This document shows, piece by piece, positions 1 through 64,000 of a stretch of 64,000 nucleotides of DNA (within the stretch, counting starts at the first letter, position 1; each line of letters starts with the position of its first letter). The notes under the pieces were generated by a model, which made no database searches, was not told where the DNA came from, and saw nothing but the letters and a program-made list of their open reading frames with translations. The stretch comes from Microbulbifer sp. VAAF005 (GTDB lineage Bacteria > Pseudomonadota > Gammaproteobacteria > Pseudomonadales > Cellvibrionaceae), in assembly GCF_030012985.1 (NCBI RefSeq), contig NZ_CP120233.1, positions 4,087,001-4,151,000 on the forward strand, given 5' to 3'. The translations under genes were made by a program, and so were the position numbers.

Positions 1-864
1 TTTGTACCGGCAGATGTGCATGCGGGTACGGTTATTAACTTACTGTTAATGACCTCAATTGCATTGCTGTTAGGTATTCACCTTGTGGCAGCTATTGGCG
101 GCGCTGATATGCCGGTGGTTATATCCATGCTGAACAGCTACTCCGGTTGGGCCGCTGCCGCTACCGGATTTATGCTGGGCAATGACCTGTTAATTGTAGT
201 GGGCGCCCTGGTGGGTTCTTCCGGTGCCATCCTGAGTTACATCATGTGCCGGGGAATGAATCGCTCTTTTATCAGCGTTATTCTCGGTGGATTTGGCTCT
301 GATGGTGGTGAAGTCTCCGATGAGGAAGTCGATGGTGAAGTAATTGCCATTGATCAACAGGAGCTTGCGGATGAACTGGATGCGGCGGACAGTATCATTA
401 TTGTTCCCGGATTCGGAATGGCGGTAGCCCATGCCCAGCAGGCGGTTAGTGACTTGACTGATCGTTTGAGAAAAGCAGGCAAAACAGTGCGCTTTGGTAT
501 TCACCCGGTAGCTGGACGTCTTCCCGGACATATGAATGTGCTCTTGGCTGAGGCTAACGTGCCTTACGATATCGTTCTGGAAATGGATGAGATTAATCCA
601 GACTTTCCCGCTACAGATTTGGTTTTGGTGATCGGTGCTAACGACACGGTAAACCCGGATGCAGTGGAAAAACCGGGCTCGCCTATCGCCGGTATGCCGG
701 TGTTGGAAGTTTGGAAGGCCGGCAAGGTTGTTATCCTTAAGCGCTCTATGGCTTCCGGGTATGCGGGAGTTGCTAACCCACTGTTTTACAAAGAAAACTC
801 ACGCATGCTGTTCGGTGATGCAAAAGATAGTTTGCAGGGGGTTTTGGGTAAGCTCGGAAGCTAA
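1..864 (+). CDS. pntB: NAD(P) transhydrogenase subunit beta, C-terminal part (5' truncated by window)
   Basis: This is the C-terminal 287 residues of the membrane-bound proton-translocating transhydrogenase beta subunit, which exchanges hydride between NAD(H) and NADP(H) using the proton gradient. The reading frame is open from base 1, so the start lies outside the window. The first ~90 residues hold the last hydrophobic helices. The rest is the NADP(H)-binding domain III, with the motifs [32 protein letters not shown] (both near the middle), [10 protein letters not shown] and the C-terminal [15 protein letters not shown]. These are family hallmarks. pntA would be expected upstream, outside the window. 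Highly confident identification; nothing odd is visible in the part seen. Confidence 0.95.
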
Positions 865-1075
865 TCCCTGACCCGGGTTATCAAATGTAATTAAACCTAC
901 TTTGCACAGAAGGGCTTGGAGGGGTACAAATTGGACAGTGCCTCTTCAGGCCTTTCTGCGTTTAGGTTTGGTGATTTATTTTGATGAAAATATGGTTATC
1001 GAACCTCGCATCAAATAATGATAATCTCCCAGCCTTTACATATCTTTACAGTAGAGAGTTACAAGGAGTTTGGGG

Positions 1076-2660
1076 ATGGAAATCCGTCTACGTAAGCTAG
1101 CTTTAACAGGGGTGGTTACTCTGGGAGTTTTGGGTCTGGCAGCTTGTGGGGGGAGGCGGTTCTGATTCTGGGGCTCCGACAACAGATAGTGGTACTTGGG
1201 AAGAGGGTAATTTCCTGACCTCCTCTACCTATGCTAACCAGTGTGTTTCTCCTCGCAGTGGCACAGATCCAGCAACCGGTTCAGCCTACGCTGATGTAGC
1301 GGGCAGCCGTGAAGATGAGAATAACTGGCTGCGCTCAATGAGCAATGAACTCTACTTGTGGTATGACGAGATTGAGGATCAAAACCCAGCTGATTTCGAT
1401 GACTCTTTAGCTTATTTCGAAGAGCTAAGAACTTTCGCTCTGACTCCCTCCGGTCGGGAAAAGGATCGTTTCCATTACACTGTCCCCTCAGATGAATGGT
1501 ATTCAGAATCAGAATCCGGTGTTTACGTTGGCTATGGTGTTCAGTGGGCCCTACTTTCCAGCACCCCGCCACGTAAAGCAGTAGTCGCCTACCTGGATGA
1601 GGAAAGCGGTGGTGATTTGCCCGATATTATGACCCGTGGTGCAGAAGTTATTAGTGTCGACGGTGTTGATCTGGCCTACGGCGATGATGTGGATACCCTG
1701 AATTACGGTATGTGGCCAGAAAATGATGGTGAGTCCCACGTATTTGAAATAAGACCTTTGGGTTCTTCAACGATCGAGACTGTCACGCTGGTTGCGTCAC
1801 CGGTGCAATCTGACCCGGTTCAATATGTTAAAACTGAAGTGACAGATTCGGGCCGTAAAGTCGGTTATATGCTCTTCAATGATCATATTGCGACAGCGGA
1901 AGCGGAGCTGATTGATGCTGTTACCGAGCTTGAATCGGAATCTATTGAAGAGTTAGTGCTTGATCTTCGCTATAACGGCGGTGGCTATCTCGATATCGCT
2001 GCGGAACTGGCCTATATGATTGCCGGTGATACTACTGTGGGGCAAGTATTTGAAATTGCCCAATTTAATGACCAGCACCCGGAAACTAACCCAATTACCG
2101 GAGCGCCTTTGGATGGGACTCCATTCTATTCGACCGGCTTAGGCTTTATTGATGAGTCTTTATACGGAAAAAAACTGCCGACTTTAAACCTCTCGCGGCT
2201 GTTTGTCCTAACCAGTGAAAATACCTGCTCTGCCAGTGAAGCCATTATCAATGGCTTGCGCGGCATTGATATCGAGGTTATTCAGATAGGTGAGACTACC
2301 TGTGGTAAGCCCTATGGTTTTTATCCTTTGGATAATTGTGGCACCACTTATTTCACAATTCAGTTCTCCGGTGTGAATGCAAAAGGCTTTGGTGATTACT
2401 CCGATGGCTTTATGCCCAATGGTGATTACGGAACTGATGCCGATTTGCCAGGGTGTGTGATCGGTGACGATTTTGACAATCTCCTGGGGGATGTCGATGA
2501 AGCGCGCTTTGCTACCGCACTGAATTATATCGAGACCGGAGTGTGTGGAGATATTTCCACCAGTGCATTCTCCATATCAGGTGAAAGTGAAGATGCTCCC
2601 GTTTTCAATGCGAGAGTGACCAAGGAAGTTTCCCGCAGTAACCGCATAATGGTGAAATAA
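1076..2660 (+). CDS. S41-family (C-terminal processing-like) peptidase, predicted lipoprotein, apparent frameshift near the N-terminus
   Basis: Predicted outer-membrane or periplasmic serine peptidase of the S41 tail-specific protease family. An ATG at 1076, with AAGGAG just upstream, opens a lipoprotein signal peptide (hydrophobic core, then lipobox LAAC). That frame stops soon after the Cys. The rest of the protein continues in the next frame from about 1146. The break is at a run of six G (1148-1153); five G would join the signal peptide in frame to the GGGGSDSG linker, giving 527 residues. The peptidase part has a PDZ-like segment, the conserved LDLRYNGGGY stretch, the nucleophile context TSENTCSASEAI and the Lys context GETTCGKPYGF, consistent with a Ser/Lys dyad. 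A small lipoprotein gene follows after one base, probably in the same operon. The frameshift is probably a sequence error or variable tract. Confidence 0.85.
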
Positions 2661-2661
2661 A

Positions 2662-3036
2662 ATGAGAATGGCAGCTCTGGCTAAACTTTGTGGTTTTGCA
2701 TTAATGTGCCTTGGCTGCTCCTCTCAGCAAAGTGTTGAAACTGCAACACCGGCGCTGTTACTGGAAACAAGCCCGGAGATTCAAAGCAAGTTGCAAACTG
2801 CAGTTTCGCAAGCGTTGGGTGGAGCTAAAGTGACCCTTGGCCCGAAGGTGTTTGTAGATGATACCGTTTTAGTGCTTGAGAATACCCCGAAGCAGATGGC
2901 ATTGATTGGTAGGGATATGGGGCGGCCGATTAAGTTTCAGCTGGTCGGCAATGGTGAAAAGTGTTGGTTGACACGGCTGTCCACTGGAGAATCCTGGGAG
3001 TTGCCTGTGCTGTGTAAGCCAGTTTCCACTGGTTGA
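2662..3036 (+). CDS. Small predicted lipoprotein of unknown function
   Basis: A 124-residue protein starting one base after the stop of the S41 peptidase gene, so the two are probably translationally coupled. It begins with a short hydrophobic signal and a lipobox LMCLGC followed by SSQQ, which points to a lipid-anchored periplasmic protein. The mature part is about 105 residues, with two further cysteines (GEKCWLTR, PVLCKP) that could form a disulfide. I do not recognise a domain. Its position suggests an accessory to the S41 protease, but that is inference only. A bidirectional terminator follows. Confidence 0.75.
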   Translation: MRMAALAKLCGFALMCLGCSSQQSVETATPALLLETSPEIQSKLQTAVSQALGGAKVTLGPKVFVDDTVLVLENTPKQMALIGRDMGRPIKFQLVGNGEKCWLTRLSTGESWELPVLCKPVSTG

Positions 3037-3042
3037 GAAAAG

Positions 3043-3068
3043 AAAGGGGAGCATTAGCTCCCCTTTTT
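3043..3068. terminator. Bidirectional rho-independent terminator
   Basis: A perfect GGGGAGC/GCTCCCC stem with an ATTA loop, flanked by A-run and T-run on either side. It sits between the convergent small lipoprotein gene and yhbY and can serve both. Confidence 0.9.
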
Positions 3069-3070
3069 GT

Positions 3071-3372
3071 TTAACGCAGCAGGTTGGACTTGCGAATATC
3101 CGGCTTCTGCGCCGCGCGGAAAATCAGGGCAATCTTGCCGATTTCCTGTACCAGCTCGGATGAGGATTTTTCGCAAAGCTCACCAACGATTTGGTGGCGT
3201 ACTTCCCGGTCGGCGATCATCAGTTTGACTTTGATCAGCTCGTGGTCTTCGAGTGCACGGTTCAGTTCTTCCATCACCCCCTCGCTCAGCCCATTGCCGG
3301 CTACGGTCACGACAGGTTTCAGATTGTGACCTAGAGAGCGAAGAGCTTTTTGCGGTCGGCGGTTAAAGGCAT
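3071..3372 (-). CDS. yhbY: YhbY-family ribosome assembly RNA-binding protein (apparent frameshift near start)
   Basis: CRM-domain RNA-binding protein that associates with pre-50S ribosomal subunits. The body, with LGHNLKPVVTVAGNGLSE and the ALEDHELIKVKL helix, is diagnostic. The open frame can be read back only to a TTG at 3376, giving an unusual N-terminus. An ATG at 3372 with GGAG six bases upstream reads MPLTADRKK, the usual family N-terminus, but falls out of frame at a run of five A on the coding strand (T5 at 3347-3351 on plus). One extra A restores a normal protein of 100 residues. It is divergent from rlmE, the standard gammaproteobacterial arrangement. The frameshift is probably a sequencing or assembly error, since the gene is strongly conserved. 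Confidence 0.9.
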
Positions 3373-3409
3373 ACAATACTCCATTACCACTTTGTGGAAT
3401 TCGATGTGG

Positions 3410-3477
3410 GAGCGGCCACAGACCGCGATCGTCGCCAGCGTTTGTTCGGCGGACCCGATCGCGGCCAGTGGCCGCTC
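3410..3477. repeat. REP-like palindromic element between yhbY and rlmE
   Basis: Two arms, GAGCGGCCAC plus CGCGATCG on the left and CGATCGCG plus GTGGCCGCTC on the right, form a long imperfect hairpin around a ~24-base loop. The arm resembles the GTGGGAGCGG-type REP sequences common in intergenic regions of pseudomonads and relatives. Only one copy is seen in this window, so membership of a genome-wide family is inferred. Confidence 0.6.
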
Positions 3478-3515
3478 TTATAATTAAGCTGTAGTGATTG
3501 TAGGCATTGTACCCG

Positions 3516-4136
3516 ATGGGCCGATCTAAGAGCAGCCACCGTTGGCTGCGTGAACATTTTAATGACCATTACGTCAAACAGTCCCAAAAAGAGGGCTATC
3601 GCTCCCGTGCCAGCTACAAGCTGCAGGAGCTACAAAATAAGGACCGCTTATTCAAGCCAGGAATGACTGTTGTCGACCTGGGTGCGGCTCCAGGGGGCTG
3701 GTCCCAGGTAGCGATGGAGTTGGTAGGGCACAAAGGCAAGGTTTTGGCGTCAGATATATTGCCGATGGACCCACTGGCCGGTGTGGACTTTGTCCAGGGG
3801 GACTTTACCGAGGAGTCGGTGCTCAGTGAACTGTTACAGCGCATGGGCGATGAACTGGCAGACCTTGTGATTTCCGATATGGCCCCCAATATGAGTGGGA
3901 TACGCGATGTTGATCAGCCCGCCTCCATGTATTTGGTGGAACTGGCGGTCGATATGGCCCGGCAGGTACTTAAGCCCGGTGGTGCATTTGTTGCAAAGGT
4001 ATTCCAGGGAGAGGGTTTCGACGAGTTGATCCGCGACTTGCGTGGGAGCTACAACAGTGTCGTAACTCGCAAACCTGGTGCTTCCCGCCCCCGTTCACGT
4101 GAAGTATACGTGGTGGCGCGAGGATTTAAGGGCTGA
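3516..4136 (+). CDS. rlmE: 23S rRNA (uridine(2552)-2'-O)-methyltransferase
   Basis: RlmE/FtsJ methylates the 2'-hydroxyl of U2552 in the 23S rRNA A-loop, using S-adenosylmethionine, late in 50S assembly. The protein of about 206 residues has the SAM-binding motif [13 protein letters not shown] and the catalytic K-D-K-E set in the contexts [29 protein letters not shown] and [10 protein letters not shown]. The ATG at 3516 matches the usual [12 protein letters not shown]-terminus; an in-frame TTG three codons upstream is less likely. ftsH follows after about 180 bases, the classical heat-shock-linked pair. Confidence 0.97.
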
Positions 4137-4314
4137 GAGCGACTGAGAACATCGGCGTATTTCTAGTCTGACTCCCCGTATGGTATAAGCGATACCTGTA
4201 TCGGGGGCGAAGGCTGTTGACCCCCCGCACCTATACTGGTTTTATCCGGTATTGATGTGGCCGGCATTGCCGGAATGAACGGATTTTGATTGCGAAAGCG
4301 AGAGGGCTATCCCT

Positions 4315-6243
<1,929 letters not shown>

Positions 6244-6272
6244 TTCTCCGAAGCGACTAACTGGACAAAACC

Positions 6273-6325
6273 AAATGCCGGGTTGGGGATAGGGCGATAG
6301 CCTGTTCCGATCCGGCATTTTTTTA
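6273..6325 (+). terminator. Rho-independent terminator after ftsH
   Basis: Stem AAATGCCGG / CCGGCATTT with a ~30-base loop, followed by a T-run. It lies directly before folP, so folP-glmM may depend on readthrough or on a promoter within it. Confidence 0.75.
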
Positions 6326-6334
6326 TTTCAGCCA

Positions 6335-7180
6335 ATGAAAATTATCTGTGGTAACCACACCCTAGACCTTTCCCAACCGGTGGTTATGGGGGTTCTGAAT
6401 ACAACGCCGGACTCCTTTTCCGACGGTGGCAATTACTATGCCTCCGGTAGCCTGGACTTGACCTTGGCTCTGCAGAGAGCGGAACAGATGCTCTCTGAGG
6501 GAGCGAAAATCCTGGATATTGGCGGAGAATCGACACGCCCTGGCGCATCGCCGGTCACCGAGCAGCAGGAACTGGATCGGGTAGTGCCGGTGGTGGAGGC
6601 GATCAAAGCGAACTTTGACGCGATTATCTCTGTCGATACCAGTACCCCGGCTGTGATGCGCGAGTCAGCTGCGGTGGGGGCGGGACTGATCAATGATGTT
6701 CGTGCCCTTGAGCGCCCAGGAGCACTGGAAGCAGCCGCAGAGAGTGGCTTGGCAATCTGCTTGATGCATATGCAGGGTCAGCCCGGCACTATGCAGGATG
6801 ATCCGTCTTACACTGATGTTGTAGAGGATGTCGCCAGGTATTTGCAGAAACGGGTCGATCTCTGTATCGATCTGGGCGTGACACGGAACCGGCTCATTCT
6901 CGACCCGGGTTTTGGCTTTGGCAAAACCGATGAGCACAATTTGGCGTTGTTGCGTAATTTGTCGCAGCTGGCGCCGTCGGATATGCCCATACTGGCAGGC
7001 TTGTCGCGCAAGTCGATGATCGGCCGCCTGCTCGATCGAGATGTAGATGGCCGCCTCCCCGGTAGCCTGGCCTTGGCCATGTTAGCTGCGCAAAAGGGTG
7101 CAAGAATTTTACGTGTCCACGATGTTGCGGAAACCGTGGATGTGTTGCGCATGCAGCAATTGGTTTGCAGCGAAATTTGA
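6335..7180 (+). CDS. folP: Dihydropteroate synthase
   Basis: Condenses 6-hydroxymethyl-dihydropterin diphosphate with p-aminobenzoate to form dihydropteroate in folate synthesis; the sulfonamide target. The 281-residue protein has the family signatures VMGVLNTTPDSFSDGG (N-terminus), GGESTRPGA, SVDTS, LMHMQGQPGTMQ, LDPGFGFGKT and LSRKSMIGRL in order along a TIM barrel. The ATG lies eleven bases after the ftsH terminator T-run, with no strong ribosome-binding site visible. It is followed by glmM, the standard gammaproteobacterial order. Length is normal. Confidence 0.97.
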   Translation: MKIICGNHTLDLSQPVVMGVLNTTPDSFSDGGNYYASGSLDLTLALQRAEQMLSEGAKILDIGGESTRPGASPVTEQQELDRVVPVVEAIKANFDAIISVDTSTPAVMRESAAVGAGLINDVRALERPGALEAAAESGLAICLMHMQGQPGTMQDDPSYTDVVEDVARYLQKRVDLCIDLGVTRNRLILDPGFGFGKTDEHNLALLRNLSQLAPSDMPILAGLSRKSMIGRLLDRDVDGRLPGSLALAMLAAQKGARILRVHDVAETVDVLRMQQLVCSEI

Positions 7181-7274
7181 TGAGTGATGTCTTACAGAGA
7201 CCTTAAGCCGCAGGGTCCTGTTGTGGTTTTCCGACAGAACAGAAAAGCGGCGAAGTACACAATTGAGAAGCGTT

Positions 7275-8627
7275 ATGGAAAGAAAGTATTTTGGCACTGA
7301 TGGTATTCGTGGTCGCGTTGGCGAGGGAGCAATTACTCCCGATTTTATGCTGCGCCTGGGATATGCAGCGGGCAAGGTACTGGGAAGAATTTCCAAAGCT
7401 AAACACCACCGACGTCCCCGCATCCTTATCGGTAAGGACACTCGGGTCTCCGGCTACATGTTTGAGGCAGCGCTGCAGGCGGGCCTGATTAATGCTGGCG
7501 TGGATGTCGCCCTGTTGGGGCCAATGCCGACTCCGGCGATCGCCTACCTGACCCGGACTTTCCATGCCGGTGCAGGCATTGTTATCAGCGCCTCCCATAA
7601 TCCTTACCACGACAATGGCATTAAGTTTTTCAGCGCTGAAGGCTCCAAGTTACCGGATGAGGTTGAATTGGAGATTGAAGCCGCTCTCGAGCTGCCGATG
7701 GAAACTTCTGACGATCTCGGTCGCGCCTATCGAGTTGATGATGCAGCCGCGCGTTACATCGAGTTCTGCAAGGCTTCCACGCCCTGGGGTTTCTCCCTTG
7801 AGGGTTTGAAGATTGTTCTCGACTGCGCCAATGGAGCCACTTATCACGTAGCGCCGATGGTGTTTCGTGAGCAGGGAGCAGAAGTCAGCGTAATTGGAGC
7901 GGGCCCTGATGGACTCAATATCAATCTAGATTGCGGCTCCACTAAACCTCAGCAGTTGCAACGGGCCGTGGTTAAGCGCGGTGCGGACCTGGGTATAGCC
8001 TTTGATGGTGACGGGGACAGGGTGTTGTTCGTCGATGCCAATGGGGAATTGGTCGATGGCGATCAGCTGTTGTATATCATCGCTATGCACCAGCATAAAT
8101 TCCTGGGCGGTTGTAGTGGTGTTGTCGGCACCTTGATGAGCAATTACGGTTTTGAGCTTGCATTGCGCGAAAACAAAATTCCGTTTGAGAGAGCCAAAGT
8201 GGGCGACCGCCATGTGCTTGAAAAAATGTCAGCTAATCAGTGGAAGCTGGGAGGCGAGTCGTCAGGCCATATTATCTGTGCCGATGCATCTACCACCGGC
8301 GACGGTATCATTGCCGCACTGCAGGTACTGCGTGGCCTGTGTGAATTTGATGAGCCCTTGCATCAGCTTAAATCCCGTATGACAATGTTCCCCCAGCACA
8401 TGATTAATGTGCAACTGGCTCATCGCGATGGTGTTCTCGATCACACAGACGTTAAGGCCATTGTTGTCGATGCAGAACGTCAGCTCGCAGACAGCGGACG
8501 TGTGCTGCTGCGGCCATCTGGCACAGAGCCTCTGATCCGGGTAATGGTTGAAGGCCGCGACAGCGCCCTGGTGGAACAGCTGGCCAAAGATATTTCCTCC
8601 GTGGTGGAGCGAATTGGAAATAACTGA
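7275..8627 (+). CDS. glmM: Phosphoglucosamine mutase
   Basis: Converts glucosamine-6-phosphate to glucosamine-1-phosphate for peptidoglycan and LPS precursors. The protein of about 450 residues has the N-terminal [13 protein letters not shown] motif, the phosphoserine loop [19 protein letters not shown], the metal-binding DGDGDR loop, the sugar-binding GGESSGH motif and the C-terminal [15 protein letters not shown] phosphate-binding loop. I chose the ATG at 7275 ([10 protein letters not shown]), with GAGAAG upstream, over an earlier in-frame start that adds 18 unrelated residues. It sits between folP and tpiA as in pseudomonads. Confidence 0.97.
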
Positions 8628-8746
8628 TCTGCTGCGATTTAACCCGTAGTAAATCGGTCCTCTTGGGGCGCAGAAGAAACTCGTATAATTTTGGTTGTAT
8701 GTTGGCGTCAATGTCGCTAAGATTTGCGCCCCTTGAAGGAGCACAC

Positions 8747-9481
8747 ATGCGAACACCGCTAGTAGCAGCAAACTGGAAAATGAACGGCAGCCGCGAGTTT
8801 GCCGAACGTTTTTTCACCGAACTCAACCTCGAAGGTGTGAAGTCCGGTGTTGTTGTTTGCCCATCTTTTCCATACCTCGGCCTGGTGGCTGATGCAGCGG
8901 AAAAGAGCGGAGGTTTCAGCTTGGGTGCCCAGGACCTTAGCCAGGAGCCCGAAGGGGCGTTTACTGGTGAGGTTTCCGCTAGCATGTTACTGGATTGGAA
9001 TACCCGTTACGTTATTGTCGGGCATTCTGAGCGCCGTAGTCTCTACGGAGAAACCAGTGAGTTAGTGGCGAAAAAATTTGTTGCGGCCCAAGAGGCGGGA
9101 TTGACTCCAATACTTTGCGTCGGGGAAACCCTTGAAGAACGCGAGCAGGAGCGCACTCTCGAAGTGGTTGCAAAACAACTTCAAGCGGTTGCCGATATCA
9201 TTGATTCGGCTGGCTGGAAGCAGTCCGTGATTGCCTATGAGCCGGTATGGGCCATTGGCACCGGAAAAACTGCTACTCCTGATGAAGCCCAAGCTGTACA
9301 TGCATTTATTCGCTCGCAGTTGGGAGATTTGGGCGCTGAAGTACAGATTTTATATGGCGGTAGTGTAAAATCCGCAAATGCCAGGGAGCTTTTTGCCCAG
9401 GCAGATATTGATGGTGCCCTGGTGGGTGGAGCCTCGCTGGATGCCGGCGAGTTTGCTGAGATTTGTCGCGCTGCTGTTTAA
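8747..9481 (+). CDS. tpiA: Triose-phosphate isomerase
   Basis: Interconverts dihydroxyacetone phosphate and glyceraldehyde-3-phosphate in glycolysis and gluconeogenesis. The protein of about 244 residues starts MRTPLVAANWKMNGS, preceded by AAGGAG. Catalytic residues are visible: Lys in ANWKMN, His in VIVGHSERR and Glu in AYEPVWAIGTG; the phosphate loop is YGGSV. An upstream in-frame start would add 28 non-conserved residues and was rejected. Next is secG, the usual neighbour. Confidence 0.97.
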   Translation: MRTPLVAANWKMNGSREFAERFFTELNLEGVKSGVVVCPSFPYLGLVADAAEKSGGFSLGAQDLSQEPEGAFTGEVSASMLLDWNTRYVIVGHSERRSLYGETSELVAKKFVAAQEAGLTPILCVGETLEEREQERTLEVVAKQLQAVADIIDSAGWKQSVIAYEPVWAIGTGKTATPDEAQAVHAFIRSQLGDLGAEVQILYGGSVKSANARELFAQADIDGALVGGASLDAGEFAEICRAAV

Positions 9482-9551
9482 ATTGACAGCACGCGGGTTG
9501 GCGAATACTGAATAACGGGTTGTTTAGACCCCGGTAGAGAGTTTCCAGAAA

Positions 9552-9983
9552 ATGGAAAAATTGGTATTAGTTGTACACGTTTTGACCGCATTGGGCATTA
9601 TTGGCCTGATTTTGTTGCAGCAAGGTAAAGGTGCCGAAGCCGGTGCATCCTTTGGTGCGGGCGCGTCCCAGACAGTTTTTGGTAGTCAAGGTAGCGGAAA
9701 TTTCTTTTCCCGCTTGACAGCAATTTTTGCGACGGTATTCTTCGTCACCAGTTTCGGCCTGGCCATCCTGGCTAAGCAAGGTGCAGGCGCCAACGTTGAT
9801 GCGGACCTTCCGCAAATTCCAGCAATGGAGCAGCAAATTGGCCCAGCCGAAGAACTGCCGGCTATCGACAGCGATATCCCGCAGCTCGAAACAGATTTGG
9901 AAACTGGCGATATCCCGCAGATTCCTGCAGACAGCACCGGCTCAGAAGAGCCAGCTGCTAACCAGGAAAGTGAGGAACAGTAG
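9552..9983 (+). CDS. secG: Preprotein translocase subunit SecG
   Basis: Small inner-membrane subunit of the SecYEG translocon that stimulates SecA-driven export. The protein has two transmembrane helices (residues ~3-22 and ~52-72) separated by the conserved GAEAGASFGAGASQTVFGSQGSGNF loop region (roughly residues 28-50). The C-terminal ~65 residues form an acidic, Pro/Glu-rich tail with a repeated DIPQ-type motif, longer than in E. coli but common in marine gammaproteobacteria. The tRNA-Leu gene starts 12 bases after the stop, so the two are probably on one transcript. Confidence 0.95.
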   Translation: MEKLVLVVHVLTALGIIGLILLQQGKGAEAGASFGAGASQTVFGSQGSGNFFSRLTAIFATVFFVTSFGLAILAKQGAGANVDADLPQIPAMEQQIGPAEELPAIDSDIPQLETDLETGDIPQIPADSTGSEEPAANQESEEQ

Positions 9984-9995
9984 TAAAAGATTTTT

Positions 9996-10081
9996 GCCCA
10001 GGTGGTGGAATTGGTAGACACGCTATCTTGAGGGGGTAGTGAGCTATGCTCGTGCGGGTTCAAGTCCCGCCCTGGGCACCA
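9996..10081 (+). tRNA. tRNA-Leu (anticodon GAG)
   Basis: Complete cloverleaf: acceptor arms GCCCAGG / CCTGGGC, anticodon stem CTATC / GGTAG around a TTGAGGG loop (anticodon GAG), a long type II variable arm, a GGTTCAAGTCC T-arm and encoded CCA (10079-10081). Its 3' end is duplicated at 23154-23174, so it is the integration site of the adjacent island. Confidence 0.97.
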
Positions 10082-10083
10082 CA
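10063..10083. repeat. Left attachment repeat (attL core) in tRNA-Leu 3' end
   Basis: Identical over 21 bases to 23154-23174. It covers the end of the T-arm, the acceptor 3' strand, CCA and two further bases, so the tRNA gene stays intact on the left side. Confidence 0.92.
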
Positions 10084-10122
10084 CATGAAACTGAGAGAAA
10101 ACCTCAGTCAAATCAAAGAGTT

Positions 10123-10149
10123 AAAAGGAGGCTTCGGCCTCCTTTTTTT
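10123..10149 (+). terminator. Terminator for the secG-tRNA-Leu transcript, supplied by the island
   Basis: GGAGGC-TTCG-GCCTCC stem-loop followed by seven T. It lies just inside the island, directly upstream of the integrase. The original tRNA terminator seems to have been displaced to 23199-23231. Confidence 0.88.
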
Positions 10150-11928
10150 ATGTCTGATACTCCGCTGGCACACAATTGGTACACACTCATGCACCTGTTG
10201 AAGCGCCCGGATAGCCCCCACCTTTACTTCAATCTACGCCTCCCTAAATCATCGCGGTTCTTGCGCTTCTCCTTACATACAGTTGACAGAGATAAGGCTT
10301 CTAAGAGAGCGTTATACCTAGCAAGGAAGGTCAAGCAATGGCACTGGTTGGGTATGGACTACGAACAGATAAAACGTAACGCCTACGAGCAGGCAATAAA
10401 ATTTCGGGATGATTGGCTGGATGAGTTCTTTAGTGAAGGGGGATACGCTCTACATAGCTATGATGCAAAGCAGCTTTTAGCGGAGCATTTAGGGGAGAGT
10501 GTTGAGAGTGGCCCTCAGATTGAGTTGGATCTAGAGGAGGCCGAGGAAGAACTTCTGAGCAGCAATGTAAGACCTGAAAGAAAGGCTAAAACACTTCAGG
10601 CACGGATAGGGAAGTTACAAAGACAGTTATTGAGGGCTCAACAACGCCTTGTTTCTGGCTTGTCTACTCCCGATGAAGTTGAAGATGATTTAGCGGATTT
10701 ACTCGGAGCCCAGTTAACAATAGAAGCCCTTGAGCAACATAGGAGGCCTGAACGCGTTACCGAGTTGTTAAGCACTGCTAGCCAAGCAGCTTCGGCTGCC
10801 ATAGCTGTTGATAAAGTAAGTAGTCCCTCTCCGAAATTCTCAGAGCTGTATCAAGGTTGTGTGGATAACAAGAAGGCCGAGACCATAGCGAACCCACTAG
10901 GGCAGGGAACCTATGATGCGCTTCGTCTGGCCGCTGAGGATTTCTTGTGGGTATTTGGGGATATTTCTTTAAATGCTTTCAAGGTAAAGGATGCAATGCA
11001 TTTTAGAGATGTGCTACTGAGAGGCCCAAGTAACAGAAAGAAATATCCCGATCTTATACCTGAGGCAGTTTTATCTGGTGATGCAGAGTTTGGTAAGAGG
11101 ATGTCTGCTACCACGGTTGGGGAGCGCCTGCTCTATGTCTCTCAAATTTTTGAGTATGGGGTAAGGTTTGAGTGCATCAGTAAGAATCCCTTTAAAGGCA
11201 TTACGGTACAAAGGGATACTCCAAAGATGCCAGCTTACTCGCAGGAGGACTTGGAGCGTATCTTCAAGTCACCGCTATTTGTTTCTGGTAGTTCATACTG
11301 GAAGCGGTCTGCACGGCAGTCGCATTTTTGGGCGTTGATGATAGCGCTATTTACTGGTGCAAGATGTGGTGAGATAGCACAGCTTAGAGCCGAGGATGTA
11401 AGGGAGCAGGATGGTATTACTTATTTCAGCATCAATGATGAGGAGGGAAAGGCGGTCAAGTCTAAGGCTGCTATAAGAAAAGTCCCGGTCCACCCTAGAT
11501 TGGATGAACTGGGTTTCAGGGATTATCTGAAAGGTTTGCCTAATGTGTGGAATGAGACTCACCGCTCAGGGCTACTGTTACCCGGTATTCCAGCCCCATC
11601 AGTTAGGCAAAGGCCACATGCACGCCTTAGTAAGTGGTTCAATGAGCAGTACAGGGATCGCTATCTAGAAGGCTTTAAGGCAGAGAACAAATCTTTCCAT
11701 ACATTCCGTCGTAATTTCATTCGTAACTCATTAGTAAGCGATGCTAGTGAAACTCATGTGCTGAATATGGTTGGTCACCAAGAAGGTGAGTTCAGTACAG
11801 CAACTATCCACTATGCTCCCGAACGCTACACCCCTAAGCAGCTATATAATGAGCTTGTAAAGATGGACTATCCTTTCCTAGATTTTACAGCATTGGCTGC
11901 TTGTTGGAGGGAGATACCTAAGCCGTAA
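10150..11928 (+). CDS. Tyrosine-type site-specific integrase of the island
   Basis: Catalyses integration and excision of the island at tRNA-Leu. About 590 residues: an N-terminal Arm-binding-like domain (LYFNLRLPKSSRFLRFSLHT), a charged coiled-coil region around residues 130-200, a core-binding domain, and the C-terminal catalytic domain. Catalytic residues are visible as Arg in LFTGARCGEIAQL, His/Arg in SFHTFRRNFIRN, a second His in MVGHQEG and the Tyr nucleophile in the following IHYAPERYTPKQLY segment. The ATG at 10150 abuts the terminator T-run and has no good ribosome-binding site; ATG 10189 (MHLLKRPDSPHLYF) is an alternative start that keeps all conserved parts. The frame is open further upstream only through the tRNA gene, which I reject as coding. 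Confidence 0.93.
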   Translation: MSDTPLAHNWYTLMHLLKRPDSPHLYFNLRLPKSSRFLRFSLHTVDRDKASKRALYLARKVKQWHWLGMDYEQIKRNAYEQAIKFRDDWLDEFFSEGGYALHSYDAKQLLAEHLGESVESGPQIELDLEEAEEELLSSNVRPERKAKTLQARIGKLQRQLLRAQQRLVSGLSTPDEVEDDLADLLGAQLTIEALEQHRRPERVTELLSTASQAASAAIAVDKVSSPSPKFSELYQGCVDNKKAETIANPLGQGTYDALRLAAEDFLWVFGDISLNAFKVKDAMHFRDVLLRGPSNRKKYPDLIPEAVLSGDAEFGKRMSATTVGERLLYVSQIFEYGVRFECISKNPFKGITVQRDTPKMPAYSQEDLERIFKSPLFVSGSSYWKRSARQSHFWALMIALFTGARCGEIAQLRAEDVREQDGITYFSINDEEGKAVKSKAAIRKVPVHPRLDELGFRDYLKGLPNVWNETHRSGLLLPGIPAPSVRQRPHARLSKWFNEQYRDRYLEGFKAENKSFHTFRRNFIRNSLVSDASETHVLNMVGHQEGEFSTATIHYAPERYTPKQLYNELVKMDYPFLDFTALAACWREIPKP

Positions 11929-11931
11929 CAC

Positions 11932-12090
11932 CTATGAAGAGTGCTTGGATTTGTCGTCCTTGTTTTTGGGCGTTTCGTCTTCATCAAAAATCTTAGATGG
12001 ATCACCAGTATATTGTGGTTCATCAAAGTCAGGGCCATCTTTGAAAATTTCTTCAGAGCGTTTCTTAAGATTGTCTTGGGGGTCTTTCAT
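11932..12090 (-). CDS. Small highly charged protein, unknown function
   Basis: A 52-residue frame on the minus strand, just beyond the integrase stop and convergent with it. The composition is strongly hydrophilic (MKDPQDNLKKRSEEIFKDGP at the start, then acidic Asp/Glu and Lys stretches), unlike a random antisense ORF. The overlapping plus-strand ORF is hydrophobic and appears to be its mirror image. It lies downstream of two other minus-strand small genes and may be the last gene of that operon. No strong ribosome-binding site; an in-frame TTG two codons upstream is possible. No recognised family. Confidence 0.5.
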   Translation of the reverse strand: MKDPQDNLKKRSEEIFKDGPDFDEPQYTGDPSKIFDEDETPKNKDDKSKHSS

Positions 12091-12168
12091 TTTCAATCTA
12101 TAAGGCTTTTTACTTGGAAGCGAGTCAATTCTCTAGAGTTGGTAATCCTTCCTCTTTTGTTGCTTGTA

Positions 12169-12405
12169 TCAATAGGCTTCGTCACTGACTATGAAAGCAT
12201 TCTCATCAAAAACCTCTTCGGCCTGCGCTTTCAGTTCCTTCTTATAGAGCCTAAGAGCAATTACATCATTGGCCGCATCAGCAGCCTCATCAGAGTCCTC
12301 GCCAAACTCGTTTATTCGGTTTAAAAGTTCATTTTCGCGTGTATGTAAAGACGTCCACAGCAAACTAAAAGTACTTCTGTCAATTTCAAGTTTTAGAGTT
12401 CTCAT
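12169..12405 (-). CDS. Small acidic helical protein, unknown function
   Basis: 78 residues, mostly charged and predicted helical (ENELLNRINEFGEDSDEAAD, then ALRLYKKELKAQAEEVFDEN). Its ATG overlaps the TGA of the upstream gene in an ATGA arrangement, so the two are translationally coupled. I do not recognise a family. The size and composition resemble accessory or antitoxin-like proteins of mobile elements, but there is no motif to support a function. Confidence 0.65.
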   Translation of the reverse strand: MRTLKLEIDRSTFSLLWTSLHTRENELLNRINEFGEDSDEAADAANDVIALRLYKKELKAQAEEVFDENAFIVSDEAY

Positions 12406-12779
12406 AAATTAACCTGCTTTTTGAAAACCTTTTTACAGTTAATAGCTACCTGCTCCAAGAGCCCTACATATTGGCTTAGAGGCATATTGTACGCCGGTAC
12501 CAGCATCCTGTGACCGAAAGATCCCTTTTCAACCAATTTGAGGCCGGGCGGGAAATGAGTTCCCTTTTTAACCTCCCAAATCCAGCCTGTTAAAGGACTT
12601 TCTTCCAGGCCGGCTTTATTGTACAGGCTTACTCCGTTATCGTTCGCAACAATTACTTCAACATCGTTGACTATTATTGTTTTAACTTCCCTAGGCCGGA
12701 CCTTTGAGAGTCGAGAAGAAGAAGAGTTGCCAACTCTAAACAGATCTTCCTTGGATATATAAAGTTCTTCAGTGTTCAT
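12402..12779 (-). CDS. Hypothetical protein of the island, coupled to the next small gene
   Basis: 125 residues from an ATG at 12779 preceded by AAGGATG; the longer open frame (to 12896) has no better start signal. The body is soluble, with a patch around KTIIVNDVEVIVANDNGVSL, a WIWEVKKGTHFPPGLKL segment and a C-terminal helical part. It forms a two-gene unit with the 78-residue protein, which begins inside its stop codon. I recognise no domain. A toxin-antitoxin-like pair is conceivable from size and coupling alone, but that is speculation. Confidence 0.7.
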   Translation of the reverse strand: MNTEELYISKEDLFRVGNSSSSRLSKVRPREVKTIIVNDVEVIVANDNGVSLYNKAGLEESPLTGWIWEVKKGTHFPPGLKLVEKGSFGHRMLVPAYNMPLSQYVGLLEQVAINCKKVFKKQVNL

Positions 12780-13221
12780 AGTCATCATCCTTAATTGACT
12801 AGAGTAAATTCTGATTTTTACTTCATTTATGGCTGCCTGCCGTGGGGATTGTAACAATTGCGATAGGTAAATCAATAAAGTGAGAGGTGGCATCATAGGT
12901 GTATTTCTTTATATGAGTATCCAGCAATATCTGTTGCTCACTTTTCACTTAATTGTTAATTATTATTAGTTTGTACTTGGGTGCTCAGTAATGAAAGAAA
13001 GTTAAAGTCAATGTGTCTAATGGTTGCTGTTCAACTAAATTAGATTAAATAGGGGTAGGTTTAGTGTGCAGACATAGAATACTCACATCTTCCAGAGGGT
13101 AATATTTTAGAGTCTGCGTAATTACGTCCTTATCATGTAGTATCTAATCGCGTAACGATATAATAAGCTAAGAACAGAATAACTGTTTGCTAGTGAATAG
13201 TATCAGTAAAGAGGGATCTTA
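12780..13221. other. Non-coding, AT-rich divergent promoter region
   Basis: Separates the minus-strand small-gene pair from the plus-strand KAP NTPase. Rich in short AT tracts; no convincing ORF or RNA is seen. Promoters for both directions are presumed here. A ribosome-binding site (GAGGGATC) precedes the KAP start. Confidence 0.5.
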
Positions 13222-14676
13222 ATGAGTGAGCAAGCTATAGCTGAACAAAAAACAGGTGAGCTTTCAGTTCGTATTTCTGAGGTCTCTCTTTCCAAAGATA
13301 TATGGCCAGACCCCAAGGATCTCCTTGGTAGGTGTGGAGAGATAGAAAACCTAACTCCACTAGTGGAGAATGCCAAAGCACCTTTTGTCTTATCTATTGA
13401 CGCTCCCTGGGGAGGCGGGAAAACTACGTTTATTAAATTATGGCAAAACTATTTCAATACACGGGAATGTCCTAAAGTAAGCCTATATCTAAACGCCTGG
13501 GAAAATGACTTTGCTGAGGACCCATTACTAGCTTTGCTTGCTTGTTTGGATAAGTGGTTAGGTAAAGAAGACCCTGACTCTAAAACTGGAAAGGCTTGGA
13601 AAGTAGCTAAAGAGTATCTTCCTGGGGTAGCTAGAGGTACTATCACTGCTGCCGTAAAAGCAGCAACATTTGGTGCTTTAGATGCTGATAAAGCAATTGA
13701 AAAGGTTGCGTCTGATCTAGCTGGTGCTGGGGCAGATAAATTAATTAACGACTTTAATGCAAGAAAATCTGATCTAGAGAAGTTTAAAGCTAAGTTGGCC
13801 GAGGCAATTGAGGCATTACCAGGCAGTCAAAGGAATTTAATAGTATTTATTGATGAGCTAGATCGTTGCAGGCCAAACTTTGCCATTGAGCTACTAGAGA
13901 GGATAAAGCATTTATTTGATTTGGAGAGGATTGTGTTCGTTATTGCCGTTAATCATGACCAACTTGGTCGAGGTATTAAAGGCGTATACGGAAATGAGTT
14001 TGATGGCCATAGTTATTTGGAGCGGTTTTTTGATGTTGAATACCAGCTTTCAGCATCTAATAACTATACTTATGCTAAGATGCTGCTAATGGACAGAGAG
14101 TTTGAGACTTACTTCAGTTCCAGGCGCGAAGGTCGGGAAGAGCTTCTGTTTATACAGAAGGCGATTCCTAGATTTTGTGCACGATTTTCTTACGAGCCCC
14201 GAGATATAAATCGATTTATTGTGCGCTTAAAATTAATATTATCTGGTGTATCCTCAGAAAATTACCTAGATATATGGTTGGTTGTTGTTTTATTGTTTGT
14301 TAGAAGAGAAAACGAAAAGTTATATAATAACTATATGGCTGATGCTGGATGTGCTAACCAAATAGCTGAATTCCTTTTGGAAGGTTTTACTGAATCTATT
14401 CTGGAACATGAAGTCCCGTATTGGCTTAGTTTTACCCTCGGGTTTTTGATTTCTCTAGTGGAAGACTATGAGAAAAAGGATAGCCTTATTCAGTACTGGA
14501 AAGAAAATCCAAATATGATTACTTTTTCTATTGCCGATGCAGCATATGATTTGTCCAGTAATCTTATTGGGACTGCGGAAAGGTCGCACTATGAGAGAGA
14601 GCCGGCAGGGATAAGAAAGTTGGCATTTGATAGAATTGAGTTGCTCCATGCTGTGAAAATAATATCAGCTCCCTAA
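13222..14676 (+). CDS. KAP-family P-loop NTPase
   Basis: KAP NTPases are STAND-related P-loop proteins that in bacteria are often on mobile elements; the family includes the phage-exclusion protein PifA. The 484-residue protein has Walker A APWGGGKTTF (residues ~61-70), Walker B as LIVFIDELDRCRPNFAIELL (about residues 206-225), followed by the KAP-typical IKHLFDLERIVFVIAVNHDQ segment and the arginine-containing YEPRDINRF region. No clear transmembrane pair is seen in the insertion after Walker A, although the region around residues 125-150 is Ala-rich. It is the only plus-strand gene in this part of the island. A defence role is inferred from family and context; the activity cannot be read from the sequence. 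Confidence 0.88.
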   Translation: MSEQAIAEQKTGELSVRISEVSLSKDIWPDPKDLLGRCGEIENLTPLVENAKAPFVLSIDAPWGGGKTTFIKLWQNYFNTRECPKVSLYLNAWENDFAEDPLLALLACLDKWLGKEDPDSKTGKAWKVAKEYLPGVARGTITAAVKAATFGALDADKAIEKVASDLAGAGADKLINDFNARKSDLEKFKAKLAEAIEALPGSQRNLIVFIDELDRCRPNFAIELLERIKHLFDLERIVFVIAVNHDQLGRGIKGVYGNEFDGHSYLERFFDVEYQLSASNNYTYAKMLLMDREFETYFSSRREGREELLFIQKAIPRFCARFSYEPRDINRFIVRLKLILSGVSSENYLDIWLVVVLLFVRRENEKLYNNYMADAGCANQIAEFLLEGFTESILEHEVPYWLSFTLGFLISLVEDYEKKDSLIQYWKENPNMITFSIADAAYDLSSNLIGTAERSHYEREPAGIRKLAFDRIELLHAVKIISAP

Positions 14677-14761
14677 TCAATATTTGTCCGTTGGATAGCG
14701 AAGAGCTTGGTATACCTCCAGCTGTTCTCTTTACTATTGAGTATACCCACAGCTAGTATAG

Positions 14762-14796
14762 TGACTTTTTGCTACCCCTTTGACTTTTTGCTACCC
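14762..14796. repeat. Tandem pair of TGACTTTTTGCTACCC
   Basis: Two identical 16-base copies, 14762-14777 and 14781-14796, with 19-base period, in the gap between the convergent KAP and zinc-ribbon genes. They could be a binding site pair or iteron-like; no function is evident. Confidence 0.6.
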
Positions 14797-14886
14797 ATTT
14801 AAAGTGCTCCCTATAACCCTAACAAAAAATCGGTGAGCCGGTGAAAAGAAAAAATATTTTCTTAGGCAGTAAAACTCTAAGCCCCG

Positions 14887-14928
14887 TAACCATGCGGGTT
14901 TCAGAGTATTTGGAGTGGGGGTGGAAGG
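14887..14928. repeat. Degenerate dispersed ~43-bp repeat, copy 1 of 2 in the island
   Basis: Resembles 21855-21897: both run through ACCATGCGG, TTCAGAG, ATTT and TGGGGGTG in the same order and spacing. Both copies are intergenic. Confidence 0.5.
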
Positions 14929-14995
14929 ATTGGAATTGGCGCGGGGATAGACGAAACAGCTATTTTGGCTGCTGATAAGTCAATCTGAAATAGTA

Positions 14996-15601
14996 CTACT
15001 GAGTCACCGCAGAGGCAGCACCTGGGTATTCACTGACACTTATTCTCCGGTATATCTCCCTTTCTACTCTTCCTAGAGCATCACGCTTATTTCCGGGCAC
15101 TGTAGAGACAACTTGATCATAGCAGTTTTGACAAATAAAGGCGGTTTCACAACGAGAAGTATATACACGGCTACAACTCGAGTCATCATAAACTAATTCC
15201 GAGTTACACTTAGGACAATAGCACCATAAGCTTACAAGACGATTGCCTTCCCATTCCCAATACCATTTGGCCCCAAAAAGAATATCTTCAGTATATTTAG
15301 TGTGAGCAGGCGGCTCAACTGCCAATAATCTACTCCTTACTTCCATGAGTATTCCCATTACAAAGCAAGTAGTAGCTATTATTAATGAAAACAATACCCA
15401 ACCAGCTACAGAATAAGAATTTAATAGACTGTTTACTAAAAAATTCCAGCAGACGACGATCCCCGAAAAGACTGACTGCCAGAACACATCGTAGACAGCT
15501 CTCCCCTGATCTGTAAAAACAATTGCGACAACACCTCCCCCAATTATTGCGGTCACAATCCCAATTATTAGTAACTTCCGTGTTTCTTTACTCATAGCCA
15601 T
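14996..15601 (-). CDS. Membrane protein with C-terminal zinc-ribbon-like cysteines
   Basis: 201 residues with hydrophobic segments at about residues 8-28, 42-60 and 66-86, then a cytosolic or periplasmic part with four cysteine clusters: CYCPKCNSELVYDDSSC and the CETAFICQNCYD segment. Paired CxxC motifs suggest a zinc ribbon. Start MAMSKETRK; the second Met is an equally possible start. Minus strand, next to the TIR-like gene but separated by ~95 bases. Function unknown; a membrane protein adjacent to a TIR-type effector might be part of the same defence module, which is inference from position only. Confidence 0.75.
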   Translation of the reverse strand: MAMSKETRKLLIIGIVTAIIGGGVVAIVFTDQGRAVYDVFWQSVFSGIVVCWNFLVNSLLNSYSVAGWVLFSLIIATTCFVMGILMEVRSRLLAVEPPAHTKYTEDILFGAKWYWEWEGNRLVSLWCYCPKCNSELVYDDSSCSRVYTSRCETAFICQNCYDQVVSTVPGNKRDALGRVEREIYRRISVSEYPGAASAVTQ

Positions 15602-15695
15602 CTAATCAATATGTTTTATACAACAACCTTCAGTAAATTTAAGCGTTTTCTACAGTAGACCGTAAGTCGTTTACTCTACAAGGCAAACCCCTTCA

Positions 15696-16541
15696 CTAAC
15701 TCGATTTCAATTTATTAAAATCAATCTCGTATCCAGCCGCTTCCATTTCATTGGCAATTGTTATCTTCCAATCATCTTTTTGGATGTAAACCACACCGCT
15801 AATATCAGTCGGCAATTCCAGCTCCCCATCTACTAGGGTGGCAACCTTATTACGACCAAGCTTGCCTATTAATAAGCCATGCTCAAAAACAACATTTTGT
15901 CTGGCACGATACCTTAAATCCCCTTCTCCAGCTTTAAGCTTGGTATTACCCATATCATCTGGTGTATATAGTACAATAGCGAAACCAGCCTCATCTGACA
16001 TACGCTCAAGCTTCTCAATAATTGTTTGCCCCTGGCTTACCTCCTCTTGGAGGATTATGGACTTAAAGCCAAGATTTTCTATAAACCTAGCTGTTCTATG
16101 TTTTGCATCCCCATCGTGCCCATGGACAATAAAGATCTTATTCTGTGCTCTGTCTTTACTAGAATTTTTTGTAGGAAAAGCAGTATTCTCTGTAGCTACT
16201 TCCAACTCAGGCTGATGGTATGCATCATCTTCTACATTCTTTATTAAGGATTTAATATAGGCAACTATCTTCTCCCCATATTGGCTCCAAAATATCTCTA
16301 AATAATCTGTTTCAGTGTAACCAAAACCTCCGGTTACCGGCCTCCTTGCGTTTATCCTTGCATTGAAATACTTTATTTCCCCAGGCAGGTACTCCTTTAA
16401 GAACTTTGTGAATTCCCTACACCACGTGTTAAACCTTTCCTGTCCATATTCCTGTCCCGAGGATTCAATTCCATCTAAGACGTCTTCAAATAAACGATCA
16501 TGAAAAGTCTGTAGTCTAGTAATTATTTTTTGCTTATCCAT
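15696..16541 (-). CDS. TIR-like nucleotide-binding (Cap12-type, PF10137-like) protein
   Basis: 281 residues. The N-terminal ~130 residues are a helical domain without recognised fold. The C-terminal half (from about residue 135) begins KIFIVHGHDGDAKHRTARFI and continues with GQTIIEKLERMSDEAGFAIV, YTPDDMG and ARQNVVFEHGLLIGKLGR, which is the predicted TIR-like domain of the Cap12/TIR_2 group. Members studied in CBASS and Pycsar systems are NAD-degrading effectors; the Glu in TIIEKLE is in the expected catalytic place. I chose the ATG at 16541, with AGGAAAGG upstream, over a frame 40 codons longer that runs through the upstream terminator. No cyclase gene is adjacent, so it may act alone or with the KAP or zinc-ribbon proteins. 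Confidence 0.87.
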   Translation of the reverse strand: MDKQKIITRLQTFHDRLFEDVLDGIESSGQEYGQERFNTWCREFTKFLKEYLPGEIKYFNARINARRPVTGGFGYTETDYLEIFWSQYGEKIVAYIKSLIKNVEDDAYHQPELEVATENTAFPTKNSSKDRAQNKIFIVHGHDGDAKHRTARFIENLGFKSIILQEEVSQGQTIIEKLERMSDEAGFAIVLYTPDDMGNTKLKAGEGDLRYRARQNVVFEHGLLIGKLGRNKVATLVDGELELPTDISGVVYIQKDDWKITIANEMEAAGYEIDFNKLKSS

Positions 16542-16613
16542 CTGCGCCTTTCCTAGGTATCTGTTACACCTATAGATACTCCGTACTATACCATCCTGCT
16601 GTACACCAACACA

Positions 16614-16653
16614 GAAAAAAATGCCTGCAAAGCCCCTCATAGGCTCTACAGGC
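16614..16653 (-). terminator. Rho-independent terminator after the polymerase-like gene
   Basis: On the minus strand a TGCCTG / CAGGCA outer stem and AGCC / GGCT inner stem are followed by seven T. It separates the polymerase-like gene from the TIR-like gene, so the latter has its own promoter. Confidence 0.85.
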
Positions 16654-16676
16654 ACCTTCAACTTATCTTAAGCGGC

Positions 16677-18068
16677 TTACTGGACATATCCAGCCGTCCG
16701 GCTGACAGTGGCTCCTGAGGCGTCCACGGTGGATACAACGGTACTGCCAGCACTCATCACGTTATTAATGACCTTGATTCCCTGAGCGGCTGGATATAGA
16801 ACTTTCCTATCTCGTTCTCGTCTGATGACAGCGCTACTGTCTTTAGTTGTGTACGGTGAGGATGATTTCATTACCAATACATAAGCAAGAACCATTGCTT
16901 CTAGGAATTCCCCTTGCTGATGAGAGGGTATAATGAAAGAGTCATGGATTGGGAGAAAAGGTACATCAGTTAGGGAGAGGATTTGGGTTACGACCTTACT
17001 ATCAAGGTGTTGTAGTGCTAGGCCGTCGTGATTTAACAAGTTAATAGTTTTATGTTGAGCTAAGAAAGCCTCTACAGCTTCTGATACATGTTTAGCCTTT
17101 GGATGATATTCCCTTACAGCTCTTTTCACTTGTCCAAGATTCTCACAGTTAAGACAGCATTGGGCAATAGTCTTTATAAGCTCTCTGTGGTCTTCATAGT
17201 CTGGAATACAGTACGGGTCTTCCCCCTGATATTGCTTTCCCTCCAAGTGGTAAGCCATATGAAGGTGCATAGCTACAAAGTCTAGTTCTTCAGTGGGGTA
17301 GCCATCTATTAGAATTGTTTTCCTACACCCCTTTTCTATGTTTTGTGCTGGAAAGTAGAAACGTCCCCCCTGGTTGAAAGATCCATTGTTGAAGACGCGC
17401 TTTACCTTAAGAGCTTCATTGGGAATTATATGAGTAATGCCTTCTGAGTCTTGGTATGTCCATTTATGCGTCCTCATACGCTTCTGTAACTCCTCAGTAG
17501 CTTTGCGATATGGTGCTGCTTTCTTCTTGCTCTTTATTTTTATAGGACGCTTTTTTACATCTTTCAGTATCAAGCAGTCAGACTTTGGATCACTTTCAAT
17601 ATGTGTTCTATCAAGGTTGAGGTGTGATAAGAGGCGCTCAGTGTTGGGGAATGTGATAGTCGGTAAGCCTGTTAAGAACCCTGAACCTTTAAAGCCTTTT
17701 TCCTGGGTTGCAAAACCTTCCCTAGTGAGTAGACAAAATGCCTTTCCCAAGCCTCCAGGGGACGCTTTGAAGTGAGCTGGAATTGTAAATGGGTTATTAC
17801 CAAGAGGAGTTATCACTGCTGTATTTTGAGAACGGCTAGCAACGAGCAGGTTGTAAATGGCTACAGGTAAGTGTTTTTTCATACTGTGTAGCTCCCGTCT
17901 TGTCATGCCTTCTGTTAGAGCGGTTACAAGACTGTCAACACTCGGGCCTATACATCTATAGTCTGTAGTCCAGTAGCGGGTGTAGATATCTTTGCTAAGT
18001 GTCTTTGACCATTGATGGTGAAACAATACAGGCGGAATGTAGTTGGTGTAGGTGGTTATAGTTGTCAT
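16677..18068 (-). CDS. Divergent family-A-like polymerase (palm-domain protein) of the island
   Basis: 463 residues. It has the order of motifs expected for a family A DNA polymerase / T7-type RNA polymerase palm: a conserved RVFNNGSFNQGGRFYFP block (residues ~224-240), motif A as PTEELDFVAMHLHMAY with Asp ~263, a motif B-like helix HRELIKTIAQCCLN with Lys ~299, and motif C as PIHDSFII with His-Asp at ~375-376. No 3'-5' exonuclease domain is visible, and the protein is far shorter than Pol I or T7 RNA polymerase. The N-terminal 200 residues are unassigned. Start ATG at 18068, with AAAGGA seven bases upstream. It could replicate or transcribe the element; the template and substrate cannot be told from sequence. 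It ends at its own terminator. Confidence 0.7.
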   Translation of the reverse strand: MTTITTYTNYIPPVLFHHQWSKTLSKDIYTRYWTTDYRCIGPSVDSLVTALTEGMTRRELHSMKKHLPVAIYNLLVASRSQNTAVITPLGNNPFTIPAHFKASPGGLGKAFCLLTREGFATQEKGFKGSGFLTGLPTITFPNTERLLSHLNLDRTHIESDPKSDCLILKDVKKRPIKIKSKKKAAPYRKATEELQKRMRTHKWTYQDSEGITHIIPNEALKVKRVFNNGSFNQGGRFYFPAQNIEKGCRKTILIDGYPTEELDFVAMHLHMAYHLEGKQYQGEDPYCIPDYEDHRELIKTIAQCCLNCENLGQVKRAVREYHPKAKHVSEAVEAFLAQHKTINLLNHDGLALQHLDSKVVTQILSLTDVPFLPIHDSFIIPSHQQGEFLEAMVLAYVLVMKSSSPYTTKDSSAVIRRERDRKVLYPAAQGIKVINNVMSAGSTVVSTVDASGATVSRTAGYVQ

Positions 18069-18421
18069 GTTAATCCTTTATGAAACTGGTAACGCCCGTT
18101 ACAGTCCTGAAGGGAGCCGTAGCGAGTAATCTTGAATGGGGATGAGGAATCATCAGCAGGCTTGAAAATGCATGGAAAACCGCTACGCAATTGATGCTAT
18201 CGGGGTTGGCTAAGGGGTTAGCATGGGGTGGGGGTGATAGCCTGATTTTGTATGGGTTTTAACTACGCAATCAGCACATATGGAGCCGTCTAGAATTTGG
18301 ATGATTCTTAAACGTCCTCATTATGGAGGAGGGGGGATACTAAGGGGGATTTCTAGCAAGAACCCTTATGTATATTCTTCTTACAACAAACTAAATAAGT
18401 GTATATTGAATATGTCTTCTT
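18069..18421. other. Intergenic region holding a repeated regulatory-like segment
   Basis: No ORF. Contains GT-rich stretches and one copy (18217-18275) of a ~59-bp repeat found again at 18768-18826. It lies upstream of the polymerase-like gene on the minus strand. Confidence 0.5.
18217..18275. repeat. ~59-bp island repeat, copy A
   Basis: Shares the core CTGATTTTGTATGGGTTTTA followed by CTAC and ATCAGC with copy B at 18768-18826. CTGATT and AATCAG ends can pair. It is placed upstream of the minus-strand polymerase-like gene, suggesting a promoter or operator. Confidence 0.7.
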
Positions 18422-18610
18422 CTACGGCTTATCCTCTTTGTCTGTAACAATCAGTTTTGAGAGCTTCTTTCTACGGCTCTTGGGCCTGAATGGATATAAA
18501 GCACATTTAAAGGAAGTACAGGCTTCCACTTGTTGACGCCATGTGCCCGGCGCTAGTTGGTCAAAGATGCATTCTTTGCACTGGGCATCTATCGCTTGTT
18601 GTCGTGTCAT
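18422..18610 (-). CDS. Small Cys-rich phage-type protein
   Basis: 62 residues with the pattern CKECIFD, then GTWRQQVEACTSFKCALYPF and a basic tail. This CxxC...C...C arrangement with a GTWR-type block is a recurrent small protein in phage and prophage genomes, probably zinc binding; its function is not known to me. Start ATG with AAAGG nine bases upstream. It lies between the internal-virion-like gene and the polymerase-like gene, all on the minus strand. Confidence 0.75.
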   Translation of the reverse strand: MTRQQAIDAQCKECIFDQLAPGTWRQQVEACTSFKCALYPFRPKSRRKKLSKLIVTDKEDKP

Positions 18611-18767
18611 TAAACTTTACCTTTAATTTGGAAATACAAAGCCTCTCATGTCATTGCGATATACGGAGGAAAGTGTTGTTGTGGGGTGTTGTTGCTGTTT
18701 TTCGCCGTAAAGCCTGTTTAAGAGCCCCTACGAGCGCACTGGGGACCTTTAACGGGTTCGGGTAGGG

Positions 18768-18826
18768 GTTAGGGTGTGTTGCGAGGGATAGTCTGATTTT
18801 GTATGGGTTTTAGCTACACGATCAGC
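18768..18826. repeat. ~59-bp island repeat, copy B
   Basis: Second copy of the segment at 18217-18275, overlapping the last codons of the internal-virion-like gene and lying upstream of the small Cys-rich gene on the minus strand. The 20-base core CTGATTTTGTATGGGTTTTA is identical in both copies. Confidence 0.7.
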
Positions 18827-21052
18827 CTTCTTGTAGATTTGCTAGCTGTTGCTCAAGTTCTCTAACTTCCTCTCGCTGTCTAACTATCACGGCCTCGTCA
18901 ACATTCAGGCGGATATTCCGACTGATATCAGCTTTCTTGGCTGCAATACTATGCTCAAGCCCTAACCGCTTAATACCGCTTTTCACCGTATCAGCTACAG
19001 GTTTCACAACCCCGCCAATAGCGCCAACAACCGCTTGCGCGGGCTTAACAAAGCTCTCATTAAATGCCTTGGCAGCTCGCCTTCCGGTATCCCCTGCATC
19101 ATGTTCTGCAAGTGCTTGGGTGTACTCATACTCATCCATTAAGGCAGATACTTCTGGCCTTCCGAAGTCGTAGAGGTTTGCTATCGGAGCGTTATTCGCA
19201 ATAGGGGGGCGAACAATCATGGCGGTCTTTCGGTTTATCGCGAGGAGATCGTTATTTATAGGGTTATAAAAGAGAGCAATGTCTTCTGGCTCTACGTCTA
19301 CCCCGTCGCCACGCATCTGTTTTACATAGCTCTCGCGAAGGAATTGGAAGGCTTGCTCAGGCGTCTTGCCTGTTTCCTGTTGGAAGCGAATTACCTCATC
19401 TTTCCGAATTGCCACTCCACCGACTTGAGTGAACTCATCTTCAACTTTGTTGTAAGCTATCTCTAAAGCGCGGTCTTGAGACACCCCCATCTGCATCAGG
19501 TAGGAGGCTTCACGCTCAATCAAACCAATCACAGGCTTAGTGTTGAAGTCCGTATCCAGATCCCTGGTCCAGTTGAACCAACCCTCACCAAACTTCTTAT
19601 TCAGGAATTCATCACGGTTGGCTATAGTTTCCCTATCCCAGGTAACACTTGGTTGCTTCTGCGTGAGGTCCGTACTGCTGATTCTTTGAAGAGCTTGGAG
19701 GGGTGTTTCATCAAGTAGCTGATGTTCATTAAAAGCTATCACCTTGCGTTTAGTGTCATCAGGCAGCATCCCCACATAACCGGTTTCCATGGCCATTGGT
19801 AAAACCTGAAGCATCTGCTTAGTAATTGGAGCCAGCTCTTGAGGATCACCTATCTTTTCATCAAAGGCTGCAAACCCACCTGAGAAGACTTGATCCAACG
19901 GGCTGTAACGCTCGCCATTTTTCTTTAAGGCATTAAAGAAAGTCCTCATGCCCACATCACCCTGCCGTAGGAAGTGGTTGTAAGCGAGCCTAAGAGTGCC
20001 TGCCTTCAGTGTTCCTTCACTCTTCTCCCATCGTTGAGCTGCAATGGGAAGCTCCTTGTTAAGCGTTCCTTCAAGGAATGCGTTTAGCAGGTAGTGTTTA
20101 GCCGTATCTCCTCCAGCTTTCAGGCGCTCACTATTTATCATGTCCAGCAGGGAATCCGCTTCAGAGCCCGTGATAACTCCCTTCTCAATGACGCCTCCGA
20201 AGTAGTCATACCCCGGCTCTGCCATCTGACCTGAAAGCACTGCTGGTATTACTTGAGTTTCCCAGTCATGTATAAAGGCCAACTTAGCTTCTTGCTTCTG
20301 TTTGGTATTAAGGTCCAGGGTTCTTTGGCGAGCTGCTTTCATTCTTTGCTGAAGCGCATCACCACCTATCAAGCGACCTTGTGAATCCTTCCGATCCAAT
20401 ACCAAGTCAGCTAACACGGTTGCTTGGAAGTCGCTATCAGTGATCTCTGGCATTGCTTGTACATCAGCCACAATCTCCAGAAATTCCTGCTCACTAAGGC
20501 CATCACTTATCGCCAGCTGCCTGAGGGAACCAAGAGCAAAGTCCGCATCATCAGGAGATTCGTTGAAGGTCTGCTGCAACTCAGGGATTGAGCGGAGTAC
20601 ATAGTCCTTAAAAATCCCCTTCTTATCTTCATGCAGTTTTGACTCACGCATCTGAAGAGCCTGTTGACGTGATTGCACCCCCAGGTTCTTTTAAGGCGAG
20701 TGGCATAGTCAGGATTGTGGATACGGGAAGTGTCTAAGAAATCTGCTGCTTGTTTTGAAAGTTCATCTGGCTCTAAGTCCAGCAGGGATGGATCGCGCTC
20801 AACAGCTTTTCTAAAGCTCTGCTCAGCATCCTTGTAAGCCATCTCAGAAGCTAGGTAGCTCTGGGCGTCTAGCTCCTTATTGTATTTATTAGCCCAGCTA
20901 TCCATGGCCACACCGCCCATTGAAATCAGCTGGTCAACTGTATCTACCCCGCTCTGCTTAGGGGATACTGGTGTTGTCATAGTTGCGTAGTCAGCAACCT
21001 TTCTTCTATTTCCCTGACTATCTGCTATGCCATCTAGGGTTACTCTGCTCAT
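18822..21052 (-). CDS. Phage internal-virion-like large protein (apparent -1 frameshift)
   Basis: Two overlapping open frames read as one protein of about 743 residues if a single base is gained or a -1 shift occurs near 20678-20692. The first part starts MSRVTLDGIADSQGNRRKVA (AGGAG upstream); the second continues through SRQQALQMRESKLHEDKKG. The composition is polar and helical, with FFNALKKNGERYSP and a late FYNPINNDLLAINRKTAMIV segment, reminiscent of the gp15-type internal core proteins of T7-like phages. That resemblance is weak and from memory. Candidate sites are a run of five G, or AAAAG, on the coding strand. Both a homopolymer error and programmed frameshifting are possible. No other virion genes are seen nearby. 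Confidence 0.6.
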
Positions 21053-21502
21053 TTATTTCTCCTGTAGTCTCCGTTGTTAATCCAAAAAAATTGTTTTTAA
21101 TAATTAATAGATAGGCCTCCTGTGTGTGTCGTAATGCCTGGTTTTCAGCGTTCAGGTTGTAAGGGTTTTATTGGTTTATATCTAAAGACAACAAAACAAA
21201 AACCCATTAATAACAGGAAGTTAGAGCGTCTTTAGATGGGTCCTAATGGGGTGGATAAGTGGCCGCCAGCAGTATGATAGTGGCGTATCTCGTGTGCGCC
21301 GTTGCCACTTTCTATTGGCTAACGATACAGATGGGGGAAAGACTTATTCAAAATTAACCATGTATGCCTTAGTAGACTTACATTTTTTTGTCAATAGTTA
21401 TAGATAATTTTTTTCTCTCCTTTAATCTTCTTCACCGCAAGGACAAGTGGCCACGTCTTCGTAGAGCAGTATAAAAAGCAACAGCTAACTATTGAGGCGC
21501 TT
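21053..21502. other. Divergent intergenic region in the island
   Basis: No convincing ORF. Contains AT-rich promoter-like stretches, and near 21190 an ACAACAAAACAAAAACCC segment resembling one near 21825. It separates the minus-strand phage-like genes from the plus-strand 79-residue gene. Confidence 0.45.
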
Positions 21503-21742
21503 ATGATTCTCTATGACGTTAATGTTTCCTCTATTCAGACCTATGGGATGTATTTTGAACCTGATATTGAGGCCCGTTTTCTGACCGCTTCTGAGGATTG
21601 GTTTGAGGTGGAAGAAGATAGCGAGCACCACAAAGTCTTGAAGGGCTCTGCATTTGCCTTTGCCCACTACGGTGATAAGTTTTTCGCAAATAGCTGTAAC
21701 AGCTTGCAGGTCGTTCTTGATGCGCTTGAAAAGCTAGATTAA
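21503..21742 (+). CDS. Hypothetical 79-residue acidic protein
   Basis: 79 residues starting at an ATG with GAGG nine bases upstream. The protein is acidic and aromatic (MILYDVNVSSIQTYGMYFEP, then EDWFEVEEDSEHHKVLKG) and ends with a helical LQVVLDALEKLD. An antisense ORF covers it but has a less protein-like composition. I recognise no family. It lies alone on the plus strand between phage-like genes and the recombinase. Confidence 0.55.
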   Translation: MILYDVNVSSIQTYGMYFEPDIEARFLTASEDWFEVEEDSEHHKVLKGSAFAFAHYGDKFFANSCNSLQVVLDALEKLD

Positions 21743-21854
21743 AACAGGATAAGCCTACGGACGAGTAAAATAGCTGAATCTTGGTGGCTGGGTTCTTGGA
21801 GTTGTGTAACGTCTTATAGATTTATGCCTAAAGGCAACAAAACCCCAAACTTAG

Positions 21855-21897
21855 CTACCATGCGGCCTTCAGAGCATTTCAAATGGGGGTGAAAGGG
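21855..21897. repeat. Degenerate dispersed ~43-bp repeat, copy 2 of 2 in the island
   Basis: See 14887-14928: same succession ACCATGCGG, TTCAGAG, TGGGGGTG. Intergenic, downstream of the 79-residue gene. Confidence 0.5.
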
Positions 21898-21960
21898 ACG
21901 TTTATTGCTACGCCAAAAACGCAGTTGTAACTCGCTAGGGTATGATAGTCGGCTTACAAG

Positions 21961-22116
21961 CTATCCATTGAGGTATGTCATTGCTACCCCAGCCAACCAA
22001 AGAAAACTTATTGAAGCGCCTGCTATCGGCAATAATGGCCACACCTCCTTCCAGTTAACTACCAGTTGCCAGAGCATGAAGACTGCAACTAGTCCAGGGA
22101 TGAAATAGCTAATCAT
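21961..22116 (-). CDS. Small membrane protein coupled to the serine recombinase gene
   Basis: 51 residues with two hydrophobic segments (FIPGLVAVFMLWQLVV and WPLLPIAGASISFLWLAGVA). It starts three bases after the recombinase stop, with a strong AGGAGG that overlaps the end of that gene, so it is very likely translated. No recognised family. Two-helix proteins of this size on phage-like elements can be holins or membrane-acting accessory proteins, but nothing here decides between them. Confidence 0.65.
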   Translation of the reverse strand: MISYFIPGLVAVFMLWQLVVNWKEVWPLLPIAGASISFLWLAGVAMTYLNG

Positions 22117-22119
22117 TTC

Positions 22120-22791
22120 TTACGCCTCCTGAGTGTCATTCAATCGCTTTACAAGGCGTGATACAGTCATTGACTGGAACTCTCCACCCCTTGCTGTGGT
22201 TAATCCAGCTTTATTAAGTTCAGCGGCTATTTCCCTTGTAGTCATTCCAGCTGTAACAAGCGGCTGTACTATGCCTCTAAGGTTCTCAGCACGTTTATTA
22301 GCCTGCTTTTTGACCGCTACATTATTGGCTCTGTGTCCTGGCCTTTTGCCCCCTAGTTTCACACCGCGTGCTTTAGCTGAGGCCAGTGCTTGTTTGGTAC
22401 GCTGACTGATAAACTCCCTTTCTTGCTCTGCTAGAGCTGCATATAAATGAAGCTGGAACTTATCAGCGTGAGGCATACAGGCAACCTTAACGTCTACCTG
22501 TTTTATTACTGTGGCTATGTCTGCTACATCCCTACTAAGCCTATCTAGCTTGGCTACCAATAGCACAGCCTTCTTTTTCTTTGCGAGGACAATAGCTTCC
22601 TGCCTCTCTTCCTTTACAGCTCCAGTGTCTTTACCGGAAACAATCTCAGTGAATGTTTTCAGCACCTCAAAGGGCTGTCCACTGTATTGCTCTAGGTATA
22701 TCTGTATGTCCCGCTGCTGTGCTTCAAGCCCTAACCCTGAAGCACCTTGTCTTGAAGTGGAGACTCGGAGGTAAACAACATACTTAATCAC
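22120..22791 (-). CDS. Serine recombinase (resolvase/invertase family)
   Basis: 223 residues. The N-terminal catalytic domain has the nucleophile serine in [20 protein letters not shown], the conserved [15 protein letters not shown] motif and the [20 protein letters not shown] helix. The C-terminal part ([20 protein letters not shown]) is a helix-turn-helix DNA-binding domain. It is a small-type resolvase or invertase that could resolve dimers or invert a segment. The start is a GTG at 22791. A small membrane protein gene follows directly. Its location near attR means the element carries both tyrosine and serine recombinases. Confidence 0.92.
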
Positions 22792-23153
22792 GGCGGTAGT
22801 CCTGTATTGATGTTGCTAGTTCCATTATCAAAGCACAGCAAATCTCTTGCTGCAACAAAACCCTACGTTGGTAGAGGGTGTTGCAAATAAAAAAGGCAGG
22901 TTATTCATCGCTAAGAAAAGCACTAAAAGTGGGACGTTGGTGCGGATTCAAGTCCCTTTGACGTGGGGGTGACATACCCCCCTACGGGGGGAAGCAACTG
23001 AAACCTTTAGATCAATTGTGTACTCAGATTTTTTCCCCAAAATACTTGCCGACGGTACACATCTGTTACACAATTTTTGATCAATCCTTCTTGAATGACT
23101 CGTCTAGCGGCGTATCTTGTTGGTTTTACTAGGGTTTCACTATGTATGCTCAT
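22792..23153. other. Non-coding right end of the island
   Basis: No ORF. Near 22964-22991 there is a CCCCC/GGGGG-rich hairpin (GGGGGTGACATACCCCCC and following CTACGGGGGG). At 23036-23075, direct and inverted short repeats including GGTACACA and TTACACAATTTTT may be integrase arm sites near attR. Confidence 0.45.
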
Positions 23154-23174
23154 AGTCCCGCCCTGGGCACCACA
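23154..23174. repeat. Right attachment repeat (attR core)
   Basis: Exact 21-base copy of the tRNA-Leu 3' end found at 10063-10083. Only this stretch is duplicated; the rest of the tRNA is not. Confidence 0.92.
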
Positions 23175-23198
23175 TCAAGATCCGAAGAAGTTCGGAAT

Positions 23199-23231
23199 CA
23201 TTCAAAAAGCCCGGTAAATCCGGGCTTTTTG
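23199..23231 (+). terminator. Original tRNA-Leu terminator, displaced by the island
   Basis: AAAAAGCCCGG-TAAAT-CCGGGCTTTTT stem-loop lying 25 bases after attR. Before integration it would have been directly downstream of the tRNA gene. Confidence 0.88.
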
Positions 23232-23571
23232 CTATCTGGAGGGTACACAGCCCTCCGTTCTTGTTCGTTGTCATCCGGTGTTACATTTGGTGCTACCTGG
23301 TTCAATTTAGAAACTGGTAGTACCACCATGGCTATGACAGGTGCTCAAATCAAGTAGGCCAAGCCAAGCGACAAGGATTAGTGGCTTGTGGATATCTGGT
23401 TGTTCTGTATATGGCTCTTATGCTCAGAGTTCAATACGCAAAGTAATGTAGCCAATAAAACTTGAGCGCTGGAATCAGCTTTAGATCTTAACTTTGGCCA
23501 AGTAGAGAGCCAGTCATTTCAACAAAAAATGATATGGACCACTAGCTGTTTGACTAAGTCAGGGAATAATT

Positions 23572-23748
23572 ATGTATACCTTACGCCGTTGCTTATTTAT
23601 AAGCTCCAGTATATTCACCCTAATTTATGTCTTGCGATGGCTTCTTGCCTATTCATGGTTGTGGGTGATTGGCTATCTTGTAGTTGGTGCAATATTCGTA
23701 GGTTTCTCAATGTGGCTTTACTCTGGTATGTATAACGAAGACGAATGA
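23572..23748 (+). CDS. Small predicted membrane protein, 58 residues
   Basis: The frame starting MYTLRRCLFISSSIFTLIYV has two hydrophobic segments, the second being LWVIGYLVVGAIFVGFSMWL, then a short polar end NEDE. An alternative overlapping frame of 68 residues is less protein-like. A GGGA stretch lies nine bases upstream of the ATG, a weak ribosome-binding site. No recognised family; it lies in an otherwise empty stretch between attR and the large secreted protein. Confidence 0.5.
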   Translation: MYTLRRCLFISSSIFTLIYVLRWLLAYSWLWVIGYLVVGAIFVGFSMWLYSGMYNEDE

Positions 23749-24510
23749 AAATTTTTGCAAGCGCGCATATGCATAGCTGAATAGTGTCGTCTTGGCGGTC
23801 TATGCGGTTTGAGTTTCTGTACTTTACCGACCACCAAGGGTTCTAGGGGGGCATGATTCTGGGCGCCCTTTGGGATGTTTTGGAAATCACTTCAACTAAA
23901 GTAGGGCTACCTTCAGAGCATTAGGTAAACCGATACGTTGTCGATTTGGAGTAGGTGAAGCCACGCTTGAATTTCAGTATCACGCTCAATCGTTGAGCCC
24001 CCTCAGTAGGGGGCAGGATTCAAAGTGGTGTTACTTTTTTGTTGTGCTTTCCTATACGTCCCGCACTGATCAAGAAACGAAGAGGCTCCGAATCATCCAA
24101 AATGCCCGGCTGGTCCGGGCTTTTTACAATTTAGAAAATAAAAATATTAACCTTTCACTTTGTCAGGAATTGCCCTGTATAGCCTTGAATATCCCTTCCT
24201 GGCTCACTCATTTATGACCAGGTGCCTCTCCAATAATTTATAAGCCATCTGCAGAGCTCATCGGTGGTTGATGTGATTTTGTAGACAGGAAACATTCACT
24301 AGTAGGCCTGTAATTCTATGTAATAGCTTTTCCGGGAGGTTTGGTTGCGGGTTTATTTGGGGGGATGGATACTGGATTACTCCAGTTGCTCGGTATCAAG
24401 TTAGTAACTATTTTGCTTCCCATTCGCGATCCCTATTCTCGGCACCAGTTCTGAAAGTGAATTCAATATAGGCTGAGATTTTTGGTAAATATAGAAAAAG
24501 GAGTTTTCGA
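23749..24510. other. Mostly non-coding stretch with a degenerate copy of the attR-distal sequence
   Basis: No convincing ORF. At 24060-24126 a segment repeats the order found after attR (CCCGC, ATCAAG, CGAAGA, CCGAATCAT, then a GCCCGG/CCGGGC terminator). A strong AAAGGAG ribosome-binding site at the end serves the next gene. Confidence 0.5.
24060..24126 (+). repeat. Degenerate duplicate of the tRNA-distal segment including a terminator
   Basis: Aligns with 23158-23234 in order and spacing, apart from a gap where the tRNA CCTGGGCACCA should be. It ends in GCCCGG-CTGGT-CCGGGC-TTTTT (24104-24125), a good terminator in its own right. It may be the relic of an earlier insertion at the same tRNA or of a lost tandem tRNA copy. 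Confidence 0.5.
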
Positions 24511-26676
24511 TTGAAGTCTTATACCACTAAATACAAAAAGCTTTCGACACTTCGGGGGCTAATAATATTTGTCGGGCTACTGTCCATGGAAGGTGTATCA
24601 GCTGACGCCTCTCCTTCTGATCTTGATATTGATAATGATGGTCTGATTGAAATTCGTAATTTAACAGACCTTAATGAGATTCGTAACAACCTAGACGGAT
24701 CAACTTTATACAGTAGTAACTATGGTTGCCCAGAAAGTGGCTGTTATGGCTTTGAGCTGACCAAAGACCTGAATTTTGATACCAATGGCGATAGTTATGT
24801 TGATGCGAATGATGAGTACTGGAATGAGGGCTTGGGCTGGGAGCCAATCGGTACGAGTGAAAACCCGTTTACTGCGACCTTTGAAGGTAATGGCTATTCC
24901 ATCAATAACCTCTATATAAACCTCAATGGAGGAGTATTAATGGTTCTGAATGGATACACAGGCCTGCTGGGAATCGTTCAATCGGCGGAAATACGCAATT
25001 TTACTATAGTTGATACTCTCGTTTCTTTTATTGGCACTATTTCCGCTGGGGGAGACTCTACAAGCCCAAGTGAAGGGTGCTCGGGAGATATGGCTGAGTC
25101 TAGTACTATTTCCAATAGTGAATTAGGTTCTATATGTGAATTAAGCTCGATTGTGCTGACCTTAGATTTATCCGATACCGAGATAGCATTACCCTATATT
25201 AATTTTGAATCTCCAGTAGAGGGTAATGAAGTATTTGTTATTGATTTATCTGAATTCCCTTCAGTTGATGAAGAGTGCGGGGCTAACGATTTTTCTGGGG
25301 ACAACGATAGCTTTTGTGTTACTGGATCAACAATTAGTTTCCAGGAGGGGGCTGATGGTGACAGTTTAGTTGCTATTTCAAGTATTCCAGTTATACCTAG
25401 CGCTACGTTTAACTTTTACCCCATAGTTACGGCAAAGCTATCTCAAGCTGGTCAGTTCAGGGCTGTAATTTATGAGGATCAGGGACCGGCAGAGATTCAA
25501 GCCTGGGTTACAGATGAGTATGAGCTGGACCCATTTACCTATAGTTGGAACAGCCCAAAGCTAGTTCAGCTCAACGACTCTGGTGAAAGCGTATTTACCT
25601 TTGATCCAGCAGGTTTGTCGGGAGCTTTCGAAGTTACTGTTACTGTTACAGATTCTGGTGGTTTGTCAGATACTGCGAAGCTGATATTACGAGTGGATGG
25701 CAGTGCCCCTGTATTGTCTGATAATGAGGATGCTGATCAGGATGGGCTGAGTGACAGCCTTGAGGGATTCTTAGATTTAGATGGTGATCGCATACCGGAC
25801 TATCTAGATAGGGTGGCGGTTCGTTCCCAGCTGCCGGTAAATAGAACTGGTGCAGTGATGCAAAGCTCTGAAGGGACAAGCTTGAGACTTGGTGATAGTG
25901 CCTATATTGCCGGTCAACAAGTGGGCCAGGTTACGTTGGAGGATATAGATAATCTCTTTGAGGATAATTTGGCAGGACAGAATAGCTATAAATTCCTGCA
26001 TGGTATTTTTGACTTTGTTGTTTACGATACAGATTTTGGGGAAAGCGCTAACATCGTTGTCCCTTTAAATGCCGCCTTGCTCGAAGGTGCTCGTTATCTG
26101 AAATATCGCCAAAGTGTTGGATGGGTGGATTTTATTGAGGATGAATTTAACCATGTATCTTCTGCACTGGGGCAGTTGGGTGATTGTCCTGAGCCTGGCA
26201 GTGATGAGTACCAGCCAGGGCTCCATGAAGGCCATTTTTGCATCCAGCTCAGTTTACAAGATGGTGGCCCTAACGATGATGACGGGGAGGTGAATGGTAT
26301 TATCGTTGATCCCGGTGCTGTTGCGACTCTCAATGTCAATGAGCCAATTGTAAGCATAAACTCCTATTTACTTGAGCGTTCACAGTTTCTGCTAGAGCAG
26401 GAAGCCCCGGTATTAGCTTTCTCTCTGCAGAGCGATTCTGCCGATGCGATATTGAAGTCATTCACAATTAAGGCCGATGGCGAGCTGAATGAAGTGTCAG
26501 ACTTACAGCAGGTGCGTTTGTATTTGGATCGGGACAGTGACGGGATTGCCGCTGAATCGGAACTGATCGGCAATGGGTTTTATTCAATTGATAACGGCTC
26601 CCTGACGTTAGATTTATTCAATAAGTTTCAGTTGCCTGTCGGCGAGACCCGGTTTCTGGTGACGTATGAATTCTAA
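24511..26676 (+). CDS. Large secreted protein with choice-of-anchor-U-like domain
   Basis: 721 residues starting at a TTG, chosen because AAAAGGAG lies eight bases upstream. A signal peptide is followed by a Ca-binding-like DLDIDNDGLIEIRNLTDLNE segment and a beta-rich region with the form of GLUG-type repeats (FTATFEGNGYSINNLYINL). A cadherin/PKD-like part follows (FEVTVTVTDSGGLSDTAKL), then thrombospondin type-3-like acidic repeats (DADQDGLSDSLEGFLDLDGD). The C-terminal region, with YLKYRQSVGWVDF and GGPNDDDGEVNGIIVDPGAV, matches the choice-of-anchor U group seen at the end of surface proteins in marine bacteria. Probable cell-surface or secreted adhesin; function otherwise unknown. The small lipoprotein downstream may be in the same operon. 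Confidence 0.75.
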   Translation: MKSYTTKYKKLSTLRGLIIFVGLLSMEGVSADASPSDLDIDNDGLIEIRNLTDLNEIRNNLDGSTLYSSNYGCPESGCYGFELTKDLNFDTNGDSYVDANDEYWNEGLGWEPIGTSENPFTATFEGNGYSINNLYINLNGGVLMVLNGYTGLLGIVQSAEIRNFTIVDTLVSFIGTISAGGDSTSPSEGCSGDMAESSTISNSELGSICELSSIVLTLDLSDTEIALPYINFESPVEGNEVFVIDLSEFPSVDEECGANDFSGDNDSFCVTGSTISFQEGADGDSLVAISSIPVIPSATFNFYPIVTAKLSQAGQFRAVIYEDQGPAEIQAWVTDEYELDPFTYSWNSPKLVQLNDSGESVFTFDPAGLSGAFEVTVTVTDSGGLSDTAKLILRVDGSAPVLSDNEDADQDGLSDSLEGFLDLDGDRIPDYLDRVAVRSQLPVNRTGAVMQSSEGTSLRLGDSAYIAGQQVGQVTLEDIDNLFEDNLAGQNSYKFLHGIFDFVVYDTDFGESANIVVPLNAALLEGARYLKYRQSVGWVDFIEDEFNHVSSALGQLGDCPEPGSDEYQPGLHEGHFCIQLSLQDGGPNDDDGEVNGIIVDPGAVATLNVNEPIVSINSYLLERSQFLLEQEAPVLAFSLQSDSADAILKSFTIKADGELNEVSDLQQVRLYLDRDSDGIAAESELIGNGFYSIDNGSLTLDLFNKFQLPVGETRFLVTYEF

Positions 26677-26721
26677 GTTTCAGAGAATTTTTTGGATTTT
26701 CTGCTAATGGTAGGTGGATAT

Positions 26722-26961
26722 ATGAAATCTTTAAAATCTGATATATGTTTATATCTTTTATTGGCTATGATTGCCTTTGTTGGGGCTTGTGCTGATTCAT
26801 CGAATAATGTGGTAGAGCCGGATGAAAAATCGGCAAGTAAAGCCTTTTCAGTTAGCCTGGAGTCAGTTGAGGTTGAGAGGCTCAGTAATGGTGATGCTGT
26901 GTCTGTGGATACAAATGAGACTGAAAATAAAGATCTTGTTTTGGAATTTCCCCCCGACTAA
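26722..26961 (+). CDS. Small predicted lipoprotein
   Basis: 79 residues from an ATG at 26722 (GGTGG upstream); earlier in-frame starts add residues before a normal signal peptide. The hydrophobic core ICLYLLLAMIAFVGAC ends in a lipobox with Cys, followed by an acidic, unstructured mature part. It lies 45 bases after the large secreted protein gene and before a terminator, so the two are probably co-transcribed. No recognised domain. Confidence 0.65.
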   Translation: MKSLKSDICLYLLLAMIAFVGACADSSNNVVEPDEKSASKAFSVSLESVEVERLSNGDAVSVDTNETENKDLVLEFPPD

Positions 26962-26988
26962 ATAATGTTTTAATAAGTAAGAACATAA

Positions 26989-27013
26989 TGCCCCTTTTTA
27001 GGGGCTTTTTTGT
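26989..27013 (+). terminator. Rho-independent terminator
   Basis: GCCCCT-TTTT-AGGGGC stem followed by six T, after the small lipoprotein gene. Confidence 0.9.
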
Positions 27014-27429
27014 GCGCAATTTTTAAGAAACTTATAAGGGGGATAATAGAGAGTGACTAATCATTTGTTAATGATTTTGTCATAAAGGATTTAAGTATCC
27101 AGATAAAGGCTGAAGTTGATGCAAATATCCTTACATTTATAAGGGTTGATATGGCAGTAGTCGATTCGTAGCGGGTAAACGGCCGTGCATATAATTTTCT
27201 GTCTGTGAGAGGGAAAAGATGCCCAGACTTGAGCCAGATCATTTTTCCCTAGTCAGAGTGGCATAAGGTAATGGAATTAGTGTCCCGGCAGTGACGCTGA
27301 GAGATTGAGCACTCAAAAATGAGGCAGAGGCGCTCGCACTGCTCTGAGTGTAACTGTTCCCTCTAGCTCTTAAAAAAAGCATGGCTATAGCAGAGTAAGA
27401 GGGCGGAGACTGGATCAGGGAGGATCGTG
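27014..27429. other. Region upstream of the Cascade operon, no cas3
   Basis: About 410 bases with no convincing gene: the minus-strand ORFs here lack start signals and protein-like composition. In a complete type I-E locus cas3 would sit upstream of cas8e; no part of it is present. The Cascade promoter is presumably here, and a GGGAGG ribosome-binding site ends the region. Confidence 0.6.
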
Positions 27430-29031
27430 GTGAATTTGGTTGAAGATTCCTGGCTGCCAATTATCCGGCGATGCGGTAAGCAGGAAAGAATTGCTCCTTG
27501 GCAAATTGTCGAGGTGGATAATCCTGTCGTAGATATTTGCACGGTACGACCGGATTTTCGCGGGGCGCTGTTCCAGTTTTTAATTGGCCTGTTGCAAACA
27601 GCTTTTGCACCTGAAAGTGTCGATGATTGGGGAGTCTACTGGAAAAAGGCGCCTACTGAGGAAACACTGAAATCACGGCTGCAAAACTACGCTCCCAATT
27701 TTGAATTGTTTCAAGAGTCCGGGCCTGCATTTATGCAGGACTTGGAATTGAGTGTGGGGGAATCAAAGTCGATTGCTGCCCTACTGATTGAGGCGCCGGG
27801 CAGTAAAACCTGTAGAGATAATCAGGATCTATTTATTAAGGGTGGTAGGGTGCTGGGTGTATGTCCCAGCTGTGCCGCTAGTGCCTTGTTTACCTTGCAA
27901 ATTAACGCCCCCTCCGGAGGAGTGGGGCATAGAACCAGTTTGCGTGGTGGTGGCCCTTTGACCACATTGATAATTCCAGAGGCAGAAGATGCCAACCTTT
28001 GGCAGAAATTGTGGCTCAATATCTTGCCACAAAAGGAGTTTGGGGCGAGGTCTGAAAGCTCTGATAGTTGTATCTTCCCCTGGCTCGCTCCCTCCCGCCT
28101 CTCTGACAAACAAGGTTCCTCTACGTCTCCCAATGATACCCATCCGCTGCAAATGTACTGGGGTATGCCGCGCAGGATACGTTTCCAAATCCCGAGAGAA
28201 GGCAAGGATTACTGCGACCTTTGTGGAGAGCAGACGAATCAGTTAATTCGGGAATATACCACTAAGAATTATGGCATTAATTACGAGGGTCCCTGGATTC
28301 ATCCCCTAACGCCGTATCGATGTGACCCCAAGAAAAAAGCCCCACCCTTGAGTTTGAAAGGTCAACAGAGTGGTCTCGGTTATCGACACTGGTTGGGGCT
28401 TATGTGGAATGACCATTCAAATGGCGATGAAGCGAGCCGGGCGGTGCGCTTGTTCCATGAGGAATATGCGGAAATTCTCGAAGAACTGGATTCGAATGTC
28501 GATGTGCGTCTATGGGGATTTGGCTATGACATGGACAATATGAAAGCGCGTTGCTGGTATGAACAGGAAATGCCAGTACTGCCTATTTCCCCCGAGTACC
28601 GGTCGCTATTTATGCAGCTGGCAGGGCAGCTTTTAACGGCTGCAAAAGATACTTTGAAAGAGCTGCGTTTTAGGGTCAAGGCTGCCTGGTTTAATAACCC
28701 TAATGAGGCTAAAGGGGATTTTTCATTTGTCGATCAGGCGTTTTGGCAGGCGACGGAAAGCCAGTTTTATCACTCGCTCAAGCAATTATCCCTCGAATCC
28801 AAGAAATCCCAATTTACACCTGCACCGGTGGCTATTGCCTGGGCACACATATTGAAAAAAACGGCCTTGGCGCAGTTTGACCATTGGTCAATGGAGGGCT
28901 CTGCGGAAGACTTGAAATTGCAGCGAGTGACCCGGGCGCGACGTTTTTTAAGAAATAAGCTCGCTAGTCTGGCAAGTTTAAATGCTCTGGATAATACAGC
29001 CAAAGTTGAGCAACAACAGGAGGAATTGTGA
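27430..29031 (+). CDS. cas8e: Type I-E Cascade large subunit Cas8e (Cse1/CasA)
   Basis: Large subunit of the type I-E effector complex, which recognises the PAM and normally recruits Cas3. 533 residues from a GTG at 27430, six bases after GGGAGG (the GTG one codon earlier is too close). N-terminal NLVEDSWLPIIRR, then DIKT-type PDFRGALFQFLIGLLQT, a zinc-like CPSCAASALFTLQINAPSGG motif, RTSLRGGGPLTTLI, a CDLCGEQ motif and a C-terminal four-helix bundle (AKDTLKELRFRVKAAWF). These are the usual features of Cse1. It overlaps the start of cse2 by one base (TGATG). It looks intact, although the nuclease it should recruit is absent. Confidence 0.95.
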   Translation: MNLVEDSWLPIIRRCGKQERIAPWQIVEVDNPVVDICTVRPDFRGALFQFLIGLLQTAFAPESVDDWGVYWKKAPTEETLKSRLQNYAPNFELFQESGPAFMQDLELSVGESKSIAALLIEAPGSKTCRDNQDLFIKGGRVLGVCPSCAASALFTLQINAPSGGVGHRTSLRGGGPLTTLIIPEAEDANLWQKLWLNILPQKEFGARSESSDSCIFPWLAPSRLSDKQGSSTSPNDTHPLQMYWGMPRRIRFQIPREGKDYCDLCGEQTNQLIREYTTKNYGINYEGPWIHPLTPYRCDPKKKAPPLSLKGQQSGLGYRHWLGLMWNDHSNGDEASRAVRLFHEEYAEILEELDSNVDVRLWGFGYDMDNMKARCWYEQEMPVLPISPEYRSLFMQLAGQLLTAAKDTLKELRFRVKAAWFNNPNEAKGDFSFVDQAFWQATESQFYHSLKQLSLESKKSQFTPAPVAIAWAHILKKTALAQFDHWSMEGSAEDLKLQRVTRARRFLRNKLASLASLNALDNTAKVEQQQEEL

Positions 29032-29608
29032 TGGCCGGATATCAATATCTTAGCGATACAGATGTGAGCCGACTGCGCGAGTGGCACCGCTGGCTCAATG
29101 ACAAAGCTGGCAGGGCCGATCGAGCGCGTTTGCGCCGTGCGGTGGAGCCTATGGATGTAATGCCTACTCCCGCCTTTATCCGTTTTTTAAAGGATATGCC
29201 AGAGCGCTGGCAGAAAGATGAGCAAATTCGTATCGAAGATGCGGCTCTGGTAGCCACAGTAATTGCACACGTAAAAGCTGATAACACGAGCAAAACAATT
29301 GATATTGATAGCAGCGAGGCTATGGATGTCAGCTTTGCCCGATCCCTGGCTATGCCCCGGGAGAGGGGCGGGCGCCCCCTTTAAGTGAGCTGCGCTTTTT
29401 TCAGTTACAAAAAAGTCGCGATACGGCCGAGTTTTATCGCCGCATAGTACGGGCCCTGGCCCTGCTGGATGGCAGGGCCAATATAGCTTCTCTTGCCAAT
29501 GATTTGCTGCACTGGCAAAGAGAGATGCGCACGATTCCAGCACGGCATCCACAGGAACGCCTGGCTGTGCGTTGGGCAACTGATTACTACGCCGTATTAC
29601 CAGACTGA
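29031..29608 (+). CDS. cse2: Type I-E Cascade small subunit Cse2 (CasB), apparent frameshift
   Basis: Small subunit that lines the Cascade belly and stabilises the R-loop. It starts in the overlapping ATG after cas8e, with CAGGAGG upstream. The first 117 residues (GYQYLSDTDVSRLREWHRWL and on) stop early after MPRERGGRPL. The normal C-terminal part, ELRFFQLQKSRDTAEFYRRI through LHWQREMRTI and WATDYYAVLPD, continues in the -1 frame to 29608. The break is at a run of five C (29375-29379); six C would give one protein of 192 residues. Both halves are well conserved, so I favour a sequence error or a recent indel over long-standing decay. Confidence 0.85.
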
Positions 29609-29791
29609 GAAGTATTTAGAGAATTACAAATTAAAGGGGTCTTAGGGGCCTAAAGAATTTTTAAATGCTATTCCCATAACAACACTAAGCACAGAGCAAA
29701 GCCAGACCGATTGACAGTGACTGTTGATCAGATACCTGAGAAATGAATCGAAGTAATGTGATGGCCTGACGGTCGCAACAAGGAGAGATTT

Positions 29792-30868
29792 ATGAGCCGC
29801 TTTATTCAATTGCATGTATTGACCGCCTATCCCCCTGCGAACCTGAACCGGGATGACTTGGGGCGGCCAAAAACAGCGAAGATGGGAGGTTGTGATCGCC
29901 TGCGAATCTCTTCCCAGAGCCTTAAGCGTCACTGGCGAACGTCAGAGTTGTTCCAGCAGGTATTGGCTACGGAGCAGGGGGATAGCCTAATTGGCACCAG
30001 AACCAAGCGTCAAGGGGTACTGGCCTATGAGACTTTATTGGATCTGGGTGTCTCTGAAAAAAAGGCCAAATTGTGGGCACAGAAAATTGCCGAGCAATTC
30101 GGTAAGTTAAAAAAGCCGGAAAAAGATAACCCTCTGGCCGATTTGGAAATCGAGCAGTTGGTTCACCTCAGTAGTGCTGAGCAAAACGGGATCAGTGCAC
30201 TACTGAAAACCTTGGCAGAAGAGGGGAGGGAGCCGGAGAAGACAGAGTTGGATTTATTGCGTAAGGAAAACATGGCGGTGGATATCGCCTTGTTTGGCCG
30301 TATGCTCGCTTCCAAGCCCACCTATAACGTTGAAGCTGCGTGCCAGGTGGCCCATGCACTCTCGGCTCACTCTGTAGTGATTGAAGATGATTACTTTACT
30401 GCGGTAGACGATTTGAATGATCGCAGCGAGGATGCCGGTGCTGCTCACTTGGGTGAGGCGGGTTTTGCTGCGGGATTATTTTATTCCTATATCTGCATTA
30501 ACAAAGAGCTGCTAATTGAAAACCTGGGCGGGGATAAACCCCTGGCCGATCGAGCCGTAGCTGCGCTGACTGAGACAATCCTTAAAGTTTCTCCCAGCGG
30601 TAAACAAAACAGCTATGCCAGCCGTGCCTATGCATCTTATGTCGTGGCCGAAGCCGGTGACCAGCAACCGCGCTCTCTCTCTGCGGCCTACCTGAAGCCG
30701 GTTGATCGCTATAGCGAGGATTACGCCCATGACGCTATTGATGCACTGCAAAAGCAATTGCAGAGTTTCGATAAGGTGTACGGGGATTGTGCCGATAGCC
30801 GCTATGTTCTCAATGCCGTAACTGGCGAAGGTAATATCGAGGAACTTTTGGCCTTTGTCAGCGAATAG
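29792..30868 (+). CDS. cas7e: Type I-E Cascade backbone Cas7e (Cse4/CasC)
   Basis: Backbone subunit that polymerises along the crRNA spacer. 358 residues with the family start SRFIQLHVLTAYPPANLNRDDLGRPKTAKMGGCDRLRIS (residues ~2-40), the KRHWR segment, an AVDIALFGRMLA block (thumb region) and a C-terminal ending VYGDCADSRYVLN. ATG with AAGGAGA seven bases upstream. A gap of 183 bases separates it from cse2, longer than usual in this operon, and could hold an internal promoter. The protein is intact and of normal length. Confidence 0.96.
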   Translation: MSRFIQLHVLTAYPPANLNRDDLGRPKTAKMGGCDRLRISSQSLKRHWRTSELFQQVLATEQGDSLIGTRTKRQGVLAYETLLDLGVSEKKAKLWAQKIAEQFGKLKKPEKDNPLADLEIEQLVHLSSAEQNGISALLKTLAEEGREPEKTELDLLRKENMAVDIALFGRMLASKPTYNVEAACQVAHALSAHSVVIEDDYFTAVDDLNDRSEDAGAAHLGEAGFAAGLFYSYICINKELLIENLGGDKPLADRAVAALTETILKVSPSGKQNSYASRAYASYVVAEAGDQQPRSLSAAYLKPVDRYSEDYAHDAIDALQKQLQSFDKVYGDCADSRYVLNAVTGEGNIEELLAFVSE

Positions 30869-30876
30869 GTGGCGCT

Positions 30877-31634
30877 ATGGAATACCTAGTATTTCGTCTT
30901 TACGGTGCCATGGCTTCCTGGGGGAAGTGGCTGTGGGGGAATCCCGCCACAGCGCACACTACCCGAGTAAATCCGCTATCGCGGGACTATTTGGTGCGGC
31001 ACTGGGGATACCTCGGGAGCGAGAGGACTTACACCAGAGCCTGGCCCGGCAATATCGCCAGGCGGTAAAGGTGCTGAATGTAGGTACTTTGCTAAAGGAT
31101 TTCCACACGGTGCAGGTCCCAGATTCCACTGGCAAGCGCCGCTACCATACGCGCCGGGATGAGCTAGTTGTAGGGAAAGCGCGTCTGGGAACCCTGTTAT
31201 CCCGCAGGGAGTATCTGGTGGATGCGCAGGCGATAGTGGCCCTAAGATCCTGTGAAGAGGCTAACTGGTCTCTGGCGGAGCTGTGTGAAGCCCTGGCCCG
31301 GCCAAAGTATCACCTCTATCTGGGGCGAAAAGCATTTCCCCTTTCAGCCCCCACTGCCGCACGGGTGATCGGTGCGGACAATTTCCGCAGCGCCCTGGAT
31401 CATTATGAATCCCCGGAGTTGCTGGATTACCAACCGGAATGGGCCCGGCAGGAGCGCTGGTTGCCTACAGAAGAGAGTTGTCGTTACTACTGGGAGGGTA
31501 GCTTGGATGATTTCTCTGCGGAAGATGGAGTGTTTTCAGCAGGATCTGTACAGCGGCTTAGCCGTCTCGATCAGCCCCTATCTCGCAAGCGCTGGCAGTT
31601 CCAGCCGCGTATTGAAAATCTCTGGCAGTCATAA
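30877..31634 (+). CDS. cas5e: Type I-E Cascade subunit Cas5e (CasD), apparent frameshift
   Basis: Subunit that caps the 5' handle of the crRNA. The proper N-terminus MEYLVFRLYGAMASWG starts eight bases after cas7e. The frame is lost at a run of five G (30920-30924); with six G it continues GEVAVGESRHSAHYPSKSAI, exactly the expected Cas5e sequence, to a 252-residue protein. The remainder (AGLFGAALGIPRERED, then the TRRDELVVGKARLGTLLSRREYLVDAQ region around residues 85-115) is intact. The break is a single-base homopolymer deletion like the one in cse2. If real, Cascade assembly would fail; if a sequence error, the complex is complete. Confidence 0.87.
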
Positions 31635-31644
31635 GGGAGCGGTT

Positions 31645-32415
31645 ATGTATTTATCCAGAGTTCAACTATCTCCCTCGCTGGCGGTGCAGAAGCAGCTGGC
31701 ACGGTTGCTCAGCGAAAACAGCTACGGTATCCATCAAATCTTGTGGGATCTTTTTGATGGTGATGAGCGTTTTTTATTTCGTGAGGAATCCTCGCGGGAA
31801 CAGCTGCTTAGCAAACGCAATCTACCGGTGTATTACCTGCTGTCTAAAGTCCGGCCTGCGCAGGACAATCCGATATTTTTGGTAGAGACTAAAATCTTCG
31901 AGCCCCGCTTAAACCCTGGCGATCGGCTGGCCTTCCGCCTGCGGGCGAACCCTACAGTTGCTCGTAAAACTGAAGGGCAAAAGCGCGGCAAGCGGCACGA
32001 TGTGCTGATGGATGCTCAATACCATTGGTTGCGGGAGCAGTGCGAATTGCATGGTTTACCTGTTGAAGGTGGCAAAGGGCAGCTGAAGCAGAGCTTGGTG
32101 CAGGAAAAGCCGGAGCAGTTTGACCAGGGGCAGATTGAAACCCGGTTACAGGATGTCAGCCAGACTGCCGCCCGCAGCTGGTTAATTCACCGGGGAACGC
32201 GCCTCGGATTTGATATTTACCCACCAAAGCTTCACTGCAATGGGTATCGTTGGAATTTGTTACATAAAAAGCAGCGCGGTGCTGGATTCAGTTCTGTGGA
32301 TTACCGGGGAGAGCTTTTGGTTATTGAACCCGAATTATTTATAAAAAATATTTTTGCGGGTATGGGGCCGGCCAAAGCATTTGGTTGTGGATTGATGTTA
32401 ATCCGCCGAATCTGA
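31645..32415 (+). CDS. cas6e: Type I-E crRNA endoribonuclease Cas6e (Cse3/CasE)
   Basis: Cleaves the CRISPR transcript at the 3' side of each repeat hairpin and stays bound to the crRNA. 256 residues from an ATG at 31645 with AAGGGAG eight bases upstream; a longer open frame begins inside cas5e and is rejected. N-terminal MYLSRVQLSPSLAVQ is typical, and the active-site His is in NSYGIHQILWDLF, with a Tyr nearby. The C-terminal glycine-rich loop is MGPAKAFGCGLMLIRRI. The repeat hairpins downstream, which vary in sequence but keep pairing, are its expected substrates. Intact. Confidence 0.95.
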   Translation: MYLSRVQLSPSLAVQKQLARLLSENSYGIHQILWDLFDGDERFLFREESSREQLLSKRNLPVYYLLSKVRPAQDNPIFLVETKIFEPRLNPGDRLAFRLRANPTVARKTEGQKRGKRHDVLMDAQYHWLREQCELHGLPVEGGKGQLKQSLVQEKPEQFDQGQIETRLQDVSQTAARSWLIHRGTRLGFDIYPPKLHCNGYRWNLLHKKQRGAGFSSVDYRGELLVIEPELFIKNIFAGMGPAKAFGCGLMLIRRI

Positions 32416-32531
32416 TTGGGATAAATAGAGTTGTTATACAACTGGAAGTGTTTGAGAGTGAGGGCTGGGATTCAAAAGTATCGGCAACGATACTGAGACT
32501 TTAGCGGATAGCAAATAGGCAGATTTAGAGA
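32416..32531 (+). promoter_or_regulatory. CRISPR leader-like region with a perfect hairpin
   Basis: 116 bases between cas6e and the first repeat, moderately AT-rich. At 32477-32494 an AGTATCG-GCAA-CGATACT hairpin sits about 57 bases before the first repeat's hairpin, close to one array period. It could be a strongly diverged extra repeat or a regulatory hairpin. Confidence 0.5.
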
Positions 32532-33111
32532 GTTCCCCGCATCAGCGGAGATAAATCGACCGGTGAGATGATGGTCAAACCAGCTTCATACTGTTCCCCG
32601 TATATACGGGGCTAAACCGGAGGGTATCCTGTTATACACTCCTTTCTGAATAGGTTCTCCGCATAAGCGGAGTTGCACCGGTAATTGCGCAATAAGGCGA
32701 TCTTAACTGAGGCTGTTCCCCGCCCAGGCGGGGTTAAACCGTGGAAAATCGTCAAAGCTGCACGGTAATGATTCGGGCTATTCCCCGCTGCTGCGGGGGT
32801 AAACCGAGTGTGGGGTTGGGTTGTGCCGACACCTGAGATTGTTCCCCCGCTGGGCGGGGCTGGACCGTAGCCGATAGCGCACGGACATTAGTTCTGAAAA
32901 TGTTTCCCCGAAAGCTCGGGGATGCAATGGGGGTGTGCTATGATCGCGCTCCTTTTGCGCGACTGTTCCCTGTTTGTACAGGGGTAAACCGGATAAGGCA
33001 TAGCCTTAGTGCTCTGCGCAAGGTGTTCCCTGAATGCTCGGGGATAAACCGACGATGGAGAAGTTGTCGGAGTGCATCCTAGTTGTTCCCCGCTCTCGCG
33101 GGGCTGCACAA
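32532..33111 (+). CRISPR. Type I-E CRISPR array with ten diverged repeats
   Basis: Ten repeats of ~27-28 bases begin at 32532, 32593, 32654, 32715, 32780, 32841, 32902, 32965, 33025 and 33085, with a period of 60-65 and nine spacers of about 33-38 bases. The consensus is close to GTTCCCCG...CGGGGATAAACCG, the type I-E pattern. Almost every repeat differs from its neighbours in the stem, loop or 3' end, yet nine of ten keep a complete stem of at least five or six pairs (one with a G-U pair); only the first has a mismatch. The array directly follows cas6e in the same orientation. No adaptation genes are present, so it is probably no longer updated. Confidence 0.9.
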
Positions 33112-33198
33112 CGACTTTTCCCTTCTTCTTTTTCCTGTAGATTTCGCAATCGAAAGCCCCGCAGTGTATTACCGGGGGCCTCTGAATTTTGGCTGGAA

Positions 33199-34557
33199 TT
33201 ATTGGAAGATTACGCCGGTATTACTCTCGCCGCCGATCTGGAAGTTAAAAGCGCGCCCATTAGAACCTGTCTGAGTAATTTCCTTGGTGTGATTGTTACC
33301 AATTTGCAGGCTAAAGGCTGAGTTGGAATCGCCACTCTGGGTGATGGTGATGTTATTACTATCGCCAAGTTGTCGGGAGCTTATTGAAAGAGACTCACCA
33401 GCCTGTTCGAACGTTGCCCGGTTATCGAAACCCAATTGACGGGTGAATATATCTACCTCTGTTCCAGCCTGCTCGATATTGGCAACATTCTGCAACCCGG
33501 TTTGTTCATTGGTCGCGCTGATCAGTAAGCCGCCTTGATTAATAACAACCACATTATCAATCAGGAACTGTTCGCTGTTCATGGAGTTGAATTCGGCACC
33601 CAGCTGGGAACCCGTAATCTGGTTGGTGGTACCGGTCTGGCGTATATCGATACTGCTACTCAATGCGGATTGTTCTAAAGCCGCGTTGTTGCCCCCACCA
33701 TTTTGGCGCAACTCAAGGGTATTAAAGGCACCGGTTTGGGTGATCGAGGTGATATTGGCATCGCCGAGCCTTTGGATAATCAGAAGGTCATTGAACAGAC
33801 TGTCTACTTGGGTTGCAAACGCGAAGTGGCGATTGTTTGTTTGCCGTAAAGTCATACTGCTGCTGACACTGGCAAATTGTGCGAGCCCGCCATAGATATC
33901 GCTGCCATCCTGCAGTATGTCCAAGGTGCCATCGATTGTGGCAACCAGGCTGGCGGTGGCGAAGTCGTCCCGATCAAACTGAAAGATTAAAACGGAACTG
34001 CCTATATTGCCTGCGGTTTCCTCTACCACGGCACTTTGCCTTTCGCCATCCTGGAATACAAAAATGCTGCCGTTAGCACTGGCTTCCTGGCGACCAATAA
34101 AAAAGTGACTGTCTCCATCCTGGATATTGGTAATGGTATTACCGCTGCCAAAGCGCTGCTCGATAGTGGAAGCGTTGGAGGTACCGAGTTGCAGAATAGA
34201 GACCTGGCTGTCGAGAGAGAGTTCCTGGGTTATCTCGGAAGTATTTTGCGAGCCGATTTGTGTATTGGTTGCGCTTAGAGAAGCACCACCGGATTGAGAT
34301 ATCGTGGTCTCGTTTTGACTGCCGATCTGGGAACTCTGAATACTACTGTTAATAACACCGCCACTTTGAGTGGCGGTAGCGGTATTAGTATCACCTATTT
34401 GGCGTTTGATAATAGTATTGCCGAAACCCGCTTCAGTTTGATCGGTACTCGCTGAGTTACCTGAACCGATTTGTTCCAAGTCAGTAGAGTTGGTGCCCAG
34501 CGCATTGCCGCTAAAGGCAACCAGTGCGAGTGTCGCAATACTGGCGCATAACTTCAT
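33199..34557 (-). CDS. Curlin-repeat secreted protein A
   Basis: 452 residues: a signal peptide (MKLCASIATLALVAFSGNAL) and then an uninterrupted series of ~22-residue curlin-type repeats with the spacing Q-x-G-x-x-N-x-x-x-x-x-Q, for example EQIGSGNSASTDQ and RQIGDTNTATATQ, ending IFQ. This is the CsgA/CsgB amyloid repeat pattern, so a secreted fibre-forming protein is inferred. CsgA has five repeats; this has around eighteen. A strong AAAGGAGTTA precedes the ATG, as in all family members here. It ends about 90 bases from the CRISPR array, convergent with it. No csg export genes are nearby. Confidence 0.88.
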   Translation of the reverse strand: MKLCASIATLALVAFSGNALGTNSTDLEQIGSGNSASTDQTEAGFGNTIIKRQIGDTNTATATQSGGVINSSIQSSQIGSQNETTISQSGGASLSATNTQIGSQNTSEITQELSLDSQVSILQLGTSNASTIEQRFGSGNTITNIQDGDSHFFIGRQEASANGSIFVFQDGERQSAVVEETAGNIGSSVLIFQFDRDDFATASLVATIDGTLDILQDGSDIYGGLAQFASVSSSMTLRQTNNRHFAFATQVDSLFNDLLIIQRLGDANITSITQTGAFNTLELRQNGGGNNAALEQSALSSSIDIRQTGTTNQITGSQLGAEFNSMNSEQFLIDNVVVINQGGLLISATNEQTGLQNVANIEQAGTEVDIFTRQLGFDNRATFEQAGESLSISSRQLGDSNNITITQSGDSNSAFSLQIGNNHTKEITQTGSNGRAFNFQIGGESNTGVIFQ

Positions 34558-34900
34558 GAGTAACTCCTTTACTACAAAACTTCCAAGGAGCCCATTCGGG
34601 GCTGCTAATGAATATCGTCCACTCGCGCTTCACAAGTGGACATCAAAAACTACGAGCCGAATACATCAGTATGGGATCTTAGCTACTTCTAGCCGTCTAT
34701 CTAAGCGCCAAATTATCCCTATGGGATAAACGGATGCCAGGTAGCTTTTACTTTCAGTAGCTATTTCCCGCCGAATAGAAAAATTATTGCTGGCATCGAA
34801 GGGGTAGGATATGAGAAATAAGTATTGAAAATGTAGGAAGAAAGCCCCAGGGATGTGACTGGGAAATGGCGGGGATAACCGCCTTTCATTCTCTCGGACA
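34558..34900. other. Upstream region of curlin gene A
   Basis: About 340 bases without a gene, between the curlin gene start and the end of the endonuclease V gene. It contains the 5' region with the family's AAGGAGT ribosome-binding site; no motif shared with the other curlin promoters was recognised. Confidence 0.4.
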
Positions 34901-35404
34901 TTATCGTGGGGACTTTCGACACTCGCGGTCCACGCGTTTTAATAAAGTGGGAATACGGTGGTCTCCATGCATCTTTTTCACCAAATTTTTGGCTTCCGGC
35001 AAAGGGAGACCGAGGCTGCTGATATACAGCGGTTTTATACTTTTTCCCCGCAGTAATTCAGCCTCAACAGGGGTGTCCTTAAACGGTTTCTTGGCGACAC
35101 CGATGATGGGAACTTCCTGCTGGAGAGCAGAGTAGAGATGGGCACCCAGACCCGGTTTTTGTTCCCCTCCGAGAAATACATAACCATCGATAACAATCAG
35201 TTCTGCTTCTATCTTGTGCTCCTCGATTAGGGTGAGGATACAGGGGAGTTCTCGCTTGTAGAAAGCACCGGACTCATAGGCCAAGGTACTCTCTATTTTA
35301 CTGAGATAGAGTTGCTCGGGCTCGGGAGCTGACCAATTCTCAAAGCCGACCCCGGCTACCATTGCTCCGGGGTCCCGGTAATCTACATCTACCGCCAAAA
35401 TCAT
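34901..35404 (-). CDS. Endonuclease V family protein
   Basis: About 167 residues. Endonuclease V nicks DNA (or RNA) next to deoxyinosine. Family landmarks are in order: AVDVDYRD (first catalytic Asp), the YESGAFYKRELPCILTLIEE block, LIVIDGYVFLGGEQKPGLGA (second Asp), VPIIGVAKKPFK and the C-terminal HRIPTLLKRVDRECR. It is shorter than E. coli Nfi (~220) but this compact form exists. I prefer the ATG at 35404, which has an AAGG about ten bases upstream, over the one seven codons earlier. It is followed at some distance by the curlin gene A; no functional link is suggested. Confidence 0.85.
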   Translation of the reverse strand: MILAVDVDYRDPGAMVAGVGFENWSAPEPEQLYLSKIESTLAYESGAFYKRELPCILTLIEEHKIEAELIVIDGYVFLGGEQKPGLGAHLYSALQQEVPIIGVAKKPFKDTPVEAELLRGKSIKPLYISSLGLPLPEAKNLVKKMHGDHRIPTLLKRVDRECRKSPR

Positions 35405-35447
35405 ATTGGGAGCCTTTTTTTCCATTGAGCCGAATGTTGTGATTGGT

Positions 35448-36182
35448 TCAGGATACTTCCAGTTTTGCCTGCTTTAACAGCTGCTTATGAGTCGCTTTGT
35501 AGTGCTTGCCCAGTGTTTTGGATTTATCAAGGATTTCATTGAACAAGACATTGGCCTTTTCCGCCTGGGATTGATCTTTTAAGAATAAGGCAAAGTAAAA
35601 AGTCGCTTCTGGTCCGCTGTAGTATTGGTACAACGTTTCATACTCGTGGTAGGCCTCTTTTACTTGCTTCAATGCCGCTAGTGTACGAGCGTAAAGTAAG
35701 TGAGCATCCTGATTTTTAAAATCGGGGTTTTTTTCGATTAATTGGTCCAGTGTTTCCTTGGTTAGTTCAAACAGATTGAGAGCAAACTGACAGCGTGCCA
35801 ACCCAAACATCAGCTCAGGGTCATCCTGATGAACCCCCTGGAGGCACTTTTCATAGAGAGTTTTTGCTTCATGATAAAGGCCACGCTTCACGCATTCATC
35901 GGCCATGCGCATAGAGTTTTCCACATTATTGGAGCGGGACAATTCTTGTGCAGCCTGGTTGATATCCCGATTGGGATTTAGAGTTTCCCGCACCGTCCTG
36001 CGCGCATTTTTGGCACTGCGTGATTGGTTTACTTCCGGCAGGATTTCCAGGACCAGGTAAGCAATAACTCCGGCCATGGGCAGCATCACCAGAACCCAAA
36101 TCCAAGTGGTGTTGCGCCCGGTTTTGAGCACGTGAATTACAAAAGCTGCCTGAATAAGGATGGATAGAATAAGAAACGGCAT
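35448..36182 (-). CDS. TPR protein with PLDc_N-like membrane anchor
   Basis: 244 residues. The N-terminal two helices (residues ~2-20 and ~28-48, with TTWIWVLVMLPMAGVIAYLV) resemble the PLDc_N domain found at the start of cardiolipin synthases, here without any phospholipase domain. The rest is a TPR solenoid (VKRGLYHEAKTLYEKCLQGV, DDPELMFGLARCQFALNLFE, DAHLLYARTLAALKQVKEAY and on). It is likely a membrane-bound scaffold or adaptor. It lies 44 bases upstream of the endonuclease V gene on the same strand and may be co-transcribed. Confidence 0.8.
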   Translation of the reverse strand: MPFLILSILIQAAFVIHVLKTGRNTTWIWVLVMLPMAGVIAYLVLEILPEVNQSRSAKNARRTVRETLNPNRDINQAAQELSRSNNVENSMRMADECVKRGLYHEAKTLYEKCLQGVHQDDPELMFGLARCQFALNLFELTKETLDQLIEKNPDFKNQDAHLLYARTLAALKQVKEAYHEYETLYQYYSGPEATFYFALFLKDQSQAEKANVLFNEILDKSKTLGKHYKATHKQLLKQAKLEVS

Positions 36183-36418
36183 AGGGATTACTCTTCTTAT
36201 TTTCGCTACTAACTTTTCGTGGGCAAGGTTAACCGAGTTCGCTTAGAACACAAGGACTGTGGATCATGGAGTTGTGCACTATGGTACCACTCTGTATTGA
36301 GTGTACAGTTGTCGCAATATACTACTGGGCCATTGGAATAAGCCGTCTAAGATTTCTGGGGATAAAAATGACCAGTGCCCTAGACACTTGGAGCTATGGC
36401 GCATAGGGAGGTGGACCC

Positions 36419-37990
36419 ATGGCTCAATTGTCGCGACGGAAATTTTGTTTTGCCACTGGCGCATTGGGGGCGGCCTTGCTAACAGGGGTGTCGACTTCCA
36501 AAGCTGCCCAGGCACAGAAGGGCCGCCGTCAGGCTTTACCGATTCCCCCGGAGTTGCGTGCAGATAGGCAAGGCCGGATTAAATTGGCAGCGCGCCCGGG
36601 CAAGCAGTCTTTCCTACCGGGGGTGACTACGCGTACTTATGGGTTCAATGGTCCGTTTTTAGGTCCGGCGATACGGGTGCGCAAGGGCGAGAAAGTAACC
36701 GTCAGCGTGGTCAATCATCTGCCGCAAAATGTAACTGCGCATTGGCATGGACTGATCGTACCCGGCAATGCCGATGGTGGCCCCTATATGCCATTGAAGC
36801 CTGGAGAAACCTGGACCGTAGATTGGAACATAATCCAGCCCGCCGCCACCCTGTGGTTTCATCCCCACCTCTACCCGACAACCGCCGAGTTGGTACTCAA
36901 AGGCCTGGCCGGATTGATTATTATCGACGATGAAGAAGGCGATGCACTGCCGATACCTTCGCGGTGGGGTGTGGATGACATTCCGTTAGTGATTCAGGAT
37001 CGCCGCTTTACCGATAATGGTCAGTTCTTCCATCGCTTTAACGAAGTGACGGTTGCGGCGGGCTATTGTGGGGATCGACTTCTGGTTAATGGCGTTATTA
37101 ATCCGGTGGTCAGGCCACCTAAAGGCTGGGTGCGCTTTCGTATTTTGGATGGCTCCAACGGGCGCAACTATCGGCTTGCCACCAGCGACAAGCGTCCACT
37201 CTACGTAATAGCCAGCGACGGCGGTTTTCTTTCGGAACCAGTGAAAGTGGATGTACTGCCTATTGCTGCGGGAGAGCGCTACGAAGTAATTATCGACACC
37301 CGCGATGGTAAGCCTTTCGATTTCCAAACACTGCCAGTACCCCAGCCAATAATGCGCCTGCCGCCATTTGATCAGGCCCACAGTTTTCTCAGTGTGGTGC
37401 CTGGAACATCCGAGGGGAAAGGAAAATTGCCGGAGCGCCTGGCATCCCTGCCGACAATCCCCCAAAACCTGCCACCAATCAGTCAGAAGCTGGTGATGCA
37501 AATGAACCGACAGAAGCAGGCGCAAGCAGTGATTGGTGCAACGGGGCTGCCGCAGATGGTTGCCGCCGGTACGACCAACCCCGATGTGGTGGCCAAAGTA
37601 TTGAAGCTGATTACTAAGGGGCCGGCATTGCCGTTAAAAGAGCAATTAACTGCGAATGCGATTAATGGGGTTTCCTTTGCATTTACCGAGCCCGGGTTTA
37701 AGGTTGTGAGGAATAAGGACCTGCGCTGGGAGATCTCTGAAGGACAGGACCGAATGCTACACCCGGTACATATCCATGGCTGCCAGTTTCGAGTCACGAA
37801 ATACAATAATGCAGAACCGCCACTCTATATGCGTGGCTGGAAAGATACGATGCCCATATCCGATGGCGGCAAAGCGGAAATATTTGTTCGTTTCCCGCTG
37901 CCGGCGATGCCGGATATGCCCTACATGGCGCACTGCCATGTTTTGGAACACGAGGACTCGGGAATGATGACAGAGTTTAGTGTCTCCTGA
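36419..37990 (+). CDS. Tat-exported multicopper oxidase (CueO/CopA-like)
   Basis: 523 residues. The start MAQLSRRKFCFATGALGAAL is a Tat signal (SRRKFCF). Copper-binding motifs are complete: HWHG in NVTAHWHGLIVPG, HPH in TLWFHPHLYP, HPVHIHG, and HCHVLEHED near the C-terminus, giving types 1, 2 and 3 copper sites. It probably oxidises Cu(I) or organic substrates in the periplasm. A GGGAGG precedes the ATG. The neighbouring MerR gene is convergent; no CueR-type copper promoter was recognised upstream. Confidence 0.93.
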   Translation: MAQLSRRKFCFATGALGAALLTGVSTSKAAQAQKGRRQALPIPPELRADRQGRIKLAARPGKQSFLPGVTTRTYGFNGPFLGPAIRVRKGEKVTVSVVNHLPQNVTAHWHGLIVPGNADGGPYMPLKPGETWTVDWNIIQPAATLWFHPHLYPTTAELVLKGLAGLIIIDDEEGDALPIPSRWGVDDIPLVIQDRRFTDNGQFFHRFNEVTVAAGYCGDRLLVNGVINPVVRPPKGWVRFRILDGSNGRNYRLATSDKRPLYVIASDGGFLSEPVKVDVLPIAAGERYEVIIDTRDGKPFDFQTLPVPQPIMRLPPFDQAHSFLSVVPGTSEGKGKLPERLASLPTIPQNLPPISQKLVMQMNRQKQAQAVIGATGLPQMVAAGTTNPDVVAKVLKLITKGPALPLKEQLTANAINGVSFAFTEPGFKVVRNKDLRWEISEGQDRMLHPVHIHGCQFRVTKYNNAEPPLYMRGWKDTMPISDGGKAEIFVRFPLPAMPDMPYMAHCHVLEHEDSGMMTEFSVS

Positions 37991-38010
37991 CTTTATTCGC
38001 TGCTATTCTG

Positions 38011-38445
38011 TCAGCGTCGCTTCTGTTTCCTGTCTTCCTTATGCTGTAACTTGGTCGCTTTCCTGATCAGGTTTTGGAAGTTGGGGCACTCCAGCTGATT
38101 GACCTCGGGACAGTTGGCCACATGGCGTAGCCCATCGCGCATAGCTTCGAGTCGGCGGATATTCTTTTCCAGATCGTCGGCCCTGGCGAGGAGCTGCTCC
38201 CTGTCGATAGCGGGGTTGCCATTAGAGGAAAACATCTCGCCAATTTCATCCAGGGAAAAACCGGCGTAGCGGCCAAGGGAGATAAGGGACAGCTGTTCTA
38301 TCACTGTGGCTTTAAAAATTCGGGTAATTCCCCGACGACCACATGACTTTATCAGGCCTTTTTCCTCATAATACCGAAGTGTGGAAGAGGGGAGTCCCGA
38401 CAGTTTGGAGACTTCGCGTATATCCAGTTCTTCCCTGTTATTCAT
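38011..38445 (-). CDS. MerR-family transcriptional regulator
   Basis: 144 residues. The winged helix-turn-helix (LDIREVSKLSGLPSSTLRYY, then EEKGLIKSCGRRG) is at the N-terminus, followed by a dimerisation helix (LEKNIRRLEAMRDGLRHV). The C-terminal effector part has one Cys in VANCPEV and another in LECPNF, like redox or metal sensors of this family, although the ligand cannot be told. It is divergent from the MFS gene; the shared gap contains a promoter with a 19-bp spacer, the layout activated by MerR proteins. A second matching site lies upstream of the cupin gene at 40262. Confidence 0.93.
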   Translation of the reverse strand: MNNREELDIREVSKLSGLPSSTLRYYEEKGLIKSCGRRGITRIFKATVIEQLSLISLGRYAGFSLDEIGEMFSSNGNPAIDREQLLARADDLEKNIRRLEAMRDGLRHVANCPEVNQLECPNFQNLIRKATKLQHKEDRKQKRR

Positions 38446-38451
38446 CGCTTA

Positions 38452-38482
38452 TTGACCTCAAGCTCACTTGAAGTTGTATGCT
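38452..38482 (+). promoter_or_regulatory. MerR-type promoter with 19-bp spacer (MFS gene)
   Basis: TTGACC at 38452-38457 and TATGCT at 38477-38482, spaced by 19 bases. The spacer holds an imperfect dyad CTCAAG/CTTGAA. This is the over-long spacer that MerR regulators bend to activate. It ends in AAGTTG like the site at 40169. Confidence 0.8.
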
Positions 38483-38521
38483 AGTTTCACGCGTCATTAC
38501 TGGCAAGTCAAAGTTCAGCTT

Positions 38522-39979
38522 ATGCACACCGCGAAAAGTTATTCCGAAGACCCAATTTCCCAAGAGGCTGCTCAGGTTTCCAAAAGAGGAGTCCTGGTCA
38601 CCTTGTGTTTGGCGACCTTGCTCGCAGCCTTGGGAGTCAGCGCAATTAATATGGCGCTGCCTGTATTAATCGAAAGCTTGGGAGCTTCCTTCAGTAATAC
38701 TCAGTGGATTACCGTGGCCTACATGATGTGTATGACCGCGACCCTGCCTATTGCCGGAAGCCTCAGTGACAAGCTGGGTCGCAGGAAATTGTTTCTAAGT
38801 GGCGGATTGATATTCACCTTATCGACATTACTTTGCGCGCTGTCTTTTAATGTTTGGACTCTGGTTTTTTTCCGCGCAATACAAGGGGTCGGTGCCGCGA
38901 TGTTTGTGGCTGTGTCTATGGCTATTGCCAGCGACGTTTTCGATAAAAGTGAAACGGGAAATATAATTGGATTGTTGGGTAGCCTGTCTGCGGTTGGGAC
39001 TGGTATGGGCCCTATCGTGGGCGGCTTGATTGTCGAAAACCTGAATTGGCAGGCTATCTTTTGGTTGGTAGTGCCGGTGGGATTGGGGGTGTTTTTCCTC
39101 GCATATCGAACTCTACCGGAAAACATAGTCGGCGAAGTTGTTGATGGCAGAAGTCGACTCAAACGCTACCTGGCTGCAGCATTCCTGTTCTTTAACATTG
39201 TTTTTTATACCCTGGCGATTAAGCCATTGGGAGAGGGATATTCCGCAGTTAATGGAATTGCTATTGCTCTATCGGTGATATTTGGTGTGGGGTTGTTTTA
39301 TGTCAGGCAGAAAGTACAACCCCTGCGTGAAGGATTTACGGAGTCTTCTGGAAAGCAGACATTCTTGGCGAATGTGGCTGGAAACTTTTTGGTGGCTTCA
39401 TCGGTAATGAGTAGCCTGATTGTAGGGCCTTTTTATTTGACCCTGGCACTGGATCTGGACCTTTTTATCGCAGGGCTGGTGATGACAACCGGATCATTTA
39501 TGGTGGCTGCTTGTTCAAATCTTGCCGGTCGAGCCGTGGATCGATTCAATAGTCGAGGTATCGTATTACTGGGTCTGTTAATTTTACTTTGTGGAGCCAT
39601 GGGAATGGGACTGCTCAGGGTGGAGCAGGGCTTGGTAGGCTATCTGGTTTTTTCCGTCACTATGGCAATGGGTTACGGAACCTACCTTTCGACAGTTAAT
39701 ACCATGACCATGAATAGCGCCCGGGCCGAAGTTCGTGGGCGTATTTCCGGGTTTCTCAGCCTTTCACGAGGATTGGGTTTATTGACTGGAGCTTCTGTGA
39801 TGAGTGTGATTTTTGTAGGGCTTGTACCCAGCCAGCCCCTGCAAGACATGAGTCCGTCGCAGATAGCGGATGGTCTCAATGCCGTTTATCGCCTGGCATC
39901 AGTGTTCTTGTTAACCGCATTAACAATACAGATCGTGTCTATTCTTGCCAGCAAGCTTGCTTCCCGAGCGCAAAATTAA
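38522..39979 (+). CDS. MFS drug transporter of the DHA2 (14-TMS) type
   Basis: About 485 residues. Predicted 14 transmembrane helices; motif A as GSLSDKLGRRKLFL after TM2, the motif C-like GLLGSLSAVGTGMGPIVGG in TM5, and WQAIFWLVVPVG after it, as in EmrB-like exporters. It likely exports toxic organic compounds by proton antiport. I place the start at ATG 38522 (MHTAKSYSEDP), which lies 40 bases after the MerR-type -10 box; the frame is open to a TTG that overlaps the promoter. Intact. It is regulated by the divergent MerR protein by strong inference. Confidence 0.9.
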   Translation: MHTAKSYSEDPISQEAAQVSKRGVLVTLCLATLLAALGVSAINMALPVLIESLGASFSNTQWITVAYMMCMTATLPIAGSLSDKLGRRKLFLSGGLIFTLSTLLCALSFNVWTLVFFRAIQGVGAAMFVAVSMAIASDVFDKSETGNIIGLLGSLSAVGTGMGPIVGGLIVENLNWQAIFWLVVPVGLGVFFLAYRTLPENIVGEVVDGRSRLKRYLAAAFLFFNIVFYTLAIKPLGEGYSAVNGIAIALSVIFGVGLFYVRQKVQPLREGFTESSGKQTFLANVAGNFLVASSVMSSLIVGPFYLTLALDLDLFIAGLVMTTGSFMVAACSNLAGRAVDRFNSRGIVLLGLLILLCGAMGMGLLRVEQGLVGYLVFSVTMAMGYGTYLSTVNTMTMNSARAEVRGRISGFLSLSRGLGLLTGASVMSVIFVGLVPSQPLQDMSPSQIADGLNAVYRLASVFLLTALTIQIVSILASKLASRAQN

Positions 39980-40168
39980 CGATTACCTCCAGAGCTATAA
40001 AGTAAACCCATTAGCGAGTGCTTCGTTTTAGTGAGCACTCGCGGGTATTAATAGCTGCTGGAGCTATTAATACCCATCTCTATTTCCTGATTTATTCCTA
40101 TTTTCCAGGCCAACGCCTTTACACTTCACCCACGACTTAAATAGCTAAAAATACAGGCACAGATCTGG

Positions 40169-40199
40169 TTGACTTAAAGCTGGCTTCAAGTTGTATCTT
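40169..40199 (+). promoter_or_regulatory. Second MerR-type promoter with 19-bp spacer (cupin gene)
   Basis: TTGACT at 40169-40174 and TATCTT at 40194-40199, with a 19-base spacer whose end CAAGTTG matches that of the MFS promoter, as does the internal AAGC. Probably bound by the same MerR protein. Confidence 0.78.
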
Positions 40200-40261
40200 G
40201 AATTTGTGGATTCGCAGTAATTTTCAACAAGATATCGAGAGAGCTTTAGGAGGACCAATCA

Positions 40262-40768
40262 GTGACGAATTCTTTGAGACAGTGCGTTGAAGCACTTAAA
40301 GCGAATTGGCAGGGACTTGATACTTCATCAATTGTGAGATGTCGAGAAGCCCTGGGAAAATTGGCGGCATCAAGTTCTAATGAGGCATGGTTGGCTGATC
40401 TACACAGTCGCCAAGAACCCAGTGTAGAGTTATACCGGGATGAAGGTAAGGGTTTTATCTTGCTGGCTCATGTGGAGCCTCGTGGGCTCTATCGTCCACC
40501 ACATAATCATGGCAATGGCTGGGTATTTTACGCGGTGCAACATGGTGAAGTGGAGATGTCTACCTATGGTTTGCTCAATCAAGACGACGGTGAACAACTG
40601 GTGAGCCGGGGCTGCTATCAAATGAAGCCCGGTGACTGTAGTGCGTTCTTACCAGGGGATATTCACGATACTCATTGCCTTTCTGAGTATGTGTTGATGT
40701 TTAGGTTGACCAGTTGTGACTTTAGCGAGGAGAAGCGTGAGGGACGTCTTAGGGTGTTTGCATCTTAA
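40262..40768 (+). CDS. Cupin-fold protein, cysteine dioxygenase-like
   Basis: 168 residues. The metal-binding cupin signature appears as YRPPHNHGNGWVFYAVQHGE (first motif) and PGDIHDTHCLS (second motif His), the pattern of cysteine-dioxygenase-like and related small cupins. The substrate is unknown. The GTG start is set by AGGAGG nine bases upstream. It is placed under a MerR-type promoter matching that of the MFS pump, so it probably belongs to the same stress response. It may detoxify or sense a compound; that is inference. Confidence 0.75.
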   Translation: MTNSLRQCVEALKANWQGLDTSSIVRCREALGKLAASSSNEAWLADLHSRQEPSVELYRDEGKGFILLAHVEPRGLYRPPHNHGNGWVFYAVQHGEVEMSTYGLLNQDDGEQLVSRGCYQMKPGDCSAFLPGDIHDTHCLSEYVLMFRLTSCDFSEEKREGRLRVFAS

Positions 40769-40834
40769 GCAAGAGTTTAACTATTGCCCGCTGGCCAGTT
40801 ACTAACGGGCAATTATCGATTGGACGGTTCCTAA

Positions 40835-41097
40835 GGAGCCTCTGAATAACGCCGTAATGCCTCTGCGGGTCTTGAAGGCTGCAGATGTTAGGCGTAGCTC
40901 GCCGCGAATGGCTCTAGTCCTTTGTAAGAGCTGCAACGCAGCAGCTGTGGCCTTCAAGGCCCGCCCTTCGGGGCTTGCAGAGCGATTCACACTCCGCGTT
41001 GCGACTTCTTGAAAGGTCTAGACATTCCTGCAAAGCCGCGCCTTGATTGTGAACCGCTCTGCAAGCCAGAGGTATCATGGAGTTATTCAGAGGCTCC
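40835..41097. mobile_element. 263-bp MITE with IS5-type ends
   Basis: Perfect 16-bp terminal inverted repeats GGAGCCTCTGAATAAC / GTTATTCAGAGGCTCC, flanked by 4-bp direct repeats CTAA (40831-40834 and 41098-41101). A CTAA duplication fits the YTAR target of the IS5 family. No transposase is encoded, so it is a non-autonomous element. It contains further internal inverted segments (around 40925-40985). It lies between the cupin gene and curlin gene B. Confidence 0.88.
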
Positions 41098-41144
41098 CTA
41101 AGCCCAGTTCAATCAAAACTTTCGATTAAAAATCGTAATCTCTA

Positions 41145-42098
41145 TTATTGGGATATCATCCCAATATTGCCATTGCCCACTTGACTGGCTGAGATATTTC
41201 CATTGACTTCACTCTGTGAAATATCAATAAAATTATCCAGCCCATTTTGTTGAGATAAGGCGAAACTCGAAGTGCCCTCCTGAAATGCAATAGCCTCATT
41301 AAACATACCTTCCTGTGTGGTGGTGATGCTCATGAGTTCACCTTCTTGTCGAGAGGAAATGATATTGTCTGACCCGATCTGACTTGTTTGGGCGTAGCTG
41401 TTTTCATTGAATATTTGCCAGAGAGTGGCATTGTTGCCATCACCTAATTGGGTAACTTCATTAGTAAGGGACTCGCCAAAGTTCTGCAAGCTGGTCGCCT
41501 CATTTCCTGTTCCGTTTTGTGTCACGGTAGAGGTATAGAAGGTACCGCGTAGTTGAATTAGGACACCATCATTCAAGGTTCCTGTTTGGAGAAGTGAGCC
41601 TGAATGGAAGTCACCACTGGTGGCGCGAACAAACCCCATATTACTTTGTCCAGATTGGAACAAGTAGCCTGTATTGCCAATGGAGTCACTTTGGAAGAGT
41701 CTACCGTTATTCAATAGCCCCTCCTGATAGATTTCCCCATTAGTCGTAGTGGTAAGTATCTGGGTACTGAGTGCGGTCTGATTATCACCCAATTGCACAA
41801 TTTGCACCGTGGTTGAAGTGCTTTCTTCTTGGCTGGCGATGGCGCTGTTACTGTCTCCAGTTTGCATTTGAAGTATGTAGCCCAAGGATGAATTCACAGA
41901 TTGCATCGCTTCGGCAGAGTTGGAGCTACCCGTTTGCCTTTGTTCTATTAAGTTATTTTCAATGGTTAAGTCAGCTTGCTCGGCTGTTGCCAGATTGCTA
42001 TCGCCGTATTGCTCTACAGTGGTAGTACTTGTGTCCGCGTGGCTAATAGTACCTAACAACAGAATTGTGGATGAAAAAAGGATAGGGTAAGGCTTCAC
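41145..42098 (-). CDS. Curlin-repeat secreted protein B
   Basis: 317 residues: signal peptide with cleavage near ISHADTS, then about a dozen curlin-type repeats, for example EQYGDSNLATAEQ, RQTGSSNSAEAMQ and TQLGDGNNATLWQ, ending MISQ. It is the shortest of the family here. Its 3' end lies 44 bases from the MITE, and the upstream gap to the chitinase gene is ~850 bases. Secretion and amyloid formation are inferred from the repeat pattern only. Confidence 0.87.
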   Translation of the reverse strand: MKPYPILFSSTILLLGTISHADTSTTTVEQYGDSNLATAEQADLTIENNLIEQRQTGSSNSAEAMQSVNSSLGYILQMQTGDSNSAIASQEESTSTTVQIVQLGDNQTALSTQILTTTTNGEIYQEGLLNNGRLFQSDSIGNTGYLFQSGQSNMGFVRATSGDFHSGSLLQTGTLNDGVLIQLRGTFYTSTVTQNGTGNEATSLQNFGESLTNEVTQLGDGNNATLWQIFNENSYAQTSQIGSDNIISSRQEGELMSITTTQEGMFNEAIAFQEGTSSFALSQQNGLDNFIDISQSEVNGNISASQVGNGNIGMISQ

Positions 42099-42944
42099 AA
42101 AGATCTCCCTTTGTTGAACTAATCTGAGCTCTTTCCTGTTTGGGGCACGGGGTGCTAGCCAAAGGATAAATGACTGCTAGTTGCGGCTTATTACTGCTGA
42201 TATTGCCGATCTAAAGTGTCGCCATGGAGTAAGGGAAATACTATGGGCCAGAAGTACTTTTATTTTGAGAGAAAAGTCACTGACAAAAGATTCAGGAATT
42301 GTGAAAAGCTGTATTTATCAGTTGTGGTTCCTGGTTAGGTTGGGAACTTTTTCTCACTTAGTCGATGGAAACTGCCGTGAGCTTTTCTATAGGTGACTGT
42401 TGACTAGGTAATTATCCTCATATTTTGATCCTGTATTGCTATTAGTAAAAATTTTTGCTGTTGTGGTTTTTTGTAGATTTAAAAACCTATAATTTCTGCT
42501 TTTTACGTGCTTTTGATCTTTAATTTAGATATTTACTCACTGGCGCACGCGGCCTGTGTCGATATGGTCACGAAATATTCTGTTTAAATCTGGAACCATT
42601 CCGTTTGGTATTTATCGAAACTGCTGAGTACGTATGGGGCTATTTGAACAGCGTACAGAAATAAAGTAAGTGTTTGTGATAATTACTAAAGGTGCAGGGG
42701 CAGTTGCACCCAGTTGAGTAAATAAAAACGGGGAAGGGGAGTGGGTTCCTTACAATTTAGAGCATCCTGGCAGTGTATAAATATTCATGCCAAGAATGCC
42801 TGCTCTATTTATTAATGCTTTCCGTTATACGTTATTCACACAAGCTCTTGATCTCTATTTTTGCAAATAATACCTGTCAGTTTGGTATTTGCCTCATCGC
42901 GTAAAACTTTAAATAGAACCCTAAAAACGACAATTGGAGATTCT
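42099..42944. other. Long divergent intergenic region (curlin B / chitinase)
   Basis: About 850 bases with no convincing gene. It must carry promoters for curlin gene B and for the chitinase gene. AT-rich around 42410-42530. A TTGGAGA ribosome-binding site precedes the chitinase start. Confidence 0.5.
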
Positions 42945-45377
42945 ATGAGCCATATTTTTATTCGCACAGCCATAGCATCGGCGCTGATGCTGGGCGCTCA
43001 AGGTTTGAGTGCGGCACAACCCGCCGACGACTACGTTGCGGGGCAGAGTTATACCGGTGGAAGCCAGGTTTGCTACGGGGGAAACTTATATAAAGCTCAA
43101 TGGTGGGCAACAGCTTCTCAAGTTCCCTCGGATGCCCTGACAGCAGAAAACCGATGGGACTCCCCCTGGATTTTGGAAGAGTCAGGTGCGTGCGATACCA
43201 GTGGTGGCGATGACTCCAATTCCGGTGATGGTGATGGCACCGATTCTGATGATGATACTGATACCGGAAATAACGGTGATACGGATTCTGGTAACAATGA
43301 TGATGCAGGTTCCGGCAGTGGTGGTGGCACTGGTGGCTCTGATGACTCCGATACTTATATTTCTGGTCAAAACTATCGCAAAGGCGAAGAAGTTTGTTAC
43401 GACGGTGACCTATTTGTTGCCCAGTGGTGGGCTAATAGTGACGACCACCCCACCGATGCATTAACGGCTGAAAATACCTGGGGTTCCCCTTGGCTTCTTA
43501 AGGAAGCGGATGGTTGCTCCAGTGACGGTGGCTCCGATGATGACACCGGCACCGGTGGCAATGATGGCGGCAGTGATAACGACGATAACGACAACAGTGG
43601 CGATGGCAACGATAATTCTGACAGCACTCCCATTACGATAAGTGCTTCAGTGTCGCAGTCACAAATTACCGGTGGTGGCACTGTAATACTTGATGCCAGT
43701 GCCTCCGGTGGCGAGGGCAATTTATCTTACAGCTGGGCCCAATTATCCCCGGCCTCTCCTGAAGCAGATATTGCCTCTGCGACCAGCGCATCCACCACTG
43801 TTACCCTACCTTCAAGCACCTTTGATGTGAGCTATGTCTTTAGCCTGATCGTCAGTGATGGTGACTCTACTGAAGAAGCACAGGTAACCGTGCAAAACCT
43901 CGCTGTGGACGATACCGATGAAGACGACGATGATAATACCGATGGTTCTGAAAGCTCAGTAACCGCAAATATCTCGGCCTCAAGTATCAATGTTGGCTGT
44001 AGTGGAACGGTTAATCTGGATGGCTCCGGTAGCACCGGTGGCAGCGATATCTCTTACATCTGGAGCCAAACCAGTGGTCCGGTTGTAAAGATGACCAACT
44101 ATACCGGCAGCGCTACCTCAGTGGCCCTGTCTGAGGTATACAGCGATGTAACCTATACCTTCCAGCTGACGGCTTCTGACTCCACTCAAGCCAGTGATGT
44201 GGACGAGGTCTCCATTAGACAGGATGGTTGTGCCGCAGCCGATGGCTATGTGATGGGCATCAGCGAACTGGAAGCTGCGGAAGAGTCGATTACCAGCAGT
44301 GATTCCCTGCTTCAGGAAGTAAAGGATACTGTTGAAACCCGAGACAACGCTGTGGTTGAGGCGGTACAACCTGGCCGCAGTGCAAACCCTGAAAATGTCC
44401 TCCGCGTTGAGAGCATCCTGTCTGAAGAAGATTGGGATTACCTTTTCGCCCTCAGAGCGGAAGAGTACACCTACACCAATTTCCTCCGTGCCGTAGCCAA
44501 GTTCCCAGCTTTCTGTGGTGACTATACCGATGGCCGCGATGCCGAGGCGATCTGTCGCAAGTCGATGGCGGTAATGTTTGCACACTACGCCCAGGAAACC
44601 GGTGCCCACGCAACAGGTTGGGAAGTGCCGGAATGGCGCCAGGGTCTGTACTGGTTGCGGGAAATTGGCTGGACTGAAGATACTTCCGGTGGCTACGGCG
44701 CCTGTGATGCCAGCAGCAGCTGGGCAGCGGAAGCATGGCCCTGTGCGATCAATGATGACGGTGGCTATAAGAGCTACTTCGGTCGCGGTGCCAAGCAATT
44801 GAGCTGGAACTATAACTACGGCCCTTTCTCCCAGGCGATGTATGGCGATATTTACACCCTGCTGGAAGCGCCGGAGTTAGTCGCGGATACCTGGTTGAAC
44901 CTGGCCAGTTCCATCTTCTTCTTCGTCTACCCACAGCCACCCAAGCCAAGCATATTGCATGTAATTGATGGCACCTGGGAACCGAATAGTGTGGATCTGG
45001 CCAATAACCTGACTGCAGGATTCGGTGTTACCACCAATATTATTAACGGTGCGATCGAATGTAGTTCAGGTACTGAAGACTACCGCTCACAGTATCGGAT
45101 CGAGTACTACCAGAGCACAGCGGAATACTTCGGTGTAGAAATTCCTGCAGATGAAGAACTCGGTTGTGCCAATATGGGGCAATTCCAGACTGGCGGTGCA
45201 GCCTCCCTGGATATTTACTGGGATAAAGATTGGGGATGGTCTGCGGATACCCCAAATAATGAGAGCTACGCATGTCAGTTGGTGAATTACCAGACTGCCT
45301 ACTCAGCACTGAATGAGGGCGATTATGCCAAGTGTGTTGAAGGAAACTTTGATATGACCGTCGATTACCAAGACTAA
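42945..45377 (+). CDS. Secreted multidomain GH19 chitinase
   Basis: 810 residues. Signal peptide (to about GLSAAQ), then a CBM5/12-type chitin-binding module (YVAGQSYTGGSQVCYGGNLY), an acidic Asp/Ser/Gly linker, a second CBM5/12 module (YISGQNYRKGEEVCYDGDLF), another linker, two PKD/Ig-like domains, and a C-terminal GH19 catalytic domain. The general acid is the Glu in MFAHYAQETGAHATG; the second conserved region is YFGRGAKQLSWNYNYG. It hydrolyses chitin outside the cell. I chose the ATG at 42945, which has TTGGAGA upstream and a normal signal peptide, over a frame 28 codons longer. A strong terminator follows. Confidence 0.93.
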   Translation: MSHIFIRTAIASALMLGAQGLSAAQPADDYVAGQSYTGGSQVCYGGNLYKAQWWATASQVPSDALTAENRWDSPWILEESGACDTSGGDDSNSGDGDGTDSDDDTDTGNNGDTDSGNNDDAGSGSGGGTGGSDDSDTYISGQNYRKGEEVCYDGDLFVAQWWANSDDHPTDALTAENTWGSPWLLKEADGCSSDGGSDDDTGTGGNDGGSDNDDNDNSGDGNDNSDSTPITISASVSQSQITGGGTVILDASASGGEGNLSYSWAQLSPASPEADIASATSASTTVTLPSSTFDVSYVFSLIVSDGDSTEEAQVTVQNLAVDDTDEDDDDNTDGSESSVTANISASSINVGCSGTVNLDGSGSTGGSDISYIWSQTSGPVVKMTNYTGSATSVALSEVYSDVTYTFQLTASDSTQASDVDEVSIRQDGCAAADGYVMGISELEAAEESITSSDSLLQEVKDTVETRDNAVVEAVQPGRSANPENVLRVESILSEEDWDYLFALRAEEYTYTNFLRAVAKFPAFCGDYTDGRDAEAICRKSMAVMFAHYAQETGAHATGWEVPEWRQGLYWLREIGWTEDTSGGYGACDASSSWAAEAWPCAINDDGGYKSYFGRGAKQLSWNYNYGPFSQAMYGDIYTLLEAPELVADTWLNLASSIFFFVYPQPPKPSILHVIDGTWEPNSVDLANNLTAGFGVTTNIINGAIECSSGTEDYRSQYRIEYYQSTAEYFGVEIPADEELGCANMGQFQTGGAASLDIYWDKDWGWSADTPNNESYACQLVNYQTAYSALNEGDYAKCVEGNFDMTVDYQD

Positions 45378-45415
45378 AAACCACGGGGCTAAATAGCCCC
45401 CACTCAAACCCTTTC

Positions 45416-45452
45416 AGTGACCTGGTTCCCCCCGCAGCCAGGTCACTTTTTT
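45416..45452 (+). terminator. Rho-independent terminator after the chitinase gene
   Basis: AGTGACCTGG / CCAGGTCACT stem with a C-rich loop, then six T. Confidence 0.92.
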
Positions 45453-45523
45453 ATTACCTTTCCTTCGGTGTTATCTTTCTCTAAACCTATCTACAGGCAT
45501 ATACATTCCTGTTAGACAAAATT

Positions 45524-46339
45524 TTAATCCAGGCAGTTGGGGTTAGCCGTTGTAAAAGTGTTGGAGATCCATGTATTGGAAGATGTACAGGCATCGGCAT
45601 TGGCATCATTAAGGTCGAAGCCAAGGCCAAAGCCGCCCGCATCAACTCTGTTGCCAGTAATAAGGTAATTGGTTTGCGCAAATTCCTGCATCAATATGCC
45701 GCTAAAAATAATATTTAAAACGGTATTTTGCGTAATAATACCCCCGGACGAACTGCCGATAACGATACCATTCTCTCCTGTGTTTACCCCTTCAGCTACA
45801 GGCTCTATGGTGTTTTGTGAAACGAGAGCATAGTCCCCTTGGATAACAATAGAGTCCCTCCAGTTACCTACAATTTCATTTGAAAGTATGCTGTTAAAAT
45901 CCCCATCGGAAGAGATACCCATTTCGGTATTTAAAGAAATTGTAGAACTGCTAACAAAGTTGTTATTGCTGGTTAGGGAAATACCTATTTCGTTAGTTTG
46001 CGCTAGGATATTGTAAATTCCATGAAATCCCGAGTCCTCTGCGCTGACGCCGGTATAACAATTTTCAATAGTCCCGTTTGAGAGAAAAGCCCCCTGGCCA
46101 GACAAAATGATGCCAGTATTCAGCACGGGAAGTTCGGCACAGTGCACGGTAAACCCGTTCATATCCAGATTGCCGCTGGGACCGGATATGGTGATTGGCG
46201 GTGTGGCAGTGCAGAATAATATGTCTTCAGTCATTATTTCAGCGGTGGTAATGGTATCGCCGCACTGAACGTCGGCAAAAGATAGGGCTGGTAAAAGCAC
46301 GGGTGCAAAAATGAATGGGAAATATTTTCCTGCCTGCAT
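45524..46339 (-). CDS. Secreted right-handed beta-helix protein (paralogue 1)
   Basis: 271 residues with a signal peptide and then a parallel beta-helix of the NosD/pectate-lyase fold type: repeating short strands such as TIENCYTGVSAEDSGFHGIY, GISLTSNNNFVSSSTISLNT and NSILSNEIVGN. The mature N-terminus VQCGDTITTAEIMTED and the end NTWISNTFTTANPNCLD are nearly shared with the protein at 51688. No catalytic site is evident; carbohydrate or surface binding is possible. Minus strand, between the chitinase and curlin gene C. Confidence 0.78.
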   Translation of the reverse strand: MQAGKYFPFIFAPVLLPALSFADVQCGDTITTAEIMTEDILFCTATPPITISGPSGNLDMNGFTVHCAELPVLNTGIILSGQGAFLSNGTIENCYTGVSAEDSGFHGIYNILAQTNEIGISLTSNNNFVSSSTISLNTEMGISSDGDFNSILSNEIVGNWRDSIVIQGDYALVSQNTIEPVAEGVNTGENGIVIGSSSGGIITQNTVLNIIFSGILMQEFAQTNYLITGNRVDAGGFGLGFDLNDANADACTSSNTWISNTFTTANPNCLD

Positions 46340-46734
46340 AGGGTTTCTTCTCTGTCAGTTGCTTTAAGGAAGCGCTTAAAAGAGATCCTTTGAACGGATC
46401 TTCTGAGAAAAATATAGATATGATTGATTGGTGTGTGAGGTAATAGGTGACGGAGATCAGGCGTGGGAAATGGGTGCATGTTATTGATGTTTGCATAGAT
46501 TCCAGCCAAACAGGGAGGAATAATTAGCGGCTAAGAACTTCCTGGATCGGCTGTTTTTATACGTACAGATTACTCTTTTTATTCTGTGGTATTGTGCTTG
46601 CGCCTTGTGTATAAGGCGGAAATATACGATGGGGCTAATAAACTATAATGCCGCCGGATATCACAAAGGATATTGGCGGCATGGTGTTACAACATATTTA
46701 AGAGCTACTTAAAAATAGGGGTGCCGGTTTACTC
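46340..46734. other. Intergenic region with a long hairpin
   Basis: No gene. At 46648-46682, TGCCGCC..GATATC / GATATT GGCGGCA form a strong inverted repeat about 50 bases beyond the 3' end of curlin gene C, probably a terminator or mRNA-stabilising hairpin. Confidence 0.5.
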
Positions 46735-47958
46735 CTACTGTGTGACCTGGGCAAAGTTGGCGCTGCCGATTTGGATCGTGAAAGAGGAATGACCTTCACC
46801 AGATTGTGATATCTCCTTGTAATGCCCTTCGCCAATTTGTAGGAGTGTGAGGGAATTATTCAGGCCACTTTGTGAGATCACTGCTTCATTGGAATTGCCA
46901 ATTTGGGCAACATCTGCACTGAGAATAGTGCCATCCTGCTGTAGGCTGACGGTATTAGCTGTTCCGATCTGTGTAACCAGCAAGTGTACATCAAGCCCTA
47001 ACTGATCAGTATCCACTGCATTTTGGCTTCCGAGCTGAGCAATCTCACCACTACTAATCAGTGTATTTTGGTCGGCCTCAACACTATTTCCTGAACCGCC
47101 TTGGGTAATGATTAGGGAGCCATCTTCAGATAGATTCTGGTTAGTAGTCGCTGTATTTAAGGTTCCTAGCTGGGCAATAAATACACTATTAGAGTTACTA
47201 ATAGTCTGGGTAGTTTCAGCGGAGTTCTGAGTGCCAGTTTGTAATACTTCTGCACTATCAGAATTGGCATCCAGCTGAGAAATCTTCGCATAGTTATTAC
47301 CTCCAATTTGGGTAATAGACCCTTGAGAGGTGTCGCTGTCGATTTGGTCAATACGGCCTGTATTTAATGATCCGACCTGAAGCAGAGTTCCAGTGCTACC
47401 AGACCTTAGCAGTTGCAGAATATTCCCCGTATTTGATACTCCAAATTGTTGAAGTGTGCCACTAGCAGAACTTATATTCTCCTGGTAAATTTCCGCAGAG
47501 TTTTGTTCTCCCACTTGAGTGGTGAGTGATGAGATTGAAGAGGTCACAACCTGTTGGGAGGTAGCGGTATTCGATACGCCGATTTGATTGACGATAATCG
47601 ATCCGTCTGATGAGCTTCCCTGGCCAGCATTAGCGCTGTTACTATCCCCTGTCTGAGAAGTGTTGATATGCCCATTACTGGTATTTTCCTGGGCAGTCTC
47701 ACTGTCATTGGCGACACCGATCTGGCTTTGCACGATGGTGCTTTCACTGGTTCCATCAATTTGGAGGGCATCCTCGCTGTTATTGACTCCAATTTGAGTT
47801 TGTACTATTAAGCTGTTGTTAACATCAGAGTCTGCATTATTGGCTGTGGCGGTATTACCTATGCCAGTTTGGTTTTGGATTACAAAATTGTTTTCGGCAA
47901 AAACCACACTGCTGATTGCCAACGCAAGTGAGCTAAAGATAAGTGGTGAGATTTTCAT
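46735..47958 (-). CDS. Curlin-repeat secreted protein C
   Basis: 407 residues: signal peptide ending near VVFAEN, then curlin-type repeats throughout, for example NQTGIGNTATANN, TQIGVNNSEDALQ and AQIGNSNEAVISQ, ending FAQVTQ. The ribosome-binding site is AAAGGAGTAACTT. The start and end sequences match the relic at 48114-48401, which therefore is its closest tandem copy. No partner gene is coupled; an inverted repeat follows. Confidence 0.88.
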   Translation of the reverse strand: MKISPLIFSSLALAISSVVFAENNFVIQNQTGIGNTATANNADSDVNNSLIVQTQIGVNNSEDALQIDGTSESTIVQSQIGVANDSETAQENTSNGHINTSQTGDSNSANAGQGSSSDGSIIVNQIGVSNTATSQQVVTSSISSLTTQVGEQNSAEIYQENISSASGTLQQFGVSNTGNILQLLRSGSTGTLLQVGSLNTGRIDQIDSDTSQGSITQIGGNNYAKISQLDANSDSAEVLQTGTQNSAETTQTISNSNSVFIAQLGTLNTATTNQNLSEDGSLIITQGGSGNSVEADQNTLISSGEIAQLGSQNAVDTDQLGLDVHLLVTQIGTANTVSLQQDGTILSADVAQIGNSNEAVISQSGLNNSLTLLQIGEGHYKEISQSGEGHSSFTIQIGSANFAQVTQ

Positions 47959-48050
47959 AAGTTACTCCTTTAAACTAAAAATCCCTAAATCATTGTCCGT
48001 TCAGTTACTGCTTCCTCCTTGTAAATCGAATTGACCACTGATATCCACTA

Positions 48051-48087
48051 GAGGCTCTGCCGATGAACGATACTGCATACAGAGCCT
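48051..48087. terminator. Inverted repeat after curlin relic 1
   Basis: AGGCTCTG / CAGAGCCT arms around a ~20-base loop, 27 bases beyond the 3' end of the relic. No T-run. Confidence 0.45.
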
Positions 48088-48113
48088 AATCCTGTGAGTT
48101 TTGGATATAACTA

Positions 48114-48401
48114 TTGCTGCACACTGGCAAAGTTGGCATTACCAATTTGTAACGTAAATGAAGTTTGGTTTACATACACTTTGTGAAATTTCTTCAGAAT
48201 GACAGCAGCCAATCTGGATTAATATCATCAAATTTCTCAGATCCGTATGGGTATTGTCTGCCTCATGGTACTGCCATTTTGTGTTACAGCGGTGCTCAGA
48301 AAGGCCCTACCTTGCTGTGAAGTAACAAAATTATTCTCGGCGATAGCAGCACTGCTGATGGTCAGCGCCAGGGAATCGGTAAGGAAGGAAGAGATTTTCA
48401 T
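48114..48401 (-). pseudogene. Curlin-repeat relic 1 (most repeats deleted)
   Basis: The minus strand starts with the usual AAGGAGTATCTT and MKISSFLTDSLALTISSAAI, reaching AENNFVTSQQG, then stops within ~60 codons. The 3' end still encodes a family C-terminus (LQIGNANFASVQQ-like) in another frame. Only about 290 bases of a ~1.2-kb gene remain, so internal repeats have been lost, probably by recombination between them. It is closest to curlin gene C. Confidence 0.75.
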
Positions 48402-48486
48402 AAGATACTCCTTGACTACAAAATCTCTATGACAGCATATGGTGATGTTTAGGCGATGTGCTCATTAACTTTTGCATATTGAGTAG

Positions 48487-48513
48487 GTTAAGATGCCCAA
48501 AGGGCACCTTAAC
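48487..48513. terminator. Inverted repeat after curlin gene D
   Basis: GTTAAGATGCCC / GGGCACCTTAAC around AAA, 17 bases beyond the stop codon of gene D. No clear T-run on the minus strand. Confidence 0.6.
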
Positions 48514-48529
48514 GAAAGTCTCTATCAGT

Positions 48530-49888
48530 CTACTGTATAAATGTAGCGCTATTGCCGTCTCCAAGTTGGGTAACACTGATAGCATCATTAAAGCCAGTTT
48601 GCGTAACCGATATGTAGTTACTGCTACCGTCTTGAGATAATGTTGCAGTGTTTTGCATGCCGCTCTGGGCCAACTCAATCAAATTCAAGTTACCTGCCTG
48701 CAGCATGGTTGCTGTCTCCATATCTCCATCCTGTGTTGAGGTAATTTCGTTCTCATCACCTTCCTGGGTGATATCCAGTGAGCCACTGAATGCTGATTGG
48801 CTAGCTGAAACCATATTCATATTTCCAATTTGTTCAACAGAGGATGTATCCGATGAACCGCTTTGTGTGACAGTAGCATCGTTTTGTGTACCGTCCTGGG
48901 AAATAATATTGGAGCTATTGTCAGTCGACGCCTGTAAGGCTGTAGCCATATTGGATGAGCCTGACTGATAAATTTCAATGTTGTCACTGGCTCCTGATTG
49001 TGTTGCCAAAGCCATATTATTGTCATCACTTTGGCTAATATAAATGTTACTTTCAAAAGCACTACTTTGTGTGGCAACCGCTGATTGATTATCCCCATAT
49101 TGGTAGATGGATAATGTATTGTCTGCAGTATCAAAACTAGTAGCACTGGCAAAATTGGAGTCTCCGGACTGTACTACGATAGCACTATCGGAACTTGAGG
49201 TGTTTCTGTTAATTGAGGCATTGTTGAAATCACCAACCTGACTTATCAAGTCTGAATTGGTAAAGGAGTTAAGGTGAGATATCCCAGCAGCATTTTGTTG
49301 CCCGAATTGAATTGTGGTAGCGCTGTTACCAGAGCTTGCTGTGTTTTGCAATGTAGTTGAAATATTTAAGTCACCGGATTGGGTAATGACTACAATATTG
49401 CTGGAACTCGTGTCCTGAGTACTAGTAGCCAGGTTTTGATCGCCATACTGGCTGATTGAAATAGAATCAGAATCTGAGGAGGTTTGTTCAGAGCTGGCAA
49501 AGTTAGTGTCACCATTCTGGAGGATTTCACTGCTACCGTTTGAAGCGGTTTCCTGACTGGTTAAAACGATATTGTTATCCCCGACCTGGAGTGCTGATGC
49601 CGTAGTGCTGGTTGTGGCATCTTGTGTCGAGGTGACACTATTATTATCCCCCTGCTGTGTTTGATAAATGGCGCCGCTGACATTGCCATTAGTTTGACTG
49701 GCATCAGCGTCGTTGTTATCACCAATTTGTGTTTGCACAATAAGGTTATCAAATACGGTCGGATCACTTTGATCAGCTGTCGCGTTATTATCTGTACCCA
49801 TCTGGTTCTGGATGACAGTATTTTCCGCATAGGAAATCCCACTGATCATAAAGGATAAGGCCGTGGCTATAAGGGAATAGGTCTTCAT
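48530..49888 (-). CDS. Curlin-repeat secreted protein D
   Basis: 452 residues. Signal peptide ending near ISYAEN, then the family start VIQNQMGTDNNATADQSDPT and around eighteen repeats with the core QxGDxNxAxxxQ. Ends with LTQ-type C-terminal repeats DAISVTQLGDGNSATFIQ, a tail shared with genes F-H. AAAGGAGTTATCC lies upstream. A strong inverted repeat (49933-49965) lies in its 5' region. Confidence 0.88.
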   Translation of the reverse strand: MKTYSLIATALSFMISGISYAENTVIQNQMGTDNNATADQSDPTVFDNLIVQTQIGDNNDADASQTNGNVSGAIYQTQQGDNNSVTSTQDATTSTTASALQVGDNNIVLTSQETASNGSSEILQNGDTNFASSEQTSSDSDSISISQYGDQNLATSTQDTSSSNIVVITQSGDLNISTTLQNTASSGNSATTIQFGQQNAAGISHLNSFTNSDLISQVGDFNNASINRNTSSSDSAIVVQSGDSNFASATSFDTADNTLSIYQYGDNQSAVATQSSAFESNIYISQSDDNNMALATQSGASDNIEIYQSGSSNMATALQASTDNSSNIISQDGTQNDATVTQSGSSDTSSVEQIGNMNMVSASQSAFSGSLDITQEGDENEITSTQDGDMETATMLQAGNLNLIELAQSGMQNTATLSQDGSSNYISVTQTGFNDAISVTQLGDGNSATFIQ

Positions 49889-50338
49889 TGGATAACTCCT
49901 TTACCAATTTGGACTTTGGGTGGTAAGCATATACTCTGCCTTTAACATCCATATAAAGGCAGAGTGTTTTTCGTGTTTCTACGAAAAATTATGTGCGGTC
50001 AATAATGATTGGGAATCTAAAGTGGAGGCTAGTACATAAAAAATATCACTCTACTACACGATGATATGGTTTAAAGCCATAGTTTGGGTTGTTAGCCATT
50101 TGATTTATAGCGTCAGATCAATCAAAGGCTACTTTAATTTTTGTCGATGAATTGGTATGTAGCTATGAGAATTTAGTTTGGCAAAGTTAGGAATAAAGTC
50201 GAGTTTATGTTTTGACTGACTACGTACTGGGCTGATCTATATTTTATAGATTGACAAGAATATAGGGAGGTTGCGCCCTGATGATCACATCAGCTCACCG
50301 ATCAGCACAGCTTTCGAGACAACCTTGAAAGGGCTAGG
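49889..50338. other. Intergenic region upstream of curlin gene D
   Basis: No gene. Contains the inverted repeat ACTCTGCCTTTA / TAAAGGCAGAGT at 49933-49965, which has a T-run only on the plus side, and AT-rich sequence that may include the promoter of gene D. Confidence 0.5.
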
Positions 50339-51278
50339 TTATTGCTGCTGGTAGTTTGCGCTGTTGTCACCACCTATTCGTAGTATGTCAGCACTGCTAT
50401 TAACCCCCAGTTTGCATCATTTGTATAAAGTTATTGCTACCAATTGGGGAGAGTTCGACAGTATTTTGTCTCCCACTCTGGGTTAGACTGAGCCTATGAT
50501 CGCTACCTATTTGGTGAGTGTAGAGGTGAGTCTCTTCTCCACTCTAAGTGACGTTTAAACTATTAATATATCCCTCCTGCAGTAGTTGCAGTTCGCTACT
50601 TGTGCCGCCCAAATTCACTGTTTTAATATTACTACTGCCGAGTTGATTAATAATGACCTCATTATTAGCTGTAGAGATAAGACTAATATCGATAGTGTGC
50701 CTGGCCCCAGCTTGTATAATCTCTACTTTGTCATTATCACTAACACTGTGAATTAGAAAAACCTGGTTGTCCGCACCAACTTTCTTGATATAGTCTATGG
50801 CCGAGTTTGTCGTGCTAATAAATACCTAGTTTTGATTGGTATCACCGATTTGAGCGGAAAGTGTACTATTATTAGAGCCATTGTTTGAATCTAGTATTGT
50901 TGGTTTGTTACTAAGTCCTATCTGATGAAATTGCATTTCTCCATTAATAATATTACCTTGTGAACTAGTGGCAGAATTTTCTGTGTTTTTTTGATAGATA
51001 GAAATAGAAGCATTTTTAGAGTAGGTTTGAACACCTTGGGCGTTATTTTGATGGTCTAACTGGATATAGTTAAAATGGCTGTTAGTAATGGAGTCTTGTA
51101 GTGAACTTCCCTGGTTGCTATCGCCAATCTGGTAGCCAATACTAGTAATATCGCTTTGGTCAGTAGTGGCACTGTTAGCGCTACCCTACTGATACAGTGA
51201 TGTACTATTTGCTTCAGCCAAAGAATTTGTGGCAATAAATGAAGATAGAGCGACGTAAATACCAGCCTTGGTGTACAT
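50339..51278 (-). pseudogene. Curlin-repeat relic 2, paralogue of gene E
   Basis: From the ATG at 51278 the minus strand encodes MYTKAGIYVALSSF and ANSTSLYQ, then an in-frame TAG. Beyond it, sequence closely similar to gene E continues (GSANSATTDQSDITSIGYQI), with about 45 residues missing by comparison, consistent with a deletion between two QI repeats. Further frame breaks follow to a family-type end at 50339. The 5' region also matches that of gene E, so this is a decayed tandem duplicate. Confidence 0.8.
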
Positions 51279-51687
51279 GATAATTCCTTTCTATGACCGA
51301 ACATTAAGTAACAGTTTCCCGAAGTTAGTACTTCTATCATGAGTAAATTTTATATAAATAACCTAAGTTTTTCATAATAAGCTGCATGCACTAGCTGGCG
51401 AATAAAATCGTACTTTCCAAAATTGGATCAGAGTATGGTGTTCTGGATTAAATGCTAGTAATCATTAAAAAGTAATTGTGCCAGCTTAAGATTCTATTTT
51501 TAATCGTTGCTATCGATATGGCTGCGCTAGCTTCTTCAAAAGAATGACGTAGTTTTTTATTCGTTCGAACGTCAATTATTTTAGGCAATTTTTCTTATGG
51601 TGGAAGCTATTATTGCATCCAAACTTAGGGGACTCAGTATCTCTGTGCTGAGATGTATTCTTTATTCTGAACTGATAGGAGTTGGAT
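51279..51687. other. Divergent intergenic region
   Basis: About 410 AT-rich bases between curlin relic 2 and the second beta-helix gene; no gene seen. An AGGAG at its end sets the GTG start of the next gene. Confidence 0.5.
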
Positions 51688-52527
51688 GTGAAAATTAAGC
51701 AGTCTGTAGATAAGGTGGCACTATTAGCGATAATGGCTTTTTCGGCGTCTTCATATTCATCAATTGCCTTGGCTGAAGTGGCTTGTGGCGATGTAATTAC
51801 AACTGCAGAAGTGCTCACTGAGGACTTATCTTGTGATCTAACTACCGATGAACCTGATGCACTTACTATTGTCGGCCCAAGTGGCAGCTTAAATATGGGC
51901 GACTATTCCCTGACCTGTACTACAGGAGGAGACCTAGGTGGTGCAGGAATTCGAATCGAAGGCAATGGCGCCACCCTCACTGGAGGCGTTATAGATGGCT
52001 GTTTTGATGGAATTTTCTTAGAGGGAGAGGGGTATCACAAAGTACTTGGTACCGAAGTTGTTAATAGTGTTAATGATGGGATAGATATAGATAGTATTTA
52101 CAATACTATAAATGACTGCGTTATTACTGATAGTGGTAGAGTCGGAGTCGATATGGATGATGACTACAATACTTTTTCTGGCTGTACCGTAACAGGTAGT
52201 GTTGCCGACGGAATCCAGGTGGATGATAGTTTTTCACGAGTTTTTAACAACACTTCAAGTGGAAATGGAGGAGCTGGTATTCTGATAGAAGGATCGTCAA
52301 ATAATGTGATATCACAGAACACAACTACCGATAATGGCAACGGTGATAGCCAAGATGGTGGTATAGTTCTTATTTTTACTAATTCCAACTTCAATATTAT
52401 TTCTGCGAACTCTTCTCTTGGTAATGATCCTTTTGATCTGAGGGATACAGTTGACCCTGATTGCAGTGGTACTAATATTTGGGTAAACAATGAATATCTC
52501 ACTAAAGATCCAGATTGCCTGGATTGA
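51688..52527 (+). CDS. Secreted right-handed beta-helix protein (paralogue 2)
   Basis: 279 residues from a GTG at 51688, six bases after AGGAG (a TTG two codons earlier is too close). Signal peptide ending near SIALAEVACGD; the mature part is a parallel beta-helix (DGIFLEGEGYHKVLGTEVVN, YNTFSGCTVTGSVADGIQVD, GILIEGSSNNVISQNTTTDN). N- and C-termini resemble the protein at 45524 (CGDVITTAEVLTED; INPDCLD-like end), so they are paralogues in opposite orientation flanking curlin genes C-D. Function unknown. Confidence 0.8.
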   Translation: MKIKQSVDKVALLAIMAFSASSYSSIALAEVACGDVITTAEVLTEDLSCDLTTDEPDALTIVGPSGSLNMGDYSLTCTTGGDLGGAGIRIEGNGATLTGGVIDGCFDGIFLEGEGYHKVLGTEVVNSVNDGIDIDSIYNTINDCVITDSGRVGVDMDDDYNTFSGCTVTGSVADGIQVDDSFSRVFNNTSSGNGGAGILIEGSSNNVISQNTTTDNGNGDSQDGGIVLIFTNSNFNIISANSSLGNDPFDLRDTVDPDCSGTNIWVNNEYLTKDPDCLD

Positions 52528-52876
52528 AAATTTTTTTCGAGCGAGTCTTTTTTCAAAGTCTCTTAAACTGGTGGCTACATCTTGTAGGATTTCATAGCGG
52601 GCTTTATTTAACTTGTCTATAAAATTTATCAATCAGTTGTCTATTGGGAGCTTGTATGTTAAATATATGAGCTTCCTTTTTTGTGATTAAATTCTGGTAG
52701 AGTTCTACTGTACTTTCACATAAAGTAAAAAGCGTTCAAGATCAGTAGCTTATATAAGGCTCTCGAGTACGTGGCTGGTAGCATTTTCTTTCATTAGATG
52801 TTGTTGTATAAATCAAATTATACTTTTTCCTTAATATTAAAGCCTATGGTTCATCTCTTCCGGATAGCTGCATTTT
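52528..52876. other. AT-rich non-coding stretch
   Basis: Downstream of the beta-helix gene; no convincing gene, terminator or repeat is seen. Confidence 0.4.
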
Positions 52877-53483
52877 TTAGTGGTTAATGCCTTGAAACTG
52901 TCCGATATTGTAAGCAATATTCCAGTTTTGTACGGCTCGGCTGTAAACATCCAATGTCCTTGTAATTTGTACTATAGATTCTGATTTCATCCATAGCTTT
53001 ACGGTAGTTCGACGTTTTTCTTTCTTAGCGGAAGTGGGTGGTTTTCTTACATCAATAATATCCACTTGGACATTATTGGAAATCAGCAGATGCCTCACCA
53101 TCGGATAGGCATGCCACAATAAAATAACTGCCATCGTGTGCCTTAGCGATAGCGGGCAGCATGACATTACTCAGATCGCTGACATCAGACGCTAGCTGCT
53201 TGGCCTTTAACGTAAGAACCTTGGCTGCTTGTAGGAGCTGGGTATCAGAAAAGGATTGTCCTTCATGACCAAACTGGTGGGAAAGTTGATCAGGCTCAGC
53301 AGGCAATTGATGGAAACGCGCTATGGCAACCAGCGCATGCAATCCTGTGTCGATCCCTGAAACTGCCTCCATCTTACTACTACGCCGCAACATCCATGTT
53401 AAATACAACTTTATAGCAAGCAAAAGCCCTGCTATACCATCTGCCATCCCGGAATCATTCCAGAGCGCACGCAGTATAAACAA
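52877..53483 (-). pseudogene. Relic of a type I secretion ABC transporter (N-terminal C39-like domain)
   Basis: The minus strand encodes, from about 53370, DTGLHALVAIARFHQLPAEP, FGHEGQSFSDTQLLQAAKVL and LPAIAKAHDGSYFIVA, which is the N-terminal C39-like domain of HlyB/LapB-type type I secretion ATPases. The frame is then lost; a second frame reads on through ISNNVQVDIIDVRKPPTSAK without the membrane or ATPase domains. Upstream residues do not match the family. It is therefore a fragment, probably left by a deletion. A type I transporter next to surface-protein genes may once have been functional here. Confidence 0.65.
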
Positions 53484-53510
53484 ACTTGAGAATCGATCTC
53501 AATAAATAGA

Positions 53511-53535
53511 AAATAAAATAAAATAAAATAAAATA
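53511..53535. repeat. AAATA pentanucleotide tandem repeat
   Basis: Five uninterrupted 5-bp units in intergenic AT-rich sequence. Confidence 0.85.
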
Positions 53536-53595
53536 TAGTTTATGTGACTAACTTATCAGTCATTGTGTAAACAATTCACTTTCTTCGTCGGCCTA

Positions 53596-53664
53596 TGATC
53601 TTGCCCCGTTTTAACGGGCACCAAAGTCAAACAGACGAGGTGTCCGTTAAAAGGGGCAAGATCA
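53596..53664. repeat. Foldback inverted repeat, probable IS/MITE end relic
   Basis: Arms of 27 and 26 bases (53596-53622 and 53639-53664) starting TGATCTTGCCCC, pairing with one mismatch and one extra base around a 16-base centre. The TGATCTTGCCCC...AACGG end resembles transposon termini; no transposase is present. Confidence 0.7.
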
Positions 53665-53882
53665 GTAGGTTTTTGTTCGTTTCGACATACAATGTTCTTT
53701 GGTTCAAAAGAGGAAGCTGATGTTTACGTGTACTACTGATCCAGAAGGAATACACTGTTTCTGAGGGCTGCTGTGAATGCACATCGGTAAGCTCGTATTT
53801 GGCATCCACAGCTCATACAGCCTTAAATACAGTTTTTCTTTCTCTCCTGACTTCTTGTAGTTGGTGACTCCTAAGGCGCAGC

Positions 53883-54977
53883 CTACTGCTGTTGATAGCT
53901 TGCGCTATTGTTACTGCCAAGTTGCAATATGTTAATGCTGCTATTAATTCCTGTTTGCATCAAATAGATATAGTTGCTGTTACCAAATTGGGAGAGTGTG
54001 GCAGTATTTTGTCGCCCACCCTGGGTTAGATCCAGCTCATTATTACTACCTATTTGATGGGCGTATAGGTTAACTCCCTCTCCACCCTGAGTAAGATTGA
54101 CACTATTAAGATATCCATCCTGTTGCAGTTGCGTTCCGTTACTTGTGCCGCTCAAATTTAAGGTACCAATATTACTACTACCTAATTGATTAATAGTGAC
54201 TTCATTATCAGCCGTAGAGATAAGACTAATATTGAGTGTTTGTTGCGTCCCAGCTTGCAGAATCTCTACTGTATCATTGTCACTGATACTGTGGACCAGG
54301 AAAATCTGGTTGTCTGAACCGGTTTGCTGGAGATGATCTGTTGCGGAGTTTGTCGCGTTAAGAAACACATTGTTTTGATTGCTGTCCCCGCTCTGGGTAG
54401 AAGTTAATCTGTTATCAGAGCCGTTATTGGAATCCGCTACTGTAGATTTATTGCTAATACCGGTTTGGTAAAACTGCATTTCTCCCCTGGTAATAGTGTC
54501 CTGTGAACTAGTAACTGTATTTCCTGTGCCCTCTTGAACGATAGAAATAGAAGCATTGTCGGAATTCGTTTGGACGCCTTGAGCGCTATTTTGACTGCCC
54601 AACTGGGTATAGTTGAACTGACTGTTGGTAACTGAGCCTTGTAATGAGCTTCCCTGGTTGTTATTACCAATCTGGTAACCACTGGAACTTGTATCTCTTG
54701 TGCCTTCTTGTGAAGCAAAGGCGTTGTTACTATCACCGATCTGCGTCTGTAATATGGAGCCACGCAAATTGCTGTCGCTCTGTGTTGCCTCTAGTGAGTT
54801 ATCGTTACCAATTTGTATTTGCGTAATCTGGTTGCCAATACTGGTAATGTCGCTTTGGTCGGCAGTGGCACTATTATCACTTCCTTCCTGATAGAGAAAA
54901 GTATTATTGTTTTCAGCCAGTGAAAATGTGGCAGAGAATGAAACTAGAGCGGCGCAAATACCAACCTTGGTGTGCAT
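53883..54977 (-). CDS. Curlin-repeat secreted protein E
   Basis: 364 residues: signal peptide to about FSLAEN, then NNTFLYQEGSDNSATADQSD and curlin-type repeats such as IQIGNDNSLEATQ, YQIGNNNQGSSLQ and LQLGSNNSASYQQ at the end. AAAGGAGTTATC precedes the ATG. Relic 2 at 50339 is its decayed copy, sharing start, end and upstream sequence. It is less regular in the middle than genes D, F and G. Confidence 0.87.
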   Translation of the reverse strand: MHTKVGICAALVSFSATFSLAENNNTFLYQEGSDNSATADQSDITSIGNQITQIQIGNDNSLEATQSDSNLRGSILQTQIGDSNNAFASQEGTRDTSSSGYQIGNNNQGSSLQGSVTNSQFNYTQLGSQNSAQGVQTNSDNASISIVQEGTGNTVTSSQDTITRGEMQFYQTGISNKSTVADSNNGSDNRLTSTQSGDSNQNNVFLNATNSATDHLQQTGSDNQIFLVHSISDNDTVEILQAGTQQTLNISLISTADNEVTINQLGSSNIGTLNLSGTSNGTQLQQDGYLNSVNLTQGGEGVNLYAHQIGSNNELDLTQGGRQNTATLSQFGNSNYIYLMQTGINSSINILQLGSNNSASYQQQ

Positions 54978-55160
54978 GATAACTCCTTTCTATGACTGAA
55001 CAGCAAATAGCAGTTTCTTGAAGTGAGTACTTCTATCATAAATACAGTTTATATGGAGATATCTAGAATTTCATGGCCTATTTTTTCTTATTTATTTTTA
55101 AACGTTGTATCTGGAGATGGCTCCCCACTTTATTTAGGAAAGCCATTTAATCCATTTTTT

Positions 55161-55627
55161 AGTAAAAATAGCGCTATTGTTATCTCCCTGCTGAGCAATG
55201 TGTATACTCTCGTTCGCACCCATTTGGGTAAGCATTAGAAAATTATTGTTGCGATCCTGAGTTCAGGTGGCGGTATTTTGTTGGCCAATCTGCATGAGAT
55301 CTAACTCGTTCATCATTGCGGTCAAAATTAGTGTTGCTATTTCATTAACACTATCTTGGAGTAAATTGATAAGATTCTATTCTCTATGTTGTTCGGCCAA
55401 AAGGTCAAGACCAGAACTGAATTGCTATTACCGATTTGAAAAATTACTACAGACATATTTGAGGTGCTATCTTGAACAGAAACAATAAAGTTATTATTTC
55501 CCTCCCGGGTCTGGATAATACCTCCTCCAGTATTTCCATTTATCTGACGTGCATCTATATCATTGTGATTTCCAGTTTGTGTCTGGTCTATAAGGTTATT
55601 ACTAATAGTTGGCTCTGGTGTGTGCAT
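55161..55627 (-). pseudogene. Curlin-repeat relic 3
   Basis: The minus strand keeps a family segment, TPEPTISNNLIDQTQTGNHN (cf. SDPTISDNLIEQVQIG of gene F), then breaks, and further on encodes curlin-type repeats in another frame down to a degraded end near 55161 (NNSAIFTK in place of NNSATFTQ). No signal peptide or ribosome-binding site remains at 55627. Repeats in the middle are missing. Confidence 0.7.
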
Positions 55628-55760
55628 TGTGGCCGTATAGCTTTCTGAGCTACTTAGAGGTTCCCGGGTGGGAATATATTTTCAAGTCATAGTTTCGCGA
55701 ACAATCGATTAAATTAAAATATAATACCTACTGAACTTGAGGTATTAAATTGTCACTCTA

Positions 55761-55810
55761 AATGGCGATAAATGGCGATAAATGGCGATAAATGGCGATA
55801 AAGGTCGATA
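55761..55810. repeat. 10-bp tandem repeat
   Basis: Four perfect copies of AATGGCGATA and one variant copy (AAGGTCGATA) in intergenic sequence between relic 3 and gene F. Confidence 0.92.
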
Positions 55811-56147
55811 TGGCTTTGCACTGCAAACTTCGAATCCATCTAATTGCTATTGATGTCTTAATCTGCCTTGGTATTACTCGCATACTGGCTGTTTAGATGT
55901 GAATCGATAATCTCAAGAGCGCTACTAATATATCCCTAAATCGATATTTCTATATGGGTCACCTCCTGTGGTCAATGAGCCAGTCGCATCGAGTGTTGTC
56001 AGGCCTGGCTGTACCTTTAATTTGTGCGGATAGTAAATTGCTGATCAGAATCTCTGGGATGTTGAAAATAATGACGCTCTAAAAAGTTATTGTGCAGTAA
56101 AGAATTCTTAGCAAGTTGGAAAAGTATGGATTTGTTAGGAAAAAATT

Positions 56148-56176
56148 CCTGGAGAGATATTGCACATCTCTCCAGG
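56148..56176. terminator. Inverted repeat after curlin gene F
   Basis: CCTGGAGAGAT / ATCTCTCCAGG arms around a short loop, about 80 bases beyond the stop of gene F; no T-run on the minus strand. Confidence 0.6.
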
Positions 56177-56256
56177 TGTGAGTATTTAATGCGGGCTTAA
56201 ATAAAATTAGGTTATCGGTAGGGTGCTTGCTGTTTGTTGATTGCCCCTAAATTCAA

Positions 56257-57567
56257 TCACTGGGAAATGGTGCCGCTATTGTTATCCCCCAACTGGATCG
56301 CGGTGATAGTATCGCTGGTGCCAGTTTGAGTAACGGTTAAAGTATTGTCATTGCCGTTTTGGGTGAGGATGGCGGTATTCAGCGTGCCGCTTTGGGTCAG
56401 ATCTATCTCATTGACCGTGCCGGTCTGGCTCAACATAGCTATTTCACTAACGCCATTCTGCACCGCATCGATCAGATTATCTACACCATTTTGTAGAGCG
56501 TACAGGCTGTTGTCGGCGTTATCTTGGTCGACATTTATGTTACTGGAGTCATCCATTTGGATAACTTCCGCCATATGACCGGAACCCGATTGATTAACTA
56601 CGGCAACATTTATAATATCGCTTTGGGTAACCGATACATAACTATCTGAAACGTTAGTTTGAAAGATTGTAAGATTATGGAAGCGCCCACTCTGAAGGGC
56701 AACCGCTGTACTATTGTTTGCATTGTTTATTTCTGCATTGATAGAGTTGCCATTCCCATTTTGTACTAAGTTGTTGGTCTGATTAAAGCTCGAGGCAATG
56801 GTGGAGTTGGTAAGGTGGGAATTTCCAGTCTGGGTAAGGCTGCTGATATTGTTGGCGCCGCCAGTGCGATCTTGTACAGTGCCAACATGGGTGTTGCCCG
56901 TTTGAAAAATCGTAATGGTAGAATTTGAAACATCAGTTTGGATTGGAGTGGGATCGTTGCTATCGCCATAAGTTTCCGAAATTGCTGTTGAGGAATCCGA
57001 ATTCTGCTGATTTAAATCGGGGCGGTTACCCTCACCAACAACGGTAAAACTAGCACTGACATTGCTGTTATTCGCTTGAAATGATTCCCCGTCGTTATTA
57101 TTTCCTTCAATGGCATAGATCACCGTTGTATCTGAATTTCCTGTTTGCATATTTTCTATTTCATTGCCGTTTCCTGTTACATAAACGCCGATAAAGCTAG
57201 TGGCGTTGGAAGTCTGAGTGGTTTCTAAGTCGTTGTTGTCACCGATAGCACTGGTTTCTACCGTTGAGTTAGTGTTGCCGTCTTGGGTGCTAAGCGATAC
57301 ATTATTGCTGCCCTCCTGATACTGGCTAATGGTGCTACTGTTATTGCCATTGGTCTGCGATGCATCGACGGAGTTGGTTGTTCCGATCTGGACTTGTTCA
57401 ATCAGGTTGTCGCTAATCGTGGGGTCGCTCTGATCCGCGTTAGCGGTATTGCCGCTACCATCTTGAAAAAGAATATATTCATTGTTGTCAGCATAGGTGG
57501 GGCCACTGATGGCGAGGGCCAGTGCGGTTAGGGGTAGTACAGTCGCGGCGATGGGTAAGATTTTCAC
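56257..57567 (-). CDS. Curlin-repeat secreted protein F
   Basis: 436 residues: signal peptide ending near PTYADN, then NEYILFQDGSGNTANADQSD and curlin-type repeats, many less canonical in the middle (YVTGNGNEIENMQ, AIEGNNNDGESFQ), ending TAIQLGDNNSGTISQ. The first ~60 residues and the last ~60 are very similar to genes G and H, whereas the middle diverges. Its 5' region contains the conserved motif at 57914-57946 shared with G, H and the last relic. Confidence 0.88.
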   Translation of the reverse strand: MKILPIAATVLPLTALALAISGPTYADNNEYILFQDGSGNTANADQSDPTISDNLIEQVQIGTTNSVDASQTNGNNSSTISQYQEGSNNVSLSTQDGNTNSTVETSAIGDNNDLETTQTSNATSFIGVYVTGNGNEIENMQTGNSDTTVIYAIEGNNNDGESFQANNSNVSASFTVVGEGNRPDLNQQNSDSSTAISETYGDSNDPTPIQTDVSNSTITIFQTGNTHVGTVQDRTGGANNISSLTQTGNSHLTNSTIASSFNQTNNLVQNGNGNSINAEINNANNSTAVALQSGRFHNLTIFQTNVSDSYVSVTQSDIINVAVVNQSGSGHMAEVIQMDDSSNINVDQDNADNSLYALQNGVDNLIDAVQNGVSEIAMLSQTGTVNEIDLTQSGTLNTAILTQNGNDNTLTVTQTGTSDTITAIQLGDNNSGTISQ

Positions 57568-57913
57568 AAATAAGTCCTTTATGTTAATTGGCTATGACAT
57601 ATTAATTGCAGTCGCAGCGCTTCCTGCATCACACAGGCGGCATCGATATCCAATTCCGGTGTTGGTTAACAACAAATTAGTCTGCCGTTGTAATTCGCCC
57701 AATATCGGGGAATTTTATTGCCTTAATGGAGAGAAGTAGTGAGACTGCTGACTGGCACTGATTTCAAGCCATTATTGTTAGCATGAATACTTGGTTATGC
57801 TGGGATATTGACCTTTGACTTCCTTCTCTACAGTCTCTGGACCGAATAAATCCGCGCTATTTGAATCCCGAATTATTGGTAGAAGTATTAAAAGAAGGCG
57901 TAGGAAAGGAAAT

Positions 57914-57946
57914 GGGATAAAAGCACTGAAAAACTAGTAATAAAGT
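57914..57946 (-). promoter_or_regulatory. Conserved upstream motif of the curlin F-H subfamily (copy 1)
   Basis: GGGATAAAAGCACTGAAAAA then CTAGTAATAAAGT, about 350 bases upstream of gene F. Near-identical copies lie at 59787, 61659 and 62465. Probably a promoter or activator site. Confidence 0.65.
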
Positions 57947-58015
57947 AGGTCTGGACGTTTTCGTAAGTGTGTCTATTCTATAGTGATTTTCTAGGATCAG
58001 AGCTAGTTGACAGTA

Positions 58016-58049
58016 GGGGGAGTCTATATGCGACGTATACAGACTCCCC
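58016..58049. terminator. Inverted repeat after curlin gene G
   Basis: GGGGAGTCTATA / TATACAGACTCCCC arms ending nine bases before the stop codon side of gene G; no T-run on the minus strand. Confidence 0.65.
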
Positions 58050-58057
58050 TGGTCAAT

Positions 58058-59353
58058 TCATTGTGTAAAAGTAGCGCTGTTGTTATCACCTAGCTGGGTG
58101 ACACTAATGGTATCGCTAAAGCCGGTTTGAGTAACCATAAGGAAATTACTGTTACCGTCTTGCGAAAGGGTGGCGATATCCTGCTGGCCGCTCTGGGTGA
58201 GGTCTATCTCATTTAAGGTGCCGGTCTGGTTCAGTGTTCCTGTCTCACTATCGCCGTCCTGCAGAGAATTGATCAGGTTTTCCTCACCGTTTTGCAGAGC
58301 GTACAGATCGTTATCAAAGCTTTGTTGATCCGCATTGATTTCGTTCATATCGCTCATTTGAATCGTTTCTATCGTATGATCAGAGCCGGTCTGTTCCAGA
58401 AAAACAGAGTTGCTATCGCCAAATTGGCTGAGGTCAAAACTGTTATTGGAAACCGTCTGTATTATAGCGCCTATGGAGTTGTTGTCCCCCTGCTGCAAAA
58501 CAATCCCGGTACCGTCACTGGAGTCTGTTACCGAGGTGGACACCACATTGCTATCGCCAATTTGTTCGAAATAGTTGTTTTGCGAGAAGCTGTTGAAGTT
58601 GGCAAAGCTGCCAATATTGGAGTCGCCAACCTGGACAATGGTGCCGGTATTATTGGCGCTGCCAGTTTGATCCCCTGTGGTTCCCGTATTGCCATTTCCG
58701 GTTTGGAAAATCATAACGCTGGTGTTGGAGCTGTCACTTTGGGTGGTGGAGATAATATTGCTATCGCCGTAGCTTTCTGAAATTAGTATCGCTGAGTCGG
58801 AATCTACTTGCAGGGACGATGCGATATTGCCATCACCAACAAAGGTGAAATCCATCAAGCTATTCGATAAGTTCTCCTGGAGCGAGATCCCGAAGTTGTT
58901 ATCCCCATCCATGGTATATAGCTGCGATGTATCGGATGTCGTATCTTGGGTGCCGCCCCCAGTATTACTATTACCCGTTATATATACGCCCATGGTGCTA
59001 TTGCTGGTAGCCGTCTGCGATGTATCTGAATCATTACTATCACCGGTCAGATAGGCTTCTGCGGTTGAATCAGTGGTGCCATTCTGATCGCTGGTCGAGG
59101 TGTTGTTGTCACCTTGCTGGTACTGAATTATCACACCGTTGGTATTGCCGTTAGACTGGGTGGCATCCGCATCGTTGTTGTCACCAATTTGGGTCTGCTC
59201 GATCAGGTTGTTAAAAATGGTGGGGTCGCTTTGATCCCCGCTGGCGGTATTGCCGGTACCATCCTGGTAGAGGATATATTCATTGTCATCTGCATGAACC
59301 AGACCACTGATGGCAAGGGATAGAGCGGTAACGGCTATAGGTAAAATCTTCAC
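58058..59353 (-). CDS. Curlin-repeat secreted protein G
   Basis: 431 residues: signal peptide MKILPIAVTALSLAISGLVH, then DDNEYILYQDGTGNTASGDQ and around eighteen curlin-type repeats (TQIGDNNDADATQ, QQGDNNTSTSDQ, QFGDSNSVFLEQ), ending SVTQLGDNNSATFTQ. The first ~75 residues are almost identical to those of gene H, and the 5' regions of G and H (59354-59580 and 61222-61450) are nearly identical over >200 bases, so this is a recent tandem duplication. AAAGGAGTTACTT lies upstream. Confidence 0.9.
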   Translation of the reverse strand: MKILPIAVTALSLAISGLVHADDNEYILYQDGTGNTASGDQSDPTIFNNLIEQTQIGDNNDADATQSNGNTNGVIIQYQQGDNNTSTSDQNGTTDSTAEAYLTGDSNDSDTSQTATSNSTMGVYITGNSNTGGGTQDTTSDTSQLYTMDGDNNFGISLQENLSNSLMDFTFVGDGNIASSLQVDSDSAILISESYGDSNIISTTQSDSSNTSVMIFQTGNGNTGTTGDQTGSANNTGTIVQVGDSNIGSFANFNSFSQNNYFEQIGDSNVVSTSVTDSSDGTGIVLQQGDNNSIGAIIQTVSNNSFDLSQFGDSNSVFLEQTGSDHTIETIQMSDMNEINADQQSFDNDLYALQNGEENLINSLQDGDSETGTLNQTGTLNEIDLTQSGQQDIATLSQDGNSNFLMVTQTGFSDTISVTQLGDNNSATFTQ

Positions 59354-59786
59354 AAGTAACTCCTTTACTTCAACTCGTTATGGGGCATTGACTGCGCCCA
59401 CAGTACTTCCTGTACAACACAGGTGAAATCTGTATCCAATCCCGGTGTAAACGAACGGCGACTACATTCCGCCTCTACCGTCCGCTGGGCATTGGGGGGT
59501 GATTTGATCGGCCCTAAATGGTGAGAGAAGTAGTGAGAATGCTTGCTTACACTAATCCCAAGCCATTTTTTTGGCATTAATGCTTGGAGATGCCGAGGCT
59601 ATATTCATTTTGCTTCGATTGAAGTGAAATATTTATTCCAAGTTTTTCACCTGTATTAGGTGATTGTACTATTCATTTAATTTGCTCCTATTTGGTTTGT
59701 TGGTCGGTCAAGCTATAGTGAAGTGATGAATGACTCCTACTTTCGGTATCGCTTTTAGTATTATTAATAAATAAGATGATTGGTAT

Positions 59787-59820
59787 GAGATAAAAGCACT
59801 GAGATGCTAGTAAAAAAGTC
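59787..59820 (-). promoter_or_regulatory. Conserved upstream motif of the curlin F-H subfamily (copy 2)
   Basis: GAGATAAAAGCACTGAGATG then CTAGTAAAAAAGTC, about 435 bases upstream of gene G. Confidence 0.65.
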
Positions 59821-59891
59821 TGATTTACATAGTACTTTCATTACAGAGTAATATTGATGTTTGGTAGTGGATAGAATATGGACGGTAACGA

Positions 59892-59920
59892 GGAGCCCAT
59901 ATATAAGTATATGGGCTTCC
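59892..59920. terminator. Inverted repeat after curlin gene H
   Basis: GGAGCCCATATA / TATATGGGCTTCC arms, ten bases beyond the stop codon of gene H. Confidence 0.6.
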
Positions 59921-59929
59921 ATTAACTAG

Positions 59930-61221
59930 TTACTGTGTAAAAGTAGCACTATTATTGTCACCCAACTGGGTAACGCTAATACTATCGCTAAAGCCGGTTT
60001 GGGTCACCATTAGGAAGTTATTGTTACCATCCTGAGATAGGGTGGCAGCGTCCTGTTGTCCGCTTTGGATAAGGTCTATTTCATTGAGGGTACCCACTTG
60101 GTTGAGCGATGCCATTTCGCTATCGCCATCCTGTAAAGAGGTGATCAGGTTTTGTTCACCATCCTGATAGGCGTAGAGGTCAGCCTCGAATCCTGTTTGC
60201 TCGGCGTCGATCATATTCATAGTATCGTTCTGAATTATATCGGCACTATGTGATGAGCCGGACTGAAATAAGAAAGATTCGTTACTCTCACCTGTCTGGG
60301 AAACACTTGAAATACTGTCAAATGCGAGATCTGCATTAGTGAAAGCATTATTGTTGTCACCCTGTTGAATAATGATTGAGTTCAGATTGGCAGAGTCAGA
60401 GATCAGTATAAATGCATCATTTTGATCACCAGACTGCAATATATAATTGGTAATATCGCTGCCAGTATTTGTAGTGGCGCCGGCAGAGTTATCGTCCCCA
60501 TACTGCTCCATGAGATCCATCTGGTTAAAGCTGGGAGTATGGTTAAATCCTACGTTATTTGAACTGCCAGACTGTATAGCGGATATGCTGTTATTCGAGC
60601 TATCAATATCGTTACCGGAAAATGCATTAAAGTCTCCAGTTTGCTGAATGACTATGGTTGTGTTGAAGCTGTCAGTCTGGTTTGTGGATGCGATGTTGTT
60701 ATCACCATTTATTTCGGCATTGAATGATACTGAATCTGAGTTTGTTTGACCTGATCCAAATATATTATTATTCCCATTAACGGTGAATATCATTACACCA
60801 TTGGAGGTTGATATTTGCCCCGATCCTCCGAGGTTGTCATTACCTGTAACGGTATATTCCTGCGTCGTATTGCTTGTATTCTGTTGAAGGGGGAAACGTC
60901 ATTCGTATCGCCAATCAGGGTAATTACTAAGGTAGTGTCAGTGGTTCCATCCTGAAGCGCGATAGAACCGTTAGAGTCACCCTCCTGATACTGAGTAATT
61001 ACACCATTGGTGTTGCCGTTGGATTGTGTTGCATCTACAGAATTATTATCCCCGATTTGAGTCTGTTCGATTAGGTTGTTAAATATAGTGGGGTCGCTTT
61101 GGTCTCCAGAGGCCGTATTGCCTGTACCATCCTGATAGAGGATATACTCATTGTCGTCAGCATGAACGAGCCCACTAATGGCAAGGGATAGAGCGGTAAC
61201 GGCTATAGGTAAAATCTTCAC
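59930..61221 (-). CDS. Curlin-repeat secreted protein H (single apparent frameshift)
   Basis: Two adjacent frames form one protein of 430 residues, the same length as gene G, if one C is added to a run of five C on the coding strand (G5 at 60889-60893 on plus). The joined sequence would read NDVSPLQQNTSNTTQEYTVT, a normal family segment. The N-terminus and signal peptide match gene G almost exactly; the C-terminus ends SVTQLGDNNSATFTQ. The middle repeats differ from those of G. Since both halves are well preserved, a sequencing error or a phase-variable tract is more likely than decay. Confidence 0.85.
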
Positions 61222-61658
61222 AAGTAACTCCTTTACTTGAACTCGTTATGGGGCATTGACTGCGCCCACAGTACTTCCTGTACAACACAGGTGAAATCTG
61301 TATCCAATCCCGGTGTAAACGAACGGAGACTACATTCCGCCTCTACCGTCCGCTGGGTATTGGGGGGTGATTTGATCGGCCCTAAATGGTGAGTGAAGTA
61401 GTGAGACTGCTTACTTGCACTGGCTCCAAGCCATTGTCATTGGCATTAGTACTTGGATATGCCGGGGCTATGATCATTGGCGGCTTTCAAAAAAAGACTC
61501 AATGATTTCAAATTTCTGGTGAGCATAAGTGCCCACCATTTGTCATAGATTTTTCTCCTCTGTAATCCGTTTGATAAGATCCTCCAAAAGTTGAAACCCA
61601 AAGCGTTTCAGGCATTGAAGCCTTGAAAAAGTATTGGCAAGGAGAATCCTTAGGGAAA

Positions 61659-61693
61659 TGAGATAAAAGCACTGAGATACTGGGAATAAAGTC
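61659..61693 (-). promoter_or_regulatory. Conserved upstream motif of the curlin F-H subfamily (copy 3)
   Basis: TGAGATAAAAGCACTGAGAT then ACTGGGAATAAAGTC, about 440 bases upstream of gene H. Confidence 0.65.
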
Positions 61694-61773
61694 GGATAAT
61701 TTTTATTATTTTTAGGGTTTTCGGAAGTGGGAGTAGGGCAGGATGGTAGATTTCATGAGATTGATACATAGCT

Positions 61774-62200
61774 TTACTGCATAGAAATCATAGTATTATT
61801 GTTGCCAAACTGGGTGGTGGTGATGCTATCGTTAAACCTTACCTGGATAGTCGCTAAAGACTTGTTATTTCCATTTTGGGTCAAAATGGTGCTATCCGCT
61901 TGGCCACTTTAAATCAGATCTATTCCACTAAAAGTTCTCGTCTGATTAATTGTAGAAACTTCTGAGATGCCAGTTTGGAATACATCAACCTAGTTAATTT
62001 TGCATCTTATAGTACCAAAGGGTTTTAATTGGAGTCGGCTCGTTCAGCTATTATAGGGCCCGAGTTAACTTGCAGGAGTATACTGGTGCTATGATCTGAT
62101 CCAGTCTGTAGTGATTCTATGGCAGTAAAGTTTCTAGTTTGAGTGATATTAGACTTGCTATCAACTACTGTAGCGCCTTCATGGGAAAATCCTGTAACCC
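61774..62200 (-). pseudogene. Curlin-repeat relic 4
   Basis: The 3' end encodes a family C-terminus (TTTQFGNNNTMISMQ then stop at 61774) preceded by a NGNNKSLATIQ repeat. Further upstream only broken repeat fragments remain, and no signal peptide is found. The upstream region still has the conserved AGTGAGACT...GCATTAATGCTTG segment (62350-62410) and the motif at 62465, so it was once a member of the F-H subfamily. Its upstream limit is approximate. Confidence 0.7.
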
Positions 62201-62464
62201 TTGACTTGTAGTTAATGAGAGTGGAAGTAGAAGGTCCCGCTCAAGCTAGTCGATCAACCTTGATTGATCATCGACTGATAGCTTTAAATACTTCTGCTAC
62301 CAAGAACTGCTTCTAGATTGATTCGACCTGCTTAACATGGGATGAAGGGAAGTGAGACTACGGACTTGCACTGACATCATGCCATTGTTGTTGGCATTAA
62401 TGCTTGTCTATGCCTGAGCTGGGACCTAAACAGAGTATTGTGGATAAGTGCTGGCCAGGGTATA

Positions 62465-62496
62465 GGAAAAAAGCACTGAGATTCTAGTAATAAAGT
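62465..62496 (-). promoter_or_regulatory. Conserved upstream motif of the curlin F-H subfamily (copy 4)
   Basis: GAAAAAAGCACTGAGATTCT then AGTAATAAAGTT, upstream of relic 4. Confidence 0.6.
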
Positions 62497-62623
62497 TTAT
62501 ATGACCCCCTAGCTAGTACGTCTCCCTTTAGAGCTATACGCTGATTAGTACTGCAACCGGGCTCCTGTTGGTCCAAGCTTTTATATCCATTGCATAATTT
62601 GCAAAGTGTAAAGTTTGGCATTT

Positions 62624-64000
62624 ATGGCAGCCTCAAAGACCCCGCTATCGCGATCACAGATTATTGGCTTAACAGCATTGTCGTTGGCAGTCTTTTTGGT
62701 GGCCAATGATTTTACGGCCTTCTCAGTCGCTATCCCTGCAATGGAAAAACACTTTAACGCAGATATCTCCACTCTTCAGTGGGTGATTAACGGTTATGCA
62801 TTGGTGTTCGGGATTTTTATAGTTACTGGCGGGCGCTTGGCGGATATGTTTGGTCGGCGCCGGCTATTTTTTGTTGGAACCTCAATCTTCGTCTTTTTCT
62901 CAGTTTTGGGTGGTCTGGCCGTTAATGAATGGATGTTGCTGGGGAGTCGGGCATTAATGGGGGTTGGTGGCGCCCTTATGTGGCCCGCCGTACTCGGCAT
63001 GACTTACCAGATTATGCCTGATGATAGGGCGGGGCAGGCTGGGGGCTTGATAATGACGGTATGTGGTTTTGCCAATTCTATAGGGCCACTACTAGGTGGT
63101 TTCTTTACAGAATTTGTCAGTTGGCGCTGGATTTTTTTATTAATTTCCCCATTGCGCTGGCGGCAATGTTGGTGGGCTGGAAGGTAATTGAGGATGATAA
63201 GCCCGCAGAGAGCAAGGAAAAGGTTGACTATTGGGGCATGGTCTCTCTATCTATCAGCTTACTGGCATTAATGCTGTCCTTGGATTTTGTTATTGATGTG
63301 GGATTTAGAAGCCCTCTGGTAATAGGACTTTTCAGCGCTTCGGTGATGTTTTTCCTAGTGTTTGCCTGGGTGGAGCCTCATACCCAGTCGGACCCACTTA
63401 TTCCCTCTGATGTCGCTAGCAACTGGCGTTTTTTTGCTATCGGTGTAGTGACCCTGCTTCTGTCTGTCACTTTCGTATCTATGTTGCTTTATATCCCGCA
63501 GTTTCTGATTAAGGAGCTGAGTTTTTCTGCCGTTTGGTCCGGCGCAGGGTTATTGCCGGTGATGATTACCTATGCGGTAGTGTCCTATATCGCGGGTTGG
63601 CTGTACGAATCTTTGGGAGCACGGTTAATTTTGGCTGCCGCTGCTCTATTTTTAGGATTGGGAATGTTCTTGCTTTCTGGATTGATAGTCCATGATCGCT
63701 ATCTGCACTTGGTGCCAGGCATGCTTTCTCTCGGGGTAGGCTTGGGTCTATATTTTCCTACGATAACGACGACCGCTGTTACAGTGCTGGGGCCTGCCAG
63801 GGCAAGCTTGGCGGCGGCTTTAATTTATATGTTCCAAATTATTGGCGGTGCTATTGGATTGGCGATGAATACAACAGTTGTAGCCATGGCTCCCGAATTG
63901 TCTGAAGGTATTGATCGGGCATTTACTATTAATGCGTGTTTGGCTGCTGCAGCACTGATTGTAAGTTTGCTGTTTGTGAAAGGGGATGTTTCCCAGAAAG
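62624..64000 (+). CDS. EmrB-like MFS transporter, apparent frameshift, truncated by window end
   Basis: Drug:proton antiporter of the DHA2 type. The first ~170 residues (LTALSLAVFLVANDFTAFSV, motif A GGRLADMFGRRRLFF, QIMPDDRAGQAGG) run to a stop at 63187. The following sequence continues the family in the -1 frame after a run of seven T (63132-63138): with eight T it reads FFINFPIALAAMLVGWKVIE and stays open to the end of the window (FVSMLLYIPQFLIKELSFSA, LGLYFPTITTTAVTVLGPAR). The ATG at 62624 is preferred over a TTG three codons upstream; no strong ribosome-binding site. About 460 residues are visible and only the last helix or tail may be missing. Confidence 0.87.

Follow-up and report, generated by a model that had tools for sequence, protein, structure and literature searches.

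In Escherichia coli, the type I-E system includes Cas8e, Cse2, Cas7, Cas5 and Cas6e together with hairpin-forming repeats, which carry an AAACCG handle and recur with a period of ∼61 nt. Homogenisation and turnover of arrays are normally too rapid for selection on a single repeat or a single spacer to leave its mark. In a relative of Photorhabdus, Xenorhabdus nematophila, the NilD crRNA reportedly has a role in host colonisation.

Two described systems are closer. At the eda locus of Xenorhabdus, I-E genes without cas1 and cas2 lie beside an array, and the accessible part of the report describes conserved repeats, strain-specific spacers and a full cas set elsewhere (PMC11566119). In CreTA, according to the available sections of its description, degenerate repeats are processed for Cascade-guided repression of a toxin RNA rather than for immunity; one or two repeats accompany the toxin RNA, and the haloarchaea studied have no conserved repeat hairpin (PMC9458426). 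Degenerate repeats that guide Cascade and I-E genes devoid of cas1 and cas2 are, on these portions of the two papers, known already (PMC9458426, PMC11566119).

We analysed a window of 64,000 nucleotides that starts at position 4,087,001 of the 5.40-Mb single-contig genome of a Microbulbifer. Its I-E locus shares gene order, hairpin repeats with the AAACCG handle and the ∼61-nt period with the systems of E. coli and of a related Microbulbifer (L003), and differs from both in having no Cas1 or Cas3 HD match, repeats that are all different and spacers that are common across species. It is like the Xenorhabdus eda locus in having I-E genes without cas1 and cas2, but its repeats have diverged and its spacers are shared; whereas CreTA has one or two repeats outside an array, the window has ten in a regular array with a conserved hairpin (both comparisons being with the accessible parts of those papers). 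In the literature within reach, which excluded most subscription journals, nothing was found on repeats covarying within an array or on period-six conservation of spacers, and the combination seen here, an entire frozen array in which hairpins covary and guides are conserved with a period of six, appears to be new relative to the literature searched.

The effector operon and the ten repeats

A profile search identified a type I-E effector operon, cas8e-cse2-cas7-cas5-cas6e, at 27427-32415; all five genes are present upstream of the array, which follows on the same strand. In the list below, G010 is a sister genome with the same ten repeats and spacers, and G004 is a further genome with a related array.

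27427..29031, + strand: cas8e (cse1), first gene of the operon, open frame (Pfam CRISPR_Cse1, E 2.5e-115)
29031..29608, + strand: cse2 (cas11), broken, first frame to 29384 and second to 29608; 1 base fewer than G010 near 29374
29792..30868, + strand: cas7e, open frame (Pfam CT1975, E 8e-102)
30877..31634, + strand: cas5e, broken; 1 base fewer than G010 near 30926
31645..32415, + strand: cas6e, crRNA-processing endoribonuclease, open frame (Pfam CRISPR_assoc, E 1e-44)
32416..32531, + strand: leader-like gap from cas6e to repeat 1; 4 differences in 116 bases relative to G010
32532..33111, + strand: frozen CRISPR array, 9 spacers between 10 diverged repeats with cores of 27 nt
32532..32558, + strand: repeat 1, C.A mismatch in the window, U-A in G010
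32593..32619, + strand: repeat 2, C-G to U-A
32654..32680, + strand: repeat 3, CTCCGC/GCGGAG; likely G004 orthologue CCCTGC/GCAGGG, judged from its order and a spacer of loose similarity
32715..32741, + strand: repeat 4, CCCCGC/GCGGGG; G004 orthologue CCCTGC/GCAGGG
32780..32806, + strand: repeat 5, none matching it seen in G004
32841..32867, + strand: repeat 6, extra C; the stem has slipped one base and closes a loop of 3 nt
32902..32929, + strand: repeat 7, extra T, handle decayed
32965..32991, + strand: repeat 8, two compensatory pairs
33025..33051, + strand: repeat 9, U.G and A-U; found in G010, G004 and M. variabilis
33052..33084, + strand: spacer 9, nt 1-11 common to M. variabilis; nt 1-21 common to G004 except nt 6 and 12
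33085..33111, + strand: repeat 10 (terminal), positional orthologues in M. variabilis (CCCTGC/GCAGGG) and in G004

The first-pass annotation of this DNA had described ten repeats at a 60-65-base period, nearly all different, and this was borne out: the starts listed above are 60-65 bases apart, all ten repeats are distinct, and the near-identical repeats of ordinary type I-E arrays are absent. Mean pairwise identity is 0.67, as compared with 0.99 over the 29 scored repeats of L003, which has cas3, cas1 and cas2. The stems that had been named for individual repeats were found as stated, as were the mismatch in repeat 1 (C.A) and the G-U pair in repeat 9 (U.G); the extra bases of repeats 6 and 7 had gone unmentioned.

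Between the window and G010, the Cascade genes are under purifying selection, with dN/dS values of 0.17 (cas8e), 0.12 (cse2), 0.034 (cas7), 0.13 (cas5) and 0.075 (cas6e). All five Cascade frames are open in G010, whose cas8e stops a few codons before the end of the window's, a difference that one search scored as a stop. Over the 27.4-39.9 kb interval, the two genomes differ in length by a single base at three places inside frames: in cse2, in cas5 and near 35415, not far from where a minus-strand frame (34901-35425) starts. The breaks in cse2 and cas5 reflect either a system that is dying in the window genome or assembly errors. With both frames broken, the Cascade complex is probably failing in this genome, and any claim of use therefore concerns the lineage rather than the window strain.

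The cas6e genes of the window and G010 are 99% identical, with a dS of 0.09 as compared with 0.22-0.41 in the remaining operon, perhaps owing to recombination. A curlin-repeat protein is encoded convergently to the array (33199-34557, minus strand); it has 62 matches in the window genome, and some are found in 41 of 48 Microbulbifer genomes. The nine frames scanned around the locus contained no Tn7-like transposition genes and one serine recombinase, which lies upstream of the operon (22120-22791, minus strand).

Adaptation genes and repeat uniformity

Profile searches, in which the E. coli positive controls matched, detected no Cas1 in the whole window genome (G000) or in G010, G030 or G004, as against matches in 10 of 48 Microbulbifer genomes; the Cas3 HD domain (Cas3_HD) likewise had no match in these four, as against 7 of 48. 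Cas2 was not found at the window or M. variabilis loci, the search covering the fetched loci. The lack of a Cas1 match, together with array units that are common to other genomes, upholds the earlier claim that the array has been frozen for a long time: in the comparison with related strains, G010 was found to share all ten units, G004 seven and M. variabilis the last two. The seven-repeat array of G004 lies beside the orthologous curlin-repeat gene in a genome with no Cas8e, Cas6e, Cas1 or Cas3 match; BLAST aligns units 6-10 of this array with the window, and unit 4 was placed by the start of its spacer, while for unit 3 there is only its order and a spacer of loose similarity. In M. variabilis, 21 kb of sequence contain the effector genes but none of cas3, cas1 and cas2, and five hairpin repeats were read by eye in the array (four were scored), of which the last two correspond to window repeats 9 and 10, matched by the spacer between them.

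The third and fourth repeat starts of M. variabilis are 235 bases apart, and no repeat was seen between them (L002:12840-13101). Its Cas8e (L002:7713-9311) is 51% identical to that of the window and its Cas7 83%, a divergence of the large subunit that suggests exchange or fast change of Cas8e. Another Microbulbifer carries a 44-residue Cas8e-like remnant (G043:C1:2426586-2426717).

Diverged repeats are not unique to the window array, since Photorhabdus has them as well. Seven of its species share one frozen array that can be aligned over all of them (L022, L028, L029, L031, L034, L035 and L069, ∼12660-13450), which in L028 was read as 13 repeats separated by 12 spacers; these loci have cas3 and all Cascade genes and no cas1 or cas2. 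A hairpin scan, in which the most uniform array per locus was taken, covered 79 loci (76 gathered via Cas7e plus the window, G010 and G004) and found arrays in 65. Among loci with cas1, 52 of 53 arrays were uniform, and 7 further cas1 loci had no scored array; where cas1 was missing and at least 2 kb had been read after cas6e, 10 of 10 were diverged. These ten comprise the seven Photorhabdus species, the window, G010 and L068, and so represent few independent lineages. The array of G004, whose 3.3-kb locus is devoid of cas genes, is also diverged; L061 has a uniform array without cas1, on a contig that ends 616 bases after cas6e; and M. variabilis was scored as having none because its repeats lie in two separated groups. 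The exception among cas1 loci, from Alcanivorax UBA4485, has a four-repeat diverged array despite the presence of cas1 and cas2 (L048:13793-14001). Divergence of the repeats thus accompanies loss of the adaptation genes from the locus in two lineages or more. In the absence of Cas1-Cas2, no new repeat would be copied at the leader, so that concerted evolution would have ended and the repeats would have diverged singly, an order of events that the comparison supports.

Covariation in stems and conservation in spacers

Pairing was examined by re-dealing the 3' arms of the stems among the 5' arms (200,000 shuffles) and counting Watson-Crick pairs; the G010 repeats were excluded because they are nearly equal to those of the window. 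The ten window repeats have 56 of 60 pairs as compared with a shuffled mean of 47.6, a count reached in 24 of 200,000 shuffles, and when all seven repeats of G004 and four of the five from M. variabilis were pooled with them, the count was 113 of 126 against a mean of 95.6, which no shuffle reached. Taken alone, neither the G004 repeats (35 of 42; reached in 16,149 of 200,000) nor those of M. variabilis (22 of 24; 16,692 of 200,000) were significant. Over the same 21 pooled repeats, 92.9% of cells were paired as compared with 85.0% after shuffling (0 of 500), slid registers giving at most 56.3%, and the covariation score was 0.313 versus 0.155 (0 of 500). Pairs altered on both arms occupied 13 cells versus 3.9 in shuffles, whereas the number of further pair types was not raised (6 versus 6.2; 406 of 500). 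Stem changes on one arm are thus matched on the other, as had been described, and more often than expected by chance.

Matched changes can also be read between orthologues: repeats 4 and 10 have CCCCGC/GCGGGG where their orthologues, from G004 and M. variabilis, respectively, have CCCTGC/GCAGGG, repeat 9 has A-U as its innermost pair in the window and U-A in M. variabilis, and repeat 3 (CTCCGC/GCGGAG versus CCCTGC/GCAGGG in G004) adds another if its orthologue assignment holds. In Photorhabdus L028, the stems of 11 of the 13 repeats have 48 of 66 Watson-Crick pairs, or 62 of 66 when G-U is allowed, and the former count was reached in 1,092 of 200,000 arm-swap shuffles; the hairpins are largely kept, with more wobble than in Microbulbifer. 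Among the distinct stem cells of 59 of 84 Photorhabdus repeats (those in the 27-nt register, 25 out of register being excluded), 22 are U.G or G.U and 3 are C.A or A.C (p = 8e-5), with 5 other mismatches. The corresponding Microbulbifer counts, 4 and 1, are not significant (20 repeats, two slipped ones excluded). Because wobble is common and C.A or A.C rare, the pattern fits an RNA hairpin rather than repair of a DNA palindrome, and the hairpins look to be held by selection at the RNA level. The claim that selection has kept the pairing thus draws support from both the covariation and the wobble bias.

Cascade leaves every sixth crRNA base flipped out, and its seed comprises nt 1-5 and 7-8, as given in the accessible part of the source (PMC5904413). 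Anchoring succeeded for four of the six orthologous spacers that the window shares with G004 (R4, R6, R8 and R9), R3 being left out for a length difference at the junction and R7 for its decayed handle. In all four, nt 1-10 agree between the two genomes except for nt 6 in R4 and R9, and the first 14 bases of R4 and the first 21 of R9 differ only at nt 6 and 12. In Microbulbifer, the seed (nt 1-11 without 6) is variable at 2 of 40 positions, as compared with 33 of 56 at nt 19-32; within nt 1-18, sixth positions vary in 8 of 12 cases versus 10 of 60 elsewhere, and versus 9 of 24 at their two neighbours (p 0.10). Between the window and G010, differences number 3 of 99 in nt 1-11 and 19 of 209 later (nine units, p 0.06), or 1 of 88 and 18 of 185 without unit 7 (p 0.009).

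Since the period of six was first noticed in the Microbulbifer rows, Photorhabdus is the sole independent test, comprising 12 spacers in 7 species, with indel-bearing rows dropped for the main counts; columns are counted as independent in all of these spacer tests, rather than placed on a tree. Sixth positions were variable in 26 of 60 cases versus 69 of 300 elsewhere (one-sided p 0.0014) and versus 25 of 120 at their two neighbours (p 0.0016), while the seed (nt 1-11 without 6) varied at 15 of 120 positions as compared with 48 of 144 at nt 19-30 (p 8e-5). With indel rows included, the counts within nt 1-18 were 18 of 36 versus 39 of 180, the sixth-position effect had p 0.015 in a logistic model that allowed for a trend with position, and 132 of 20,000 trials with randomised phase came up to the observed value; the corresponding figure for the two genera together was 7 of 20,000. 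Synonymous sites are saturated relative to M. variabilis (pS 0.74-0.86), yet nt 1-11 of spacer 9 are unchanged there. The spacers, as far as aligned sequences can tell, bear the footprint of Cascade-mode pairing in seed and sixth base, and the crRNAs, rather than the hairpins alone, appear to have been under selection for such pairing.

Possible roles of a fixed set of guides

The reading that we favour, with a probability of about 0.72, is that an I-E array without adaptation has been kept, now or until recently, as a set of fixed Cascade guides for targets that stayed constant over species divergence. A type I-E locus would have lost its adaptation genes and, in Microbulbifer, cas3 too, while the array and the Cascade operon would nevertheless have been retained under purifying selection. 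Each repeat hairpin would be held for Cas6e processing, with the 3' handle largely held, and each spacer for Cascade-mode pairing, the conserved seed and freer sixth bases lending this step statistical support. Cas6e would then cut crRNAs, Cascade would load them and the constant targets would be bound; in Microbulbifer, where Cas3 is missing, DNA would be bound uncut, most likely with silencing of chromosomal genes through seed-length matches. The suggestion that the crRNAs may still be used holds in part: it draws support from the lineage, in which guide seeds look to be held, and not from this genome as it stands, with its broken cse2 and cas5. Because there is no Cas3 match, such use cannot mean ordinary immunity. 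The conservation of the guides suggests that they were kept to bind fixed targets rather than to record new viruses, and we infer gene regulation by them. The more specific proposal that Cascade was domesticated independently in Microbulbifer and Photorhabdus as a multi-guide silencer of chromosomal genes, with a fixed array and conserved short-seed guides, is tentative, and we hold it at somewhat below even odds.

No convincing target emerged from five pattern searches (R9, R4, R8, and spacers 12 and 1 of Photorhabdus), the matches lying in conserved coding sequence or being unconserved. With nt 6 and 12 free, R9 has a one-mismatch match antisense in der in G000, G010, G030 and G004, preceded by TTG, TTG, TTT and TTC, respectively, none of which is known as an I-E PAM. 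Because these flanks differ and ∼0.5 matches per genome are expected by our own estimate, the der match was taken as chance in conserved coding sequence. No site for R4 outside the array was conserved between genomes, and R8 with AAG or ATG had a single match, in G010 only. Photorhabdus spacer 12, searched in 4 of the 7 genomes, gave nothing convincing; spacer 1 matched a shikimate-kinase-like gene in 4 of 4 genomes with a mismatch at nt 8 and AAT before it, probably by chance. Across the window and 0.4 Mb of genome, no match of at least 11 leading bases lay beside AAG, ATG, AGG or GAG; the same scan returned eleven leading matches of 9-10 bases with such a triplet and four of at least 11 bases without one. 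For E. coli Cascade, just 5 seed bases beside an AAG PAM can be enough for DNA binding (PMC5904413), and real targets may thus be too short for a pattern search.

Other explanations of the locus have to be weighed against fixed guides. Frozen guides might still confer residual immunity by recognising persistent phages, plasmids or transposons with target sites that cannot change, and a constant foreign target would indeed give the same seed and period-six conservation, in Photorhabdus at loci that retain cas3 and all Cascade genes. The Microbulbifer genomes have no Cas3 match, however, and so would not cut; the foreign target would have had to stay constant while synonymous sites saturated; and a search of 50,697 phage records returned no match for the window array and one for that of Photorhabdus (37 bases, 86%, E 0.07). 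We consider residual immunity unlikely. Far less probable is a neutral relic, in which the array decays and its pairing is what remains of an ancestral palindrome. Two cas genes are broken in the window, repeat 7 and its handle have decayed, and several stem cells are unpaired in G004, where neither Cas8e nor Cas6e has a match, all of which would suit a relic; but it is already contradicted by the covariation, in particular by the excess of cells changed on both arms, and dN/dS values well under 1 and the seed and period-six pattern count against it as well.

Matched changes on both arms could also arise in a single event through template switching at quasi-palindromes, a DNA-level correction that would restore complementarity with no need of RNA function. 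Such correction would not account for wobble that persists while C.A stays rare, a distinction seen solely by the RNA strand (clear in Photorhabdus, 4 versus 1 only in Microbulbifer), nor for conserved seeds, which are no palindromes, and we give it very little credence. Equally improbable to us is that the whole array has turned into a structured regulatory RNA with hairpins in its spacers too. Some spacers can be folded (R5, R7 and R8), and mean folding z values are negative in the window (-0.41, 9 spacers), Photorhabdus L028 (-0.47, 12 spacers) and M. variabilis (-0.82, 3 spacers), although these departures from mononucleotide shuffles are weak, G004 is at +0.19 (6 spacers), two functional control arrays are at -0.05 and -0.09, and 32400-33200 has no Rfam match. 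Spacer hairpins as the conserved feature were rejected on the weakness of these z values.

On the favoured reading of fixed guides, a frozen array would reveal which bases matter in nature: from evolution alone, both the Cas6e hairpin and the Cascade seed and sixth-base rule were recovered. Fixed guides would also have been useful over species time, and host regulation by I-E systems, an old question, is now testable, the guides and their seed bases being written out in several species.

A third lineage with a frozen array is possible. The contig of L068, binned as Methanoregula, has cas8e to cas6e and neither cas3 nor cas1 in 9.6 kb, and its array (L068:5115-5384) consists of five diverged repeats with a mean identity of 0.80, four of which have the same stem.
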